A stretch of DNA of 64,000 bases from Halosimplex salinum (GTDB lineage: Archaea > Halobacteriota > Halobacteria > Halobacteriales > Haloarculaceae). Below the pieces are notes generated by a model. It ran no database searches and was not told the DNA's origin. It saw only the letters and a program-made list of their open reading frames with translations. The translations under genes were made by a program, and so were the position numbers. Positions 1-64,000 of this stretch are shown piece by piece. The first letter of the stretch is position 1, and each line of letters opens with the position of its first letter. The stretch lies in NCBI RefSeq assembly GCF_003730195.1, contig NZ_QWGG01000003.1, forward strand, positions 124,001-188,000, in the 5' to 3' direction.

Positions 1-67
1 CGGGAACCAGGCGCAGACGAACCCAGCGCGGACAACGGGGGACGTATCTCGGTTTTTGCGGACTCTC

Positions 68-330
68 TTAGCGTGACTCGCCAGCGGCGCACTCGTCGCC
101 GTCCCGCTTGACGGAGTTTCCCTGTGGCTCGTAGCCGAGGCCCTCCCCGGCAGGCTCCAGCGAGTAGTACTTGCGGTCGTTGTCGGAGGCGCCGACAGAC
201 TCGCTTCGCTCACGGCTGGCGCCGTTCGCTCACGTCGCGGTCTCCCGCTGATCGGCCGCGCAGCGCTCGCCCGTCGAGCCCTCGCTCGCTACGCTCCCGA
301 GGATGCCGTAGACGATCTCGAAGCCGAATG
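68..330 (-). pseudogene. Broken duplicate of the azf C-terminus
   Basis: Read on the minus strand, the segment encodes FGFEIVYGI, then about 115 bases of unrelated sequence (roughly 187-301), then SDNDRKYY followed by a run resembling SIERAREVLGYDPQDNS, and stops with TAA at 68-70. The intact azf immediately upstream ends with the same residues in the same order (YGFEIVYGISDNDRKYYS and on). The remnant is therefore a diverged partial duplicate of the 3' end of azf with an insertion, lacking the whole dehydrogenase fold. The inserted part has GAGCGAAGCGAGT-like runs common in haloarchaeal intergenic DNA and carries in-frame stops. The duplication is seen directly; how it arose is inference. 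It is not expected to give a functional protein. Confidence 0.85.
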
Positions 331-348
331 CAGGGAAATCAGTCGCCG

Positions 349-1119
349 TTACTCCGCGTCGACGACCTTCTCGTCGGCGTCCCACTCGGCGGAGTTGTCC
401 TGCGGGTCGTAACCGAGGACCTCGCGGGCGCGCTCGATGGAGTAGTACTTCCGGTCGTTGTCGGAGATGCCGTAGACGATCTCGAAGCCGTAGTCCGCTT
501 CGAGCGCGCAGCGGTGGATGCGGGCGCAGTCGGGGTAGGAGAGCCACATGGCCTGGCCGCGCTCGTAGTCGATCGGCGGGTGGCCCTTCGTGAGGTTGCC
601 GATGCGGATGTTGCAGACGGCGATGTCGTACTCGTCGTGGTAGTAGCGACCGAGGACCTCGCCGGCGGCCTTCGAGACGCCGTAGTGGTTGCCCGGGCGC
701 GGGAACTCGGTCCCGTCGAGGCGGAACTCGTCGTCTTTGCGGTACATGTCCGGCGTGCGGTCGTCGGTTTCGTAGGCGCCGACGGCGTGGTTCGAGGAGG
801 CGAAGACGAACTTCTCGACGTCCGCCTCGACGGCAGCCTCGTACATCTTCTCCGTGCCGTCGATGTTGTTCGCGAGGACGGAGTCCCACGGCGCGCTCGG
901 GCGCGGGTCGCCGGCGAGGTGGATGACGGCCCCCACGCCGTCCATCGCCTCGGCGACTGTCTCCTCGTCGGTCACGTCCCCGATCAGGTACTCGTGGTCG
1001 GGCTCCTCGTCCGGCGGACTGTGCAGGAGGAGTTTCCACTCGTACTCGTCTTCGAGCCCCTGGAGTACGGCCCGCCCGACGCGCCCACCCGCACCAGTGA
1101 GTAAGACCGGCTCGTCCAT
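349..1119 (-). CDS. azf: NAD-dependent glucose-6-phosphate dehydrogenase (Azf type)
   Basis: This is an extended short-chain dehydrogenase of 256 residues. The N-terminus has the Rossmann motif TGAGGRVG at about residues 8-15; a conserved VIHLAGDPRPSAPWD block and the catalytic YGVSK (YxxxK) follow, and then RIGN and YGISDNDRKYYS. The blocks match my recollection of Haloferax volcanii Azf, the NAD+-dependent glucose-6-phosphate dehydrogenase that opens the haloarchaeal oxidative pentose phosphate pathway in the cytoplasm. Outside haloarchaea the same fold is annotated as uronate dehydrogenase or UDP-glucose epimerase, which is the main alternative. The ATG at 1117-1119 places the glycine motif at the usual distance. 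A partial broken copy of its 3' end lies directly downstream. Confidence 0.85.
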   Translation of the reverse strand: MDEPVLLTGAGGRVGRAVLQGLEDEYEWKLLLHSPPDEEPDHEYLIGDVTDEETVAEAMDGVGAVIHLAGDPRPSAPWDSVLANNIDGTEKMYEAAVEADVEKFVFASSNHAVGAYETDDRTPDMYRKDDEFRLDGTEFPRPGNHYGVSKAAGEVLGRYYHDEYDIAVCNIRIGNLTKGHPPIDYERGQAMWLSYPDCARIHRCALEADYGFEIVYGISDNDRKYYSIERAREVLGYDPQDNSAEWDADEKVVDAE

Positions 1120-1258
1120 TCAGGTGAACCCTTGCGACCGGTCAGTAAGTAAGATACGATTCCACCCAGTGCGTGTCACGACAGCGACAGACGCGCCGGG
1201 GAGGCACCTCGTCGCCCGCGGCCGACACTGATTACTCCCGGGCGACCCAGCGGCCGGT

Positions 1259-1612
1259 ATGGACGCCACGGACGCCGAGACGGCCTGCTTCGAGGCGGGC
1301 ATCAAGTTCGGCTCGCTGTACCACCAGTTCGCCGGAACGCCCGTCAGCCCGTCGAGCGCGGACAGCATCGCCCGCGCCATGGAGGAGGCCATCGAGAACC
1401 AGCCCCACTGCGAGTCGGTCACCGTCGACGTACTGACCGGCGAACTCGAGAACGAACTCGCCGACTCGACGGCCGACTACACGGAGCTGACCGGTCGGTT
1501 CCTCGAAGTCGAGATGGTGATCGACTACGAGGGCCACGAGGTCCACACGCGCATGGACGTACAGGACGGCTACCCGCTCATGCGCGTCGAAGACGTCCGG
1601 TCCAGGGACTGA
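1259..1612 (+). CDS. mptD: Archaeal dihydroneopterin aldolase family protein (MptD-like)
   Basis: The 117-residue protein has the size and sequence pattern of archaeal MptD, which cleaves 7,8-dihydroneopterin to 6-hydroxymethyl-dihydropterin and glycolaldehyde in pterin synthesis (folate in haloarchaea, methanopterin in methanogens). Recognised stretches are ACFEAGIKFGSLYHQFAGTP near the N-terminus, SIARAMEEAIENQP in the middle, and VEMVIDYEGHEVHTRM near the C-terminus. The ATG at 1259 lies about 27 bases after an AT-rich TGATTAC box, which fits leaderless transcription. It stands alone and diverges from azf. The pab operon at 40.4-43.6 kb would supply the p-aminobenzoate half of the same cofactor. 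The family call is by recollection; the aldolase activity is inferred. Confidence 0.75.
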   Translation: MDATDAETACFEAGIKFGSLYHQFAGTPVSPSSADSIARAMEEAIENQPHCESVTVDVLTGELENELADSTADYTELTGRFLEVEMVIDYEGHEVHTRMDVQDGYPLMRVEDVRSRD

Positions 1613-1695
1613 CGGCCGAACTACCGGGGTGCGAACACGTCGGAGCGCCGAACGGACCACGAAAGATATGTGACTGGACCGAGAACCCGGCTCGC

Positions 1696-2880
1696 ATGTC
1701 CCTCGCTGCCCTGAACGACATCGACGACGCCATCGAGGCGACCAAACGGTTCCTCACGCCGTTCGACCGCGTCCGGTGGTTCCGGCTCGCGGTCGTGATG
1801 TTCTTCGTCGGCGGTGCCGGCCTCTCCTTCCCCGGGACGCCGACGAGTTTCGGCGGCGACCCCGGCACCGGGGAGCCGACGACCGGCGGCCCCGACATCA
1901 CGCCGGAGTTGACCGGTGAGCTGATCGCCTTGATCCTCGGGGTCGTCGCCCTCGGTATCGCCGCCTACCTGCTGTACTCCGTCGTCGCCGCGACGATGGA
2001 GTTCGTCTTCGTCGGGTCGCTGCGCGACGAGGAGGTCCGCCTCCGGCGCAGCGTCAAGCGGTACTGGCGCAAGGGCGCCCGACTGTTCGTCTTCCGCTTC
2101 GCCACCTGGATCCTGACGACCGCGGTCGCGGGTGGGAGCCTGATCGGTCTCGGAACCGCGATGGGCGGGTGGCCGCCGACGGAGTGGAGCGACGGAACGA
2201 TTCTCCTGATGATCTTCCTCGGGGTCGGCGTGTTCCTGCTCGTCGCGCTCGTCGTCGGCACGTTCCTCGGGTTCACGACGATGTTCGTGGTGCCGGTGAT
2301 GCTCCGCGAGGACCGTGGTGTCATCGGTGCGTGGCGGCGGTTCTGGCCGACGCTGACCGGGAACTGGCTGGAGTTCCTCGCCTACCTGTTCGTCAGCTTC
2401 CTCCTCTCGATCGCCGTCGGGATCGCGGTGAGTTTCCTGCTCGTGTTGCTGGCGGTCGCGATCGCGGTCCCGTTCCTCGTCGTCGGGGTGCCGCTCGTGC
2501 TGGTTCTCGGCTTCTCCGGCGCGGGCGGAATCGTCGCCATCGTGCTCTTCCTCGCCTACCTCCTCCTGCTGTTCGTCGGGGCGCTCCTCTTCCAGGTCCC
2601 CTTCCAGACGTTCCTGCGGTACTACGCGCTGCTCGTCCTCGGCGACGTGAACGAGGAGTTCGACGTGGTGCCCGACGCCCGCGCCGCAGTCCGCGCGGAC
2701 GGCGGCGAAGACGGCACTGACGACACCGGCGCGGTCGACGACACCGACGACGGGCCGGACGACGCCGACGATGGGTCGGGCCGCGCGGGCGCCAGCGACG
2801 GAGACGGACCGTCCGACGACGACGCGGGCTGGAATCTCGACGACGAGGACGAGTGGGGCGACAGGGACGGCCGCTCGTGA
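1696..2880 (+). CDS. Haloarchaeal multi-pass membrane protein (DUF7544-like)
   Basis: A 394-residue integral membrane protein. After an amphipathic N-terminus (LAALNDIDDAIEATKRFL) it has about six hydrophobic segments: around residues 30-45, 75-105, 135-155, 165-200, a long pair at 230-280, and 285-310. The last 80 residues are a soluble, very acidic tail of Asp/Gly repeats. The pattern resembles haloarchaeal proteins catalogued as DUF7544 (recollection). No catalytic motif is visible. A GATATG box about 28 bases before the ATG suggests a leaderless transcript. The gene is followed by a 19-base tandem repeat that begins 17 bases after the stop codon. Function unknown. Confidence 0.65.
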   Translation: MSLAALNDIDDAIEATKRFLTPFDRVRWFRLAVVMFFVGGAGLSFPGTPTSFGGDPGTGEPTTGGPDITPELTGELIALILGVVALGIAAYLLYSVVAATMEFVFVGSLRDEEVRLRRSVKRYWRKGARLFVFRFATWILTTAVAGGSLIGLGTAMGGWPPTEWSDGTILLMIFLGVGVFLLVALVVGTFLGFTTMFVVPVMLREDRGVIGAWRRFWPTLTGNWLEFLAYLFVSFLLSIAVGIAVSFLLVLLAVAIAVPFLVVGVPLVLVLGFSGAGGIVAIVLFLAYLLLLFVGALLFQVPFQTFLRYYALLVLGDVNEEFDVVPDARAAVRADGGEDGTDDTGAVDDTDDGPDDADDGSGRAGASDGDGPSDDDAGWNLDDEDEWGDRDGRS

Positions 2881-2896
2881 CGAAGCCGACGGTCCC

Positions 2897-2971
2897 GCGG
2901 CGGCACGGGGCGGTCGCGGCGGCACGGGGCGGTCGCGGCGCCACGGGGAGGTCGCGGCAGTCACGGCGGTC
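2897..2971. repeat. Tandem repeat, 19-base unit, about 4 copies
   Basis: Units at 2897-2915 and 2916-2934 are identical, the third (2935-2953) has two mismatches and the fourth is degenerate. The unit is G/C-only apart from one T and one A. It starts 17 bases after the preceding stop codon and lies in a 242-base spacer; the remainder of the spacer holds the promoter of the next gene (TTTTTAAA about 28 bases before its ATG). Confidence 0.85.
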
Positions 2972-3122
2972 GCGGAGTTCGTCCGCTTCGCCGCGATCGA
3001 TAGCGGCGGATCGTAACTGATCGGCCGGGTCCACGGTATCGCCGCTCTCCACACGTCTCCCGTCGATCTCCACTTTCGCTTCGAGGCTCGTTTTTAAACC
3101 AGCGGGGGCCGAAGGAAGAGAC

Positions 3123-3599
3123 ATGAGTCAATCGACGCTCGACGACGACGAGCTCTTCGAGGACGCGGCGAGCGAGATGCGCGAGGACGTCGAGGCGAGC
3201 CTGGCCGAGGCACGCGCGGCGCTGCCCGAGGCCGACGCCATCTGGGACGTCGACGCCGACAACACGCTGGGCGTGCTCAACGCGCTCCGGTCGGCACTCG
3301 ACGTCGAGGACGCCGAGGACAGGCTCCGCGACGCCAAGAAGTGGTACACCATGGGCGAACGCGCGGACGCCTTCGAGGACGCCGACGACCTCGCCGAGGA
3401 GATCGAGGACATCGAGGACGTGCTCGACGACGTGACCGAGGCCCACGAGCAGGTCAGCGACCTCGCGAGCACGGTGCCCCAGCTCCGGAGCGCGCTGGAG
3501 GAGTTCGCCGAGGAAGCGGACGAAGCGGACGAAGCCGAAGAGGACGCCGACGAAGCGGAGACGGACGCAGACGCGGACGAAGCCGAAGCCGAGGCCTGA
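3123..3599 (+). CDS. Acidic coiled-coil protein (DUF5790-like)
   Basis: A 158-residue soluble protein with no membrane segment. Residues 1-125 are predicted mostly helical, with heptad-like spacing (LFEDAASEMREDVEASLAEARAAL, then DDLAEEIEDIEDVLDDVTEAHEQV). A conserved-looking IWDVDADNTLGVLNALRSALD lies at about 42-62. The last 30 residues are a simple EADEADEAEEDAD repeat. It looks like the haloarchaeal family catalogued as DUF5790, of unknown role (recollection). TTTTTAAA about 28 bases before the ATG implies a leaderless transcript. Monocistronic, convergent with the creatininase-family gene. Confidence 0.65.
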   Translation: MSQSTLDDDELFEDAASEMREDVEASLAEARAALPEADAIWDVDADNTLGVLNALRSALDVEDAEDRLRDAKKWYTMGERADAFEDADDLAEEIEDIEDVLDDVTEAHEQVSDLASTVPQLRSALEEFAEEADEADEAEEDADEAETDADADEAEAEA

Positions 3600-3645
3600 G
3601 CCGGCCACCAGTCCGACGACTGCGAGTGGGCGGACTCGCTCGCCG

Positions 3646-4425
3646 TCAGCGGTCCGGTCGCGAGACCCGTCCGGTCGCGACGCGGTCCAGCAGCGTCGCC
3701 AGTTTTGCCGCCGCTCGCTCCCGGAGCCACGCGCCGAGTTCGGCGTTCCCGGCGCGGGGGTCGCCGACCGCGCCGTTCTCGGAGAACTCCGCCGAGTCGT
3801 AGGCGAGGTTCGTGCCGCTGACCCACTCGCCCCAGGCGTCGGCGGCGCCCGCCGCCGCGTCGTCCAGGCGGTCCTCGCGGATCAGGTCGGGCGCCACCGC
3901 GCGCACGAGTGCCGTCTCGACCGGGCCGCCGTGACCCATCCGAACCTCGTCGAGGTCGACCGGGGGCGCGTCGGGGTCGCCCGTCCAGTCCGCGTCGAGC
4001 GAGACGGCGTCGAACCAGGTGAACGGGACCGCGTAGGCGTCGTCGTGGCGGGTGATCCGCCCGCAGACCTCGCGGAGGGGCGCGACGTTGCCGCCGTGGC
4101 CGTTGACGACGACGACGCGGTCCCAGCCGTGGTGTGCGAGGCTGGCGACCGTCTCGCGCACGTAGTCGCGGAACGTGTCCTCGCTCACCCAGAGCGTGCC
4201 CGCGAAGTGGCGGTGTTCCTCGGCGACGCCGACCGGGACCGCGGGGGCGACGACGACCTCGCTGTCGTACGCCTCGGCGCCTGCGTCGGCGATCGCCTCG
4301 GCCGCCAGCGCGTCGGTTCCGAGCGGTGCGTGGGGGCCGTGCTGTTCGGTGCTGCCGACGGGCAGGATCGCGAGATCCGTCTCGACGGCGTCGGCGTCCG
4401 TCCACGTGGACTCCGAGAGATGCAT
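3646..4425 (-). CDS. Creatininase-family metal-dependent amidohydrolase
   Basis: A 259-residue protein with the creatininase-fold signatures in order: PVGSTEQHGPHAPLGTD at residues 22-38 (metal ligands E27, H29 and D38), GVAEEHRHFAGT, NGHGGN around residue 110, and GPVETALV. These residues bind two divalent metals and hydrolyse amide bonds. In archaea the family includes ArfB, the formamide hydrolase of riboflavin/F420 synthesis, as well as creatininase and mycofactocin-type members; the sequence alone does not tell me which. Nothing around it belongs to flavin synthesis, so I leave it at family level. The ATG is followed directly by HLSESTW, and the length is normal for the family. Confidence 0.8.
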   Translation of the reverse strand: MHLSESTWTDADAVETDLAILPVGSTEQHGPHAPLGTDALAAEAIADAGAEAYDSEVVVAPAVPVGVAEEHRHFAGTLWVSEDTFRDYVRETVASLAHHGWDRVVVVNGHGGNVAPLREVCGRITRHDDAYAVPFTWFDAVSLDADWTGDPDAPPVDLDEVRMGHGGPVETALVRAVAPDLIREDRLDDAAAGAADAWGEWVSGTNLAYDSAEFSENGAVGDPRAGNAELGAWLRERAAAKLATLLDRVATGRVSRPDR

Positions 4426-4515
4426 ACCGGCCGGTGGCGCGGCCGACGGTTAAGCGGTGCGGAGCGACGGGTTCGTGCGGTCGGTGGTGCGAGGTGAACG
4501 CCGTCGACGGCCGGG

Positions 4516-4731
4516 TCAGGCCGACTCGTCGCGGTTCCAGGCGCTCGGCTCGACGCCCAGCGACTTGACGATCGGGCGATACACGGCGACGACGGCGATC
4601 ACGATCGCGAGTTCCACCCAGAACCCGATCTCACCGAACGCGGATCGGACGACCGCGAGGACGACCGTCACGACGAGCAGGATCGCGGCGTAGTGACCGA
4701 CGAGTTCGAGGAGCTGCCGTTTGTCTACCAT
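4516..4731 (-). CDS. Small two-helix membrane protein
   Basis: I place the start at the ATG at 4729-4731 (MVDKRQLLELV), giving 71 residues. A start 19 codons upstream is open, but its extra residues look non-coding. Two hydrophobic segments (about residues 10-28 and 33-52, containing AAILLVVTVVLAVV and VELAIVIAVVAVYRPIV) flank a short loop, and the tail ends NRDESA. No homologue is recognised. It is read in the same direction as the next membrane protein (4843-5376) but is separated by about 110 bases. Confidence 0.55.
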   Translation of the reverse strand: MVDKRQLLELVGHYAAILLVVTVVLAVVRSAFGEIGFWVELAIVIAVVAVYRPIVKSLGVEPSAWNRDESA

Positions 4732-4842
4732 GCCGGCGCTACGGTGCTGTGACACAAAAACGGTGGTATCGGCGAACGCGGCCGACACGCCCGGGACCGA
4801 AGCGGTCGGTGGTGTCGCTCGCTCGAAGGACGGGGCCGGGTG

Positions 4843-5376
4843 CTACACCAGCGTGTCCGGGCGTGTCGCGAGGTACTCGAAGACGGCGCCGAGGCCGATC
4901 CCGTAGACCCAGTGGGCGACGAGCGTGACGGCGAGATAGCCGACGAGGGCCAGTCCGGTGAACCCGTCGTAGAAGGCGAAGACGAACCCGGTCCACAGGG
5001 CGGTACCGAAGTAGATCCCGTGAACGGGGTCGCGTGCGCCCGGCAGGTAGTCCTTGAGCGACGCGAACAGCAGCGGCCACGGGAACATCCCGGCGAGGAC
5101 GAACAGGACGTACCCGGCGGTCACCTCGGGGAGCACGCCGTCGAGGCCGACCATGCTCGTGACCGTCGCGAACGACGACCGCGAGAACACGCCGAACGAC
5201 TCCCCGATGAGCAGGACGACCGTCATCAGCGCCGTCCCGACGAGCCCCCCGGCCGCGCCGACGACGCCGTCCGCGAAGATGCCGAACAACCGGTCGAACT
5301 CGTCGTCGACGACCGACGGATCGTCGAACTCCTCGTCCTCGACTGTTCGGTCGTCGAGTTCGCCTGTGTCTGCCAT
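4843..5376 (-). CDS. Haloarchaeal membrane protein next to the oxidase locus (DUF6789-like)
   Basis: With the ATG at 5374-5376 (MADTGELDD) the protein has 177 residues: an acidic N-terminus of about 45 residues and then four to five hydrophobic segments. Small-residue blocks such as GAAGGLVGTALMTVVLLIG and SLKDYLPGARDPVHGIYFGTALW recall haloarchaeal proteins annotated DUF6789 that neighbour cytochrome oxidase genes; this is recollection, not a search result. It is divergent from coxB with about 130 bases between the starts. No cofactor-binding motif is visible. A role in oxidase assembly would be a guess from position only. Confidence 0.55.
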   Translation of the reverse strand: MADTGELDDRTVEDEEFDDPSVVDDEFDRLFGIFADGVVGAAGGLVGTALMTVVLLIGESFGVFSRSSFATVTSMVGLDGVLPEVTAGYVLFVLAGMFPWPLLFASLKDYLPGARDPVHGIYFGTALWTGFVFAFYDGFTGLALVGYLAVTLVAHWVYGIGLGAVFEYLATRPDTLV

Positions 5377-5507
5377 GTCACCACGTACCACCCCGGCAAG
5401 CAAAAACCCTCGGGGATGGTTCCGAAACCGAATCGGTTCGTCTCCCTGATAAACACGTGTGAACGTCCCCCAAACGATAAGACCGGGTGGGTCGTTGGTG
5501 ATCGAAC

Positions 5508-6329
5508 ATGGAAGAAGCTGGTGGACCTGCGGTCGGCGACGCGGTCCTGGCCGGCACCAGCGGGATCCGGGCGCCGGCGGAGGTGTTCAACAGCATCTTC
5601 GTCGTGTTCCTCGGTCTCGGGACACTGGTCGGGGTCGTCGTCATCTCCTACACGCTGTACAACGCCTACAAGTACCGCTACCGCGAGGACGAGGACCCCG
5701 CGCCGGAGATGGAGCGACCGGAGCTGGGGGAACTGCCCGAGAGCGGGGGCAAGGGCAAGAAGCTCTTCCTCTCGTTCGGTATCAGCGCGCTCATCGTCCT
5801 CTCGCTGGTCATCTGGACGTACGCCTCGTTGCTGTACGTCGAGGGGAAACCCGCGGAGGCCCAGCAGAACGGCGTCGAGGTCCTCGACGTCGAGGTGGAC
5901 GGCTTCCGGTTCGGGTGGCAGTTCACCTACCCGAACGGCGCGCAGACGGCCGAACTCCGGGTGCCGGCCGACAGGATGGTGAACTTATCGGTGACGTCAC
6001 AGGACGTGTTCCACAACTTCGGGATACCCGAGCTCAGGATAAAGTCCGACGCGATCCCCGGGCAGACCACGAACACCTGGTTCGTCGCCGAGGAGACGGG
6101 CACCTACCAGGCGAACTGCTACGAGATCTGCGGCGAGGGCCACTCCGGCATGACCACGAAAGTCCACGTGATGGAGCCCGAGGCGTACCAGGAGTGGTAC
6201 GAGGGCACGGAGGGCACGGAGAGCGCGGGGAACGAGACCGCCGGCGGCGAGGACCACGCGCTGACCGGACCTGACGAGCGCGATGCACCCGGCGCGCTCG
6301 TCCCCGCCCGCGCGGGAGGTGTGCCATGA
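5508..6329 (+). CDS. coxB: Cytochrome c oxidase subunit II
   Basis: The 273-residue protein has the subunit II plan: two N-terminal membrane helices (about 26-50 and 88-111) and then an extracytoplasmic cupredoxin domain. All CuA ligands are visible: H169 in DVFHNFG, then C204, C208, H212 and M215 in CYEICGEGHSGM. The aromatic patch GFRFGWQFTYPNG precedes them. The subunit accepts electrons from a blue copper protein (haloarchaea typically use halocyanin) and passes them to heme a in subunit I. The last four bases overlap the start of coxAC, so the two are translationally coupled. The last ~50 residues are a non-conserved acidic/Ala tail. A possible TATA box (ACGATAAGA) lies about 30 bases before the ATG. 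Confidence 0.95.
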   Translation: MEEAGGPAVGDAVLAGTSGIRAPAEVFNSIFVVFLGLGTLVGVVVISYTLYNAYKYRYREDEDPAPEMERPELGELPESGGKGKKLFLSFGISALIVLSLVIWTYASLLYVEGKPAEAQQNGVEVLDVEVDGFRFGWQFTYPNGAQTAELRVPADRMVNLSVTSQDVFHNFGIPELRIKSDAIPGQTTNTWFVAEETGTYQANCYEICGEGHSGMTTKVHVMEPEAYQEWYEGTEGTESAGNETAGGEDHALTGPDERDAPGALVPARAGGVP

Positions 6330-8938
6330 GTCACGGTGAGGCCGACGGCCACGACGCCGGCGGGCACGACTTCCCGCCGATGAGTTCGGTCAAGCGGTGG
6401 TTCGTGACGACCAACCACAAGGACATCGGCATCCTCTACACGATCACGGCGCTGTTCTTCCTTGTCCTCGGCGGCGTGCTCGCCCTCCTGATGCGCGTCC
6501 AGCTGTGGGGCCCCGGGGAGAGCATCCTCAGCGCCGGCGCGTACAACCAGGCCGTCTCCGCGCACGGTCTGCTGATGGTGTTCTGGTTCATCTCGCCGTT
6601 CGCCTTCGGCTTCGCGAACTACGTCGTCCCCCTCCAGATCGGGGCGGACGACCTCGCGTTCCCGCGACTGAACGCGATGAGCTACTGGGCGTACCTGTTC
6701 TCGGGCCTGCTGTTCATCGCCTCGTTCTTCCAGGGCGGCACCTTCGACGGCGGCTGGACGATGTACGCGCCGCTGAACGTCCCGACGTATATGCCGAACG
6801 TCGGCGGCACGACCGTCGTGCTCGCGCTGATCATGTTCGTCGCGGCGGTGACGATGGGGTCGGTGAACTTCCTGACGACGATGTACCGGATGCGCGCGGA
6901 GGGGCTGCGGATGCGCGACCTCCCGATGTTCTCGATGTCGATCCTGCTGACGGTGTGGATGATGCTCTTCGCCTTCGCCGCGCTGCTGGCGGCGCTGCTG
7001 ATCCTCGGCGCCCAGCACCTGATCGGGGTCAACTACTTCAACACCGACGGGGGGACGCTGCTGTGGACCCACCTGTTCTGGTTCTTCGGCCACCCCGAGG
7101 TGTACATCGTCTTCTTCCCCGCGCTGGGGATCATGGCCGAGTGCTTCCAGACGTTCACCGGCCACCGCATCGTCGGGCGCAAGTGGTTCGTCCTCGCGAT
7201 GGTGCTCGTGGCGCTCCAGAGCTTCGTCGTCTGGATGCACCACATGTTCCTCACGGGGATCAACCTCGAGATCAAGACCCTGTTCATGGTCACGACCATC
7301 GGCATCTCGCTGCCGTTCGACCTGATGGTCTTCTCGCTGATCTACACGATGATCAAGGGACGCATCAGGTTCACGACGCCGTTCCTGTTCTCGCTGGGCG
7401 CGCTCATCCTGTTCATCATCGGCGGCATCACCGGGGTGTTTCTCGGCGCGGTCGTCCTCGACTACGAGTTCCGGGGCACCTACTGGGTCGTCGCCCACTT
7501 CCACTACGTGATGGTGGGCGGCGCGACCGGCCTGTTCGCGGGCGTGTACTACTGGTTCCCGAAGATGACCGGGCGGATGTACGACGAGTTCCTCGGGAAA
7601 CTCCACTTCGGGCTGTACTTCGTCGGGTTCAACCTGCTGTACTTCCCGATGTTCGGCGCGTGGGAGACGCCGCGGCGCGTCTTCGACTACGCGCTCCCGC
7701 TGGGCACGTGGCACAAGGTCGCCACCATCGGCGGGTTCCTGCTCGGGGCCTCCTTCCTCGTCATGTTCTACAACCTGTTCAAGAGCGTCGCCGTCGGCGA
7801 GGAGGTCGGCGACAACCCCTGGGAGTACGGGACCACGGCGGAGTGGGCGGTCTCCTCGCCCCCGCCGCTGGAGAACTTCGAGGGCAAACCGAGCTACGCG
7901 AGCGGGAAGCTCTCCTTCCGCGACGAACCCGAACTGACCGCCGACGGCAGCGGCGACGGCGGGCCGGGCGGGAACCCCTCCCCTGACGGCGGACTCGCGA
8001 GTAGCGCGAGTGAGAGCTCGTCAGACCGACGATCTGACGGCGGCGTCCGAGCGGAAAGTGCGACGGCCGGCGGCGAAGCGCTGGTTACCGGCCCCGAGGC
8101 GGTCGCTCCCAGCGCGACGGGCGCGGCGGCCGCACACGAGACCGAGGAGCCACACGCCGACCACGCGAGCATCTGGCCGTTCGTCATCGGCCTGGCCGGA
8201 TTCCTCACGTTCCTCGGCGTCTCCGGCGTCCAGAACGGCGGCGCCTACTACTGGCTGACCGGGAGCGGCGGCGTACTGAGCGCGGTCGGGTTCGTCGGCC
8301 TCGCACGCGAGCCGTTCCACGTGCCGGAACCGACGGTGGCGGAGCAGTGGCCGTTCGAAGGCGTCGAGAACATGAAACTGGGGATGTGGACGTTCCTGGC
8401 CTCAGACGTCGTGCTGTTCGGCGGGTTCATCGGCTCGTACCTGTTCCTGCGGGTCGCCAACGGCTGGACCCACTGGCACCACGCGTTCGTCCCCGAGGCG
8501 CACGTCACGTTCCCCGGGCTGGTCAACACGTACCTGCTGCTGGCGAGCAGTTTCGCGGTCGTGCTCGGACTGGTCGCGGCGCACAGGAACAGCAGGCGGG
8601 GCGTCGTCGCCGCCCTCTCGGTGACGTGGCTGCTGGGCGTCGGCTTCCTGATCAACAAGGGACTGGAGTGGCAGCACCTGTTCCACATCTCGACGGAGGC
8701 GTTCCCGAACGGCTGGAACGTGGGGACGAACGTCGCCTCGTCGACGTTCTACCTGACGACCGGGCTCCACGGCGCCCACGTCGTCGTCGGCCTGGTCATG
8801 CTCATGTACATGATCCCGCGGGCGATGAACGGCGCGTACCTCGGGGACGACGAGACGTCCATCGAGTACTTCGGCCTGTACTGGCACTTCGTGGACATCG
8901 TCTGGCTGTTCCTCTTCCCCCTCTTCTACATCCTCTAG
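6326..8938 (+). CDS. coxAC: Fused cytochrome c oxidase subunits I and III (CoxAC)
   Basis: An 870-residue fusion. Residues 1-540 are the heme-copper oxidase subunit I: H80 and H393 fit the low-spin heme a ligands, H391 fits heme a3, and H256, H305 and H306 fit CuB, with Y260 in GHPEVY placed for the His-Tyr crosslink and E258 beside it. After a hydrophilic linker of about 90 residues (540-630), the C-terminal part is subunit III with LGMWTFLASDVVLFGGF, FYLTTGLHGAHV and YWHFVDIVW. The enzyme reduces O2 to water and pumps protons across the cytoplasmic membrane. The linker is Ser/Gly/Asp-rich and poorly conserved in character. Where A-type oxidases have the K-channel motif IPTGxK this protein reads LPFDLM. 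Operon with coxB and the 8949 gene. Confidence 0.95.
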   Translation: MSHGEADGHDAGGHDFPPMSSVKRWFVTTNHKDIGILYTITALFFLVLGGVLALLMRVQLWGPGESILSAGAYNQAVSAHGLLMVFWFISPFAFGFANYVVPLQIGADDLAFPRLNAMSYWAYLFSGLLFIASFFQGGTFDGGWTMYAPLNVPTYMPNVGGTTVVLALIMFVAAVTMGSVNFLTTMYRMRAEGLRMRDLPMFSMSILLTVWMMLFAFAALLAALLILGAQHLIGVNYFNTDGGTLLWTHLFWFFGHPEVYIVFFPALGIMAECFQTFTGHRIVGRKWFVLAMVLVALQSFVVWMHHMFLTGINLEIKTLFMVTTIGISLPFDLMVFSLIYTMIKGRIRFTTPFLFSLGALILFIIGGITGVFLGAVVLDYEFRGTYWVVAHFHYVMVGGATGLFAGVYYWFPKMTGRMYDEFLGKLHFGLYFVGFNLLYFPMFGAWETPRRVFDYALPLGTWHKVATIGGFLLGASFLVMFYNLFKSVAVGEEVGDNPWEYGTTAEWAVSSPPPLENFEGKPSYASGKLSFRDEPELTADGSGDGGPGGNPSPDGGLASSASESSSDRRSDGGVRAESATAGGEALVTGPEAVAPSATGAAAAHETEEPHADHASIWPFVIGLAGFLTFLGVSGVQNGGAYYWLTGSGGVLSAVGFVGLAREPFHVPEPTVAEQWPFEGVENMKLGMWTFLASDVVLFGGFIGSYLFLRVANGWTHWHHAFVPEAHVTFPGLVNTYLLLASSFAVVLGLVAAHRNSRRGVVAALSVTWLLGVGFLINKGLEWQHLFHISTEAFPNGWNVGTNVASSTFYLTTGLHGAHVVVGLVMLMYMIPRAMNGAYLGDDETSIEYFGLYWHFVDIVWLFLFPLFYIL

Positions 8939-8948
8939 GTGACCACCA

Positions 8949-9230
8949 ATGACACGACTCAAACTGTACTCGGCGATATTCGTGGTACTGATGGCGCTGT
9001 CGACCACGCAGGCACTCGTCGAACGGACGGGCATGGTCGACTTCGGCGACCCGGACGCCTACTGGATGGCCTTCGGGATCATCCTCACGCTGTCGTTCGT
9101 GAAGGCGACGTTCGTCGCGACCTACTACATGCACCTCCGGTGGGAACCCCGTTCGGTGACCTACCTGTTCCTGGGCGGGCTGTTCGTCGCGCTCGCGCTC
9201 ACGACCGCCGCGGCCTACTCGATCCTGTAG
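8949..9230 (+). CDS. Cytochrome c oxidase subunit IV-like small membrane protein
   Basis: 93 residues with three hydrophobic helices (about 5-22, 38-60 and 68-92). The central VKATFVATYYMHLRWE stretch is characteristic of the prokaryotic subunit IV family (CyoD/CtaF/COX4_pro type), which stabilises the subunit I-III core. It begins ten bases after coxAC ends and closes the oxidase operon. Family call by pattern; no catalytic residues are expected. Confidence 0.8.
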   Translation: MTRLKLYSAIFVVLMALSTTQALVERTGMVDFGDPDAYWMAFGIILTLSFVKATFVATYYMHLRWEPRSVTYLFLGGLFVALALTTAAAYSIL

Positions 9231-9329
9231 GCCGGCGGTCTGCGATCCCCGTGGCCCGCCTCCCAAGCCGAACTCGTTCGGGACCGATCGCCAGTGTTTA
9301 TCCCGGCGACGCTGTTCGTCTGGACAGCT

Positions 9330-10496
9330 ATGTCAGAGGCAGGTTCGGCAGACGGCGCGAGCGGGGGCAGCGGCGGGTCGCGGTTGGGGGCGCTCGTCGG
9401 CACGTGGCCCCGGAAGATCGGGGTCGCGCTGGGCGGACTCGTGGGCGTCCTCGTCCTCCTGTATCTGGTCGGGATCATCGGCGCCCCCTCGGCGGGCCTC
9501 GTCGACCGCGGCGACTGGGGCGAGGTCACCGAGGAACGGACGGAGATCGTCACGACCGTCTGGGTCGACAACCCCAACCCGGTCGGGGTCTCGCTCGGGA
9601 ACAGTGTCACCGCCGAGTACGACATCGTCCTCAACGACGTACTGGTCGCCGAGGGGACCAAGTCGGACATCGAGGTCCCGGCGGGCAACAGCACGACGGA
9701 GCTACGGACGGACGTGATCAACGAGCGGCTGTCCAGCTGGTGGGTCGCGTTCGTTCGCGCCGACGAGACGGTCGAACTCGACGTGAACGCGACGATGCGA
9801 GTGGACACGCTCGTCAGCGCGGACTACGACGTGCGCCGCAACCGGACGATGCTGAACGAGTCGACGCCGGTGATCGACGCGCTGTCGGCCTCGGTCAACG
9901 AGACCAGCGGGACGTACACGGAGTCTGCGAGCGCGAGCGAACTCGACGACTCGCTGCTGGGCGACGCGCTCGGCGACAGCGACACCGTCACCGTCGGCTA
10001 CGAGGTCGAACGGGGCTGGGCGACCTGGGACGAAGTGACGGAGGAGGAGACGACCGTGCAGTTCCACATGCTCGTCCACAACCCCGGTGACGTGCCGGTC
10101 CCGGCCGCGCCCGACGGCATCGGCGTCAGCGTCGACATGAACGACGTGCGGACCTTCGAGGCCGAGAGCGGCGAACTCTCCGCGGAGAGCGCCGGCGGCG
10201 ACGAGGTCATCGCGCCCGGCGAGACCGAGGAGGTCACCTACACCGTGACGATGGACAACGACCGGGTCGACGACTGGTTCACCAGCCACGTCCGCGACGA
10301 CGCCGGCCCCGGCGCCGAGGCGACGGCCGTCAGCGCGCAGTTCCAGGTCGTCTTCGACAACCCCGCCGGCGGGGAGTTCCGCTTCCCGCGGGACTCGCCG
10401 GTCACCTACGACTGCGCGTTCCAGACGGCGATCCTCGTCGACGGCCAGAACAGCACGTCGACGTGCGAGGCGCCGACGGTCCCCTCGGGGAACTGA
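9330..10496 (+). CDS. LEA type 2 (WHy domain) membrane-anchored protein
   Basis: I choose the ATG at 9330 (MSEAGSADGASGG), giving 388 residues; an upstream in-frame start would add unlikely residues. One hydrophobic segment near residues 30-50 (GVALGGLVGVLVLLYLVGIIG) anchors the protein. The outer part has two similar beta-rich units, starting WGEVTEERTEIVTTVWVDNP and WDEVTEEETTVQFHMLVHNP, the second about 160 residues after the first. Conserved NPNP/NPG and N-rich turns are the WHy/LEA-2 signature seen in desiccation-related proteins and in haloarchaeal surface proteins. The biochemical role is unknown. It follows the oxidase operon by 99 bases, on the same strand, and may have its own promoter. 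Confidence 0.75.
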   Translation: MSEAGSADGASGGSGGSRLGALVGTWPRKIGVALGGLVGVLVLLYLVGIIGAPSAGLVDRGDWGEVTEERTEIVTTVWVDNPNPVGVSLGNSVTAEYDIVLNDVLVAEGTKSDIEVPAGNSTTELRTDVINERLSSWWVAFVRADETVELDVNATMRVDTLVSADYDVRRNRTMLNESTPVIDALSASVNETSGTYTESASASELDDSLLGDALGDSDTVTVGYEVERGWATWDEVTEEETTVQFHMLVHNPGDVPVPAAPDGIGVSVDMNDVRTFEAESGELSAESAGGDEVIAPGETEEVTYTVTMDNDRVDDWFTSHVRDDAGPGAEATAVSAQFQVVFDNPAGGEFRFPRDSPVTYDCAFQTAILVDGQNSTSTCEAPTVPSGN

Positions 10497-10533
10497 GGGC
10501 ACCGTCCAGCAGAGACAATTTACTGACTGAACT

Positions 10534-10802
10534 GCGGTGGCGCGCGCTTTCATGCGCGCGACGGCGCCGCGCGAGGGATGAGCATCGCAGGCCGCAGGCC
10601 GAGAAGCGCAATCGGCTGGGGAGGTGTGTGGCCGGCTGCGGTGCTGGACAGTGCGGTCGCGGTCCTGGCGGACAGAAAGGGCGAGACGCGCTCGCGTTCA
10701 CTTCAGTCGTCTGAGCGGCCCCTATCCGCGCGAGTGCGGCGCGGTGCAGTTGTCCGAGCGCGGATATGCCGGTCAGCGACCGCGAGCGGGTCGAGGGCTT
10801 TC
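10534..10802 (+). repeat. Dispersed repeat, copy A
   Basis: The 373-base spacer 10497-10869 holds no convincing gene. It contains GCGGTGGCGCGCGCT, then GCGCGAGGGATGA, AATCGGCTGGGGAGGTGTG, a GAAAGGGCGAG block and a closing GAGGGCTTTC, in the same order as copy B at 35621-35920. The last part also matches copy C (31662-31826, minus strand). Between the shared blocks the sequence has diverged. An AT-rich stretch (ACAATTTACTGAC) precedes the copy. Short open frames here differ between copies and look like chance. Confidence 0.75.
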
Positions 10803-10869
10803 ATCGGTTGCTGTCCGCAACGGCCATTGCCACGCCTAGCGACCGCGCCGAGCAAACCAACCGAGACGC

Positions 10870-11577
10870 TCAATCCCCTGATTCATCGGCTCTATCGACC
10901 GCAAACAACGGGAACCCGGGGCGCCAGTACAGCAGCGCGACCGACGCGAGGAAGGCGACCGTCGAGATGTCGATGGAGTAGGCGACCACGGTCGACATGA
11001 GCGTCACCATCCCGCCGAGCAGGCCGGTCGCGAACGAGGCGACGATGGGGAACGAACAGCTGAGACAGGAGACGAGGCCGAGCGCGCCCGACGCGACGGC
11101 GCCGCTGGCGTCGAGGACGGCGGCGTAGACGAGGTAGGTGAGGCCGAGGTAGCCGATCACCCGGTACGGGACGAACGAGACGTAGAAGACGCGCGTGATG
11201 ACCCTGACGCGGCCCCAGCCGGGCGACCCGGAGCCGACGGTCACCCCCAGCACGCTCTCGGGGATGGGGTGGTGTCCGCCGACGGTGAGGCCGATCAGCC
11301 CCGCCCAGTTGGCGAGCAGGAGGAAGTAGACGGCCGCGAGCGCGCCGGCGACGAGGTGACGCCGGCGCGAGGCCGACGGGATCGGCGTCCGCCAAGCGGC
11401 GACGAGGACGGCGTTGATCCAGACGAACGGGTAGAGGACGTAGCGCGGGACGGTCACGTCGCCGGGCGTCGCGAGGAAGTAGCCGACGACGAGGGCGCCT
11501 TCGAGAGCGATAGCGGCGGCCAGCGGGCCCGCGCCGGTCGGCCAGGGCCACTCGGTCGTGCGGGTCGACTGGGCCAT
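10870..11577 (-). CDS. Haloarchaeal seven-helix membrane protein (DUF7546-like)
   Basis: 235 residues with about seven hydrophobic segments. A conserved-looking GALGLVSCLSCSFPIVASFATGLLGG at about 163-188 carries a CxxC pair inside the membrane region, which could bind metal or form a disulfide. The rest is typical of haloarchaeal membrane proteins listed as DUF7546 (recollection). The downstream copy A repeat starts beyond its stop. The upstream gene 11584-12018 is only six bases away, so the two are a transcription unit. The position next to the oxidase genes and the CxxC invite a link with heme or copper delivery, but that is speculation. Confidence 0.6.
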   Translation of the reverse strand: MAQSTRTTEWPWPTGAGPLAAAIALEGALVVGYFLATPGDVTVPRYVLYPFVWINAVLVAAWRTPIPSASRRRHLVAGALAAVYFLLLANWAGLIGLTVGGHHPIPESVLGVTVGSGSPGWGRVRVITRVFYVSFVPYRVIGYLGLTYLVYAAVLDASGAVASGALGLVSCLSCSFPIVASFATGLLGGMVTLMSTVVAYSIDISTVAFLASVALLYWRPGFPLFAVDRADESGD

Positions 11578-11583
11578 CAGGAA

Positions 11584-12018
11584 TTAGCTCACGACGAGGA
11601 GCACGGTGATCGCGACGACGAACAGCATGCCCGTGGCGACGGCGCTCCCGGCCGCCGCCTGCGCGCTCGGGCGGCCGTGTTCGCGCATCGCGAAGTAGAT
11701 GCCGCCGACGAGATACACCGCGACGAGCGCGCCGAGGGCGGCGATCATGGACGGCCCGGTGATCGCGCCGCTCGCGTACACCGTCGCCCCGAGCAGGAAC
11801 CCGAGCACGAGGACGATGTAGGCGGCCGTCCAGGTGCTCGTGCGCCCGGCCACGCCCGCCAGTCCCGTCGCCGGACGCCCGTGACCGGCGTCGATATCGC
11901 CGTAGGCGACCCGCGGCGTGTAGTGCTCCCAGCCCCGCAGTCGCTGGGCCAGTACGAACACTCCGACCCCGAGCAGCCCCATTACCACCGTGCTCGCGAG
12001 GTACGCCGTGTTGACCAT
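11584..12018 (-). CDS. Four-helix membrane protein
   Basis: 144 residues with four hydrophobic segments (about 5-22, 60-80, 86-108 and 118-143). The loop after the first helix is polar (RLRGWEHYTPRVAYGDID). Not assigned to a named family with confidence; similar proteins occur near haloarchaeal oxidase and halocyanin genes (recollection). It is first in a two-gene unit with the DUF7546-like gene. The promoter region is shared back-to-back with 12151-12972; the spacer contains the AT-rich TTTATAATTATTC at about 12052-12064. Confidence 0.5.
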   Translation of the reverse strand: MVNTAYLASTVVMGLLGVGVFVLAQRLRGWEHYTPRVAYGDIDAGHGRPATGLAGVAGRTSTWTAAYIVLVLGFLLGATVYASGAITGPSMIAALGALVAVYLVGGIYFAMREHGRPSAQAAAGSAVATGMLFVVAITVLLVVS

Positions 12019-12150
12019 GGTACGTGTCTACACACCACTTCCCAGCGGACGTTTATAATTATTCTTGTACGAAAATCGAGGAGAATCGCGACCCCGGGCG
12101 GGTGTGCCGACGGCGACACCCTTTTTCACGCCCCCGACACAGTACGGAGT

Positions 12151-12972
12151 ATGACAGACGGACCGGACACGGGCGAGGGCGACGGTGAGAGCGACGAGGG
12201 CGACGTCGAGTCGACCGTCCCGGAGTCGGGCGACGCCGACGCGGCGGTCGACGCGACAGCGGCCGAGGTCGGCGGCGAGGGGACCGCCGTGACCGAGTCC
12301 GACGATGCGATCGAAGCGGGGGAAGAATCGGAGACCGACGCCGACGACGGCCCGGAGACCGACGCCGACGACGGCCCGGAGACCGACGCCGACGACGGCC
12401 CGGAGACCGAAGTGGATCAGGCGGCCGACGCCCCGGGGGCGGACGTGCCGCCGGACGTCCAGAAGTACGACCGCTTCAAGAAGATCGACGGCGGGACCTA
12501 CGACCGCGCCAACGACTTCCTGCGCGACCGCACGTACATCACGGCCCGCGAGTGGGCCATCGCGCGCCTCTGTGCCGACTTCCGCACGGAGACGGGCGTC
12601 GAGATGACGAAGATCGGCGAGAACCTCCCCGAACTCGTCCCGTTCATGACGGACACGTACACGCCACAGGCCGTCAACCAGGCCCGGGCGTCCTTCGAGG
12701 AGAAGATCCGGAAGGCCGGCGCGACCTTCCTCTACGGGGCGATGTGCGACTTCTTCACCGCCGAGGAACTCGACGACGTGATGTACGAGGCCACGGAGGT
12801 CGCGAAGTTCCTCCTCGAAGTCGAGGGCGTCGAACTCACCGTCGAGGAGGAACTCGAAGCGGAAGACGAGATCTCCGACGTGATGCGGGAGGTCCGGGAA
12901 CACTCCTCCGCGCTCCGTCACGACGAGATGACCTGCCCCGAGTGCGGCCACGAGATGGAAGCCGACCAGTAA
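12151..12972 (+). CDS. Acidic conserved protein with Zn-ribbon-like tail (DUF5806-like)
   Basis: The ATG at 12151 gives 273 residues. The first 105 are a low-complexity acidic leader that includes three exact ETDADDGP octapeptide repeats (near residues 60-90), encoded by near-identical 24-base units. The conserved core (about 107-260) begins VQKYDRFKKIDGGTYDRAND and is mainly helical, with RDRTYITAREWAIARLCADF. The end has CPECGHEM, half of a zinc-binding knuckle. The core resembles the haloarchaeal family DUF5806, of unknown function (recollection). CCCTTTTTCACG lies about 26 bases before the ATG as a weak promoter. Monocistronic. Confidence 0.65.
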   Translation: MTDGPDTGEGDGESDEGDVESTVPESGDADAAVDATAAEVGGEGTAVTESDDAIEAGEESETDADDGPETDADDGPETDADDGPETEVDQAADAPGADVPPDVQKYDRFKKIDGGTYDRANDFLRDRTYITAREWAIARLCADFRTETGVEMTKIGENLPELVPFMTDTYTPQAVNQARASFEEKIRKAGATFLYGAMCDFFTAEELDDVMYEATEVAKFLLEVEGVELTVEEELEAEDEISDVMREVREHSSALRHDEMTCPECGHEMEADQ

Positions 12973-13031
12973 ACCGAGAGCGGACTCGCGACAGAAGACG
13001 TATCACGTGAGAGGACGAACAGGTCTATCGA

Positions 13032-13445
13032 ATGACAGCCGAAGCTACGTCGTCGGTCGTCCGCCGGGACCTGCTCGTCGCCGCGCTGGTGTTCGTCGCG
13101 GGAAGCCTCTCGGGCGCCGGAAGCGGGTTCCCCGTCGACCAGTGGTGGGTCGGCGTCGTCGCCGCCGCGGTGACGGCGGTGCTGATGGGCGCCTCGGATC
13201 GGAGCCGGGCCGGCACGTGGGCCATCGCCGCCGTCGGAGGGGTAGCTATGCTCGCCCTCCTCTGGAGCGGGGTCGGCGTCGTCTGGAGCGGGGCCGGCGA
13301 GGGGATTCCGGTGGACGCGCTCCCGTTCCTGATGGTCGGGATGAGCGTCGGGATGGCGCTGAATCGCGTCGCGTTCGGCGTCGTCCGGCCGGTCTCGACG
13401 GTGAGACTGGCGCGCGAACGCGACGGAGCGTCCGAGACGAACTGA
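13032..13445 (+). CDS. Small four-helix membrane protein, paralogue of the next gene
   Basis: 137 residues with four hydrophobic segments (about 10-25, 35-55, 62-80 and 90-112). The C-terminal block NRVAFGVVRPVSTVRLARE matches YRIVYGVVRPVPEARLAAE in the following gene, so the two are likely ancient tandem paralogues. No functional motif. A GTATCACGTG stretch about 33 bases before the ATG may hold the promoter. Confidence 0.5.
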   Translation: MTAEATSSVVRRDLLVAALVFVAGSLSGAGSGFPVDQWWVGVVAAAVTAVLMGASDRSRAGTWAIAAVGGVAMLALLWSGVGVVWSGAGEGIPVDALPFLMVGMSVGMALNRVAFGVVRPVSTVRLARERDGASETN

Positions 13446-13516
13446 CCGGCCAGACGCGAGACGGGCCCGCGGCACCCGGCCGGCCACTTTATCTGTCGAC
13501 GTGTCTACCGGATCGC

Positions 13517-13912
13517 ATGGACGCCGCTCGACGCGTGCTCCTCCTCGAAGGCGGGATGGGCGCCCTCTGGGCCGTGTACGGACTCGTGACCACCTCGGTC
13601 GCGACGGTCGTCGGCGCGTGGTGGCTCGCGGTGCCGTCGGCGGTGACGGTCGTCGCGCTCACGTACGCCGAGGACCACCGCATGATGGACTGGGACCCCT
13701 ACCGGCGCGGCGCAGTCGCGATCGCCGCCGTGGTCGTCGGCGTCGCGGTCGTGTGGCTACTCGCGATCCTGACGAGCCTCGCCGTCGTCGAGACCATCGG
13801 CGTCGGCATAACCGGGATGGGCGCAGGACTGCTCGGCTATCGGATCGTCTACGGCGTCGTTCGACCGGTTCCCGAAGCCCGCCTCGCCGCCGAGAGCGGA
13901 CAGTCCGTGTGA
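13517..13912 (+). CDS. Small four-helix membrane protein
   Basis: I start at the ATG at 13517 (MDAARRVLLLEGG), giving 131 residues, because the longer open frame upstream crosses the neighbouring gene. Four hydrophobic segments and the shared YGVVRPVPEARLAAE ending relate it to 13032-13445. CTTTATCTG about 28 bases before the ATG is a good TATA candidate for a leaderless transcript. Function unknown. Confidence 0.5.
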   Translation: MDAARRVLLLEGGMGALWAVYGLVTTSVATVVGAWWLAVPSAVTVVALTYAEDHRMMDWDPYRRGAVAIAAVVVGVAVVWLLAILTSLAVVETIGVGITGMGAGLLGYRIVYGVVRPVPEARLAAESGQSV

Positions 13913-13941
13913 GAATCGGAGCTACCGGAGCGCGCTAGACG

Positions 13942-14481
13942 TCACTCGACTGCGCGCTCCGGGAAGAACGGCTCCGGGTCGTCGTGCTCGACAGTGACGA
14001 CAGCGTCGTCCTGGAGCGGGCGCACGTGCGTGTAGAGTCCGTACTCCCGGGCGACCTCGGCGAGCGCCTCGCGGTCGGACTGGACGTAGTACAGCGGGAC
14101 CAGCCCCGCGGTCTCCCCGTCGGCCGCCTCCAGGACGACGACCAGATAGACGACGCCCGACCCGGTTGCGGCGTAGACGTCGCACTCGGCGACAGTTCGG
14201 TCGGCCATCGCGTCTCGGAACGCCGCGAACTCGTCGCCCGGGACGACGACGTCGAACCCCAGCCGTGGGGCGTCGGGTTCGTACTCGCCGGTCTGTTCGG
14301 CGGCGGTCCGTGGCTCACCGGTCAGGACGGCCACGTCGCCCGGGTGGACGGCGACCACGTGCCAGCCCGCCTCCCGGTACTCCGCCGCCGTCGCGTGCAT
14401 GTCCTCGACGACCGTCTCCCAGCCGTCGGTCACCCGGTGGAAGGGGTTGTCCGTCGGGTCGGTCGGGCCCTGCTCTCGCAT
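13942..14481 (-). CDS. Conserved soluble haloarchaeal protein (DUF7529-like)
   Basis: 179 residues, no membrane segment, mixed alpha/beta character. Features include FHRVTDGWETVVEDMHATA near the start, HVVAVHPGDVAVLTGEPR, and SGVVYLVVVLEAADGETAGLVPLYYV. The pattern resembles haloarchaeal proteins annotated DUF7529 (recollection). No catalytic motif recognised. The gene ends 29 bases from the convergent membrane protein gene. Confidence 0.55.
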   Translation of the reverse strand: MREQGPTDPTDNPFHRVTDGWETVVEDMHATAAEYREAGWHVVAVHPGDVAVLTGEPRTAAEQTGEYEPDAPRLGFDVVVPGDEFAAFRDAMADRTVAECDVYAATGSGVVYLVVVLEAADGETAGLVPLYYVQSDREALAEVAREYGLYTHVRPLQDDAVVTVEHDDPEPFFPERAVE

Positions 14482-14550
14482 GTGTCGGTCGGTCTGCGCC
14501 GCCGCACAAAATGGCGTACGACCGTTCGCCGGAGTATGCCGCGTTTACCG

Positions 14551-14602
14551 GTCTGCTCTGTCTCGTGCGTCCGGTCCGCTCTGTCTCGCGCGTCCGGTCT
14601 GC
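14551..14602. repeat. Tandem repeat, 23-base unit, two copies plus a partial third
   Basis: Units 14551-14573 and 14574-14596 differ at two positions (core GCTCTGTCTCG); the first six bases of a third copy follow. It ends about eight bases after the stop of the minus-strand gene 14610-15008. Confidence 0.8.
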
Positions 14603-14609
14603 ACCCCGC

Positions 14610-15008
14610 TCAGAGCGTCGCCGCGAGCACGGAGACGCCGACCACGACGCCGGTGCCGAAGCCGGCGATGCGAGCCATGGCCCGCCGGGAGTCGCGCTCG
14701 GTCCAGTCGCTCCCGGTGTCGAGGCGGCGGTGCATCGCCTCGACGGACCGTCCCGCGATGACCGAGCCCGACCACCCGAGGACGCCGAACCCGAGTGCGA
14801 GCGCACCGAGCGCGAACGCCGTCGCTTCGCTACCGCCGGGGTCGCCGGAGGAGAGCGTGAGCGCGGCCATCGCCGCGGCGCCAGCGACGACGCCGAGCGC
14901 CGCCGCGCCGCCGACGATTCGCGCCCGGGGGCGGACCCAGTCGCGCAGGCGAACGGCCCGGTCGCTCGGTTCGTCGGCGGTTCTGCGGGGCGTCTCGCGG
15001 GGGCTCAT
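14610..15008 (-). CDS. Small membrane protein coupled to dppC
   Basis: 132 residues with three hydrophobic segments (about 32-52, 64-84 and 112-131) and a polar, basic N-terminus. Its ATG overlaps the stop codon of dppC by one base, so it is the last gene of the dpp transcription unit and translationally coupled to it. It is not a known ABC importer component; it may be an accessory protein or simply carried in the operon. Confidence 0.55.
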   Translation of the reverse strand: MSPRETPRRTADEPSDRAVRLRDWVRPRARIVGGAAALGVVAGAAAMAALTLSSGDPGGSEATAFALGALALGFGVLGWSGSVIAGRSVEAMHRRLDTGSDWTERDSRRAMARIAGFGTGVVVGVSVLAATL

Positions 15009-16006
15009 CAGTCGATGGCCTCCCGCATGCGCGGGTCGAGCGCGTCCCGCATCCCGTCACCGAGCAGGTTGAACCCGAGGACGGTGACCGCCAGCAGGAG
15101 TCCGGGGAAGAAGGAGAGCCACCACTTCCCCGTGAGCAGGCCGTTGTCGACGCCCCGGGAGAGCATCAGTCCCCACGACGGCGTGCCGGCCTGCGCGCCG
15201 AACCCGAGGAAGGAGAGCGCGGCCAGGTCGATGATAGCCAGCCCGAAGTTCAGCGTCGACTGGACGGTGACGGGCGCGAGGGTGTTCGGCAGGACGTGCC
15301 GTGCGAGGACACGCGGGTCCGTCGCACCGAGCGCCACGGTGGCGTCGACGTACTCGTCTTCGAGGACGGTCAGCGCGGCCCCGCGGACGACCCGGGCGAA
15401 CCGCGGCGTGTACACGAGCGTCAGCGCGGCGACGGCGCGCCACAGGCCGAGTTCGCGCGGGAAGATGGCGACCAGCGCCAGCGCGAGCAGCAGTGACGGG
15501 AACGCCAGTAGCACGTCCATCGTCCGCATCACCACGTTGTCGGTCACGTCGCCGTAGTAGGCGGCGATGATCCCGAGCGAGACGCCGAGGACCGTCGAGA
15601 CGGTGACGGTGATGGTCCCGAACTTCAGCGCCAGCCAGGCGCCGTAGAGGCATCGCTTGTAGATGTCCCGGGCGGCGGCGTCGGTCCCGAACAGGTGCTG
15701 GTTCCAGGCGGCCGGCCCGATCCAGCCCGGCGGCGTCCGGTCGGCGACTTCGGTCCCGAGCCTGGACTGGGTGAGCGCGTTCAGGTCGTAGACGAACCGG
15801 GCGTACACCGCGACGACGGCCATCCCGACGATGATCGACAGGCCGACGACCGCGAGCCGATTGGAGAGCAGGTCCGAGAGGAACGGCGAGGCCCGCAACC
15901 GACCGAAGAACCCGCGCGTCTCCCGGCGGTCGACTCCGCTTTCGGCCTCCGTGCCCGTTCCGGGCGGCGCGTCGGTCTCGGTGTCGGTCGGGGTGTCGGC
16001 GTTCAT
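15008..16006 (-). CDS. dppC: Dipeptide/oligopeptide ABC transporter permease, DppC/OppC type
   Basis: 332 residues. A 35-residue Thr/Asp-rich leader precedes the first helix (LAVVGLSIIVGMAVVAVYARF), a large extracytoplasmic loop with GTDAAARDIYKR follows, and then come five more helices. The EAA-type coupling loop reads EYVDATVALGATDPRVLARHVLPN, the contact surface for the ATPase. These are the features of the BPD_transp_1 permease OppC/DppC. It pairs with DppB to form the membrane channel. The order in the operon is dppA, dppB, dppC, then a small membrane protein. Confidence 0.92.
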   Translation of the reverse strand: MNADTPTDTETDAPPGTGTEAESGVDRRETRGFFGRLRASPFLSDLLSNRLAVVGLSIIVGMAVVAVYARFVYDLNALTQSRLGTEVADRTPPGWIGPAAWNQHLFGTDAAARDIYKRCLYGAWLALKFGTITVTVSTVLGVSLGIIAAYYGDVTDNVVMRTMDVLLAFPSLLLALALVAIFPRELGLWRAVAALTLVYTPRFARVVRGAALTVLEDEYVDATVALGATDPRVLARHVLPNTLAPVTVQSTLNFGLAIIDLAALSFLGFGAQAGTPSWGLMLSRGVDNGLLTGKWWLSFFPGLLLAVTVLGFNLLGDGMRDALDPRMREAID

Positions 16007-16040
16007 CGGCGCGCACCGTCCCGTGGTGGATTCTCGGTGG

Positions 16041-17084
16041 TCATTGCTGGATCCGTGGGTCGAGGTAGCCGTAGGTGATGTCGACGACGAGCGTGACGAG
16101 CGTGAACAGCAGCGCGAAGGTGAGGACCGTGCCCTGGACCACGGGGTAGTCCGACGACCCGATGGCGCGGACGATGGTCAGTCCCATCCCGTTGATGCCG
16201 AAGACGGTCTCGGTGAGGACGGCCCCGCCCAGCAGCGTCCCGAACTGGATACCGATGATGGTGACGACGGGGATGAGCGCGTTGCGGAATCCGTGTTTCA
16301 TCACGGTGATCTTGGCGCCCTGGCCCTTCGCGCGGGCGGTCCGCATGTAGTCCTGCCTGACGACCTCGAGCATCGACGAGCGCATCATCCGCGAGATGAG
16401 CGCCGTCGAGTAGATGCCGATGACGAGCGACGGCATCAGCAGGTGCCGGGCCGCCGAGACGAACGCGTCGAACCGCCCGAGCAACAGGGTATCGACCGTG
16501 ATCATCCCGGTCAGCGGGAGCTGTCGGCCCATGAACTCCCACTGGGTCGGGAGGAACAGCGTCGAGTCTATCCGACCGCTGGTCGGCAGGACGCCGAGGT
16601 ACGTCGCGAACAGGAGGATGAGCAGCGGCCCCGACCAGAAGATGGGGATCGAGATGCCCGACAGCGCGCCGACGCGCGTGAGGTGGTCGGTCGCGGAGTC
16701 CTGCTTGACCGCAGAGAGGACGCCGAGCGGGATACCGATGAAGATACCCGCCAGTTGCCCGTACACCGCGAGTTCGATCGTGACCGGCAGCCGGTCGGCG
16801 ATGACCGACCGGACCGGCGCGCCCTGACTGATGCTGTAGGACTGCCCGAAGTCGAAGCGGGCCGCGTCCCAGAGGAAGTCCACGTACTGGACGTAGAGCG
16901 GCCGCGTCAGCCCGAGTTCTCGGCGGACCTGGTTCACCTGCTCCGTCGAGGCGCGCTGGCCGGCGATGATGCGCGCCGGGTCGCCCGGCGCGAGGTGGAG
17001 GATGGCGAACACGAGCGTAGCCACTCCGAACAGCACCGGGACGAGCAGGAGGAGTCGCTTGAGGACGAACCTGAGCGAAGCCAT
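16041..17084 (-). CDS. dppB: Dipeptide/oligopeptide ABC transporter permease, DppB/OppB type
   Basis: 347 residues that start straight into a membrane helix (LKRLLLLVPVLFGVATLVF). HLAPGDPA, the usual DppB loop motif, and RRELGLTRPLYVQY follow. The EAA loop reads EVVRQDYMRTARAKGQGAKI, followed by HGFRNALIPVVTIIG. Six helices in all; normal family length. It is spaced 34 bases upstream of dppC and 21 bases downstream of dppA, within one operon. Confidence 0.92.
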   Translation of the reverse strand: MASLRFVLKRLLLLVPVLFGVATLVFAILHLAPGDPARIIAGQRASTEQVNQVRRELGLTRPLYVQYVDFLWDAARFDFGQSYSISQGAPVRSVIADRLPVTIELAVYGQLAGIFIGIPLGVLSAVKQDSATDHLTRVGALSGISIPIFWSGPLLILLFATYLGVLPTSGRIDSTLFLPTQWEFMGRQLPLTGMITVDTLLLGRFDAFVSAARHLLMPSLVIGIYSTALISRMMRSSMLEVVRQDYMRTARAKGQGAKITVMKHGFRNALIPVVTIIGIQFGTLLGGAVLTETVFGINGMGLTIVRAIGSSDYPVVQGTVLTFALLFTLVTLVVDITYGYLDPRIQQ

Positions 17085-17105
17085 GACTGGAGCGGGGTGG
17101 CGGCC

Positions 17106-18926
17106 CTACTGTATCTGGACCGTGTTGAGGTACGGGCCGCCGACGGAACTGATCGTGTAGGAGTCCTCGACGACGGCCTCGTTGATGGCCCGCAGCGTCT
17201 CGGCGTAGTCGAGGAACACCCACGGCGCCTCGTCGTGGGCGATCTGGTTGGCCTCGACGTACATCGACTCGCGCTCGCCCTCGTCGTAGGTCTGCTGGGC
17301 CTCGCGGACGATCTCCATGAACTCGGTGTTGGCCCACGCCGAGACGTTGAGCGTGCTGTACCCCTCGGTGTCGAAGCTCACCCAGTCCTGGTCCTCCGGG
17401 ACGGCGTCCATCGACACCTTCGGGTCCAGCAGGACGTACAGGAAGTTGTCCGGGTCGGCGTTGTCGGTGTACCAGCCGAGGAAACAGGCGTCGTGTTTGC
17501 CCTGGTCGGTGTAGTCGAGGTAGGGGCTGAACGTCGAGAACTGGTTGATGTTCACCGTCAGTCCGAGGGCCTCGAGGTCGGACTTGACCTGGTTGGCCGT
17601 CTGGATCGGGCTCGGGTTGTAGCCGCGCGGGTTCGAGAACGTCGCGAGTTCGAACTCGAAGCCGTCGCCGTAGCCCGCCTCTTCGAGGAGCGACTGGGCC
17701 TGCTCCGTGTCCTGCGGATACGGGTCGAGGTCCTCGTTGTGGCCGAGCACGTCCGGCGGGAGCGGCTGGTCGGCCTGGGTCGCGAAGCCCTGGTAGATCT
17801 GGTCGACGATGGCCTCCGTGTTGATCGCGAGGGAGACGGCCCGGCGAACGCGTCGGTCGCGGAACTCCTCCCGGCGGGCCATGTTGAACGCCATGTAGCC
17901 GACGTTGATGCCGTTCTTCCTGAGCAGCGTCGCCGTGCCGCTGTCGTCGGCCTGCTGGAACCCGTCGGAGTCCAGGTTGTCGGTGATGTGCGAGTCGCCG
18001 TTGATCACGTCCTGGACGCGGGTGCTGTTCTCCTGGATCGTCTTGAAGACGACGTTGGCGACGTTGGGTCCCTCGCCCCAGAACTCCTCGTTGGCCGTCA
18101 GCCGGATGCGGCTGTTGGGGTTGTCGAGCTGGTCGAACGCGAACGGACCGGTCCCTATCGGCTCGGTACCGAGCCCGACCTGGTCGTCGCCGCTGGCGCC
18201 CATCTCCTCGATCTGGGACTCCGAGAGGACGGCCGCCGCGAACATCGCGAGGTTGCGCAGGAAGGGCGCGTACTGCTGGGTGAGTTCGATCGTCAGCGAG
18301 TAGTCCTCGCTGGCGTCGACGCTCTCGATCCAGTTGCCGAGCGTGAACGGGCCGTACCCCGACCGGTTCTCGTCGCCGAGGTAGTAGTCGTAGTCCGACT
18401 GCGTGAACCGCCGCCAGGTCGCCTCGAAGTCGCTGGCGGTGAACTCCTCGCCGTCGTGGAAGGTGACGCCCTCGCGGAGTTCGAGCGTCGCGGTCGTCCC
18501 CTCCAGCGAGTAGTCGGTCGCCAGCGCGTCCTCGAGCTGGCCGCCGCTCCCCGCCGCGAACTGGATCAGCGTGTCGAATATCTGGTTCGTGACCTTCGCG
18601 ACCTCGCCACTGGTCGTCTGCTGCGGGTCGTAGTTCTCCGGGTGGTCACCGCGAGCGTACACCAGCGTCCCGCTCGGGGCCGTGCCGCCGTCCCCGTCAC
18701 CGTCGCCGTCGCCACCGTTTCCGTCGCCGCCGCCACCGTCGCCGCCACCATCGTCGCCGTCGCCGCCACCACCGTCGCCGCCACCGTCGCCGTCCTCGCC
18801 GTCGGCTGGTTCTGTCGTCTCTGCGCCACCCCCGCCGCCGCCACACCCCGCGACCGTCACCGTCGCGGCCGTCGTCCCGGCAAGCGTCAGGAACCGCCGT
18901 CTATCGATGGACTGCTCCGAAGACAT
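17106..18926 (-). CDS. dppA: Dipeptide-binding lipoprotein, Tat-exported (DppA family)
   Basis: 606 residues. The N-terminus has a twin-arginine signal (DRRRFLTLAG) and a lipobox ending in Cys near residue 28, so the protein should be exported folded and lipid-anchored outside the membrane. A Gly/Asp/Glu linker of about 60 residues follows, then the SBP_bac_5 solute-binding fold with DTLIQFAAGSGG, LELREGVTFHDGEEFTASDF and RRAVSLAIN. It would bind peptides or similar ligands and deliver them to DppBC. The low-complexity linker (many GDGD/GGD units) is longer than usual. Start supported by the TATA box 27 bases upstream. Confidence 0.92.
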   Translation of the reverse strand: MSSEQSIDRRRFLTLAGTTAATVTVAGCGGGGGGAETTEPADGEDGDGGGDGGGGDGDDGGGDGGGGDGNGGDGDGDGDGGTAPSGTLVYARGDHPENYDPQQTTSGEVAKVTNQIFDTLIQFAAGSGGQLEDALATDYSLEGTTATLELREGVTFHDGEEFTASDFEATWRRFTQSDYDYYLGDENRSGYGPFTLGNWIESVDASEDYSLTIELTQQYAPFLRNLAMFAAAVLSESQIEEMGASGDDQVGLGTEPIGTGPFAFDQLDNPNSRIRLTANEEFWGEGPNVANVVFKTIQENSTRVQDVINGDSHITDNLDSDGFQQADDSGTATLLRKNGINVGYMAFNMARREEFRDRRVRRAVSLAINTEAIVDQIYQGFATQADQPLPPDVLGHNEDLDPYPQDTEQAQSLLEEAGYGDGFEFELATFSNPRGYNPSPIQTANQVKSDLEALGLTVNINQFSTFSPYLDYTDQGKHDACFLGWYTDNADPDNFLYVLLDPKVSMDAVPEDQDWVSFDTEGYSTLNVSAWANTEFMEIVREAQQTYDEGERESMYVEANQIAHDEAPWVFLDYAETLRAINEAVVEDSYTISSVGGPYLNTVQIQ

Positions 18927-18950
18927 GATCTCGACTGGTCCCAGAACGGA

Positions 18951-18957
18951 TATATTA
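18951..18957 (-). promoter_or_regulatory. TATA box of the dppA operon
   Basis: On the minus strand the sequence reads GGTAATATATCC, centred about 27 bases before the dppA ATG (18926). This is the archaeal TATA-to-start distance, so the transcript should be leaderless. It separates dppABC transcription from the upstream dppDF gene. Confidence 0.7.
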
Positions 18958-19049
18958 CCCTCGATACTTCACACACGTTACACTATCGCTACGTAGCGGT
19001 ACCCCGAGATTACCGGCCGGGGCGCCCGGCTCGTCGAGGCCGCCGCTGG

Positions 19050-19099
19050 ACGCGGTCGTCGAGGTCGTCATCGAACGCGGTCGTCGAGGTCGTCACCGG
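19050..19099. repeat. Tandem repeat, 25-base unit, two copies
   Basis: The two units (19050-19074 and 19075-19099) differ only near their ends (core CGGTCGTCGAGGTCGTCA). The repeat lies about 40 bases after the stop of dppDF. Confidence 0.8.
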
Positions 19100-19139
19100 A
19101 CCTGAGCGCCGAGGCCATCGCCGGACCCCGTCGCCTCGA

Positions 19140-21875
<2,736 letters not shown>

Positions 21876-21956
21876 CTCGAACGGGCTTGGTCGATCAGTC
21901 GGAAAGTTATAGGCGGGTTACCGGGCGACGACGCCGGGGAGAGTGCGGGGGCGGGC

Positions 21957-22025
21957 GGTCACGGGTGGTCGCGGGTGGTCGCGGATGGTCGGTCCGAGCG
22001 GAGAAGCGGCGAGCGGAGAAGCGGC
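21957..22025. repeat. Two adjacent tandem repeats (10-base and 15-base units)
   Basis: 21957-21990 has three near-identical 10-base units (GGTCGCGGGT type). 21996-22010 and 22011-22025 are two identical 15-base units (GAGCGGAGAAGCGGC), with a partial third. The array ends about 19 bases after the pyrC stop codon. The rest of the spacer holds a possible TATA element (AGTTATAGG) for dppDF. Confidence 0.8.
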
Positions 22026-22043
22026 GAGCGGCGGTCGGCTCGG

Positions 22044-23465
22044 TCAGGAGCGGTCGTCGTCCGGCGACTCCTCGACGACTTCCGCGGCCAGGTCGGCGAT
22101 CGATTCGGTCTCCTGGCCCCCGCGGGTGACTCGGTCGTCGTCTCGCTCGTCGACTGCGGTGTTGTCGCCGGCTCTGACGTTCTCGCCGACGGCGGAACCG
22201 AAGGATTCGCTCTCTCCGCCGGGGCGGTCGTCGGCGTCGCGCTCGTAGACGACGGTGCCGCGGACGAGCGTGAGCTGGGGGAAGACGGCCTCGCGACCCT
22301 CGAACGGCGTCCAGTCGCACTTCGTGTGCAGCCGGTCGGCGCGGATCGGGTGGGTCTTGCCGGGGTCGACGAGCACGAGGTCGGCGTCCATCCCCTCGGC
22401 GACGCGGCCCTTCGACGGCAGGTCGAACACCTCCGCCGGGTTCGCGGCGGTGAGGTCGCGGATCCGCTGGTAGGTGAGGGCGCCGGTGCGGGCGTCTGCG
22501 AGCAGGAGCGGGAGCGCCGTCTCGACGCCCGGGACGCCCGAGGGCGCGTCCCAGATGTCGGCGTCTTTCTCTTCGGCGGTGTGGGGCGCGTGGTCCGTCG
22601 CGATCATGTCGACCTGTCCCTCGACGACGCGGTCGTAAACGCGCTGACGGCGCTTCTCGCGGCGGAGCGGCGGGTTCATGCGACCGTGCGTGCCCAGTTC
22701 GCGCAGGTCGCTCCGGGAGAGGTACATGTGGTGGGGCGTGACCTCGCAGGTCATCCCCGCCTCGCTGGCTGCGTCGATGCCCTCGGGCGTCGAGGTGTGG
22801 GCGACGTGGATCCGCGTGTCGCGCTCGGCGGCAACCTCGCAGGCCCGGCGGACGGCGGCGGCCTCGGCGCGAGCGGTGCGGTAGGCGCTCCAGGCGTCGG
22901 CGTCGTCGCGCTCCTGCGCGCTGATGTTGAAGAGGCTCGCGTCCTCGGCGTGGACGGTAACCGTCACGTCGTGCGCGTCGGCCTCGGCGAGTGCGTCGAC
23001 GAACAGCGGTTCCTCGATGCCCATGTTGCCCGTCGAGTCGGCGAGGAACACCTCGCCGAGCGCGAAGAGGTCGCGGTCGAACAGGGAGTCGGGGAGCCAG
23101 TCGGCGTTCACGCCGCCGTTGAGGCCGTAGTCGACGAGCGAGGCCGCCGCGAGGTCCGCCTTCTCGTCGAAGGCGGCGCCGTCGACGGTCGGCGGCGAGG
23201 TGTTGGGCTGGTCGACGACGGTCGTCACGCCGCCCGCGGCGGCGCTGTGTGAGCCCGTCTCCCACGTCTCCTTGTGCGAGTCACCGGGTTCGCGGAAGTG
23301 GACGTGGGCGTCGATCATCCCCGGCAGGAGGCGCTTGCCGGTCGCGTCGAGAACCCGCTCGTCCTCGCTCGCGTCCAACCCCTCCCCGACGGCCGCGATC
23401 GTCTCACCCGACACGCGGACGTCCCGACGCCGTCCGTCCGCGAGTGTCGCGTTCCGGAATAGCAT
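22044..23465 (-). CDS. pyrC: Dihydroorotase
   Basis: 473 residues. DAHVHFREPG at residues 52-61 gives the first two metal-binding histidines (H54 and H56); HAEDASLF, HVAHTST and ATDHAPH follow, and the last supplies the catalytic Asp. It closes carbamoyl-aspartate to dihydroorotate in pyrimidine synthesis. The arrangement is that of class I dihydroorotases. The last ~45 residues after the family core (from about residue 428) form a hydrophilic, acidic extension of no recognisable fold. The ATG is followed directly by the beta-strand LFRNATLADG typical of amidohydrolases. No other pyr gene is adjacent. Confidence 0.92.
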   Translation of the reverse strand: MLFRNATLADGRRRDVRVSGETIAAVGEGLDASEDERVLDATGKRLLPGMIDAHVHFREPGDSHKETWETGSHSAAAGGVTTVVDQPNTSPPTVDGAAFDEKADLAAASLVDYGLNGGVNADWLPDSLFDRDLFALGEVFLADSTGNMGIEEPLFVDALAEADAHDVTVTVHAEDASLFNISAQERDDADAWSAYRTARAEAAAVRRACEVAAERDTRIHVAHTSTPEGIDAASEAGMTCEVTPHHMYLSRSDLRELGTHGRMNPPLRREKRRQRVYDRVVEGQVDMIATDHAPHTAEEKDADIWDAPSGVPGVETALPLLLADARTGALTYQRIRDLTAANPAEVFDLPSKGRVAEGMDADLVLVDPGKTHPIRADRLHTKCDWTPFEGREAVFPQLTLVRGTVVYERDADDRPGGESESFGSAVGENVRAGDNTAVDERDDDRVTRGGQETESIADLAAEVVEESPDDDRS

Positions 23466-23646
23466 ACCCCACCTCTGACGCGAGTGGCCCTAAATCTCCC
23501 GGACTGTCGCAGCGTCGACGGGAAGCGGTCGATCGACCGGTCCGTGGGCACCCCAGGTGGGTCCCCGCGGCGGCCTCGACGGGTGCCGACGGAGGCCGCT
23601 CCGTCGCAGTGCCGACGCGTCGACCACCGAACGGCGGACGGGTCGG

Positions 23647-24348
23647 TCACTCCGTCGAGTCGACCTGCCGTACCTGCGTCGGGTCCCCGCCGACCAGCGC
23701 GGTCTCGACCGCTCGGACGACCGCGTCGGAGTCGGCCGCTCCCCCCGCTCGCGCGACGCTCCCGACCGTCTCCGGGTCGAAGGGCACTTCGAGCGCGTCG
23801 TACACCGGGTCGAGAACCCCGGCGATCGGTTCGTGGTCGCGGACCAGCAGGACGCCCGCGACGACGGCCGCGTCCGCGTGCACACGCTGGGCGAGGCCGG
23901 CGAGTTTCCGCGCCCGTCCGCCGCAGTCGGCCTGCACCGAGTGGGTCCCGGGACAGAACGAGTCGGGTGGTTCGCCCTCACGGGCGTCGACACCGAGTTC
24001 GTCGAGCGCGTCGAGCAGGTCTGCGGTCGCCGCGTCGTAGCGGTCCTGGAGTCCCGACCGCATGTCGTCGACGGGCGTCACGCGGGCGAAGGCGACCGTC
24101 GATCCGGTGTAGGCGACGGCGCGCCCGCCCACCTCGCGCTCGACGGGCGGAAACCCGTGGTCTTCGGCGAGTTCGCGGGCGCGGTCGTACCCGTCGGCGC
24201 CGGAGTCGCGGCGACCGAAGGCGACCTGTCGGTGGGGTCGCCAGACCCGGACCGCGGGCTCGCGGTCGTCGGCGACCCGGTCGACCACACGGTCGGAGAC
24301 CGCGCGGTCGGCGTCGATGGAGTCGGCACGGCCGCGGTAGACGCGCAT
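23647..24348 (-). CDS. Lipoate-protein ligase A family protein
   Basis: 233 residues. The BPL/LplA fold is marked by VWRPHRQVAFGRRDS, the REVGGRAVAY version of the RRxxGGxxVxH motif at ~72-80, and the conserved lysine K148 in ARKLAGLAQR, which contacts the lipoyl-adenylate. It would attach lipoate (or octanoate) to 2-oxoacid dehydrogenase E2 or GcvH proteins, or be a divergent relative. The GG...AY ending of the motif instead of VxH is a change that could affect substrate choice. The gene is alone, divergent from vapB and 181 bases downstream of pyrC's start; that spacer shows no gene. Confidence 0.8.
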   Translation of the reverse strand: MRVYRGRADSIDADRAVSDRVVDRVADDREPAVRVWRPHRQVAFGRRDSGADGYDRARELAEDHGFPPVEREVGGRAVAYTGSTVAFARVTPVDDMRSGLQDRYDAATADLLDALDELGVDAREGEPPDSFCPGTHSVQADCGGRARKLAGLAQRVHADAAVVAGVLLVRDHEPIAGVLDPVYDALEVPFDPETVGSVARAGGAADSDAVVRAVETALVGGDPTQVRQVDSTE

Positions 24349-24440
24349 ACGTGTTCGAGAGGGCGGTACGGAGAAAACGGCACCGCTCGCGTAGACGACG
24401 ACGGAGGCGGCGAATCCGACGGGAAGGAAGTGGATTCCGT

Positions 24441-24462
24441 GGGAATATTTTTCAATCTTCCC
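24441..24462. promoter_or_regulatory. Promoter with inverted repeat before vapB
   Basis: GGGAA (24441-24445) and TTCCC (24458-24462) form an inverted repeat flanking the AT-rich ATATTTTT TATA box, which lies about 30 bases before the vapB ATG. An operator overlapping the TATA box is how VapB-VapC complexes usually autoregulate; the binding itself is inferred. Confidence 0.5.
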
Positions 24463-24477
24463 GACCAGATCACGACC

Positions 24478-24741
24478 ATGTCCAAGAGCACAGACGAGCG
24501 GGGGCGTCTCTACCTGCCCAAGGACGTCCGGGATCGGTTCGGCGACCGGTACCGGATCGTCGAATTACCGACGCACGTCGCGCTGTTCCCCGTCGACGAC
24601 GACCCGCTCTCGGGGCTGCGAGAGGCGGTCGGCGACGCCTTCGAGGGAGACGACATCGGGTCGCTGAAGTCCGAAGCCCGCGCCAGCATCGCCAGGACCG
24701 CCGAGGAAGAGGCGGACGAGCGCGGACCCAGCGAGGAGTGA
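24478..24741 (+). CDS. vapB: VapB-type antitoxin (AbrB/SpoVT swapped-hairpin domain)
   Basis: 87 residues from the ATG at 24478. The N-terminal half carries the AbrB/MazE pattern STDERGRLYLPKDVRDRFG followed by RYRIVELPTHVALFPV, a DNA-binding swapped-hairpin. The C-terminal half is acidic and helical, suited to wrapping around the toxin. Three bases separate its stop from the GTG of vapC, so the two form an operon. An inverted repeat around the TATA box suggests self-repression. The long open frame running in from upstream is a shadow of lplA. Confidence 0.8.
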   Translation: MSKSTDERGRLYLPKDVRDRFGDRYRIVELPTHVALFPVDDDPLSGLREAVGDAFEGDDIGSLKSEARASIARTAEEEADERGPSEE

Positions 24742-24744
24742 CCC

Positions 24745-25152
24745 GTGTACGTCGAGACCGATTTCCTCGTCGCGCTGGTCAAAGAGGACGACTGGTTGCG
24801 TGAACCAGTGCTGACCGCGCTGGAAGAACGAGACGACGTCCACACGTCGATCCTCTCGTACGCGGAACTGCTCGTCCTGTTCTACGACCGCGCCGCCGAG
24901 GCGTACGAGATCGACGTCCCACGGGCGACGACGGACCTGATCGAACTCGTCCCCGTCGTTCCGAGAGAACACGAGGACGCGATCCTCGCCGCGGCGGCGT
25001 TCATCGACGAACACGAGTTGACGCCGTTCGACGCCCTTCACGCGGGCCTGGTGACGACGGCCGACGAGCGAGTCATGTCGAGCGAACTCGACTACGAGAC
25101 GGTCGGTCTCGAGCGAGTCCCGCTCGGCGACGAACAGAAGAGCGAGGACTAA
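24745..25152 (+). CDS. vapC: VapC-type toxin, PIN-domain RNase
   Basis: 135 residues starting at GTG 24745. PIN-domain acidic residues are in place: D6 (ETDFLVAL), E41 (LSYAELLVLF) and D97 (LTPFDALHAG), which coordinate the Mg2+ for RNA cleavage. VapC toxins cut tRNA or rRNA when released from VapB; the target here is unknown. The C-terminal ~20 residues are charged. Directly downstream of vapB. The next gene starts 26 bases further on and may be read from the same transcript. Confidence 0.82.
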   Translation: MYVETDFLVALVKEDDWLREPVLTALEERDDVHTSILSYAELLVLFYDRAAEAYEIDVPRATTDLIELVPVVPREHEDAILAAAAFIDEHELTPFDALHAGLVTTADERVMSSELDYETVGLERVPLGDEQKSED

Positions 25153-25177
25153 TGCGCTCCGTTACTAACTCCCGCCG

Positions 25178-26074
25178 ATGGCCGTCACGCTGTCCGCCGA
25201 CGTACTGTCGCGATACCCGCGATTCACCCTCTACAACTCCCCGTTCGCCGCTCACGACCGGGGCGCGGCCGTGGACCTCTACCCGGGCGACAGCGACGGG
25301 GACACCCTTCGCCCGAACCCCGAGGGCGGCGAGTCTGTCGACGCCCCCTCGCCCGTCGCCGGTGAGGTTGTCGAGACGCGGACGGTGACGGCGCCCTCAC
25401 AGCCCTACGCCGCCGACGAGGACCACCTGATCCTGATCGACACCGGCGAGCACGTCGCCCGGATCCTGCACGTCGACCCCGCAGTCGCGGCGGGCGACCG
25501 CGTCGCGGTCGGCGACTCGCTGGGCCGTCTCGTCCGCGCGGGTTTCTTCGCGCCGTGGGTCGCCAACCACCTCCACCTGGGATTTCGAGCGCACGGCGCC
25601 GACCACCACCGCGCCGCCGGGTCGATCCCGCTGGAACTGGCCCCCGATCTCTCCGTCGAGGCGCTCGACTGGGACGGAACGGGCACCGTCGTCGCCGCGG
25701 GCGAGACCTACGCCGTCCTCGACTCGCCGGCCCATCCGGCCCCGGGCGACCGGTTCGCCGGCCTCGCGGCGACGGACCGAGACGGCGAGCGACTGGGCGT
25801 CCTCGACGGGGGCCTCCCGCACTACGACTGCGGCGGCGTGTTCGGGCCGGTCACAGGGCATGACGAGGTGTGTCTCCTCGGCGAGCGCGTCGGTCGCGCG
25901 GACGGCCGGGACGTGACGTGGGACGACGTAACCGTCCTCGCGAACGGCGACCCGATCACGGGGCTCGCACTGGCGTTCGGTCGGGACCGGGCGGGCGTGA
26001 AACTCGTCGGCGAGAGAGTGGACCTGCCGGTCGGAACGGACGTGACGGTCACCGTCGAGACCCGAAACCCGTAG
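25178..26074 (+). CDS. Conserved haloarchaeal protein with a duplicated-hybrid-motif (M23/EIIA-like) domain
   Basis: 298 residues, soluble. Residues ~55-145 look like the barrel-sandwich fold shared by M23 peptidases and PTS EIIA: DAPSPVAGEVVETRTV, a turn, then HLILIDTGEHVARILHVDPAVAAGDRVAVGDSLG and NHLHLGFR. The HLHLGF ending matches the HxH of M23 peptidases, but the companion HxxxD motif is not seen, so a peptidase call is unsafe. The C-terminal half contains LPHYDCGGVFGP and a further beta-rich segment. I do not know its function. It starts 26 bases after vapC. Confidence 0.55.
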   Translation: MAVTLSADVLSRYPRFTLYNSPFAAHDRGAAVDLYPGDSDGDTLRPNPEGGESVDAPSPVAGEVVETRTVTAPSQPYAADEDHLILIDTGEHVARILHVDPAVAAGDRVAVGDSLGRLVRAGFFAPWVANHLHLGFRAHGADHHRAAGSIPLELAPDLSVEALDWDGTGTVVAAGETYAVLDSPAHPAPGDRFAGLAATDRDGERLGVLDGGLPHYDCGGVFGPVTGHDEVCLLGERVGRADGRDVTWDDVTVLANGDPITGLALAFGRDRAGVKLVGERVDLPVGTDVTVTVETRNP

Positions 26075-26089
26075 TCCAGCCACCGAGCG

Positions 26090-26626
26090 CTACTCGCCGT
26101 ACCGTTCGTAATGCTCGCGTTTCGCCCGCTCGTACGCTTCGTCGCCGCGCACCCGGTCGAGATATTCCCTGTAGACGAGCGCAATCTCCCGTTTCTCCGG
26201 GTCGTACCACTGCTGGGGCTCGCGTTCGACGCGGTTGCCGCCCGCGGTTTCACCGCTCGCTTTCGAGGCGCTTCGCGCCTCGCTGTCGTCATCAGTCCGG
26301 TACTTGTTGCCACCGGGGTACTTCGCGTAGCGCATCGCCCGCGTCCAGCCCATCTGGAGGTACTTCCGGGCCATATCCATCCCGACGAAGTCGTCGGCCG
26401 CGCGGTACTGGCAATAGCGTTCGTAGATCGCTTCCGCACCGTCTTCGGCGTCTGCCAGCGTCGCGATCCCCCACTCCGGCAGGAGTTCGCTCTTGTACGG
26501 TTCGATCTTGAACGCGCCGCGCTCGTCGGGCGTGTGCCGGTACCGCTCGGGGTGCTCGCGGAAGTCGAGGTCGTACTCCGGCCCGTCCTCGACTTCCGTG
26601 ACCTCGCCACGGACGGGGTCGCTCAT
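26090..26626 (-). CDS. DUF4385 family protein
   Basis: 178 residues. The sequence pattern YDLDFREHPERYRHTPDERGAF, then EPYKSELLPEWG and ARKYLQMGWTRAMRYAKYPGGNKY, matches DUF4385 as I remember it, a family found in bacteria, phages and haloarchaea with no known function. A 25-residue Ser/Glu-rich insert follows the KYPGGNKY block. Its ATG overlaps the stop codon of the GNAT gene by two bases, so the GNAT and isochorismatase genes upstream are co-translated with it. Confidence 0.75.
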   Translation of the reverse strand: MSDPVRGEVTEVEDGPEYDLDFREHPERYRHTPDERGAFKIEPYKSELLPEWGIATLADAEDGAEAIYERYCQYRAADDFVGMDMARKYLQMGWTRAMRYAKYPGGNKYRTDDDSEARSASKASGETAGGNRVEREPQQWYDPEKREIALVYREYLDRVRGDEAYERAKREHYERYGE

Positions 26627-27144
26627 CCGTCGGCCCGTCCCGGCGTTGCTGACCCGCCGTCGTCGAGCGATTTCTCGAATCGGAGCAGTTCGTACTCGCC
26701 CTCGGTCCGGTGGTCGGTCCCCTCGTAGCCCCGGGCGGTGTAGAACTCGACCGCCGCTCGCTGGCGCTGAGCGGTCCAGAGGAACACCCGGTCGAGGCCG
26801 CGCTCGCGGGCCGCCGCCTCCAGTCCGTCGACGATGGCGCTCCCGTATCCCGCACGCTGGTGGTCCGTGTGGACCGCGATCCGCAGGAGTTCGCCCGCGC
26901 CGTGCGGAATCCCCTCACCCTCGACGGCGAGGCCGCCCATCGCGACGACCTGCTCGTCGACTTCGCAGACGAGAAACTCGCCGCCGCCGTCGAGGTACGA
27001 CGACTCGACGTCGTCCAGGTCCTCCGTGTGCGGGACGTCGTCGGGGTCGGTGCCCGCGTCCGACAGCGCCCGCCGGTGGAGCCGGCGGACGGCGGGCCCG
27101 TCTCCGGGTTCGAACCGACGGAGTTCCGCTGTGCGCTCGCCCAT
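26623..27144 (-). CDS. GNAT-family N-acetyltransferase
   Basis: From the ATG at 27142-27144 (MGERTAELRRFEPGDG) the protein has 173 residues. The acetyl-CoA binding loop QRAGYGSAIVDGLE follows the beta-strand LLRIAVHTDH, and AVEFYTARGYEG near the C-terminus completes the GNAT fold. Substrate unknown. Its start overlaps the stop of the isochorismatase gene by one base and its stop overlaps the start of the DUF4385 gene, giving a tight three-gene operon. Confidence 0.85.
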   Translation of the reverse strand: MGERTAELRRFEPGDGPAVRRLHRRALSDAGTDPDDVPHTEDLDDVESSYLDGGGEFLVCEVDEQVVAMGGLAVEGEGIPHGAGELLRIAVHTDHQRAGYGSAIVDGLEAAARERGLDRVFLWTAQRQRAAVEFYTARGYEGTDHRTEGEYELLRFEKSLDDGGSATPGRADG

Positions 27145-27716
27145 CAGGCGAACTCGATCGCTTCGAGCGGGGTGACTTCGCCGAACAGGAAGTCGGCGTG
27201 CTCCAGCGCGTACTCGCGGTGGTCCGGCTCGATACAGCCCACCGCGTCCTCGACGAGGACCGGACGGAAGTCGCGCAGGCCGGCGCTGCCGGCGGTGTGG
27301 AGCACGCAGACGTTGGCGAGCGTCCCGCAGATGACGAGGTCGTCGATGCCGTGGGCGTCGAGCCACCCCTCCAGTTGCGTCTCGTGGAACGCGTCGTAGG
27401 TGTGTTTCACGACGATCAGGTCCTCGTCGCGGGGCTCCAGTTCCTCGACGATGTCTGCCTCCCAGGAGCCTTCGAGGACGTGCTCGCCCCAGCGGTCGAA
27501 CTCGTCGTAGTAGTGCGCGTCCTCGAACTGCTCTGGCGGGTGGACGTCGCGCGTCCAGACGACCTCGGCGCCCGCCTCGCGCGCCCGGTCGACCGTCTCG
27601 CGGACCGGTTCGATCGCCGCCTCGCTGCCCGGTGCGTAGAGGCTGCCGTCGGGGTGACAGAAGCCGTTCTGCATGTCCACCACGACGACCGCCGCGGAAT
27701 CGGCGTCGAGTCGCAT
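27144..27716 (-). CDS. Isochorismatase-family cysteine hydrolase (nicotinamidase-like)
   Basis: 190 residues from the ATG at 27714-27716. The catalytic triad is visible: D14 in VVVDMQNGF, K104 in VVKHTYDAF and C137 in CGTLANVCVLHT, with a cis-peptide TLANV before the Cys. The set is shared by nicotinamidase PncA and other members. The nicotinate phosphoribosyltransferase gene at 30316 lies 2.6 kb away, so nicotinamide salvage (nicotinamide to nicotinate) is a reasonable guess. The metal-binding DxH of PncA appears as TRDVHPPEQ, which partly fits. First gene of the operon with GNAT and DUF4385. Confidence 0.8.
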   Translation of the reverse strand: MRLDADSAAVVVVDMQNGFCHPDGSLYAPGSEAAIEPVRETVDRAREAGAEVVWTRDVHPPEQFEDAHYYDEFDRWGEHVLEGSWEADIVEELEPRDEDLIVVKHTYDAFHETQLEGWLDAHGIDDLVICGTLANVCVLHTAGSAGLRDFRPVLVEDAVGCIEPDHREYALEHADFLFGEVTPLEAIEFA

Positions 27717-27792
27717 ACGCGAAACTACGGTCGGTCCGCCAATAGGTTTGCCGTCGCCGGAGAACCCCACTCCCACGGCCGGATCCGACCGG

Positions 27793-29073
27793 CTACACGT
27801 CGTGGAGCGGTCCGTCCGGCCGCTCGCCGCCGGGATAGAGGGTCGAGTTGGCCAGCCGTTTCGGCTGCGGGAGGGGACCGTCGCCGGGCGCGTCGAGACT
27901 CACGTCCTCGTCGCCGAAGACGTGGGCGGTGCCGTCGTCGAGGACGATCACCTGTTCGGTGCCGCGGCCGAGCAGGTCGCCGTGGATCAGGTAGCCGTCC
28001 TCGGGGAAGGTGACGACCGGATCGAGGTGGCCGTCGTACAGCGTCGGGTTCGTCCCGCCGCCGCGGCGCCAGGCCAGCACGTAGTCGAGGTCGGCGTCGT
28101 CCCACGCGGTCATCGGCTCGACGATGGTCAGCCAGCCGCCGGGGTCGCGGTCCTCGGTGCAGACCGTCTCGCCGTCGCTGTCGACGACGAAGATGCCGTC
28201 CCGCCCGGGCTGACCGGGACCGCCGCGGACGATGCGGTCCAGGCCCGCGACCTGCAGGCCGTCGACGTCGGCGCGGAAGTTCCCGGGCGCGATGTGCTGG
28301 ACCTCTCTGGGCTCGCGGTTGCGCCAGCGTTCGGTCCCGTCGGGCGCGTAGGCGTACACGCCGCCCTCGCCGACGACGATCTCGGGGTCGCCGTCCTCGT
28401 CGAGGTCGGCCACCCAGATGCAGTCGGCGTGTTCGTCGGGGATGTCGGCCGTCCACAGGGTCTCGCCGTCCGAATCGAGGAACGAGTAGCCGACCATCAC
28501 CTCGTCGCGGCCGTCGCCGTCGACGTCGTGCGGCCAGGGGTAGTGACCGGTGTTCCCCTCGTGGGTCCACAGGAGCTCGAACGCCGAGTCGAGCGCCCAG
28601 ACCCGCTGGTAGCGGTCTTTCACGATCAGGTCGTGGCGTCCGTCACCGCCGGTGAGGTTCGCGGGGACGATGCAGTCGTGGGCCTGCGGCGCGGGCAGGT
28701 CGGCTTCGCGCTGGATCTCGCCCGTCCGGCCGTCGATCACGCGGAACTCGTCGTCCATCACGCAGACGACCTCGTTCGCGCCGTCGCCGTCGAAGTCCCA
28801 GATCTGCGCGGGGAAGTCGGCGCCGTGGCCCCCGCCCTCGGGGTCGGGGTCGCCGACCTGCCAGCGAACCTCGCCGTCGAGGTCGATCGCGGTCAGCGAG
28901 GTCACCTGATGGGGATCGTACGTCGCGTCGATGTCGTCGCCCTGGACGAACAGCAGTTCCATGCGTCCGTCGCCGGTCAGGTCGCCGAGCAGCACCTTCG
29001 GCCGCCCGCCCGCGGCATCGACGTCCAGCGTCGCCAGTCGCGTCGGCTCGCGAGCGTCCGTCTCGCCGGTCAT
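27793..29073 (-). CDS. FG-GAP/VCBS beta-propeller protein, PL11-like
   Basis: I favour the ATG at 29071-29073 (MTGETDAREPTRL), 426 residues; the open frame extends to a GTG at 29262, but the extra 63 codons have clearly lower GC at third positions. The protein is built of repeats with calcium-binding DxDGDGxxE loops (DFDGDGANEVV, DVDGDGRDEVM, DLDEDGDPEIV), giving a beta-propeller. The layout resembles the propeller of rhamnogalacturonan lyase family 11, but I do not see the lyase active site clearly, so polysaccharide lyase is only a possibility. No signal peptide is seen from this start. Transcription direction is shared with the SBF gene upstream. Confidence 0.6.
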   Translation of the reverse strand: MTGETDAREPTRLATLDVDAAGGRPKVLLGDLTGDGRMELLFVQGDDIDATYDPHQVTSLTAIDLDGEVRWQVGDPDPEGGGHGADFPAQIWDFDGDGANEVVCVMDDEFRVIDGRTGEIQREADLPAPQAHDCIVPANLTGGDGRHDLIVKDRYQRVWALDSAFELLWTHEGNTGHYPWPHDVDGDGRDEVMVGYSFLDSDGETLWTADIPDEHADCIWVADLDEDGDPEIVVGEGGVYAYAPDGTERWRNREPREVQHIAPGNFRADVDGLQVAGLDRIVRGGPGQPGRDGIFVVDSDGETVCTEDRDPGGWLTIVEPMTAWDDADLDYVLAWRRGGGTNPTLYDGHLDPVVTFPEDGYLIHGDLLGRGTEQVIVLDDGTAHVFGDEDVSLDAPGDGPLPQPKRLANSTLYPGGERPDGPLHDV

Positions 29074-29274
29074 GAGTCCGTCCGTCTCGTCCGTTCGACG
29101 GCTGTTCGACTGCCCAAGCGCGGTCGGTTCGGAGTTCCAGAACGGTCGTTCACGGTACGATACAGTCGGCAACTCCACATCAATCCGATCGTGACCGAGT
29201 TGATACGTCGGCCGGTCGCCGGGGGTCGCTGCCGACGGGGGTTCCGTTCCGGCGCTCGTCACCGGCGTGCGGGG

Positions 29275-30192
29275 TCAGCTTCGGGAGAGCAGCTTCACCA
29301 GCCCGGCGCTCGAACTCATCTCGACGACCCCGAAGACGACGGCGGGGAGCGCGGCCAGCGTGGGGAAGCCGGCGCCGACGACGAGCGCGGCGGCGACCGC
29401 GAAGTCGCGCATCCCGACGGAGAACAGCGCCGCGACGCGCTCCTCGCGGGAGAACGACCGCGAGGCGAGCCAGCCGCCGGCGTAGCCGACGGCATTCAGT
29501 GCGACCGCGCCGACGGCCACCAGCGCCAGGGTCGACCCGCCAGCCCGCAGCGCCCCGGCGTTGGCAGCGGTCACGATGCCGATGACGAGTATCACCATCA
29601 GCGCCGAGACCGAGGGGTAGTAGTCGTCGTAGCGGCCGATCCGTGCGGGAAAGCGGGCGCGAGCGGCGACGGCGACGACCATCGGGCCCACGACCGCCAG
29701 CAGGAGTTGCTCGACGACGCTCGCCGTCTGGAACGGGACCGACTCGCCGACGAGCAGGCGAACGGAGAGCGGGACGAGCGCGAGCGTCCCGAGGCCGACG
29801 GCGACGAGCACCGTCGTCGTCAGCGCGGTGTCGCCGTCGCCGAGTTCCGTCATCACCGGCGCGACGAGCTCCGGCGTGACCGCCCCGAGGACGACGAACC
29901 CGACGGTGAGGACGGGGTCCAGTCCGAGCGCGCGAGCGACGAGGTAGCCCGCGACCGGCATCCCCGTCTGGACGACGAGGATGGTCCCGAGCGCCCGCGG
30001 CCGAACGGCCCTGAACGCCGCCGGCGAGAGCGTCAGCGAGATGCTGCCGATCATCACCGCCAGTATCGGCGTCGCCAGCGGCGTCAGCGCCGCGAGGTCC
30101 GGGACGAGGACGCCGGCGGCGACGGACAGCAGGACCCACAGGAGCAGGTAGTCGTCGACGGCGTCGGCCGCTCCGCGCAGTAAGCGAGACAC
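29275..30192 (-). CDS. Bile acid:sodium symporter family (SBF) transporter
   Basis: 305 residues with about nine to ten membrane helices. Characteristic stretches are LSPAAFRAVRPRALGTILVVQ, GFVVLGAVTPELVAPVMTELGDGDTAL and FSVGMRDFAVAAALVVGAG, the last being the conserved crossover region of the SBF/BASS family. Members move organic anions with sodium; the substrate cannot be told here. Family length is normal. It lies upstream of the propeller-protein gene. Confidence 0.8.
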   Translation of the reverse strand: MSRLLRGAADAVDDYLLLWVLLSVAAGVLVPDLAALTPLATPILAVMIGSISLTLSPAAFRAVRPRALGTILVVQTGMPVAGYLVARALGLDPVLTVGFVVLGAVTPELVAPVMTELGDGDTALTTTVLVAVGLGTLALVPLSVRLLVGESVPFQTASVVEQLLLAVVGPMVVAVAARARFPARIGRYDDYYPSVSALMVILVIGIVTAANAGALRAGGSTLALVAVGAVALNAVGYAGGWLASRSFSREERVAALFSVGMRDFAVAAALVVGAGFPTLAALPAVVFGVVEMSSSAGLVKLLSRS

Positions 30193-30263
30193 GTCTTGGA
30201 CGCTCTGCCGGGCGAGCGTGGAAAGAACTGACGGTGTCGGTGTCGAGCGGACGAGGCGCCGCC

Positions 30264-30317
30264 GCGGACCGAGATTCCGTTGCGGACCGAGGTGCCGGCG
30301 CGGACCGAAGCGCCGTC
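30264..30317. repeat. Tandem repeat, 18-base unit, three copies
   Basis: Units at 30264, 30282 and 30300 begin GCGGACCGA and vary in the second half. The last unit touches the stop codon of the nicotinate phosphoribosyltransferase gene at 30316-30318. Confidence 0.8.
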
Positions 30318-31491
30318 AGTCCTCGGAGTCGCCCACCGGCGCTTCGAACCCGACCGCGTCCGCGTCCTCGGCGGCGCGGTCGACGGCCGCGTCCAGGTCG
30401 AAGTCGCGCACTCTCTCCCCGTCGCGGATCAGCGGCTGGAGGAGTCGTTCGCCGCCCTCGGGGCCCTCGCGGTCGGCCAGCGCGACGTGGTGGCCGCCGT
30501 CGTCGGTCCGGTACACCGCCTTCTTCCCCGTGAGCTTCCCGCGCTTGGCGGCCAGTTCGCCGTCGACCTCGACGATGTCGAGCGCGAAGTCGACCGGGTC
30601 GGCGTTGCTGACGTGGCCCCCGACGCCGAACCCCTCGACGTACTCGCGGAGGTCGCGGAGTTCCGTCGGGCCGAGCCCGCCGCTGACGAAGATTCCCACG
30701 TCGTCGAACCCTTCGGCGTCGAGCGTCCAGCGCACCTCGCGAACGATGTGTTCGAAGTCCCCTCTGCGCGAGGCGGTCGTGTCGATCCGGACGGAGTCGA
30801 GCGCGTCGACGGCCTCCGCGGCGCGGAGCGACTCGTCGACCTCGTCGGAGTACGTGTCCGTGAGTGCGATCCGCGGCACGTCCTCGCCGACGGCCTCGTC
30901 GAACGCCCGCCACGCGGCCTCCTGCTGGCCGCGACCGAAGCAGATCACGAGCGCGTGTGGCATCGTCCCGCCGGCCTCGCGACCGACCACCTCGCCCGCC
31001 GCGACGTTCGAGATGCCGTCGAGTCCACCGATCAGCGCCGAGCGTTCGACCATCGCACCGATCGACGGGTGGACGTGTCGCGACCCGAAGCTCAGGACGG
31101 TCGAGTCGGGCGCCGCACGGCGGGCCTCGAGCGCGGCGGTCGCGACGCCGGTCGCGTGCGAGAGGAAGCCCAGCAGTGCGGTCTCCAGCCGGCAAAATTC
31201 GAGGTACGGCCCCTCGATTCGCATGACCGGCCCGCCGTCGAACAGTCGCCCCTCTCGCATCGCGTCGACGTCGACGGCTCGCCCCTCGAGGAGGCGCGCG
31301 GCGTCCGTGACGCCCGCGAGGAGTTCCCACTCGCCGGTGGGGAACTGGTCGGCCGTCACTTCGGCGACGACGCGGGGGTTCCGGTCGGCGTGTTCCAGCG
31401 TCTCGACCGTCCGGTCGAAGTAGGCGTCGGTGGCTCGCCCCTCCCTGATCGCTTCTGGCGGGACGATGTCGAAGCCCGACTCGTCGGTCAT
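30316..31491 (-). CDS. Nicotinate phosphoribosyltransferase (archaeal type)
   Basis: From the ATG at 31489-31491 (MTDESGFDIVP) the protein has 391 residues; the open frame extends further but runs into a tandem repeat. The sequence has the family's TDAYFDRTVETLE, the EGRLFDGGPVMRIEGPY region, SFGSRHVHPSIGAMVERSALIGG and VFVSGGLGP-like IFVSGGLGPTEL, followed by GFGVGGHVSNADPVDF. The short archaeal/QAPRTase-fold form converts nicotinate and PRPP to nicotinate mononucleotide in NAD salvage. GKLTGKKAVYR is typical. It fits with the isochorismatase-family gene downstream as a possible nicotinamidase. Confidence 0.88.
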   Translation of the reverse strand: MTDESGFDIVPPEAIREGRATDAYFDRTVETLEHADRNPRVVAEVTADQFPTGEWELLAGVTDAARLLEGRAVDVDAMREGRLFDGGPVMRIEGPYLEFCRLETALLGFLSHATGVATAALEARRAAPDSTVLSFGSRHVHPSIGAMVERSALIGGLDGISNVAAGEVVGREAGGTMPHALVICFGRGQQEAAWRAFDEAVGEDVPRIALTDTYSDEVDESLRAAEAVDALDSVRIDTTASRRGDFEHIVREVRWTLDAEGFDDVGIFVSGGLGPTELRDLREYVEGFGVGGHVSNADPVDFALDIVEVDGELAAKRGKLTGKKAVYRTDDGGHHVALADREGPEGGERLLQPLIRDGERVRDFDLDAAVDRAAEDADAVGFEAPVGDSED

Positions 31492-31584
31492 GTCGTGGTG
31501 TACCGCGGCATCCGACAAAAACGGTCCGCGTTCGATGCGTCCGATCCCCCGGAGTGGCCGAGACGGAAAGAACTGCGACCGCAG

Positions 31585-31656
31585 ACGGAGACGAAACCGC
31601 GAACGGAGACGAAACCGCGAACGGAGACGAAACCGCGAACGGAGACGAAACCGCGA
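31585..31656. repeat. Tandem repeat, 18-base unit, four perfect copies
   Basis: ACGGAGACGAAACCGCGA is repeated exactly four times without spacers (31585-31656), in the 401-base spacer 31492-31892 between the nicotinate phosphoribosyltransferase gene and the lipoprotein gene. It is followed five bases later by the repeat copy C. Not a CRISPR array, as there are no spacers. Confidence 0.9.
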
Positions 31657-31661
31657 ACAGC

Positions 31662-31826
31662 GTGAAAGCCCCGGGCCGTCTGGCTCGGGGGCCTCGTTGC
31701 GCTCCTCGGCCTTCGGCCTGCGGTGCTTACTTCGTCCGCCTTCGCCAGACGCCCCGCCCCTTTCATTCCCACCCATACAGACTGTCGAATCATCCGAAAC
31801 GGACGGAAATGAAAGGGGGCTTTCAC
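31662..31826 (-). repeat. Dispersed repeat, copy C, with 11-base inverted ends
   Basis: The segment is bounded by perfect 11-base inverted repeats: GTGAAAGCCCC at 31662-31672 and GGGGCTTTCAC at 31816-31826. On the minus strand it reads TGAAAGGGGCGGGGCG, then GTAAGCACCGCAG, GGAGCGCAACGAG and GGGGCTTTC, matching the second half of copy B block by block. The inner segment also has an 8-base inverted pair (CGTCTGGC and GCCAGACG). Such pairs could fold an RNA or mark a small non-autonomous element. No gene is seen in it. Confidence 0.75.
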
Positions 31827-31892
31827 ACTAGTTTGCCGTACGCTATCGGCAGCGGCGGCAGTGCTGTCTGGACACGGATCGACACCGCAGCG

Positions 31893-33248
31893 CTATCCCG
31901 CTCGAGAGTGAACGTCGTCGAGGTCGTCGACGGTCGGGGCGTTGACGACCCGGACGGTGTCGCCGTTCCGGACGACGCGGAAGGCGTCGTCGAAGTCGTC
32001 GTAGTCGGGGACGACGTACACGTTCTCGCGGGGGTTGCTGGCGTCGTGTTCGTCGAGGACGTCCAGATAGGCCTCGTGGAACTGCTTCGCGTCCTGCTCG
32101 GAGTCCCAGACGGTCTTCCAGACGTACGCGCCGGTCTCGCCGTTCGTGTAGGGGACGACGCTATCCCCGCCCCAGCCGGCGGACGGTTTCGACTGGTAGC
32201 TGTAGCGGTCTTCGGGGTCTACGGCGTCGTTGTGGACGAACATCGCGTAGATGGACGCCTCGCCCACCGTGTCCGCGACGGGGTCGTGGTCGAAGCGGTC
32301 CCACTCGCCGTTCGAGCGGTCGGCGACCGTCACGTTCACCGGCCGCTCGTCGGGGTACCTGTTCCGATGGATGATCTGTTCGGTGCTCGCCGGGCGCGCG
32401 TCGTAGAGGTCGTCGACGCTGTCCCACCCTCCGTCGGAGCGGACGCCGTCGACGAACCGCGACCCGGCGGCGTAGGGGGTGTAGATGGTCAGGAACAGCC
32501 CGCGGTTGTACTCGCCGCCGCCCGACCCGCCACCGCCGTCGCTGGGCGGTTCGGGGATGCACGACCACTGCGAGCCACAGCGGTTCGTGTAGAGCACGTC
32601 GACGTAGCGGGCGTCGCCCTCGGTGACGCCGCGGTTCGCGAGCTGCCGGTCCTGCGTCTCGCCGTCGGACCCGAAGCCGAAGTGCTGGTCCTGGAGCGCG
32701 TGGACGAGTTCGTGAGCCAGCGTCGCCCTGTCGATGGTGGGCGTCTCCGAGTCGCTGACGAGGACGATGGAGTCCTTCCCGGGCGAGTAGTACCCCTGCA
32801 CGCTCTGGCCGAGCGTCTCGTCGCTACTGTTCGAGTACGAGGAACGCTCGCCGACGATAAAGAGCGACTCCCAGACCTGGTCGTTCCAGCGCTCGTAGGT
32901 CGCCGAGCCGTTGCCACCGCCGGTCCGGTTCTCGAGGTACTGCTCGCGCGAGATCACGTCGACGGGGACCGTCTCGTTGAACTCGAGGTCGCGGATCCGC
33001 TCGACGCGAGCCATCGTCCGGGCGACGACGGCCTCGCGCTCGCTGGCGTTGTACCCGTCTTCGGGCGTGACCGACACCGGGTCGTCGTACCAGTAGCCGT
33101 TCTCCCAGCCGATGCGGTCGCCGGCGGGGTCGCCCGGCGGGTGGCCGCCGAGCGACTCCAGCCCTGCACAGCCGGCCAGGAGCGCGAGCGCGACGACTCC
33201 GGCCAGCACGAGTCGCGCGCGGTTCGCGTCCGATCCCTCGCGTACCAT
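31893..33248 (-). CDS. Hvo_1808-family surface lipoprotein with zincin motif
   Basis: 451 residues. The N-terminus is a lipoprotein signal: a basic start, LVLAGVVALALLAGC and the lipobox Cys at 27. The body has the recognisable pattern RIGWENGYWYDD, EFNETVPVDVISREQYL and QGYYSPGKDSIVLVS, then the zincin motif HELVH at 179-183 in LAHELVHALQDQHF, with VTEGDARYV about 26 residues further on, where E210 is placed as a third ligand. This looks like an extracytoplasmic metallopeptidase-type fold, though activity is not shown. C224 and C230 (RCGSQWSC) probably form a disulfide. It lies nine bases downstream of a paralogue, so the two are co-transcribed. Confidence 0.8.
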   Translation of the reverse strand: MVREGSDANRARLVLAGVVALALLAGCAGLESLGGHPPGDPAGDRIGWENGYWYDDPVSVTPEDGYNASEREAVVARTMARVERIRDLEFNETVPVDVISREQYLENRTGGGNGSATYERWNDQVWESLFIVGERSSYSNSSDETLGQSVQGYYSPGKDSIVLVSDSETPTIDRATLAHELVHALQDQHFGFGSDGETQDRQLANRGVTEGDARYVDVLYTNRCGSQWSCIPEPPSDGGGGSGGGEYNRGLFLTIYTPYAAGSRFVDGVRSDGGWDSVDDLYDARPASTEQIIHRNRYPDERPVNVTVADRSNGEWDRFDHDPVADTVGEASIYAMFVHNDAVDPEDRYSYQSKPSAGWGGDSVVPYTNGETGAYVWKTVWDSEQDAKQFHEAYLDVLDEHDASNPRENVYVVPDYDDFDDAFRVVRNGDTVRVVNAPTVDDLDDVHSRAG

Positions 33249-33257
33249 CGGGGGAAC

Positions 33258-35081
33258 TCACTCCCACCGACGCAGTGCCACACCGGCGAGCGCGACGGCG
33301 ACGAGCGCGACCGCGAGGCCGAAGCCGGCACCGGAGCCAGAGGCGGTGGTCTCCGTCTCGGCGTCGGTCGACTCACCGTCGCTATCGCCGTCACCCATCC
33401 CGCCGTCGTCGGCCATCGGTTCGTCGGTGGCCGTCGCGGTGTCGGTCGACGGTTCGTCGGTCGCAGTCGCAGTGTCGGTCGACGGTTCCTCGGTCGCGGT
33501 GTCGGTCGGCGTCGACTCCGCTTCCGGCGCGGCGCCGGCGCGGACATCGCTCAGTTGGTCGACCGAGGGCGCGTTGACGAGCGTCACGGTCGTCCCGGTG
33601 TGGTTGACGTAGAAGGCGTCCTCGTACTGCCCGTCGGCGATCCGGTAGGTGTTCGCGCGCTCGTCGACGGGTTCGGCGCCGTAGTAGTCGAGCAGCATCG
33701 AGTACCCCTCGACGAAGTCCGCCGCGTCGTCCTCGGAGTCCCAGACGGTCTTCCAGACGTAGCCGGTCTCGTTGGTCTCGGCGGAGTCGTCGGTGACGTA
33801 GGGGTAGAGCGTGTCACCGTCCCAGCCGTCGGTGTACTGCGTCGAGTAGTTGATCGGGTCGGTGGCGCTGAGCTGACCACCGGCGGTGATGTTGAAGAAC
33901 GAGCGCTGTCCGACCACTGGCGTCTCCGTCCGGCCGGAGTCGTAGAACGGGTAGAACAGCATGGTCGCGAGGCCGGCCTCGCCGAACTGCGCGTAGTCGA
34001 CGGTCCCGTTCTCGATCTGGGGCACGGACCACTCCTCGCTGGACCGGTCGGTGACGCTCACGTTCGTCGGTTCGTCCTCGCCGTACTTCTCGGGGTAGAT
34101 CGTCTGTTCCGTGCTGGCCGGCGGGTTCTCGTAGACGGCGTTGACGCCCTCCCAGCCCTCGCTCCGGTAGATGCTCCGCACGAAGTTCGGCCCGTCGCTG
34201 TAGGGCTGGTAGGTCAGCAGGTACATGCCGTAGTGGATCGAGGTGGTCCCGCCGCCACCGCCGCCAGCCGAGGACTCGGGGAGCAGACAGTTCCACTCGG
34301 CCATGCAGCGCTCACTGTACAGACGGTCGACGAAGTTGCCGTCTCCCTCGATGATGCCGTCGCGCGCGTTGTGGAGTTCCTCCGTGTGTTGCTCGAACGC
34401 GGAGATGTTGAACCGCTGGTCCTGCAGCGCGTGGAACAGCTCCTGCGAGAGGGTCACCTCGTTCATCTTCGGCGAGGTGGTGTTCTCCGAGACGATCACG
34501 ATCCGTTCCTCGCGGGGACTGTAGTAGCCGCCGACGGTCGAACCGACGTTCTGCTCCTGGACCGAGATGGCGTCGGTGTCCTCGCCGACCATCAGCATGG
34601 CCTCCCACTTGACGTTCTGGTGGAGGGTGTCGTTGGTCGTCGTGTTGTACTGCCTCGTGCTGCGGAACTCCTCGCGGGAGATGACCTCGACCGGGACCGT
34701 CTCGTTGAACTCCAGTTCGCGGATCTGTTCGACGCGGGCCATGGCGCGGCCGACGACGGCGTCGAGTTCCGTGTCGTTGAGGCCGTCCGACCGGTCGACG
34801 TCGATCGACTCGTTGTACCAGCAGCCGTTCTCCCAGCCGAGTCGGTCGCTGTCGGGGTCGTCGGGCGCCGTCCCGTTGGCGACGGGCGCGCACGCGTCAC
34901 CGGTCTGGACGGTCGACCGCTCGGTCGCGTCGGCGTCGGCGTCGTTCGGGGACCTGTCCGTCGTCGCGTCGTCTACCGGCACGGCGTCGTCGGCCGGTGT
35001 CGCGGCGCCCGCGGCGGGGACCGCGGCCACCACGGACAGCACCATCACACAGGCGACGACGACCGAGAGGGCGGTACGCAT
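33258..35081 (-). CDS. Hvo_1808-family surface protein with degenerate zincin motif
   Basis: From the ATG at 35079-35081 (MRTALSVVVACVMVL) the protein has 607 residues: a Sec signal peptide ending in AAGA and then the same core as its neighbour (RLGWENGCWYNES, EFNETVPVEVISREEF, GGYYSPREERIVIVS). Where the neighbour has HELVH, this one has QELFH (about residues 213-217), so the first zinc ligand is lost while E, the second H and the later IIEGDGNF glutamate remain. A Thr/Asp-rich stalk of about 70 residues leads to a C-terminal helix with GAGFGLAVALVAVALAG and RRWE, close to the PGF-CTERM anchor pattern processed by archaeosortase. Probably cell-surface anchored. Role unknown; a binding protein derived from a protease is plausible. 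Confidence 0.78.
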   Translation of the reverse strand: MRTALSVVVACVMVLSVVAAVPAAGAATPADDAVPVDDATTDRSPNDADADATERSTVQTGDACAPVANGTAPDDPDSDRLGWENGCWYNESIDVDRSDGLNDTELDAVVGRAMARVEQIRELEFNETVPVEVISREEFRSTRQYNTTTNDTLHQNVKWEAMLMVGEDTDAISVQEQNVGSTVGGYYSPREERIVIVSENTTSPKMNEVTLSQELFHALQDQRFNISAFEQHTEELHNARDGIIEGDGNFVDRLYSERCMAEWNCLLPESSAGGGGGGTTSIHYGMYLLTYQPYSDGPNFVRSIYRSEGWEGVNAVYENPPASTEQTIYPEKYGEDEPTNVSVTDRSSEEWSVPQIENGTVDYAQFGEAGLATMLFYPFYDSGRTETPVVGQRSFFNITAGGQLSATDPINYSTQYTDGWDGDTLYPYVTDDSAETNETGYVWKTVWDSEDDAADFVEGYSMLLDYYGAEPVDERANTYRIADGQYEDAFYVNHTGTTVTLVNAPSVDQLSDVRAGAAPEAESTPTDTATEEPSTDTATATDEPSTDTATATDEPMADDGGMGDGDSDGESTDAETETTASGSGAGFGLAVALVAVALAGVALRRWE

Positions 35082-35108
35082 GTCTACCGGGACCATGGGG
35101 TGGGTAGC

Positions 35109-35115
35109 ATAAAAA
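35109..35115 (-). promoter_or_regulatory. TATA box of the surface-protein pair
   Basis: The minus strand reads GATTTTTATGC, centred about 31 bases before the ATG at 35081 and only 16 bases before the alternative ATG at 35096. Transcription starts about 26 bases from a TATA box, so the first ATG would fall upstream of the transcript; this decides for the start at 35081. Confidence 0.65.
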
Positions 35116-35186
35116 TCGCCCCACTGTCGGCCGACGGGTCGGGGAGCGGACCGAACGGCTTAATCGTCGGAGTCGTCTACGTGTCG

Positions 35187-35541
35187 CTGGCAGAGGGAGC
35201 CCGGCCTCCGTGCCTCCGAGCCCGATTCGCGGGCGAGAGGCATGAGGAAAGTCCCCCCACCGTCCGGGCAGGTGACCGGGTGCAAACCCGGAGCGGGAGA
35301 CCGCTGGCGCTGGAACAGAAACGAGACCACTCCGCGCGACCGATGACGTGCGCGAACCCGAAGCGACCGGCCTCGCCGGGAAGCGACGGGGAGCTAACCC
35401 ACCGAGGGCAGACCGCGGAGAACGGATGGAACGGCGAATCCTCACCGGTGCAAGTCCGCGCGGTAAGGTAGCCCGGACGCAAGCGCGGACGCTCAGCCGA
35501 ATGCCGGGCCGAACAGAAGGGGGCTTACTCCCCTCAGCCGT
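35187..35541 (+). ncRNA. rnpB: RNase P RNA
   Basis: The segment has the universal RNase P RNA cores: GAGGAAAGTCC (35244-35254) in the first conserved region and ACAGAAGGGGGCTTA (35513-35527) in the last one, with GGTGCAAACCCGG-type and CGGTGCAAGTCCG loops between. The 5' GGCAGAGGGAG and 3' CTCCCCTCAGCC can pair as helix P1, which sets the ends to within a few bases. A TATA-like GCTTAATCG lies about 26 bases before the 5' end. It forms the catalytic RNA that, with Pop5, Rpp29, Rpp30 and Rpp21, removes tRNA 5' leaders. It is divergent from the surface-protein gene. Confidence 0.95.
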
Positions 35542-35620
35542 CACACACCGCCGAGCGACCGGTACACCGCGTTCATTTCGCTGGCGTGGATGCTCAGTAC
35601 AGCCCGCAGAATGAACGAGT

Positions 35621-35920
35621 GCGGTGGCGCGCGCTGTCGCGCGTGTTCGAGCACTGCGAGAACCGCGCGACGTAGCCGTGCGAGGGATGACTGAGGGAAC
35701 GGAGTGACCGAAGGAATCGGCTGGGGAGGTGTGAGGCGCGGTGCTGTGCGGTCCCTGGCGTCTGCGCGAGCGGAGCGAGCGCAGGCTCGGAAGACGAACG
35801 GAGCGAGTCTTCCGGCGGACTGAAAGGGCGAGGCGCACTCCGGGAAGACGGGCGACGCAAGCACCGCAGCGGAGCGAGGAGCGCAGCGAGCCCCTCGACC
35901 GGAGCGCGCCGAGGGCTTTC
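35621..35920 (+). repeat. Dispersed repeat, copy B (fullest copy)
   Basis: In the 530-base gap between rnpB and the HxlR gene (35542-36073), this segment runs from GCGGTGGCGCGCGCTGT to GAGGGCTTTC. Shared blocks with copy A are GAGGGATGA, AATCGGCTGGGGAGGTGTG, GCGGTGCTG and AAAGGGCGAG; its second half matches copy C (AAGCACCGCAG, GGAGCGCAGCGAG). It has internal GAGCGAAGCGAG-like palindromic runs. The remaining bases of the gap (35921-36073) show no gene. Confidence 0.75.
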
Positions 35921-36073
35921 GACTCTCCCCGTTCCCTGCGGTCGCTCCAACTCGACTCCCTTCCACAACCCACCAACTGGACACAATCACTCAGTCCGCA
36001 CACACACTTAGCGGACCGACTGGTTCTCCCCACGAACAGACATCGACGAAAGAAACCGCGTCCCCTGCAACCG

Positions 36074-36436
36074 CTAGCAGCACTCCTCGTCGCGCTCCAT
36101 CGCCCACTCGACGAGTGGCCGGAGTCGCTCACCGAGTTCCTCGCCCTCGTCGCTGAGTTCGTACTCGACGCGCGGCGGGATCTCCGCGTAGCGCTCGCGC
36201 TCTACCAGCCCCGCCTCCACGAGTTCGTCCAGTCGCGTCGACAGCGTCGACGTGCTCGCCCCCGGGAGATGCGCCTCGATCTCGCCGAACCGCACCGTCC
36301 CGTGGTTGGCGACGACGCAGACGACGTCCATCACGTACTTCTTCCCGAGCAGGGCCATCGGCTCCGAGAGCAGACAGTGACACGCCGGATCCGCGCACTC
36401 ACAGCCGGTCTCCGCCATCGCTTCGGTGTCTCCCAT
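36074..36436 (-). CDS. HxlR-family regulator with N-terminal Cys cluster
   Basis: 120 residues. A winged helix covers about 25-110: LLGKKYVMDVVCVVANHG, RFGEIEAHLPGASTSTLSTRLDELVEAGLVERE, and VEYELSDEGEELG. The Cys residues stand out: C12, C14, C19, C21 (CEC and CHC), C40 and a final CC. HxlR proteins usually have one sensing Cys near the N-terminus; this cluster looks like a metal or thiol-reactive sensor. It is divergent from a MerB-like gene with 58 bases between the ATGs, the usual arrangement of a regulator with its target. That it senses mercurials is inferred. Confidence 0.8.
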   Translation of the reverse strand: MGDTEAMAETGCECADPACHCLLSEPMALLGKKYVMDVVCVVANHGTVRFGEIEAHLPGASTSTLSTRLDELVEAGLVERERYAEIPPRVEYELSDEGEELGERLRPLVEWAMERDEECC

Positions 36437-36460
36437 TGGATTCGATACTTTGGACTTGAC

Positions 36461-36472
36461 AGCTTAATAGCT
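36461..36472. promoter_or_regulatory. Near-palindromic TATA box shared by the divergent HxlR and MerB-like genes
   Basis: AGCTTAATAGCT is close to its own reverse complement and lies midway: its centre is about 28 bases before the MerB-like ATG (36495) and about 30 before the HxlR ATG (36436). Both are proper archaeal TATA-to-start distances for leaderless transcripts. One box may serve both strands, and an HxlR dimer binding here would shut both genes. Confidence 0.55.
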
Positions 36473-36494
36473 TTGCTCTCCGAACTATAGACGC

Positions 36495-37151
36495 ATGTGG
36501 ACTGAAGTAGACGGATCAGACAGTATCGGGCCGAAGCTATCGCTCGCCGACGTGGTCCTCCCGCCGGCGGTCGGCGACGGGTTCGCCGGCCTGTACGGGA
36601 GCGCCGAGCGGCCGGAGACCGCCGCCGAGTGGGTCGCGGACATGCGCGGGGCGATCGAGCGGGAGTACGACCGAACGCCCACCGTCGACGACCTCTGTAC
36701 GGTCGAGGACGGCGACCACGCGTTCGTCGGCGCGGACGGCGCGCAGACGTACATCTGCGTGCTCGACCCGCTCGCCTACCCGTTCCTGACCGGCGAGACG
36801 GGGACGGTCCGCTCGACGACGCCCGTCCGCGGGACCGAGGTCGAGTTCGAGGTCCGCGCCGACGGCGTGGGCGTCTCGCACGACGACGCGGTCGTGTCCA
36901 TCGGCATCTCAGAGGGGGTCGACGGCGACGAGGTGTCGATAGAGCGGGTGTACCAGGAGGTCTGCGGGTTCGTCCAGACCTTCGAAGACGATGCGGAGTA
37001 CGAGGAGTGGGCCGCCGAGGCCGACGGAGCGACGACGGCCGTCCCGGCCCGCGAGGGCGTCGCGATAGCACGCGAACTGGCCGACGCGCTGTTCGAAGAG
37101 GGCGCACAGCGCCCCGGCGGCGGGTGCAGTCCCGACGGCGGCTGCTGCTGA
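36495..37151 (+). CDS. MerB-like organomercurial lyase family protein
   Basis: 218 residues. The central part has TYICVLDPLAYPFLTGETGTV; in E. coli MerB the same place reads CALD with catalytic C96 and D99. Here they are C88 and D91. Later VYQEVCGFVQTFEDDAEYEEWAAE aligns with the MerB strand carrying C159, giving C157; the following helix (PAREGVAIARELADALF) also matches. So all three residues that break the C-Hg bond are present. The N-terminus (LPPAVGDGFAGLYG) takes the place of the MerB helical domain. The last 12 residues contain GGGCSPDGGCC, a likely metal-binding tail absent from classical MerB. No merA is in the window. The family also includes members of unknown substrate. Confidence 0.75.
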   Translation: MWTEVDGSDSIGPKLSLADVVLPPAVGDGFAGLYGSAERPETAAEWVADMRGAIEREYDRTPTVDDLCTVEDGDHAFVGADGAQTYICVLDPLAYPFLTGETGTVRSTTPVRGTEVEFEVRADGVGVSHDDAVVSIGISEGVDGDEVSIERVYQEVCGFVQTFEDDAEYEEWAAEADGATTAVPAREGVAIARELADALFEEGAQRPGGGCSPDGGCC

Positions 37152-37205
37152 GGGAAGCGGCCGTCGGCAGTTCGACGGCGACGGGAACGTATCGGTAGCA
37201 GGCGC

Positions 37206-38183
37206 TCAGTGCTGGCCGTCGCCGTTCGTGATCGTGGTGTGGGCGCCGATGAGCGCGCCCGCGAGGTCGAGGTTCTCGAGGTGCGTCTCGCGGTCGATGA
37301 TCGAGTCACGGATGTCGCAGTCCCGGACCGTCGCCTCGGGGAAGACGACCGAGCCGTCGAGGTGGGAGTCGACGACCTCGGCGTCCGCGAGGACGTGGAC
37401 GTTCTCGCCGAGGTCCGTCCCGTCGAGGGTCGCGCTCTCGGCGACCTGGTTCGCGCCGTCGAGGTACCACGCGACCGCGTCGAGGTAGCTCTCGGGCGTC
37501 CCGATGTCGAACCACGCCTCGTCGAACACGTAGGCGTAGACGGAGTCGTGCTCGACGAGCCACTGGACGAACCAGCCGGGCTCGTCGGGGTTGTTGCCGT
37601 CCGCGAGGTACTCCTCGAACCGCACCTGGTCGGCGGGGAAGACGTAGCAGGCGATCGAGACGAGCGTGCTGTTGGGGTCGTCGGGCTTCTCCTGGAAGTC
37701 GACGACCTCGTCGCCATCCAGCGTGACGAGCCCGTACGACCGGGCTTTCTCCAGCGACCCCACGTCGTAGGCCGCGAGCGTCGTACTGCCGTGTTCCTCG
37801 TAGCTGTCGAGGAAGTCGCTCACGTCGAAGCTGATGAGGTTGTCGCCGGCGATCACGAACAAGTCGTCGTCGTCGATCCCCTCGCGGTCGACGAGCTGTG
37901 CGAGCGCGCCGATGACGCCGAACTTCTCGTCCTCGTCCGTGGTGTCCTCGACGGAGAGCTGGGCCTTCTCGTAGTCGTGCTCGGCGAGGTGGGCCCTGAA
38001 CTCCGGCGCGAACCGCTCGTTCGTGCTGATGTACACGTCCTCGATCCGGTCGTCGGACTCGAGTTCCGTGAGCACCCGGTCGATGACGGTCGTCTCACCC
38101 ACTGGCAACATCATCTTCGGCCGATGGCGCGTGATCGGCCAGAGCCGCGTGGCGTAGCCGCCCGCGAGTACGACAGCGTCCAT
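37206..38183 (-). CDS. NDP-sugar synthase / nucleotidyltransferase
   Basis: 325 residues. The N-terminal Rossmann-like domain begins AVVLAGGYATRLWPITRHRPKMMLPVG; the family signature is GGxGTRL...KP, here with YA for xG and K in PKMMLPVG. FVIAGDNLISFDVSDF supplies the metal-binding GD. The C-terminal part ends with left-handed beta-helix hexapeptide repeats (NVHVLADAEVVDSHL, SVVFPEATVRDCDIRDSII). It should activate a sugar-1-phosphate with UTP or dTTP, for glycan or S-layer N-glycosylation; the substrate is unknown. Monocistronic, divergent from 38340. Confidence 0.85.
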   Translation of the reverse strand: MDAVVLAGGYATRLWPITRHRPKMMLPVGETTVIDRVLTELESDDRIEDVYISTNERFAPEFRAHLAEHDYEKAQLSVEDTTDEDEKFGVIGALAQLVDREGIDDDDLFVIAGDNLISFDVSDFLDSYEEHGSTTLAAYDVGSLEKARSYGLVTLDGDEVVDFQEKPDDPNSTLVSIACYVFPADQVRFEEYLADGNNPDEPGWFVQWLVEHDSVYAYVFDEAWFDIGTPESYLDAVAWYLDGANQVAESATLDGTDLGENVHVLADAEVVDSHLDGSVVFPEATVRDCDIRDSIIDRETHLENLDLAGALIGAHTTITNGDGQH

Positions 38184-38250
38184 ATCCTACTCTCCGCATC
38201 GCCCCGCCAAGGTCTTTTTCATTGGACAGATGCCACGCCCGCCGACGGCC

Positions 38251-38298
38251 GGGCAGTCGGGCGGTCGGGCGGTCAGGCGGCCGGGCGGTCGGGCGGTC
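38251..38298. repeat. Tandem octamer repeat, six copies
   Basis: GGGCGGTC is repeated six times (two copies imperfect: GGGCAGTC and AGGCGGCC) between two divergent genes. It lies just upstream of the promoter of 38340-38630 (GATTTGTAACC about 27 bases before the ATG). Confidence 0.9.
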
Positions 38299-38339
38299 AC
38301 CGGCAGAAAGGATTTGTAACCGCTTCACCAACCCCCGGT

Positions 38340-38630
38340 ATGCGCGAGGCCAGTCGGACGACGCGCCAGCGTATCGCCGACAGACTCCGCGAGGAACCGA
38401 TGGCCGCCGGGGCGCTCGCCCGCGAGTTCGAAGTCCGAACCGACGCCGCCCTCGACCACGTGGAACACATCTCCCAGTCGCTCGAACCCACCGACGAGAC
38501 GCTGCTCGTCGCGCCGCCGACCTGCGACGACTGCGGCTTCGAGGAGTTCGACGACCTCGTCAACCGCCCGGCGCGCTGCCCGGAGTGCAAGTGCGAGTCC
38601 GTCTCCGAACCGGCGTTCGTGATCGAGTGA
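38340..38630 (+). CDS. HTH transcriptional regulator with C-terminal zinc ribbon
   Basis: 96 residues. The first 60 form a winged-helix-like domain (RIADRLREEPMAAGALAREFEVRTDAALDHVEHISQSL). The last 35 have the zinc ribbon CDDC and CPEC (CDDCGFEEFDDLVNRPARCPECKCE). This combination is the COG3357-type predicted regulator found across archaea; the target is unknown. Leaderless start at 38340, with a TATA-like box about 27 bases upstream. Converges with the Rieske gene, ten bases apart. Confidence 0.75.
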   Translation: MREASRTTRQRIADRLREEPMAAGALAREFEVRTDAALDHVEHISQSLEPTDETLLVAPPTCDDCGFEEFDDLVNRPARCPECKCESVSEPAFVIE

Positions 38631-38639
38631 GGCCCGAGA

Positions 38640-39188
38640 CTACAGGATCACGTTCGAACTGGAGGAGAGGTCGTCGTCGTCGGACTCGACCGGTCCCTCG
38701 CCGACGTACTCGTACTCGTCGTCGTCGAGGTAGACGCCGCCGTCGGTCACGCGCACGTCTATCTCGTTCAGGAACGCCCCCTCACAGGGGCCGTACGTGC
38801 ACTTCCCGGAGTCGGCGGCGAACAGCGCGCCGTGGTTCGCGCAGATCACTTCGCCGTCCCGGACGGGCGCGCCCGACCCCTTGTCGAGTTTGATGTGGGT
38901 CATGTGCTGGCAGTAGTTGAGCCAGCAGACCACCTCGCCCTCGTCGCCGTTCTCGGTCGCCAGTCTGAGGAGGATCGCCTCGCGGACGTCGTCGTCGCCC
39001 TGTTGCATGTCGTCGGGCATCGCGATGCCGTCGGCGCCGTCGTCGGCCGCATTCTCGGCCGCACTCTCGTCGGACCTGAGGGCGGCGTCCCCACTGGCGA
39101 CGTCGCTCCCGTCGACCGAGCGCACGCGAAAGAGGAAGGTGTCGTCAGTCGAGACGTCGGCCGGGTCGGCGATCCGCGTCGCGTCCAT
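38640..39188 (-). CDS. Rieske [2Fe-2S] domain protein
   Basis: With the ATG at 39186-39188 the protein has 182 residues. The Rieske ligands are C93 and H95 (YCQHM) and C116 and H119 (CANHG). The second loop continues GALFAADSGKCTYGPCEGA as in ferredoxin-like Rieske proteins, with Cys residues that could form a disulfide. Residues 30-65 are a non-conserved acidic insert between the first strands. No membrane anchor is seen, so it is likely a soluble electron carrier or oxygenase component. The neighbours do not identify its partner. Confidence 0.85.
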   Translation of the reverse strand: MDATRIADPADVSTDDTFLFRVRSVDGSDVASGDAALRSDESAAENAADDGADGIAMPDDMQQGDDDVREAILLRLATENGDEGEVVCWLNYCQHMTHIKLDKGSGAPVRDGEVICANHGALFAADSGKCTYGPCEGAFLNEIDVRVTDGGVYLDDDEYEYVGEGPVESDDDDLSSSSNVIL

Positions 39189-39338
39189 ACGGCCGCGTGG
39201 GCCCGTCGTCGCTTGAACGCAACGGTTCGTGCAATCGGGTCCGTTCCAGTCGGTCCGGTCCCCGGCGGAGCCGCGTCGGGAGTCGCGCCCACGGCCGCCA
39301 CGCCAACCCTTTTCCACGCACCCGGCGAACGCCGGGGC

Positions 39339-40412
39339 ATGGCAGACCTCCTCGTCTACGGATCGTACGGCTACACGGGGCGTCTCGTCGTCGAGGAAGC
39401 GACCGGTCGCGACCTCGACGTGGTCGTCGCCGGTCGGGACCGCAACGCCGTCGAGAACCAGGCCATCCGGCAGAAGTGCGAGGAGCGCGTCTTCGATCTG
39501 GACGAACCGCGCCTGCTCGACCTGGCCCTGGAGGAGGTCGACGCGGTCCTCAACTGCGCCGGGCCCTTCGAGGACACCGCCGAACCGGTGGTCGACGGGT
39601 GTCTCCGCACCGGTACCCACTACCTCGACATCACCGGCGAGATCCCGGTGTTCGAACGGCTCGCGATCCGCGACGAAGACGCCGAGGAAGCGGGGATCAC
39701 CGTCCTCCCGGGCGTCGGCTTCGACGTGGTCCCCACCGACTGTCTCGCGGCGCACCTCGCCGACCGACTGCCCGACGCCGAACGGCTCTCGCTGGGCTTC
39801 CAGGCGTCGGGCGGGATGTCGCCGGGGACCGCGCGGACCGCCCTCAGAGGTCTCGGCGACGGCGGTGCGGTCCGCCGAGAGGGGCGCATCGAGTCGGTGC
39901 CGACCGCGTGGCGCACCCGCCGGATCGACTTCGGCGACGGCGAGCGGTCGGCGATGACGATCCCGTGGGGCGACGTAGCGACCGCGTACCACACCACCGG
40001 GATCGGGTCCATCGAGGTGTACACCGCGGCGCCGGGATGGGCGATCCGGGCCGCTCGACTCGGACGCTACCTCGGGCCGCTCGCCGGGTCCGGGGCCGTC
40101 CGATCGCTCCTCGAATCGGTGATCGACTCCCGGATCGACGGCCCGAGCGAACGCGAGCGGCGAGAGGCCCGGAACTACGTCTGGGGCGAGGTCGAGAGCG
40201 AGGACGGGGAGCGCGCCGTGTCGCGACTCGTCACGCCGGAGGCGTACCGGCTGACGAAACTGTCCGCGGTCGAGATCGCCGAGCGCGTCGTCGACGGGGA
40301 CGCGCCCGAGGGGTTCCAGACGCCCGCCGGCGCCTTCGGACCGGACCTGATCCTCGACGTCGAAGGCGTCGAGCGCTCCGACGACCCGATCGACGCCCGC
40401 GACGCGTCGTAG
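39339..40412 (+). CDS. Saccharopine dehydrogenase-like NAD(P)-binding protein
   Basis: 357 residues from the ATG at 39339. The N-terminal Rossmann motif is GSYGYTGRLVVEEA, followed by VLNCAGPFEDTAEPVVDGC and HYLDITGEIPVFE, the signature of trans-acting enoyl reductase/saccharopine dehydrogenase-like proteins (COG3268). VLPGVGFDVVPTDCLAAHLAD and GGMSPGTARTAL also fit. Members are found in lipid modification; the reaction here is not known. The upstream open frame is longer but overlaps the Rieske gene on the other strand. It converges with the pab operon four bases away. Confidence 0.8.
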   Translation: MADLLVYGSYGYTGRLVVEEATGRDLDVVVAGRDRNAVENQAIRQKCEERVFDLDEPRLLDLALEEVDAVLNCAGPFEDTAEPVVDGCLRTGTHYLDITGEIPVFERLAIRDEDAEEAGITVLPGVGFDVVPTDCLAAHLADRLPDAERLSLGFQASGGMSPGTARTALRGLGDGGAVRREGRIESVPTAWRTRRIDFGDGERSAMTIPWGDVATAYHTTGIGSIEVYTAAPGWAIRAARLGRYLGPLAGSGAVRSLLESVIDSRIDGPSERERREARNYVWGEVESEDGERAVSRLVTPEAYRLTKLSAVEIAERVVDGDAPEGFQTPAGAFGPDLILDVEGVERSDDPIDARDAS

Positions 40413-40416
40413 CCGG

Positions 40417-41367
40417 TCAGGCGTCGTCCGCGTCGCCGTCCGCTCCGCTTCCCTCAGCTCCGTCGCCGTCAGTTCCGTCGTCGTAGTGCTCGCGCTCGAC
40501 CCGCTCGTCGAACAGTCGCGAGAGCAGTTTCGTCATCGGACCGACCGCCACGTCGATGCCGTCGACGCTGGTCACGGGGCGTATCTCCCACGTCGAGTTG
40601 GTGAGGAACACCTCGTCCGCGTCCCGCAGGTCGTCGAGCGCGTACCTGCTCGTCCGTACCGGGAACCCCTCCGTGTCGGCGAGCCCCATCACGACCGAGC
40701 GGGTGACGCCCGGGAGGATCGGGAGGTCGGTACTCGGCGTCTTCAGCGTGCCCTCGTCGACGAAGAAGAGGTTGCTCGTCGCGCCCTCGGCGAGGTAGTC
40801 GTCGGTGGTCCGCATCACGGCCTCGTCGGCGGCGAACTCGTCGGTCGCGGCCCGTCGGAGTTCGAGGCGGGCGAGGATCCCGGGGAGGTAGTTGTGGGTC
40901 TTGGCGTCGGCCGGGAGCGCCGCATCAGGTGGTCGGCGGGTCCGAACCGTCTGGACCGTCGCCGGGCCGTCCCACGCCGACTCGCCGTCGACGCCGCCGC
41001 GGGGGAGCGGAGAGACGTAGACGACGACCGTCGGGTCCACGTCGGGGTCGGGCGTCAGTTTTCCGGGCTGGACGCCGCGCGTCACCGATATCTTGAGGTA
41101 CGCGTCGGTCAGGTCGTTCGCGGCGAGGGTGTCGTCGACGCGCTCGCGGAGGTCGTCGGGGACGGCGTCGGGAAATCCGAGCGTCTCGGCCGTCCGCTGG
41201 AGGCGCTCGCGGTGGGCGGTCCACTCGAACGACTCGCCGCCGTACACTCGCAGGGTCTCGAACGCGCCGTCGCCGTACATGAACCCCCTGTCGCGGACGG
41301 AGACGGTCGCCTCGTCGGCCGGGACGAGGTCGCCGTCCACGTGGTAGGATAGCTGGTCGTCGCTCAT
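40417..41367 (-). CDS. pabC: Class IV aminotransferase, probable aminodeoxychorismate lyase (PabC)
   Basis: 316 residues from the ATG at 41365-41367. Class IV PLP features: RGFMYGDGAFETLRVYGG near residues 27-44, DAKTHNYLPGILARLELR with the PLP lysine in KTHNYL, and DYLAEGATSNLFFVDEGTLKTPSTDLPILPGVTR. The fold is shared by aminodeoxychorismate lyase, branched-chain and D-amino acid aminotransferases. The operon with pabA and pabB argues for the lyase step giving p-aminobenzoate. A C-terminal acidic tail of about 20 residues is non-conserved. The ATG overlaps the pabA stop. Confidence 0.8.
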   Translation of the reverse strand: MSDDQLSYHVDGDLVPADEATVSVRDRGFMYGDGAFETLRVYGGESFEWTAHRERLQRTAETLGFPDAVPDDLRERVDDTLAANDLTDAYLKISVTRGVQPGKLTPDPDVDPTVVVYVSPLPRGGVDGESAWDGPATVQTVRTRRPPDAALPADAKTHNYLPGILARLELRRAATDEFAADEAVMRTTDDYLAEGATSNLFFVDEGTLKTPSTDLPILPGVTRSVVMGLADTEGFPVRTSRYALDDLRDADEVFLTNSTWEIRPVTSVDGIDVAVGPMTKLLSRLFDERVEREHYDDGTDGDGAEGSGADGDADDA

Positions 41368-42116
41368 CGCGACCACTCCAGCGCCATCCGGCAGAAGGTC
41401 TCTATCAGCTGTTTCCCGTGGTCGGTGAGGATGCTCTCGGGGTGGAACTGGACGCCGACGTGGGGGCGCTCGCGGTGGCGGACGCCCATCACGACGCCCG
41501 CCTCGTCGTCGGTGTGGGCGGTCTCTTCGAGGACGTCGGGGAGGTCCGCGCGCTCGACGGCCAGGGAGTGGTAGCGGCCGACCCGGAAGCCGTCGGGGAG
41601 GCCCGCGAAGATCCCCCGACCGTCGTGGTCGACCGGCGACGGCTTCCCGTGGACGACCGCCTCGGCGTGGCCGACGCGCGCGCCGTTGGCCGCACACAGC
41701 GCCTGATGGCCGAGACAGACGCCAAGCGTCGGGTAGTCGAGGTCGCGAAATATCGGCATCGAGACGCCCGCGTCCTGCGGGGTTCCGGGGCCGGGCGAGA
41801 CGACGATCGCGTCGGGGTCGAGTTCGCGGATCCCGGCCACGTCCACGGCGTCGTTGCGGTGGACGACGACCTCGCCGTCTGCGACCTCGGGGAGCAGGTC
41901 GGCGGTCGTGACGACTTCACCGACGTACTGGACGAGGTTGTAGGCGAAGGAGTCGTAGTTGTCGACGACGAGGACGGTCATCTCCTCGACGCGGTCGACG
42001 GCCGTCGCGTCCGCGGCGGTGGGGTCTTCGAGGGCGGCGGCGTCGTCCGTCGGGAGCGGTCCGCTCGCGGGGGCGACCGGAGCGACGCCGGCGTCGGGCG
42101 CGGAGGGGTCAGGCAT
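41364..42116 (-). CDS. pabA: Glutamine amidotransferase subunit of aminodeoxychorismate/anthranilate synthase
   Basis: 250 residues from the ATG at 42116, which overlaps the end of pabB. The core begins [19 protein letters not shown]; the nucleophile lies in GVCLGHQAL and the catalytic His/Glu in GVQFHPESI. It frees ammonia from glutamine for PabB. The first 45 residues are Ala/Pro/Asp-rich and non-conserved, so the true start may be the internal ATG at 41981; the overlap with pabB favours the longer form. PabA and TrpG cannot be told apart from sequence alone; the neighbours favour pab. Confidence 0.82.
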
Positions 42117-43635
42117 CGTCCTCCACGGTGAACGCGGCGCGGTCGCCCAGCGCCTCGTCGACGGCGGTGATGAGCGCCCGACCCTTGTCGAGCGTCTCCT
42201 CGTACTCGCGGTCGGGGACGGAGTCGTGGACGATCCCGGCCCCCACGCGGAGATGGTACTCCTCGCCGTAGCGCACGAGCGTCCGGATCACGATGTTGAG
42301 CGTCGCGCGTCCCTCGAAGCCGAAGATGCCGATGCTCCCGGTGTAGGGGCCTCGCCGGGTCGACTCCACCTCGTCGATGATCTCCATGGTCCGGGGTTTG
42401 GGCGCGCCGGTTATCGTGCCGCCCGGGAAGACGGCCGCGACGGCGTCGCCGAGGTCCCGGTCGGCGCGGAGGCGCCCCTCGACGAGCGAGACGAGGTGCA
42501 TCACCTCGGAGTAGCGGTCGACGCGGCGGTACTCGCTGACCTCGACGGTGCCGTACTCGCTCACCTTCCCGAGGTCGTTGCGTTCGAGGTCGACCAGCAT
42601 CGCGTGCTCGGCGCGCTCCTTCTCGTCGGCCACGAGGTCGGACTCGAGGAACTCGTCTTCCTCGTGGGTGTCGCCGCGCGGTCGGGTCCCCGCGATGGGT
42701 TCGGTGACGAGGCGGTCGCCGTCCCTGTCGAGGAGCAACTCGGGGCTCGCGCTCACCAGGTCGACGCCGGGGAACTCCAGCAGGGCCGAGTACGGCGCCG
42801 GGTTCACCGCGCGGAGCGCGTCGAACACCGCGACCGGGTGGACGGCCGCCGGCGCGGTGAGGCGCTGGGAGACGTTCGCCTGGAAGGTGTCGCCCTCGCG
42901 GACGTACGCCTTGACCCTGCGGACGCGCTCGGCGAACGCGTCGCGGCCGCAGTCGCTCTCGAAGCGGGCCGCGTCGGTCGCCGCCGGTGGGTCGCTGACT
43001 GCGGGGTCGCCCTCGACCGCGGCGCGAGCCAGGGTCAGCGCCCGTTCGCGCCCGTGTTCGTAGGCGTCCGCGGGCGACCGACCCGCCGATCCCCCGACAC
43101 GGGGACAGGCCGTCACGCGGAGCGTGGTGTCGTCGCCGCCCTCGCTCTGCTCGCTCTCGCGCGGTTCCGCCCACGCCGCGAGGCGGTCGTACACGCCGAT
43201 CTGGAGGCGGGGCAGCTCGCGGTCGGGTTCGGCGCTCGCCGGCAGGTCCTCGAGTTCGCGCGCCACGTCGTAGGAGAGCCAGCCGACCGCTCCGCAGGGG
43301 TAGGGCACCTCGCAGTCGCCGCGGGCCAGCGACTCCTCGGCGAGACGGTCGACGAGCGCGTCGATGCTGGGCGAGCTATCGCCGGACGCGGCCGCGGCGT
43401 CCTCGGGCGAGACGATCAGTCTGTCGACGGGGTCGACGCCGAAGTAGCCCCAGCCGGACTGGCCGCCGGTGGTCTCGAGGTGGAAGCCGCCGGGCCCGTC
43501 GCGGGCGCGGCGGTAGGCGTCGAACGGGTCGTCGACCGACACGCGTGCCTCGACGGGAACGCGTGCGCCGGCCGACGCGTCGGCCGCGACGCGCTCGAAG
43601 GCGGTCCTGTCGGTCACGACCCGCGGTGTCGTCAT
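42109..43635 (-). CDS. pabB: Aminodeoxychorismate synthase component I (PabB/TrpE family)
   Basis: 508 residues from the ATG at 43633-43635. The chorismate-binding domain contains [67 protein letters not shown] and [13 protein letters not shown]. It adds ammonia to chorismate; with PabA and the class IV enzyme downstream the product should be p-aminobenzoate for folate. The motif PIAGT is the form usually seen in anthranilate synthase, whereas well-studied PabB proteins have PIKGT with a catalytic lysine; so the product call rests on context. First gene of the operon. Confidence 0.8.
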
Positions 43636-43698
43636 TACGCACACAGAAGCACGCGGAGGGTAACCGGTTTTCGGTCCCCGCAAGCCAGGTCGAGGACG

Positions 43699-44262
43699 TC
43701 AGTACAGTTTCGCCTGTTCGACCCAGTCCTCGACGCGTGAGGTCGCGATGTCGGTCTCCTCGGCGAGCGCCTCGGCGTCGGCCTCGGCCAGTTCGCCGAC
43801 GCCCCCGACGCCGGCCTCGCGCAGTCGCTCCGCGTACGTCGGCCCGATCCCCTTGATGTCCTCGAGTTCGGCGTCGGGCGCCGGTTCGGTCGGCGCGCCC
43901 GTCGCCTCGTCCTCGGCCTCGCCCTCGTCTTCCGTTACGTCCGGTTCCGTGTCGTCGGTCTCGACCGTCTCACTCGTCGACTCGGTGTCGGTCGACGAGT
44001 CGACTTCGGCCGTCGGTTCGCTGTCCGCAGCGGTGTCGGTCCCCTTGACCGCGTCTTCGGTCGCGGTCGCGGGTTCGTGTTCGACGGTCACGTCGACGCC
44101 GTCGTCGGACGCGCGGTCGGCCGCGTCGCCTGTACCTGTCGATCCGCCCGGAGACGCGTCGTCGCCCGGCGACGGACCGTCGGCGCCGGACGGCGCGGAC
44201 CGAGAGGTCGACGTGGACGCGCCCAGCCCGAGTGCAGATTTGATACGCTCGATGAGCCCCAT
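43699..44262 (-). CDS. Helix-hairpin-helix protein with long acidic linker
   Basis: 187 residues. The start MGLIERIKSALGLG is a short amphipathic helix. Residues 15-130 are a Thr/Asp/Glu/Ser-rich linker. The last 55 residues are a double helix-hairpin-helix unit, ELEDIKGIGPTYAERLREAGVGGVGELAEADAEALAEE, the kind used by DNA repair and polymerase-linked proteins to bind DNA backbone. The linker's nucleotide sequence is simple and repetitive. Partner unknown. Confidence 0.7.
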   Translation of the reverse strand: MGLIERIKSALGLGASTSTSRSAPSGADGPSPGDDASPGGSTGTGDAADRASDDGVDVTVEHEPATATEDAVKGTDTAADSEPTAEVDSSTDTESTSETVETDDTEPDVTEDEGEAEDEATGAPTEPAPDAELEDIKGIGPTYAERLREAGVGGVGELAEADAEALAEETDIATSRVEDWVEQAKLY

Positions 44263-44359
44263 GCAGGTCCCTAGCGGACCCCATCACTTAACCTCTTTCT
44301 GCGATTCCGACGGACCCACGTCCCGGCGACGGTCATGTCACGCGGTCGCGGTGACCCGT

Positions 44360-45244
44360 TCAGAGGCGCGCCCGGAGCGCGTCGTTCATCTCGTCGACCG
44401 GCGCCTCGCGGCCCGTCCACCGCTCGAACGCCGCGACGCCCTGGTAGAGGAGCATCCACGCGCCGTCGACCGTCGTCGCGCCCGCCCGGTCGGCGTCCCG
44501 GAGGAGTCGCGTCTCCAGCGGCTGGTACACCGCGTCGAGCACGCCCAGATCACCGTGCAGCGCGTCGGCGGGCACCGGCGTCGCGTCTTCTTCCATCCCG
44601 ACGCTGGTCGCGTTGACCAGCACGTCGGCCTCGGCGAGCAGGTCCGGGAGGGCGTCGAGACCGTGACCGGTGACGTCCGGCGCGTCGCCGCTAGATCCGG
44701 CGCCGTCCGCCGGTTCCGTGCCGTCTGCAGGTTCCGCGTCGTCCGCCGATTCCGTGTCGTCACCGCGTACGTCCGCTGCGAGGTCGCGGGCTTTGGACTC
44801 GGTGCGGTTGGCGATCCGGACGGCCATCCCCTCGTCGGCGAGGCCGAACGAGACCGCTCGTCCGGCGCCGCCGGCGCCGACGACGACGGCCGTTCCCGAG
44901 AGGGCCACGTCGTGGGCGCGGAGCGCCCGCGTCGCGCCGACGGCGTCGGTGTTGTGGCCGGTCGGTTCGTCGCCGGAGAAGTCGACGGTGTTGACCGCGC
45001 CGATCCGGGCGGCGAGCGGGTCGGGGTCGACGGCGGCGAGCACGTCCTGCTTGAACGGGATGGTGACGTTGAGGCCGGCGACGCCGAGGGCGGCCGCGCC
45101 TTCGATGGCGGCCGCGGCGCCGTCTTTCGGCGGTTCGAACGTGACGTAGCGGGCGTCGAGGCCGAGCGCCTCGTAGCCCGCCTCGTGCATCGGGGGCGAC
45201 AGCGAGTGGCCCACCGGGTTGCCGACGAGTCCGTAGACGTCCAT
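44360..45244 (-). CDS. aroE: Shikimate dehydrogenase
   Basis: From the ATG at 45242-45244 ([23 protein letters not shown]) the protein has 294 residues. The N-terminal substrate motif [10 protein letters not shown] is followed by [15 protein letters not shown] with the catalytic Lys and Asp, and [17 protein letters not shown] is the NADP-binding glycine loop; VNATSVGM and [14 protein letters not shown] complete it. It reduces 3-dehydroshikimate to shikimate on the way to chorismate, which the adjacent pab operon uses. An acidic insertion of about 30 residues ([19 protein letters not shown] region) sits after [11 protein letters not shown]. Confidence 0.92.
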
Positions 45245-45349
45245 ATCGGCCACTGTTCGGGGGCGGACATAACGGATGCGCTCTCGGCCGGTACCCGGGA
45301 ACGGGCCGATTCGCAACTATTTCATACGGACGTAGCGTGCAGGGCGATA

Positions 45350-46762
45350 GTGAGTCGACTCAGTCATCCCCTGGTCCAGGTCTCTGCCGCCGTGGCACTC
45401 ACCGCGGGCTGGGTCGCCGTCTTCTTCGGCGGCGCCGCACTCCCGGGCGTTCCGACCCACGAGGAACTGGGCGTCGTGCTGACGGTCGCCGTCAGCGGCG
45501 TCGCGGTCCTCGGCGCGTCGTTCCTGCTCGCGTGGGGCGCCGAGACCGCGGAGAAAGACGTCCCACGGGCGTTCGCCATCGCCGTCCTCGCGGTGCTGGC
45601 GGTCGCCCCCGAATACGCCGTCGACGCGCTGTACGCCTGGAACGCGGGTGCCGGCGGCGCGACGACCGCCGCCTGTGCCGACCTCTCGACGGCCGCCGTC
45701 GAGTCCGGCCAGACCGGGCTCGCACGGGCCTGTCACGACGCCAACCTGGCGGTCGCCAACATGACCGGCGCCAACCGCATCCTCATCGGCATCGGCTGGG
45801 CCGGCATCGCCGTGTTCACCGTCTACCGCGCCGCCAAGACGCGCGACACCGCCGTCCGCTCGCGCGACGGCTGGCTCGCCGACGCCGTGACGCTCGACCG
45901 CGCCATCGCCACGGAGGTCGCCTTCCTCTTTCTCGCGACCATGTGGGCCTTCCTCGTCCCGCTCGGCGGCGGCATCGACGCGCTCGACACCATCCTCCTC
46001 GTCGGGCTCTACGTCACCTACATCGGGATCATCATCCGCGGGGACGTGGAGGCCGGCGAGGAACACGTCGGCGTCCCCCACTACTTCCAGCAGTGGTCGC
46101 TGCCCTGGCGGCCGCTCGTCGTCCTCGCCCTCTTCGGTTACTCGGGCGCGCTGATCTTCACCGCCGTCGAGCCGTTCGCGCACGGCCTGGAGACGATCGG
46201 CGTGAACAACGGCATCCCCGAGTTCTTCATGATCCAGTGGATCGCGCCGCTGGCCAGCGAGTCCCCGGAGTTGATCGTGGTCGTCGTCCTCGTCAACAAG
46301 GCCCGATCGACCGCGGGATTCAACGCGCTCATCTCCTCGAAGCTCAACCAGTGGACCCTGCTCATCGGTACGCTCTCGGTCGTGTTCTCGCTGGCCTACG
46401 GCCAGTACGGCGTGCTCCCCTTCGACCAGAAGCAGGCCGCCGAGATCTGGATCACCGCCGCGCAGTCGTACTTCGCGCTGGCAATCCTCGTCAACTTCGA
46501 GATCAGCGTCCGCGAGGCGCTCGTGATATTCGGCCTGTTCATCTCGCAGGTGTTGCTCGAGTTCGTCATCATCAGGGACCTGTTCGCGGTCCCGCTGACG
46601 AGCTACGAACTCCTGCTCGTCTACGCCGCCGCCTACGTGGTCATCGGGACCGGGCTGTTCGTCGTCCGGCGGGAGGCGCTGAAGGAGATGCTCGGCCTCG
46701 CGGCCGACGCCGGCCGGACCGCCATCGGGCGCGACCCCGTCCACACGGAGTTCGCCGACTGA
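45350..46762 (+). CDS. CaCA-family cation exchanger (sodium/calcium or proton antiporter-like)
   Basis: I start at the GTG at 45350 (VSRLSHPLVQ), giving 470 residues with about 11 hydrophobic segments. The two inverted alpha repeats are VLAVAPEYAVDALYAW followed by NLAVANMTGANRILIGIGW, and NNGIPEFFMIQWIAPLASESPELIVVVV followed by NALISSKLNQWTLLIG. They hold the acidic ion-binding residues (E in APEY and in SPEL). The ion is not certain. The first repeat has NMTGAN where many homologues have GNIxGSN. A TTTCATACG stretch about 27 bases upstream may be the promoter. The next gene follows by one base. Confidence 0.8.
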   Translation: MSRLSHPLVQVSAAVALTAGWVAVFFGGAALPGVPTHEELGVVLTVAVSGVAVLGASFLLAWGAETAEKDVPRAFAIAVLAVLAVAPEYAVDALYAWNAGAGGATTAACADLSTAAVESGQTGLARACHDANLAVANMTGANRILIGIGWAGIAVFTVYRAAKTRDTAVRSRDGWLADAVTLDRAIATEVAFLFLATMWAFLVPLGGGIDALDTILLVGLYVTYIGIIIRGDVEAGEEHVGVPHYFQQWSLPWRPLVVLALFGYSGALIFTAVEPFAHGLETIGVNNGIPEFFMIQWIAPLASESPELIVVVVLVNKARSTAGFNALISSKLNQWTLLIGTLSVVFSLAYGQYGVLPFDQKQAAEIWITAAQSYFALAILVNFEISVREALVIFGLFISQVLLEFVIIRDLFAVPLTSYELLLVYAAAYVVIGTGLFVVRREALKEMLGLAADAGRTAIGRDPVHTEFAD

Positions 46763-46763
46763 G

Positions 46764-48155
46764 ATGCTCGCCGTCGTCGTCTCCCGGGACGATTCGGCCT
46801 CCGTCCACGTCGGCGAGCGCCTGCTCGCCGTCGACGACTGGACCGAGCACACGGACAGCACTCGGACCGACGACGAGGGCGGTGACACCGTCTACCGTAC
46901 CGATTCGGTCGAACTGCGCGAGTTCGACGCCCTCCATCTCGAACTGGCGGACGTGGCCGACGCCTTCGGCCGCGTCGACGGTGTGGACGAGCGGACCGAA
47001 CCCGACCTGCTCGCGTTCGCTTCCCGTCACGCCGGGGAGACGGACGAACTGCTGACCGCCCACCACACCGGCAACTTCGGTCCGGCGGAGTACGGCGGCG
47101 AGACGGGCCACTTCGCGCGGGCGTGTCCGAACGCCCACCGCCACCTACTCGAGGCGCTGGACGAGCACGCGCCCCCTGACTACGAGGTCGGGATGGAGTG
47201 TACCCACCACGGCCCGACCGAGGTGGGCGTCCCCTCGATGTTCGTCGAGGTCGGGAGCGCCGAACCGCAGTGGGAGGACCCCGACGCCGCGGGGGCGGTC
47301 GCGCGTGCCATCCTCGCACTCCGCGACGTCGACCCCGACGCTCCCGGCGAGAACGGCACCCGGCGCCACCTCGTCGGCTTCGGCGGCGGGCACTACGCGC
47401 CCCGGTTCGAACGGATCCTCCGCGAGACCGACTGGGCGGTCGGGCACGTCGCCGCCGACTGGTGTCTCGACGCGATGGGCGACCCCGGGGAGAACGCGGA
47501 CGTGATCCGCCGCGCCTTCGAGGCGAGCGCCGCCGACTACGCCGTCGTCGAAGGTGACCGGCCGGACCTGCGGGCCGCGATCGCCGACCAGGGCTACCGC
47601 GCCGTCGGCGAGACGTGGGTCCGCGAGACGACCGGCGTCCCGCTCTCGCTCGTCGAGACCGTCGAGGACCTGCTGGCCGGCATCGACGAGGGCGTCCGGT
47701 TCGGGGAGCGAGCGGTCGGGGGAGTCCACGGCACCGACCTCTCCGTGGTCGACCTCCCCGCGGACCTGCTCGCGGCCGCGCAGGGGATCGATCTGAACGC
47801 GGCGCGCGAGGCGGTCGAGCGAGCGACGGTCGCGTTCGAGACGGCCGAGAGCGGGAATCGCGCGGCCGGGCGAGCGGTCCTCGCTCCCGACCACGACCGC
47901 GTGGCGTTCGTCGACGACCTCGCCGAGATCCTCGACCGGGAGTACGACACGGTCGAGCGCGAGGAGGGGGAAGTCGTCGCGCACGAGACCGCGTTCGACC
48001 CCGAGCGCGCCCGGACGCTGGGGATCACCGAGGGCCCGAAGTTCGGAAAGCTCGCCGACGGCAAGGCGGTCACTGTCGGTGGTGACCGCATCGACCCGTC
48101 GGTCGTCCACGTCGACCGCGAGCACCGCTTCCCGGTCCGCGACCTGCTCGACTGA
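46764..48155 (+). CDS. dtdA: D-aminoacyl-tRNA deacylase (archaeal DTD2 type)
   Basis: 463 residues. The catalytic core matches the archaeal/plant GEK1-type deacylase: LTAHHTGNFGPAEYGG, CPNAHRHLLEAL, GMECTHHGPTEVGVPSMFVEVGS and VGFGGGHYAPRF. It hydrolyses D-amino acids from tRNA as a quality-control enzyme. The C-terminal half after residue ~290 is longer than the usual ~270-residue form and contains ITEGPKFGKLADGKAV and DRIDPSVVHVDREHRFPV; this extra domain is known from haloarchaeal members, as far as I recall. It follows the exchanger by one base, so the two are co-transcribed. Confidence 0.88.
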   Translation: MLAVVVSRDDSASVHVGERLLAVDDWTEHTDSTRTDDEGGDTVYRTDSVELREFDALHLELADVADAFGRVDGVDERTEPDLLAFASRHAGETDELLTAHHTGNFGPAEYGGETGHFARACPNAHRHLLEALDEHAPPDYEVGMECTHHGPTEVGVPSMFVEVGSAEPQWEDPDAAGAVARAILALRDVDPDAPGENGTRRHLVGFGGGHYAPRFERILRETDWAVGHVAADWCLDAMGDPGENADVIRRAFEASAADYAVVEGDRPDLRAAIADQGYRAVGETWVRETTGVPLSLVETVEDLLAGIDEGVRFGERAVGGVHGTDLSVVDLPADLLAAAQGIDLNAAREAVERATVAFETAESGNRAAGRAVLAPDHDRVAFVDDLAEILDREYDTVEREEGEVVAHETAFDPERARTLGITEGPKFGKLADGKAVTVGGDRIDPSVVHVDREHRFPVRDLLD

Positions 48156-48469
48156 ACGGCGAACTGCTCGCCCGCCGACCTTATCTCCGGTCTACCGTCA
48201 CTCCGCCTCGGTGCTGTAGCCACGCTTTCGAGCGGTGCGTACCGTCGACGTCTCGGTGCGCGCCGAACCCATCTGGTACGTAGTTTCCTACCGTTCGTTC
48301 GTTTCCGAAAACTATCCGGTTAGCACGCGGGCACACGTCAGCAGGGTCGGCGTTTCACGTGGAGATCGGTCGAAACGCCGTACGGCGACAGTAAGGCCGG
48401 CTTACGAGGGTGAGCCGACCGGTACGGTCGTGCTACCGAGTGTCAGTCAGGCGTCTGACGCTGGGGAGA
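48156..48469. other. ftsZ1 upstream region with three short palindromes
   Basis: The 352-base gap between dtdA and ftsZ1 (48156-48507) contains no gene. In its second half I see CGCCGTACGGCG (48376-48387, perfect), GTAAG-GCCGG-CTTAC (48391-48405) and GACCG-GTA-CGGTC (48417-48429), followed by the TATA box at 48470. They could be operators of a division regulator. Nothing else is recognised. Confidence 0.5.
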
Positions 48470-48481
48470 AGCTTAATAAAT
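48470..48481 (+). promoter_or_regulatory. ftsZ1 TATA box
   Basis: AGCTTAATAAAT centred about 32 bases before the ftsZ1 ATG at 48508 matches the haloarchaeal TATA consensus well. A second AT-rich box (ACTTAAATTATG) touches the ATG and is too close to serve as a promoter for it. The transcript would be leaderless or have a very short leader. Confidence 0.6.
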
Positions 48482-48507
48482 GTTGGCCATCAACGGGAAC
48501 TTAAATT

Positions 48508-49671
48508 ATGGACTCTATAATAGACGACGCGATCGACGAGGCCGAGGAGGAGCGGGAGGCGCCGGCCGGGGAACAGACCGACGAGAGCCCGGGAGCGACG
48601 GGGACAGAGGAGATGTCCACGTCGGGGCAGATGTCCGACGAGGAGCTGGCGGACGTCGTCAAAGATCTGGAGACGAAGATCACCGTCGTCGGCTGTGGGG
48701 GCGCCGGCGGCAACACCGTCACGCGGATGATGGAAGAGGGGATCCACGGGGCGAAGCTCGTCGCGGCCAACACGGACGCCCAGCACCTCGCCGACGAGGT
48801 CAAAGCCGACACGAAGATCCTCATCGGGCGCAAACGCACCGGCGGTCGCGGCGCCGGTTCGGTGCCCAAGATCGGCGAGGAAGCCGCGCAGGAGAACATC
48901 GAGGACATCCAGCAGTCCATCGACGGCTCGGACATGGTGTTCGTGACGGCGGGGCTCGGCGGCGGGACCGGGACCGGGTCGGCCCCGGTCGTCGCACAGG
49001 CCGCACAGGACAACGGCGCGCTCACTATCTCTATCGTCACCATCCCCTTCACCGCGGAGGGTGAACGCCGCCGCGCCAACGCCGACGCCGGGCTGGAGCG
49101 ACTCCGCGCGGTCTCCGACACCGTCATCGTCGTGCCGAACGACCGCCTGCTCGACTACGCGCCGAGCATGCCCCTGCAGGACGCGTTCAAGATCTGCGAC
49201 CGCGTCCTCATGCGCTCGGTGAAGGGCATGACCGAACTGATCACCAAGCCCGGCCTCGTCAACGTCGACTTCGCCGACGTTCGCACGATCATGGAGAACG
49301 GCGGCGTCGCCATGATCGGCCTCGGCGAGTCCGACAGCGAAAACAAGGCGCAGGACTCTATTCGATCCGCACTCCGGTCGCCGCTGCTCGACGTGGAGTT
49401 CGACGGCGCCAACAGCGCGCTCGTCAACGTCGTCGGCGGCCCCGACATGAGCATCGAGGAGGCGGAGGGCGTCGTCGAGGAGATCTACGACCGCATCGAC
49501 CCCGACGCACGTATCATCTGGGGTGCCTCCGTCAACCAGCAGTTCGAGGGCAAGATGGAGACGATGATCGTCGTCACGGGCGTCGAGAGCCCGCAGATCT
49601 ACGGCAAGAGCGAGGCCGAGCAGGAGCGCGCGGCCAAGGAACTCGGCGACGACATCGACTACGTCGAGTAG
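48508..49671 (+). CDS. ftsZ1: Cell division GTPase FtsZ1
   Basis: 387 residues. A 55-residue acidic leader precedes the tubulin-like GTPase: [26 protein letters not shown] (tubulin signature loop), NADAGLERL, and the T7 synergy loop [11 protein letters not shown] that completes the GTPase site of the next subunit. [19 protein letters not shown] is the FtsZ1-type helix region. The C-terminus ends IDYVE as in other haloarchaeal FtsZ1. It forms the mid-cell ring that scaffolds division together with FtsZ2. Its place upstream of secE-spt5 is conserved in haloarchaea as far as I recall. Confidence 0.96.
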
Positions 49672-49780
49672 TCGGACCAGGTAACCGAACTTTTCCGTTT
49701 TCTTTCTCTCAGGAGCGCGAGCGTTCGCCCGATATTTGATGAACACAAAACACTTTTGGGAGGGTAGTGAACGCGGCCGT

Positions 49781-49994
49781 ATGACAGCCTCGCCCTCCCG
49801 CCGAGCGGTCGCGCACGGCGCCGCCGTCGCGCTGATAGCGGTCGCGATCGCGCTCGCGACCAGTTCTGTCGTAGCCCTCGACTCGGGCGGCCTCGACGGC
49901 GGGTGACGGTCCCGGGTTCGGCCCGGTCGCGGCGCTGGCCGGTATCACCGGCGCCGCGATATTAGCGTCCCGCCGCCACGACTCTCGCGGGTAG
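49781..49994 (+). pseudogene. Mini PGF-CTERM surface protein interrupted by a frameshift
   Basis: The ATG at 49781 opens a frame of 41 residues (MTASPSRRAVAHGAA, then a hydrophobic run and SSVVALDSGGLDGG) that looks like a signal peptide and stops at 49904-49906. In the +1 frame the DNA continues PGFGPVAALAGITGAAILA and SRRHDSRG to a TAG at 49992-49994. That is a PGF-CTERM anchor: PGF, a hydrophobic helix and a basic end. Joining the frames near 49895-49905 (a G-rich run) would give about 70 residues. The segment length, 214 bases, is three times 71 plus one. Either a real frameshift, a sequencing error, or programmed frameshifting. Target of archaeosortase A if intact. Confidence 0.7.
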
Positions 49995-50116
49995 CGGTTC
50001 GCCGGCGACGCCCACCCGCGCCCGAACCCCGTCGGAAGGTTTACCCGCCGTCCACGGGACCGGTCGCGCATGCACGCTCACAGCGAGACCGACACGGCAA
50101 ATCGGCAGGTGACCCG

Positions 50117-50971
50117 ATGACGATCAACAGCGACTGGGGCGAGTGGTGGGCTCGCGAGGAGTTCAACGGTCCCGACGTGGAGGGCGTGTCGCTGTGGTTC
50201 CTCGGCGTGACCGGCTGGGCGATCCGGACGCCCGAGACCACGATGTTCATCGACCCGTACTTCAGCACCGAGCGCGACCGCGAGTACATCGCGCGGATGC
50301 CGCCCGTGCCGATGGAACCGCAGTGGGCGGACGCCTGCGACGCCGTGTTCTGCACGCACGACCACCGCGACCACTTCTGGCCGCCGTCGTTCGGCCCGCT
50401 CCTCGATATCGACGGCGCCTCGATCCACGCGCCTGCCGAGTGCTACGAGAACTTCGACGTGAGCGAGATTGCGAATGAACAGCAGGAGACTGTCGAGCCC
50501 GGCGACAGCTACGAGGTCGGCGACCTGACGGTCCACGTCCGCGGCGGCCGCGACCCCGACGCCGACGGGAGCGTCACCTACGTCCTCGAACACGAGGAGG
50601 GGACGATCTTCCACGGCGGCGACAACCGCCCGTGCGACGCGTTCGAGGCGGTCGGCGAGGAGTTCGACGTCGACATGGGGATGCTCTCCTACGGGACGAG
50701 CGCGCGACTTTACCAGGACGGCGAGGTCGTCCGACGGAAACTGTACAACGACGCCCAGGACGTGATCGACGCCGCGAATATGGTCGGGATCGAACGGCTG
50801 GTCCCGACGCACTGGCGGCGCTGGCGGGCGATCCAGGCCGACCCCGGCGCGCTCTCGAAGGCAGCGACGACCTTCGAGTACCCTCACATTATCGAGGAGA
50901 TCGAGGTCGGCGACCGCCTCCGGCTCGGCCAGCCCGGTATCGTGACGCCAACTCGTCTCGGCGACGACTGA
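50117..50971 (+). CDS. Metallo-beta-lactamase-fold hydrolase (UlaG-like)
   Basis: 284 residues. The HxHxDH metal motif is THDHRDHF at about residues 80-87, preceded by a strand WFLGVTGWAIRTPETTMFIDPYF typical of UlaG/L-ascorbate-6-phosphate lactonase-like proteins. Further metal ligands are expected in HGGDNRPCD and PTHWRRW. Substrate unknown. The start ATG at 50117 directly follows the TGA of a short unrelated frame. It is read towards the K+ channel gene (convergent). Confidence 0.8.
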   Translation: MTINSDWGEWWAREEFNGPDVEGVSLWFLGVTGWAIRTPETTMFIDPYFSTERDREYIARMPPVPMEPQWADACDAVFCTHDHRDHFWPPSFGPLLDIDGASIHAPAECYENFDVSEIANEQQETVEPGDSYEVGDLTVHVRGGRDPDADGSVTYVLEHEEGTIFHGGDNRPCDAFEAVGEEFDVDMGMLSYGTSARLYQDGEVVRRKLYNDAQDVIDAANMVGIERLVPTHWRRWRAIQADPGALSKAATTFEYPHIIEEIEVGDRLRLGQPGIVTPTRLGDD

Positions 50972-51054
50972 GGGCGGCGAACCAGTCGGGTCGGATGGAC
51001 CCGGCGGGTCGAGCGGCGAATCGAGCGCAGCGGCGCAGTAGCGGACCCGTGTTT

Positions 51055-52689
51055 TCAGCCGAACACTTCGGTGAAGCGGTTCGTCGCCTCGTCGGGGCCG
51101 GCGACGACGACCTCGTCGTCGGTCCGCGGTCGGAACTCCGGGCCGAGGTCGGTCAGCACCTCGCCGTTGCGTTCGACGGCGACGACGGTGACGCCGGTTC
51201 TCGCGCGGACGTTCGCGTCGCCCAGCGAGTGCCCGACGAGACCGGGCGCGCGCGTGCGGACGACTTCGACCTGCGTGTCCAGCGAGATCACGTCTTCGTC
51301 TTCGAGGACGGCCGAGGCGACCATGCGACCGGTGACGGTCCCGAGCGCGAGCACGTAGTCTGCGCCCGCGCGGTACATCTTCTTGACCGCCTCGGCCTCC
51401 TCGGCGCGGGCGACGATCTCGACGCGCTCGCTCTCGTCGCGGACGACGAGGGTCGTGAACTCCGTGGCGGTGTCGTCGGGGATGGCGAGGATGACCGAGC
51501 GGGCGTCGTCGATGCCCGCCTCGTCGAGGACGGCCGGGTCGGTCGCGTCGCCGACGATGTCGACGCCGGGGAGGTCGCGCTCGTCGACGACGGTGTAGGG
51601 CAGGTTCGCGTCGTCGAGGATCGCGGTGATCGTCCGACCGACCTCGCCGTGGCCGACGACGATGGTCTCGCCGGAGACGTGGCGTCGCACCTCCGAGCGC
51701 GTGCGGTTCGCGAGGGTTTCGAGTTGCGACTCCCGGCCGGTCATCAGCAGGACGGTGCCGGGTTCGACGACGGAGTCGGGGGCGAGCGGGCTCTCGAACT
51801 CGCCGTCGAACCACGCGCCGATGACGTTGACGCCGGCCCGCTCGCGGAGGCCGCTCTCGGCGAGCGTGCGACCGGCCAGGTCCGCGCCGCGGTGGACCGG
51901 CAACTCGACGATGTCGAAGTCCTCGCCGAGTTCGACCTTGCTGCCCAGGTCGGTGGAGACGCTCGCGGTCACTTTTCGCGCGAGGCTCTCGCCGAGGAGC
52001 GGGCGGGGTGAGAGCACCGCGTCGGCGCCGGCGAGGTCGTGGTAGCGCGCCCGGTCCGGTTCCTCGACGACGCTGACGACGCGGACGGACTCGTCGAGTT
52101 CCTTGGCGGTGAGGACGATGCTGGCGTCGACCTGGTCGGAGACGTCGGCGACCAGCGCCCGCGCCGCGGTGAAGTTGGCGGCGGCGAGGCCGTCGGCGGA
52201 GTCCGGGTCGGTGTGGATCACGTCGTAGCCCTCCTCGTAGAGGTCCGTGGCGCGGTCGCGGTCGGGTTCGACGATGACCCACTCGACCCCGCGGGAGTCG
52301 AGTTCACTGATGAGCGTCTCGACCCTGGGCGTGTAGGTGGCGACGATGACGTGGTCCTCGTGGCCGTTCTCGACGGCGGTGGGCACCGCCGTCGAGAGGG
52401 CGTCCTCGAACGCGGGGAAGGCCACCACCGGGAGCGCGAGGAAGATCATGACCGTTCCGGCGATGTCCATGACGATGACGAGCACGAGCATGAGCGGCGA
52501 GGACCAGCCGGCTTGTGCGCCGTAGCCCGTCGTCGTGAACGTCTCGACGACGAACTGGAACGCTTCGAGTGACGTGACCGGGTCGCTCTCGAAGGCGGCC
52601 ATCCCGTACTGGTAGAGGACGGTGAAGACGAACATGGAGAGGACGAGAACGCCGGTGTACCAGACCGACCGGCGTTGCCACGTGTTCAT
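51055..52689 (-). CDS. Potassium channel with two TrkA (RCK) domains
   Basis: From the ATG at 52687-52689 (MNTWQRRSVWYTGVL) the protein has 544 residues. Two membrane helices flank the pore loop VETFTTTGYGAQAG, with TTTGYG as the potassium filter. TrkA-N Rossmann domains follow, HVIVATYTPRVETLISEL and ETIVVGHGEVGRTITAIL, and two TrkA-C domains, SKVELGEDFDIVELPVH and DTQVEVVRTRAPGLVGHS. The glycines in the first Rossmann motif are largely lost (ATYTPR), whereas the second keeps GHGEVG, so only the second is likely to bind nucleotide in the standard way. Divergent from secE. Confidence 0.88.
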   Translation of the reverse strand: MNTWQRRSVWYTGVLVLSMFVFTVLYQYGMAAFESDPVTSLEAFQFVVETFTTTGYGAQAGWSSPLMLVLVIVMDIAGTVMIFLALPVVAFPAFEDALSTAVPTAVENGHEDHVIVATYTPRVETLISELDSRGVEWVIVEPDRDRATDLYEEGYDVIHTDPDSADGLAAANFTAARALVADVSDQVDASIVLTAKELDESVRVVSVVEEPDRARYHDLAGADAVLSPRPLLGESLARKVTASVSTDLGSKVELGEDFDIVELPVHRGADLAGRTLAESGLRERAGVNVIGAWFDGEFESPLAPDSVVEPGTVLLMTGRESQLETLANRTRSEVRRHVSGETIVVGHGEVGRTITAILDDANLPYTVVDERDLPGVDIVGDATDPAVLDEAGIDDARSVILAIPDDTATEFTTLVVRDESERVEIVARAEEAEAVKKMYRAGADYVLALGTVTGRMVASAVLEDEDVISLDTQVEVVRTRAPGLVGHSLGDANVRARTGVTVVAVERNGEVLTDLGPEFRPRTDDEVVVAGPDEATNRFTEVFG

Positions 52690-52824
52690 ACATCCACTTG
52701 GTTGCCGTTCGGCCGTATAACGGTTCTGGGCGACGCGACGGGTGTCGGGGGCACGGTCGCAGTCGTCCGCGCCGGGCCGTCCAGCACCAATAGATAGAAA
52801 AGCCCGCGGGAGCAACCGCTCGGT

Positions 52825-53007
52825 ATGAACGTTCCCTACGACCTCAGTTCCTACGTCCGCGTGCTGAAACTGGCGAGCACGCCCTCGTGGGAGGAGTTCT
52901 CGCAAGTCGCGAAGATCGCCGGCGCCGGTATCATCCTCGTCGGTATCCTCGGATTCCTGATCTTCGTCATCATGAACTTCGTCCCGGGCGGCCCGGGTGG
53001 TTTCTGA
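52825..53007 (+). CDS. secE: Protein translocase subunit SecE
   Basis: 60 residues with one C-terminal membrane helix ([18 protein letters not shown]) after an amphipathic helix ([25 protein letters not shown]). The pattern and length match archaeal SecE/Sec61-gamma, which clamps SecY. Its stop overlaps the start of spt5 (TGATG). This secE-spt5 pair is widespread in archaea. Confidence 0.92.
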
Positions 53008-53447
53008 TGGGTATCTTCGCCGTCAAGACCACGGCCAGCCAGGAGCGGACCGTCGCCGACATGATCATGAACCGCGAGGAGGAGACCATCCACGCCGCCC
53101 TCGCCCCGGACTCGCTGACCTCCTACGTGATGGTCGAGGCCGACGAGTCCGCCGTGTTCGAGCGCATCTCCGACGAGATTCCCCACATGCGCGGCGTCGT
53201 CCCCGGTGAATCGGGGATCTCCGAGGTCGAGCACTTCCTCTCGCCGAAGCCGGACGTGGAGGGCATCGCCGAAGGGGACATCGTCGAACTCATCGCCGGC
53301 CCGTTCAAGGGCGAGAAGGCGCAGGTCCAGCGCATCGACGAGGGCAAAGACCAGGTCACCGTCGAACTGTACGAGGCGACGGTCCCGATTCCGGTCACCG
53401 TCCGCGGCGACCAGATCCGCGTCCTCGACTCCGAAGAGCGAGCGTAA
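53007..53447 (+). CDS. spt5: Transcription elongation factor Spt5
   Basis: 146 residues. The NGN domain ([21 protein letters not shown], then [21 protein letters not shown]) is followed by a KOW motif ([22 protein letters not shown]). Archaeal Spt5 binds RNA polymerase with Spt4 and raises processivity. Translationally coupled to secE by the TGATG overlap. A hairpin with a T-run follows the stop. Confidence 0.93.
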
Positions 53448-53473
53448 CGTCCGGCGGCTCCGCCGCCGGTTCA

Positions 53474-53504
53474 CTGCGACGAGCGAAGCGAGTCGCAGCT
53501 TTTT
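53474..53504 (+). terminator. Hairpin plus T-run after spt5
   Basis: CTGCGAC (53474-53480) pairs with GTCGCAG (53492-53498), and TTTTT follows at 53500-53504. A second small hairpin, GGCGGCTCCGCCGCC, precedes it. The T-run is the likely transcription stop for secE-spt5. Confidence 0.6.
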
Positions 53505-53506
53505 CG

Positions 53507-53578
53507 CCCACGTTTTTGCCGGAGGGGGTCCCGCAACGCCCGCAGAGCGCGAGGAAATCCCTCCGGCAAAAACGTGGG
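53507..53578. repeat. Perfect 20-base inverted repeat with 32-base loop
   Basis: CCCACGTTTTTGCCGGAGGG at 53507-53526 is the exact reverse complement of 53559-53578. The loop is 53527-53558. It is intergenic, between the spt5 terminator and the site-2 protease promoter. No transposase is seen. It could be a bidirectional terminator (each arm contains a T5 or A5 run) or the ends of a small element. Confidence 0.85.
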
Positions 53579-53622
53579 GTGCCAGTCGAGGTTATATGCG
53601 GATCCTCCCCCTAGGGCGGGTG

Positions 53623-54738
53623 ATGGCTACGCCCACGTCGCCGCCGCCGGACCTCCCGGAACCGGGTTCGCTGGGCGAATCGTTCGACGTGTACGAGGTG
53701 GAGGTCACCGAGGACGGCGCGCGCTACTACGGCGAACTCGAGGAGACGCGCGAGGCCGTCGAGAAGCGGCTGGCTACGCGATTTCGGGACCGTGGTTACC
53801 GGGTGCGACTGGCCCGGGAGACGGGCGAAGACGTCCTCGTCGCGACGGAGCGGTCGACGGGGGTGGAGGGGGTCCCCTGGCTCAACGTGGCCCTGTTCCT
53901 GGCGACGGTGGGGACGACGATGCTGGCGGGGACGCAGTGGTACGGGCTCGGATTCGACTCCTCGCCGGTCGAGTGGCTGTCGGCGTGGCCGTTCGCGGCG
54001 GCGGTCCTCTCGGTGCTGGCGGTCCACGAGTTCGGCCACTACGTCGCCTCACGGTACCACGACGTGGAGGCGACGCTGCCGTACTTCATCCCCGTGCCGA
54101 CGGCGCTCGGGACGCTGGGGGCCGTCATTCGGATGAAAGGCCACATCCCCGACCGCGAGGCGCTGTTCGACATCGGCGTCGCCGGGCCGCTGGCGGGGCT
54201 GGTGGCGACCGTCGTCGTCACCGCGATCGGCGTCTCGCTGCCGCCCATCGACGTGAGCAACGCGGGCAGGCTCGCCTACGCGACCCAGTACGAACTCGGG
54301 TACCCGCCGCTGATACAGCTGATCGCGGCGGTACTGGGCCAGCCGTTGCAGTACGCCGACCCCGGACTGGCCGTCAATCCGGTCCTGATCGGCGGCTGGG
54401 TGGGGGCGTTCGTCACGTTCCTCAACCTCCTGCCGGTGGGTCAACTGGACGGGGCGCACGTCTCGCGGGCGCTCGTCGGCGAACAGGTCGAGTTCCTGCG
54501 GTACGTCCTACCGATAGCGCTGTTCGGGCTCGCGGCGGCGTTGCTGGTGTTCGCCGACGGCCGAGCGGTCGGGATCTGGGTACTCTGGGGACTGCTGACG
54601 CTGGTTCTGGGGAGTGCCGGCACCGCGACGCCGCTGGACGACTCGCCGGTCGACCGACGACGGAAAGCCGTCGGCGCGCTCATGCTCGTTCTCGGTGCGC
54701 TGTGTTTCACGCCGGTCCCGATCGTCGTGAGCGTCTGA
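53623..54738 (+). CDS. Site-2 protease family intramembrane metalloprotease
   Basis: 371 residues from the ATG at 53623. The upstream ATG at 53596 lies inside a TATA box (GTTATATG), so it cannot start the transcript that box drives; this decides the start. HEFGH at 135-139 supplies two zinc ligands and the catalytic Glu, and NLLPVGQLDG at 268-277 the third ligand. Six or more helices surround them. The N-terminal ~80 residues are soluble (DVYEVEVTEDGARYYGELEETREAVEKRL). S2P enzymes cut membrane-anchored regulators; the substrate is unknown. Leaderless transcript likely. Confidence 0.88.
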   Translation: MATPTSPPPDLPEPGSLGESFDVYEVEVTEDGARYYGELEETREAVEKRLATRFRDRGYRVRLARETGEDVLVATERSTGVEGVPWLNVALFLATVGTTMLAGTQWYGLGFDSSPVEWLSAWPFAAAVLSVLAVHEFGHYVASRYHDVEATLPYFIPVPTALGTLGAVIRMKGHIPDREALFDIGVAGPLAGLVATVVVTAIGVSLPPIDVSNAGRLAYATQYELGYPPLIQLIAAVLGQPLQYADPGLAVNPVLIGGWVGAFVTFLNLLPVGQLDGAHVSRALVGEQVEFLRYVLPIALFGLAAALLVFADGRAVGIWVLWGLLTLVLGSAGTATPLDDSPVDRRRKAVGALMLVLGALCFTPVPIVVSV

Positions 54739-54867
54739 GACGGCGCAGATACCTGACCACGGCACCGCTGACGCTAGTCTCGGGCACGCCCGAAGTGTGA
54801 ACGGAGTGTCTTGTCGGGTGTAAAGGAACGGGAAAGTTCTTACCGATCGGCTGTGACCCATCGCTGA

Positions 54868-55839
54868 ATGCCCTCCATCGAGACGAACGGTCTGACGAAA
54901 CGATTCGGCGAGGACGTGGTCGCCGTCGACAGCCTCGACCTGACGATCGAGGACGGAGAGATCTTCGGGTTTCTCGGTCCGAACGGGGCGGGGAAGTCGA
55001 CGACGATCAACATGCTGCTCGACTTCATCCGGCCGACCGAGGGGTCGGCGCAGGTGTTCGGCATGGACGCCCAGCGCGAGGCGGCGGCCATCCGCGAGCG
55101 CATCGGCGTCCTCCCCGAGGGGTACGGCTTCGACGACTATCTCACCGGCCGCGAGTACATGGAGTGGGCCGTCGAGACGAAAGACGCCGACGACGACCCC
55201 GAACAACTGCTCGACCTCGTCGGGATCCGCGAGGACGCCGGCCGAGTCGCCGCCGGCTACTCGAAGGGGATGCAACAGCGCCTCGCCTTCGGGATGGCGC
55301 TGGCCGACGACCCCGACCTGTTGATCCTCGACGAGCCCTCGACGGGGCTGGACCCGAACGGCATCCAGCACATGCGGTCGGTCATCCGCGACCGGGCCGA
55401 GGGCGGGACGACCGTCTTCTTCTCCAGTCACATCCTCTCGGAGGTCGAGGCGGTGTGTGACCGCGTCGGCGTGATGAACGAGGGTCGACTGGTGGCGATG
55501 GACAGCATCGAGGGCCTGCGCGAGAGCGCGAGCGGGCAGGCCACCATCGAACTGGAGTGTGCGAGCGTCCCCGAAGTCGACGGCGTCGCGGACATCGACG
55601 GCGTCGGCAGCGTCGACGTGGCGGGAACGAAACTGACCGCGACGTGTACGGACCCGAGCGCGAAGGTCGACGTGGTCAAACGGGTCGACCGACGCGCCGA
55701 AATCGTGGACATCCTCGCGGACAACACCTCGCTCGAGGAACTGTTCAACCAGTACACCGGCGGGGGCCGGGACGGCGACGGCGACGTTCCGACCGGCGAC
55801 GCCGTCGAGCGCGTCGAGTCGCAGGAGGCCTCGGCATGA
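54868..55839 (+). CDS. ABC transporter ATP-binding protein (ABC-2/export type)
   Basis: 323 residues. Walker A GPNGAGKST at about 41-49, a Q-loop region with GVLPEGYGFDDYLTGREY, signature YSKGMQQR and Walker B LLILDEPSTGLDPNG. The C-terminal 100 residues are a regulatory domain and an acidic tail. The signature LSGGQ is replaced by YSKGM, normal for this drug/lipid export subfamily. Its stop overlaps the permease start (ATGA). A TTCTTACC box about 30 bases upstream may be the promoter. Confidence 0.9.
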   Translation: MPSIETNGLTKRFGEDVVAVDSLDLTIEDGEIFGFLGPNGAGKSTTINMLLDFIRPTEGSAQVFGMDAQREAAAIRERIGVLPEGYGFDDYLTGREYMEWAVETKDADDDPEQLLDLVGIREDAGRVAAGYSKGMQQRLAFGMALADDPDLLILDEPSTGLDPNGIQHMRSVIRDRAEGGTTVFFSSHILSEVEAVCDRVGVMNEGRLVAMDSIEGLRESASGQATIELECASVPEVDGVADIDGVGSVDVAGTKLTATCTDPSAKVDVVKRVDRRAEIVDILADNTSLEELFNQYTGGGRDGDGDVPTGDAVERVESQEASA

Positions 55840-56717
55840 GCACGGTCACCGTCGCGAAGAAGGACTTCAAGGCGGCGCGTCGGTCGAAGCTCCTGTGGGC
55901 CGCGGCCATCGTCCTCGGCCTGATCGCCGCGTTCGTCGGGTACGTCTCCGGGAACGCCCCGGGCGGCGACACCCAGCAGGTTCGCGAGCTCTTCCGCGTG
56001 CTGACGCTCATCCTCGGCATCCTGTTACCCATCGTCGCGCTGGTGGCGAGCTACCTCGCCATCGCCGGCGAGCGCGAGGGCGGCGGGATCAAGTTCCTGC
56101 TGTCGCTGCCGAACACCCGGCGCGAGGTGTTCATCGGGAAGCTACTGAGCAGGAACGGCATCGTCGCCGGCGGCGTCGCGTTCATGTACGTCGCGGCGAT
56201 CAGCACGGCGCTGACCCGACACGGCGCGTTCCCGGCGGCTATGGTGTTCGGCACGCTGCTGGTGACGCTGGTGTACGGCGGGACCTTCGTCAGCATCGCG
56301 CTGGCGATGTCCTCGGCGGCGGCCTCCCGGAGTCGCGCCATCGCGGGCGCCTTCGGGACGTACTTCGTGCTGGTCATCCTGTACGTGTTCCCGATAGTAT
56401 CGTTCGCGGACATCGCCCGGTGGCTCCACACGACGATCCTCGGGGCCGAGCGCAACCCCGACCTGTACAACGCCGTCCAGTACACGAGTCCCTACCTCGC
56501 CTACCGCAAGGCGGTGAACCTCGTGGTGCCGACGGAGATGCGCGAGATAGTATTCATGTCGAGCGTCCCCGACGAGGTGAGTTACGGGTCGGTCGAGGCC
56601 AACGAGGCGCTCCCGATCTACCTGCAAGACGAGTTCTCGGTGGTCGTGCTGGCCTTCTGGCTCGGCGTGCCGCTGCTCGTGGGGTACTGGCTGTTCGAAC
56701 GGGCGGACCTGGAGTGA
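55836..56717 (+). CDS. ABC-2 type permease
   Basis: 293 residues with six hydrophobic segments. It begins with an amphipathic helix STVTVAKKDFKAARRSKLLWAAAIVLG, and then IAGEREGGGIKFLLSLPNTRREVFIGKLLSR, the cytoplasmic coupling region of ABC-2 permeases. It pairs with the ATPase by overlap. The substrate is unknown (CcmB/NatB-like or drug exporters look similar). Confidence 0.85.
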   Translation: MSTVTVAKKDFKAARRSKLLWAAAIVLGLIAAFVGYVSGNAPGGDTQQVRELFRVLTLILGILLPIVALVASYLAIAGEREGGGIKFLLSLPNTRREVFIGKLLSRNGIVAGGVAFMYVAAISTALTRHGAFPAAMVFGTLLVTLVYGGTFVSIALAMSSAAASRSRAIAGAFGTYFVLVILYVFPIVSFADIARWLHTTILGAERNPDLYNAVQYTSPYLAYRKAVNLVVPTEMREIVFMSSVPDEVSYGSVEANEALPIYLQDEFSVVVLAFWLGVPLLVGYWLFERADLE

Positions 56718-56722
56718 TCACG

Positions 56723-57295
56723 ATGGATAGACGCAACAAACTCGGTACGACGCTCGCGGTGCTGGCGGTCGTGTTGTTCACCGTCCCCGCGTTCTTCCCG
56801 GTCCAGCCGCTGCTGGTCCACGACACGGGGATGTCGACGACACAGTCGCCGGCGGAACTGGAGGATGACGGGTACGAGATTATCGCCTACGAGAACCTCT
56901 CCGAACGCGGGCAGGAGCTGTACGTGACGGCGCTGGAGACCCGCGGGGAGCACCGCGTCGCGGTCGGTGAAGGGGCCTCGGACTTCGAATACCTCAACCA
57001 GACCGAGCGGCGAGCGGCGTTCCGCGGCGAAGGCGCGCCCGGGATCGTGATCGAACGGCCCGAGGACGACGAGGGGCTCCCGCCGGCGGACGAGCACAGC
57101 TACCACATCCCCGAGGACGAGAACGTGAGCGAGGAAGAACGACAGCGGGCCGAGACGGCCATGCGATACGACATGATGGAGACGTCCATCGGGGAGCCGC
57201 CGCTGGGGGCGACCCCCCAGCTGATCCGGCTCGCGTCCGTCCTGTTCGCGGTCCTGTCGCTCGGTATCGGCGGCTACCTGCTCTCCTCGAAGTAG
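56723..57295 (+). CDS. Two-helix membrane protein of the ABC export locus
   Basis: 190 residues from the ATG at 56723. A signal-anchor-like helix (TLAVLAVVLFTVPAFFPVQPLL) is followed by about 130 residues with YEIIAYENLSERGQELYVTALE and DFEYLNQTERRAAF; a second helix closes the protein (LIRLASVLFAVLSLGIGGYLL). Conserved among haloarchaea next to ABC-2 genes, as far as I recall. It sits five bases after the permease stop, so it belongs to the operon. Function unknown. Confidence 0.6.
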   Translation: MDRRNKLGTTLAVLAVVLFTVPAFFPVQPLLVHDTGMSTTQSPAELEDDGYEIIAYENLSERGQELYVTALETRGEHRVAVGEGASDFEYLNQTERRAAFRGEGAPGIVIERPEDDEGLPPADEHSYHIPEDENVSEEERQRAETAMRYDMMETSIGEPPLGATPQLIRLASVLFAVLSLGIGGYLLSSK

Positions 57296-57388
57296 GCTTC
57301 TCGCGGCCGTCCCGATTTTCTGTGTCGTCAGTCGGCCGCCGAGTCGCGGAGACGAGGTCGCATCCGCCGCGCGGCGACCGCGACGCCT

Positions 57389-57444
57389 ACCGCGAGAGAA
57401 CGCGGACGCGACGTCCACCGCGACGGAACGCGGACGCGACGCGT
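57389..57444. repeat. Tandem repeat, about 28-base unit, two copies
   Basis: Units 57389-57416 and 57417-57444 share ACCGCGA and GAACGCGGACGCGACG. The repeat lies between two convergent genes, about 57 bases after the stop of the minus-strand one. The rest of the gap 57296-57500 shows no gene. Confidence 0.75.
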
Positions 57445-57500
57445 ATACTCGGCGGAGAATGCGAGAAGAGAGCGGTCTGCGAGCGTCGATTCGGCGGGCC

Positions 57501-57806
57501 TCAGAGGCTGCCGCTGCCGCCTTCGAGGCGGTCGATGACCTCGCGGATGTCGGCCTGCTCCTCGATGGTCTCTTTGACGTTCTCGCGGCGGCGGACCTCC
57601 TTGGCGGTGGCGTCGTACGCGCGGACGTACTCGGCGCGGCTGTGCTCGTCGAAGGCGTGGCGGATCGCGAAGTAGCCGTCCGGCAGGACGGTTCCACAGA
57701 CCTCGCACTCGATGCGTTCGTGCGACGTCGACTGGTGGACAATCAGGTCCTCGACGCGCTCGAACTGCTCGGTGTCGCCGTCGATCGCACACTCCCAGGC
57801 GGCCAT
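57501..57806 (-). CDS. Small zinc-finger protein (DUF7565-like)
   Basis: 101 residues. A C2H2-like arrangement spans the centre: IECEVCGTVLPDGYFAIRHAFDEH, with earlier WECAIDGD and DLIVHQSTSH, so two zinc fingers may be present (C6 with two His, then CxxC with two His). The rest is helical (ENVKETIEEQADIREVIDRLEG). Resembles haloarchaeal DUF7565 (recollection). TTTTTATAAAA is centred about 27 bases before the ATG, an unusually strong TATA box for this window, and implies a leaderless transcript. Confidence 0.65.
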   Translation of the reverse strand: MAAWECAIDGDTEQFERVEDLIVHQSTSHERIECEVCGTVLPDGYFAIRHAFDEHSRAEYVRAYDATAKEVRRRENVKETIEEQADIREVIDRLEGGSGSL

Positions 57807-57912
57807 CTTGTCCGAGACATACCCGCCGTTTTATAAAAACATTCCCCCTCGACGGGGTGTCGCCGGTCGAAGCGAGTCGGCGCAGTGACGACGGCCGAGG
57901 GCGCCGTGTCGG

Positions 57913-58395
57913 TCAGAACGGGAGGGAGGCGCCCGCGTCGGGCAGGTATTCGGGGAGGACGTACACGAGTCCGGCGGCGACCGTGAGTTCGAAGGCGGTG
58001 ATGGCGAGCATCATCGCGTCGGAGAAGTCGCTGCTGACGGGGACGCCGACCGGTGCGCCGAACTCCTCGTCCCAGATGGGGTAGAAGAGGGCGATGCCGC
58101 GGGTCGTCCCGAGGACGTCGAGGATGTAGTGGGTCACCACGCCGAGCCACACCCACTGGAGGTTGTCGAAGAATATCGGGTAGCCGGCGACGATGCCGAG
58201 CACGAACAGGTTGTGGAGCGTCTTGCGGTGCTTGCCGAAGTGCGTGTCGACGTCGGGGAACAGCGCTCCGAGCACCAGCGGGACGAACACGGCGGCTATG
58301 GTCCGGAACGTCGCCAGGTCGCCCGCGGGCTCCAGAACGAAGCCGAGCCCGACCGCCAGAAAGACCGCGTTCAACACGTGCCCGCGCTTGTTCAT
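57913..58395 (-). CDS. YdjM/DUF457-type membrane metal-dependent hydrolase
   Basis: 160 residues from the ATG at 58393-58395 (MNKRGHVLNAVFLAVGLG). The family motifs are an early H (RGHVLNA), FPDVDTHFGKHRKTLHN in the centre, and THYILDVLGTTRGIALFYP. Four to five hydrophobic segments. The Asp/His residues at the membrane surface are thought to bind metal; the substrate is unknown. Length is typical of the shorter members. Confidence 0.8.
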   Translation of the reverse strand: MNKRGHVLNAVFLAVGLGFVLEPAGDLATFRTIAAVFVPLVLGALFPDVDTHFGKHRKTLHNLFVLGIVAGYPIFFDNLQWVWLGVVTHYILDVLGTTRGIALFYPIWDEEFGAPVGVPVSSDFSDAMMLAITAFELTVAAGLVYVLPEYLPDAGASLPF

Positions 58396-58513
58396 CGACG
58401 GTATCGTTGGCCGCAGGGGTGACAAGTGTTCCCCTTCGGTCCGGCCGCGGGACTGCGATTCCCGCGGAGACGGCGACCGCGACGGGCGACCGTTCGGCCG
58501 CGGCCCCCGGCAG

Positions 58514-59035
58514 TCACTCCGTCCGGTCGCGGACGGCGGTCTCCAGGTCCCGGAGCGCCTGCCGGGCGAGTCGCTCGCGGACGGCGTCGCGGTCGCCGTC
58601 GAACCGATAGCGAGAGACGGTCGCCGACGAGTCGCCGGACTCCCACGGCGCGGCGTAGGCGACGCCGACGAAGCCGGTTCCGACGGGTTTCTCCTCGGTG
58701 CCGCCCCCGGGGCCGGCGACGCCCGCGGTGGCGACCCCCCATGTCGTATCGGCGGTGTCGCGGGCCGCCCGGGCCAGTTCCCGGGCGACCGGTTCGCTGA
58801 CCGCGCCGTGTTCGTCGAGCGTCTCGCGACTGACTGCCAGCGTCGTTCGGAGGGCGTCGTAGTCGTACGGCGCGACGACGCGGTCGAGATAGTCGCTCGC
58901 GCCGGGGACGCTCGTCAGCAGCGCGCCGACCAGCCCACCGGTACAGGTCTCGGCGACGGCGACCGTCCCGTCGTGCTCCCGGAGCGCGTCTCCGACCCGC
59001 CGTTCGACGGGCGGGTCCTCGGCGAACTCGTGCAT
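58514..59035 (-). CDS. CinA/PncC-family protein with altered active-site positions
   Basis: 173 residues from the ATG at 59033-59035. The C-terminal CinA fold is seen: VAVAETCTGGLVGALLTSVPGASDYL and VSEPVARELARAARDTADTTWGVATAGVAGPGGGTEEKPVG. In active nicotinamide-nucleotide amidohydrolases the first motif is ESCTGG, with a catalytic serine, and a lysine follows in YxNxxK. Here the serine is threonine (ETCTGG) and the lysine position reads leucine (YDYDAL). So it may be inactive or do something else. Monocistronic. Confidence 0.75.
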   Translation of the reverse strand: MHEFAEDPPVERRVGDALREHDGTVAVAETCTGGLVGALLTSVPGASDYLDRVVAPYDYDALRTTLAVSRETLDEHGAVSEPVARELARAARDTADTTWGVATAGVAGPGGGTEEKPVGTGFVGVAYAAPWESGDSSATVSRYRFDGDRDAVRERLARQALRDLETAVRDRTE

Positions 59036-59107
59036 ACCCGTGCGACGCACGGACGGCGGAAAAACGCACTGGGCGACCGTCTCGCGGGGGCGTGCTCCGG
59101 GGCGTCG

Positions 59108-60064
59108 TCACGCTCGCTCGGCGTCGACCACCTGCAGGTCCTCGCCGACCGTCAGCGTGAGTCGGTCGTCGCCGACGGCGAACGTGAACCGCGCCTCGAA
59201 CGGGTCGGTCGAGACGACCCGCTCGGTGACGTCGTGGAACGCGCGATTGAGTCGGGGGAGCGACTCCGCCGTCGGTGCGAACGGGTTCAGTCCGTGGTCG
59301 AGCAGGAAGCCGACGAGCGCGCCGGAGTCCGCGAGGCCGACGGGGGCCGCGCCGCTCTCGTCGTAGATGCAGTTCGTACACGACAGGTCGAAGGCGACGG
59401 CGTATCGGCGGCCGCAGGTCTCACAGAGCCCGGCCCCGGCGTCGTGGGCCTCGCAGACGCGAGTCGAGCGGTCGAGCGTCGCCGAGCAGCGGGGGCAGAC
59501 GCCGGCGGCCGCCGCGGTCAGTTCGAGGTGGCCCCAGAACCAGGCGGCGCGGAACACGGCCTCGGGGTCGCGGTCGGCGACGCCGGCGGGCGGGAGCGGG
59601 TGGTACCCGAGGTAGCCGCCCGGAGCGTCCGTCCCGGACTCCGTCGGCGAACTCGTCCGCGAGTAGCTGCCCGGACACTCGGTGCAGTAGAGTTCGACGC
59701 GCTCCTCGCGAAAGCGCACGGCGACCGGCGCGCCGCAGAAGTGACACGGCTGGTCGATCTGGGTCCGTTCGAGCACCGGCGCGTCGGTGACCGCCCCGGA
59801 GAGGACCGCCTCGACGACGCGTTCGCCCGCTCGCCGGAGTTCGTACCCCTCCGCGCGCTTGCGGACGAAGTGCCCGGTCAGACGGTCGAGGTGGTAGTTG
59901 AACCGCCCGGAGTCGGCGGTCCCGACGCGTTCCCGGAGGTCGGAGAAGGAGACGGGGTCCTCGGTCCCGCCGAGCGTCCGGAGGATAGCGACGCGCGTCT
60001 CGTTGCCGAGCAGTTCGAACGCCTCGTCGGGCGACAGCGTCCGCGCTGGCGAGTCGTCGGTCAT
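59108..60064 (-). CDS. ArsR-like HTH regulator with multiple zinc knuckles
   Basis: 318 residues. The first 90 are a winged helix (DEAFELLGNETRVAILRTLG, then NYHLDRLTGHFVRKRAEGYEL), a close fit to the haloarchaeal ArsR/PadR-like group. The rest is a Cys-rich module: CHFCG, CTECPG, CPRCSATL, CEAH, CETCG and CTNC, enough for three zinc sites. Similar proteins are annotated as DUF7351-type regulators (recollection). Target unknown. The final 60 residues are a small alpha/beta domain (FTFAVGDDRLTLTVGEDLQ). Confidence 0.72.
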   Translation of the reverse strand: MTDDSPARTLSPDEAFELLGNETRVAILRTLGGTEDPVSFSDLRERVGTADSGRFNYHLDRLTGHFVRKRAEGYELRRAGERVVEAVLSGAVTDAPVLERTQIDQPCHFCGAPVAVRFREERVELYCTECPGSYSRTSSPTESGTDAPGGYLGYHPLPPAGVADRDPEAVFRAAWFWGHLELTAAAAGVCPRCSATLDRSTRVCEAHDAGAGLCETCGRRYAVAFDLSCTNCIYDESGAAPVGLADSGALVGFLLDHGLNPFAPTAESLPRLNRAFHDVTERVVSTDPFEARFTFAVGDDRLTLTVGEDLQVVDAERA

Positions 60065-60183
60065 GGCTACGGTATCGCCGTCCCGTCCCTAAAAACCGCT
60101 CCCGAGGGAGTCGGCGCGTCCACTGGATCGGGGGCTCGGGAGACGATCATAAAACCGCGAAAACGGACGCCCGACAGCGGTCG

Positions 60184-60555
60184 TCAGCTCTCTACGTCGA
60201 TGGTCGTGCCGCGGGCCGTCGCGCCCTCGAAGATCGGGAGCCGGACTTCGAGGATGCCGTTGGTGTACTCCGCGGCGATCTCTCCGTCGTCGACGTCCTT
60301 CGGGAAGCGGAAGCGGCGGTGGTAGGTCTTGCGCTGACCGCGGCTCTCGTCTTCGTGTTCCGCGGCGACGTTGAGGACGCCCTCGTGCCACGTCACGTCG
60401 ATGTCGGCGGGGTCGAAGCCCGGCAGTTCGACGCTGAGGACGAACTCGCCGTCCTCCTCGTACAGTTCGTAGTCGCTACGGCCCGTTTCGAACAGTCTGC
60501 TCGGCAGGTCCATTCCCTGGAACCACGAGTTGACTGGTCGATCCGGCAGCGCCAT
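60184..60555 (-). CDS. Hsp20/alpha-crystallin small heat-shock protein
   Basis: 123 residues. The alpha-crystallin domain (about 27-118) contains LYEEDGEFVLSVELPGFDPADIDVTW and ends with the A-x-x-x-n-GvL pattern EYTNGILEVRLPIFEG. The C-terminal IxI tail is not obvious (TTIDVES). It holds unfolding proteins for refolding. Unlike most genes here, the start has a Shine-Dalgarno sequence (GAGGTGA nine bases before the ATG), and a TATA box (TTTTTATAG) lies about 45 bases before the start, so the transcript has a short leader. Confidence 0.9.
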   Translation of the reverse strand: MALPDRPVNSWFQGMDLPSRLFETGRSDYELYEEDGEFVLSVELPGFDPADIDVTWHEGVLNVAAEHEDESRGQRKTYHRRFRFPKDVDDGEIAAEYTNGILEVRLPIFEGATARGTTIDVES

Positions 60556-60667
60556 GGCTTGTCACCTCGTTCCAGTAGATCGTTGTTCGCGGTTCTATAA
60601 AAATTTTGTGTCGATGGCGAGCGATCCACTGACGTAGGTGCCCGCGGTAGCCGGGCGTGTGCCAGCG

Positions 60668-61162
60668 ATGGAACCGACGCTCGTCGTCCAGTGCGGGCTG
60701 CCGGGGGTCGGGAAGTCGACGGTCGCGGCGGCGGTCGCCGACCGGCTCGACGCCGAACGGGTGCGGAGCGACAGCGTCAGGAAGGAACTGTTCGACGACC
60801 CGACCTACGACCGCGCGGAGCGTGACGCGGTGTACGAGGCGATGCTGGAGCGGGCGCGGGACGCGCTCGCGGACGGGCGGTCCGTCGTCCTCGACGCGAC
60901 GTTCGAGCGCCGCGAGCACCGCGACCGCGCCGCGACGCTCGCCGAGGCGGTCGGGGCGGACCTGCGACTGGTCCGGGTCGTCTGCGAGGCGTCTGTCGCC
61001 CGCGAGCGGATCCGCGGGCGCGAGGACGACCCCAGCGACGCCGACGTGGCCGTCTACGAGAACGCACGCGAGCGCTTCGAACCGCTGGAGCGCGAGCACG
61101 TCACGATAGACAACTCCGGCGACCTGGAGCGCACGCGCCGGCAGATCGACGACCGGTTCTGA
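60668..61162 (+). CDS. P-loop kinase / AAA-family ATP-binding protein
   Basis: 164 residues from the ATG at 60668. Walker A GLPGVGKST at about 10-18, then RVRSDSVRKELF, and SVVLDATFERREHRD as the Walker B-like strand. This is the zeta-toxin/chloramphenicol-phosphotransferase-like kinase group that phosphorylates small molecules or RNA ends. No partner antitoxin is adjacent. Substrate unknown. Confidence 0.8.
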   Translation: MEPTLVVQCGLPGVGKSTVAAAVADRLDAERVRSDSVRKELFDDPTYDRAERDAVYEAMLERARDALADGRSVVLDATFERREHRDRAATLAEAVGADLRLVRVVCEASVARERIRGREDDPSDADVAVYENARERFEPLEREHVTIDNSGDLERTRRQIDDRF

Positions 61163-61216
61163 GCGAGGCGCCAGCGCCAGGATTTACGTCGCGGGGAGCC
61201 AACCGGCGAGTAATCG

Positions 61217-62335
61217 ATGGACTACGAGACGCCGCAGTTCTTCAGAGTGATGCAGTACGCCGCTCGCGCCGACGGCGACGTCGTGGACATGGTCAGCGGC
61301 AACCCCGACTGGGAGCCGCCCGAGTCGCTCCGCGAGGGCCTCCGCGACTACGCCGACGGCGACGTGAGCGAGTTCCAGTACCCGCCGAGCGTCGGACTGA
61401 CGCCGCTCCGCGACGAGATCGCCGAGCGCCGCGGCGTCGACCGCTCGCGCGTGCTCGTGACGAACGGCGCCGGCGAGGCCAACCACCTCGCCACGACGAG
61501 CGCGCTCGACCGGGGGACGGGCTCGGAAGTGATCATGACCGACCCGGTGTACCCCTACTACGCCGGGCGATCGAACCTGCTGGACGCGCCGGCGACCTAC
61601 GTCCCCGTGGACGAGACGGGCCAGCTCGACCCGGCAGACGTGCGCGCGGCCGCGAGCGACGACACCGCCGCCATCGTCGTCAACTCGCCGAACAACCCGA
61701 CCGGCGCGGTGTACCCGCCCGAGACGGTCGAGGAACTCGTCACGATCGCCGAGGCGTACGACGCCGTCCTCGTCGCCGACGAGGTGTACGACCACTTCGA
61801 CTACACCGGGACGTTCGAGAGCGCGCTCGCCGCCGACTCCGACCACGTCGTCGCCACCAACTCGTTCTCGAAGTCGCTGGCGATCACTGGCTTTCGGGTG
61901 GGGTACGCCGTCTTCCCGCCGGAGGACGGGCCGCTGGGCGAACTGGTCGAGCGGGCGCGGACGCGCCACATGCTGACGAACGTGACCGGGAGTCGACCGG
62001 CCCAGGCGGCGGTCCTGCGGGCGCTCCGGGACACGCCGCCGGAGTACTACGAGCGGAACCGACAGCGCCTGCGCGAGCGGATCGACCGGTTCACCGACGC
62101 GCTCGACGCGGCCGGCGCCGAGTACACGACGCCGGGCGGGTCGTTCTACGTAATGGCCCGGTTCGAGGGGTTCCCGGGGACGATGGAGAACGTCGAGCGC
62201 CTGATCGACGAGGCGGGGGTCGCGGGGATGCCCGGTGAGGCGTTCGGCGAGGCGCGGGCCGACTGGCTGCGCTTCGCGCTCGTCACGCCGCGGGTCGACG
62301 AGGCGGCCGAGCGACTGGCCGACTATCTGGGGTAG
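61217..62335 (+). CDS. PLP-dependent aminotransferase, class I/II
   Basis: 372 residues. Fold type I markers: VTNGAGEANHLATTSAL, VVNSPNNPTGAVYP, VADEVYDHFDY and the Schiff-base lysine in NSFSKSLAITGFRVGYAV. The closing Arg lies in ADWLRFALV. Length is normal for aspartate/aromatic/alanine aminotransferases; I cannot tell which amino acid it uses. Monocistronic, leaderless or short leader. Confidence 0.88.
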   Translation: MDYETPQFFRVMQYAARADGDVVDMVSGNPDWEPPESLREGLRDYADGDVSEFQYPPSVGLTPLRDEIAERRGVDRSRVLVTNGAGEANHLATTSALDRGTGSEVIMTDPVYPYYAGRSNLLDAPATYVPVDETGQLDPADVRAAASDDTAAIVVNSPNNPTGAVYPPETVEELVTIAEAYDAVLVADEVYDHFDYTGTFESALAADSDHVVATNSFSKSLAITGFRVGYAVFPPEDGPLGELVERARTRHMLTNVTGSRPAQAAVLRALRDTPPEYYERNRQRLRERIDRFTDALDAAGAEYTTPGGSFYVMARFEGFPGTMENVERLIDEAGVAGMPGEAFGEARADWLRFALVTPRVDEAAERLADYLG

Positions 62336-62361
62336 GGCGACTCACCCGCGAGGCGGACCGG

Positions 62362-63417
62362 TCAGTCGATACGCACGGACTCGCCGCGCTCGGCCGACTC
62401 GTAGATGGCCTCGACGATCTCGACGGCCGGGCGCGCCGCCGGCCCGTCGAGCATGAACGGTTCGCCGGTCTCGCGGGCGTCGAGGAACTCGCGGACGTTC
62501 GGCAGTTCGAGCGGGTCGGGTTCGTTTGCGCCGGCGTCCGGTTCGGTGAACCGCTCCCGGATCGCCGCGTCGTCGTCGCGTTCCTCGCGGAACGCCCAGG
62601 TGTCGAGTTCCTCGCCGCGGATCTCCGCGGAGCCGTCGCGCCCCCCGAGTTCGTAGCGGATGTCGCCGCCGGGATAGGTGGCGGTCGTCGCGAGCACCTG
62701 TCCGAGCGTCCCGTCGCGGAAGCGAAGCGTCGCGACCGCGGTGTCCTCGACGTCCAGGTCGGCGTCGTGCCCACGCACGTCGGCGAAGGCGAACACCTCC
62801 GCGACGGGGTTCTCGCCGGGGTCGAGGTCCAGTCCGGCGCCGACGATCCACTGGAGGGCGTCGATGTTGTGGATCGCCTGGTTCATCGCGGCGCCGCCGC
62901 CCGCGACGTCGCGCTCGGCCTGCCACGTGCCGTCGTAGTAGTCGTCCGCACGCCACCACGGGAGCGCGGTGGTCGCGACCGCCAGCGACCCGAAGCGCCC
63001 CTCGGCGACCGCCTCCCTGACCGTTCGGACGATCGGTTTGTACCGGCGCTGGAAGACGCAGCCGAGCCGGATGCCGTGGTCGTCGGCCGCGTCGATCATC
63101 CGGTCGATGCGCTCGGTCGTGATCTCGAGGGGCTTCTCGCAGAACACGTCGACGCCGCGCTCGGCGGCCGCGAGCGCCGGGTCGAGGTGGGCGCCGCTCG
63201 GCGTACAGACGTCGAGCACGTCCGGGTCGGCGTCGTCGAGCATCGCCTCGACGTCGAGAAAGGGGTCGCAGTCGTGTTCGTCGGCGAACGCCGCGACGTG
63301 GTCCTCGTCACGGCCCGCACAGGCGACGATCTCGACGTCGTCGAGCTGGTCGTAGACTCGGGTGTGCGTTCCGGCGGCGCTGCCGACGCCCGCGAAGGCG
63401 ATCCGGTGGGTGGGCAT
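62362..63417 (-). CDS. Gfo/Idh/MocA family oxidoreductase
   Basis: 351 residues from the ATG at 63415-63417. The Rossmann motif is AFAGVGSAAGTHTRVY, and the EKP motif lies in VDVFCEKPLEITTERI at about residue 95. The C-terminal domain has GGGAAMNQAIHNIDALQWIVGAG, with the HNID form of the catalytic His region. Members oxidise or reduce sugars or related polyols with NAD(P). Substrate unknown. Convergent with the aminotransferase gene. Confidence 0.88.
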   Translation of the reverse strand: MPTHRIAFAGVGSAAGTHTRVYDQLDDVEIVACAGRDEDHVAAFADEHDCDPFLDVEAMLDDADPDVLDVCTPSGAHLDPALAAAERGVDVFCEKPLEITTERIDRMIDAADDHGIRLGCVFQRRYKPIVRTVREAVAEGRFGSLAVATTALPWWRADDYYDGTWQAERDVAGGGAAMNQAIHNIDALQWIVGAGLDLDPGENPVAEVFAFADVRGHDADLDVEDTAVATLRFRDGTLGQVLATTATYPGGDIRYELGGRDGSAEIRGEELDTWAFREERDDDAAIRERFTEPDAGANEPDPLELPNVREFLDARETGEPFMLDGPAARPAVEIVEAIYESAERGESVRID

Positions 63418-63461
63418 ACGGTCGACAGGCGTCGCCCGACGAAAAAGACCGGGGACCGCGG

Positions 63462-64000
63462 TCAGGTCGCGTCCTCGGGGTCGCCGGCGTCGAGGCGGAC
63501 GGTGACGGTCGTCCCGTCGGCGCCGGTGTCGAAGTCCAGTTCGCCGCCCGAGCGCTCGACGACCCAGGAGACGAGCCAGAGACCGACGCCCGTGCCGTGC
63601 TTGAGCGGCGTCTCCTCGCGGTCGGCGAGCACGTCGAGTTCGGCCTGCGAGATACCGGGCCCGTCGTCTGTGATGCGCAGGAGGACGGTGTCGTCGTCCC
63701 GCGTCGCCGAGACCGCCACCGAGGACGCGCCCGTCGCCTCGTCGGACTCCCGACGAGCCGTCGGAGCAGAGCGCTGCTCCGCGGTGTCGTCGGGAGCGTC
63801 GGCGACCGACGAGTCGCCGGGGTGTGCTCCGGCGGTGTCCTCCGGAGCGTCGGCGACGCATCCGTGCTCCACCGCGTTCTCGATCAGGTTCTCGACGGCG
63901 TAGGGGAACGCGCGGTGGACGCGAACGGGCACCTGTTCGGTGATCTGCACGTCGTAGGCGGCCTCGGAGTGGGCCGCGGACACGTTGGCGACACACCGGT
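63462..64000 (-). CDS. Histidine kinase, C-terminal ATPase domain (partial, cut by the window edge)
   Basis: Only the last ~179 residues are present; the frame is still open at the window end, so the start and sensor domains lie outside. The HATPase_c boxes are seen: N-box NLIENAVEHG, G1 DDGPGI and G2 GTGVGLWLV. Between the N-box and the G1 box there is an unusual ~45-residue insert containing a nine-residue direct repeat (VADAPEDTA and VADAPDDTA). It would phosphorylate its own histidine in the missing part. Stop at 63462. Confidence 0.88.
   Translation of the reverse strand, partial: RCVANVSAAHSEAAYDVQITEQVPVRVHRAFPYAVENLIENAVEHGCVADAPEDTAGAHPGDSSVADAPDDTAEQRSAPTARRESDEATGASSVAVSATRDDDTVLLRITDDGPGISQAELDVLADREETPLKHGTGVGLWLVSWVVERSGGELDFDTGADGTTVTVRLDAGDPEDAT

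Follow-up and report, generated by a model that had tools for sequence, protein, structure and literature searches.

What does a pair of back-to-back, cysteine-bearing genes, one resembling the organomercurial lyase MerB and the other an HxlR-type regulator, do in the haloarchaeon Halosimplex salinum? We analysed the 64,000-nucleotide stretch of contig NZ_QWGG01000003.1 that carries the pair (the window, to which positions refer unless a locus is named). The two open reading frames are as an earlier note on this DNA described them: the MerB-family gene (36495–37151, + strand) encodes 218 amino acids ending in GGGCSPDGGCC, and the regulator gene (36074–36436, − strand) encodes 120 amino acids that include CEC and CHC and end in CC. 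They diverge across 58 bp. The note had read them as a compact archaeal organometal-detoxification switch under one promoter box, a proposal that is supported by the fold, the active-site triad, the conserved divergent pair and the conserved intergenic element described below.

The MerB-like protein falls within Pfam MerB (PF03243; 4.4e-15, 56.2 bits against a gathering cut-off of 27), at scores far below the cut-offs of the NCBIfam models for canonical MerB equivalogs (NF009710, 50 versus 193 bits; NF033555, 45.6 versus 200 bits). Its AlphaFold model (pLDDT 88; input alignment of 33 sequences) gave strong matches in the PDB to MerB structures only (Foldseek and VIA-align; Z 11–14.6), with a best superposition of Z 14.6 and an rmsd of 2.7 over 146 residues; the next fold match, NosL, was weak (Z about 4). 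In a phmmer alignment against the PDB, C88, D91 and C157 pair with the Cys, Asp and Cys of MerB, which are C96, D99 and C159, the same correspondence that the note had drawn. The numbers C96 and D99 come from counting residues in the printed alignment, and the third residue is taken as C159 because it is the Cys that precedes position 160, which is mutated in 3f2g. Two of the checks that had been proposed for this protein, an HMM search and structure prediction, agree with MerB, the latter at the level of the fold and the triad alignment.

Across the 33 aligned sequences, the counterparts of C88 (codon 36756–36758, + strand) and D91 (36765–36767, + strand) are kept in 32 rows and that of C157 (36963–36965, + strand) in all 33; H75 (32 rows) and C68 (30 rows) are also retained. 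One relative (L042:6041–6763) lacks the counterparts of C88 and D91, keeps that of C157 and has a CNCC tail; judged by these residues it is likely to be non-catalytic. The column of MerB C117 holds Thr109 here, Thr or Ser in 28 of the 33 rows and Cys in two. C117 stabilizes MerB and is not catalytic, and its replacement weakens the case for placing the protein in the canonical MerB group, with its Pfam assignment unaffected. A Cys at this position was one of the signatures used in a 2021 survey (PMC8261052). The window protein resembles known MerB (PDB 3f0o, 3f2f and 1s6l) in fold and triad, and differs from it in sequence (about 20% identity), in Thr109, in an LC68...H75 motif, in the Cys tail seen in Halosimplex and in a setting outside a merR operon. 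We regard it as a candidate methylmercury-splitting enzyme that is probably active as a lyase.

The divergent gene encodes an HxlR-family protein (Pfam HxlR, PF01638; 2e-21, 76.1 bits; gathering cut-off 20.8), for which the closest NCBIfam models, the redox regulators RrpA and RrpB, scored below their cut-offs. It matches solved HxlR/DUF24 regulators (HxlR, YodB and QsrR; PDB 7bzd, 5hs7 and 4hqm) in having the winged-helix HxlR domain, and differs from them in its membership of a mer-linked group with an invariant CxC and in its predicted targets in this genome, merA and merB. Of 54 HxlR proteins placed in a tree, 37 have a link to merB, merA or the CC gene described below; a branch supported at 100/99 separates these 37 from 17 other HxlR proteins, which come from five genomes. 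Two sequences (L111 and L169), with which the groups were blurred, were omitted from the final tree because they formed very long branches or came from wrong reading frames. The Cys clusters singled out in the earlier note are indeed present, but across 34 aligned regulators C19 and C21 alone are invariant; C19-H-C21 (36374–36382, − strand) is the candidate sensor site.

The near-palindromic TATA box that had been reported midway between the genes is there: the near-palindrome AGCTTAATAGCT lies between the two ATGs, and the TATA-like CTTAATA (36463–36469), common to both genes and conserved within the element, is about 29 nt from each of them. It overlaps a core operator-like element, ACTTTGGACTTGACAGCTTAA (36447–36467, + strand), that is conserved in the class and forms part of an extended conserved element (36447–36486; column conservation over 31 sites) with an outer ACTTYG...CAAAGT inverted repeat, of which the window copy is imperfect (right arm CGAACT). 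Searched as ACTTYGGACTYNNNAGYWYAA with up to two mismatches, the element has exactly two sites in the 5.07-Mb genome, one in the merB and one in the merA intergenic region. At both sites it overlaps a TATA box that is about 29 nt away from the start codons; a reversed control pattern had zero matches in the same genome. In haloarchaea, TATA boxes are placed about 27 nt upstream of the transcription start and leaderless mRNAs are common; given the spacing here, both transcripts may begin at the ATG, and a regulator bound at this TATA-overlapping element should block both promoters. Sigma-70 and terminator scans, whose models do not cover archaea, returned zero matches.

As ACTTYGGACTYNNNAGYWYAA was derived from merB- and merA-type loci, the informative part of wider searches is its other matches. 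Across 146 Haloarculaceae genomes the pattern, with up to one mismatch, had 54 sites (reversed pattern, 5), of which 46 are near independently found merA or merB matches. Two more adjoin further merB genes; they stand at identical coordinates in their two genomes and are perhaps duplicates. Another four lie between an HxlR gene and the gene for a CC protein of ~112 amino acids, so that after inspection 52 of the 54 sites adjoin merA, merB or the CC gene and two adjoin none of them. In genomes outside the family, which were not used to derive the pattern, 45 of 53 distinct sites (duplicates removed) adjoin one of these genes: 23 merA with HxlR, 12 merB (8 with HxlR within 150 bp) and 10 the HxlR–CC gene pair. 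The remaining 8 adjoin none of them, and three of these are one variant repeated within a single genome. Conservation extends beyond the searched 21-mer, into AACTTYG and CAAAGT.

The window locus is not a classical MerR-type mer operon, in which merR stands with merA, merT or merP beside merB; none of these four genes was recognized among the reading frames read around the locus. The note's statement that merA is missing holds for the window and fails for the genome, in which contig 5 encodes a merA above the TIGR02053 mercury(II) reductase equivalog cut-off (524 versus 454 bits), with a GGTCVNVGC motif and a C-terminal MSCC. This merA diverges from a paralogous HxlR gene (P0004) with the same element between them, an arrangement that points to ordinary mercury chemistry and removes the ground on which a chemistry different from that of mer operons had been suggested. 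Downstream of it (L060:8693–12069) is a second disulfide oxidoreductase that scores above the dihydrolipoyl dehydrogenase cut-off, a tandem that recurs in other genomes (L089 and L090).

The H. salinum genome has one MerB gene, and a MerB relative is present in 37 of the 146 Haloarculaceae genomes. The HxlR–merB pair, divergent or adjacent, occurs in nine genera; every locus of the closest group (L002–L019) has a divergent HxlR beside merB, and HxlR adjoins most members of a second merB subfamily. Conservation of the gene pair, triad and intergenic element in other genera places the original observation beyond chance. Named genomes yielded zero matches when scanned with the single MerB-like protein and ten named loci with an alignment query; where plasmids of Haloarcula, Halobacterium and Halorussus have an annotated merB, a helix-turn-helix gene that matches the HxlR query lies nearby. 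The merA–HxlR pair is likewise repeated across Haloarculaceae and on named plasmids, the enzyme of which bears the annotation mercury(II) reductase. On Haloarcula marismortui pNG600, for example, such a merA is divergent from a helix-turn-helix gene that belongs to this HxlR group, and differs from the window locus in being plasmid-borne, in having MerA as the output and in a regulator annotated just as a helix-turn-helix protein. Genome by genome, co-selection of merA and merB in Haloarculaceae was not supported (7 genomes with both, p = 0.62). The majority of MerB hosts lack merA, and because co-occurrence is not above chance many of them must have another way of disposing of Hg2+. The 2021 survey noted the same for about half of the genomes that encode MerB (PMC8261052).

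A different MerB in another Halosimplex genome (G090; L054:6266–12569) is clustered with merA, an ArsR-type regulator, a second oxidoreductase, an HTH_10 regulator and CC-bearing membrane proteins; no HxlR is part of this cluster, which ties the MerB family to mercury independently of HxlR.

The cysteine tails stressed in the earlier note are present on both proteins, and their reach is narrow. That of the MerB-like protein (residues 207–218; 37113–37148, + strand) is poorly ordered in the model (pLDDT below 60). Among aligned pairs of the close group, a terminal CC on MerB and regulator together was found in four Halosimplex pairs only, and other relatives of the pair lack a tail, end in a Cys tail of another kind or carry a Cys cluster at the N terminus. 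On the aligned sequences, the terminal tails of the pair are a genus-level trait of Halosimplex.

The ~112-amino-acid CC protein (L141:1132–1470, L143:1552–1890, L149:1552–1890, L136:1133–1477, L113:10396–10728 and L118:5533–5871) has a conserved C12 and C68-C69, is encoded divergently from or near an HxlR of the mer clade and has the element in several loci, and we consider it a candidate third member of the regulon. It had zero matches in Pfam and NCBIfam, and its model (pLDDT 78) had no significant match in the PDB; distant bacterial homologues lie near ars genes or within a MerR-annotated protein. Some merB– and merA–HxlR loci also have a neighbouring gene for a transporter, BASS-type or Na+-dependent, or for an 'arsenic resistance protein' (L118:4752–5531, L182:2976–3899, L114:10736–11662 and L116:3174–4175); these are possible efflux partners.

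In the window, a sugar nucleotidyltransferase-like gene (37206–38183, − strand) adjoins merB and appears to recur at several chromosomal merB–HxlR loci, which suggests that the locus is old and vertically kept; antisense reading frames in GC-rich DNA added noise to the comparison of neighbouring genes, from which we accepted the nucleotidyltransferase side alone. The window also encodes two similar tandem proteins (31893–33248 and 33258–35096, − strand), the first with AHELVHALQDQHF, an HExxH-like metalloprotease motif, and the second with a related SQELFHALQDQRF. At about 31560–31680 there are in-frame tandem repeats (DETANG, + strand; RFRLRS, − strand) at the 5′ end of the reading frame 30316–31776.

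With family membership, fold, conserved triad, divergent pair, merB/merA element and regulator grouping established, we think it quite probable that the pair belongs, as one module, to a mercury regulon of haloarchaea that HxlR-type repressors control, with MerB as the organomercurial lyase. Weighing against this reading are the low scores with the NCBIfam MerB models, the Thr in place of C117, the co-occurrence of merA and merB at no more than chance level and the transporters near some related loci. Since the outputs are merA and merB, mercury is the presumed inducer. The HxlR protein would act as a thiol-based repressor on the TATA-overlapping element that merB has in common with hxlR itself; mercury, organic or as Hg2+, would bind the invariant CxC, possibly together with C40, and release the repressor, whereupon both hxlR and merB would be transcribed, perhaps as leaderless mRNAs. 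In MerB, C88, C157 and D91 would then bring about protonation of the carbon–mercury bond, yielding a hydrocarbon and Hg2+. The Hg2+ would pass to thiols, in Halosimplex perhaps first to those of the disordered Cys tail, and in H. salinum subsequently to the MerA encoded on the other contig.

Three other explanations deserve weight, the least improbable of which is a general response to soft metals and metalloids. The signal for the HxlR clade would then be arsenite, antimonite or any metal that reacts with thiols, the substrates of the MerB-like enzyme would be organoarsenicals or similar compounds, and merA would be one output among several. The BASS-type or 'arsenic resistance' transporters that adjoin some merA/merB–HxlR loci make a wider metal(loid) role possible, and a bacterial homologue of the CC protein adjoins an ACR3 arsenite exporter; against this, the two sites in the H. 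salinum genome are at merB and merA with no others, and merA is the commonest neighbour of the element outside the family (23 of 53 sites). We consider this explanation unlikely.

Distinctly less probable is a redox or electrophile switch whose regulator senses oxidants, quinones or aldehydes through its cysteines, MerB being induced as a by-product or for another substrate. HxlR relatives of known role are redox or aldehyde sensors, and RrpA and RrpB are the nearest models even though below cut-off, yet the genome-wide sites stand at merA and merB rather than at redox genes, and the mer-linked clade, with its CxC, is separate from the 17 other HxlR proteins. Marginally the least probable is that the MerB-like protein binds mercury or other metals and is not a lyase, with the triad buffering metal that the Cys tail passes on. 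Such a role would fit the identity of about 20% to MerB, the lost C117 counterpart, the Cys-rich tail, the absence of merA from most hosts and the one relative that retains C157 without C88 and D91; against it stands the retention of D91, for which binding alone would have no need, in 32 of 33 sequences alongside C88 and C157.

Of the parts of the favoured mercury regulon, MerB and merA are of known kinds: haloarchaeal merA and a few merB genes have been reported (PMC3600143 and PMC8261052), and the 2021 survey described methylmercury demethylation as not previously known in Archaea (PMC8261052). The link between HxlR and mer genes is the new part relative to the literature covered: no paper in it contained both MerB and HxlR, and those containing HxlR and mercury look unrelated, judged by their titles and abstracts. 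Described mer operons have MerR or ArsR regulators (PMC3466566). Like the ArsR-type MerR of Sulfolobus and bacterial MerR, the HxlR protein adjoins mercury-resistance genes (PMC3466566), and it differs in belonging to another protein family and in having one element common to unlinked merA and merB.

The HxlR group and its DNA site at mer genes point to a mercury-response system so far undescribed. In the broader form of this reading, towards which the balance tips slightly, these HxlR proteins would be an unrecognized class of mercury sensor controlling a haloarchaeal regulon of merA, several merB subfamilies and the ~112-amino-acid CC protein through one TATA-overlapping element; in Halosimplex, terminal CC tails would have been acquired by MerB and its regulator alike and may serve to hand mercury on, in hosts mostly without MerA. 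The regulator group and a single diagnostic element make the haloarchaeal mercury response directly testable and help to find mer genes that annotation has missed. Mercury-resistance genes were reported absent from Halomicroarcula strains including F13 (PMC8600319); yet G025 (L175), a genome matching Halomicroarcula rubra F13, carries two copies of merA and two merB-like genes, and has merA and merB loci with the element. The finding is relevant, too, to the way in which hosts that have MerB and no MerA handle the Hg2+ that they release.
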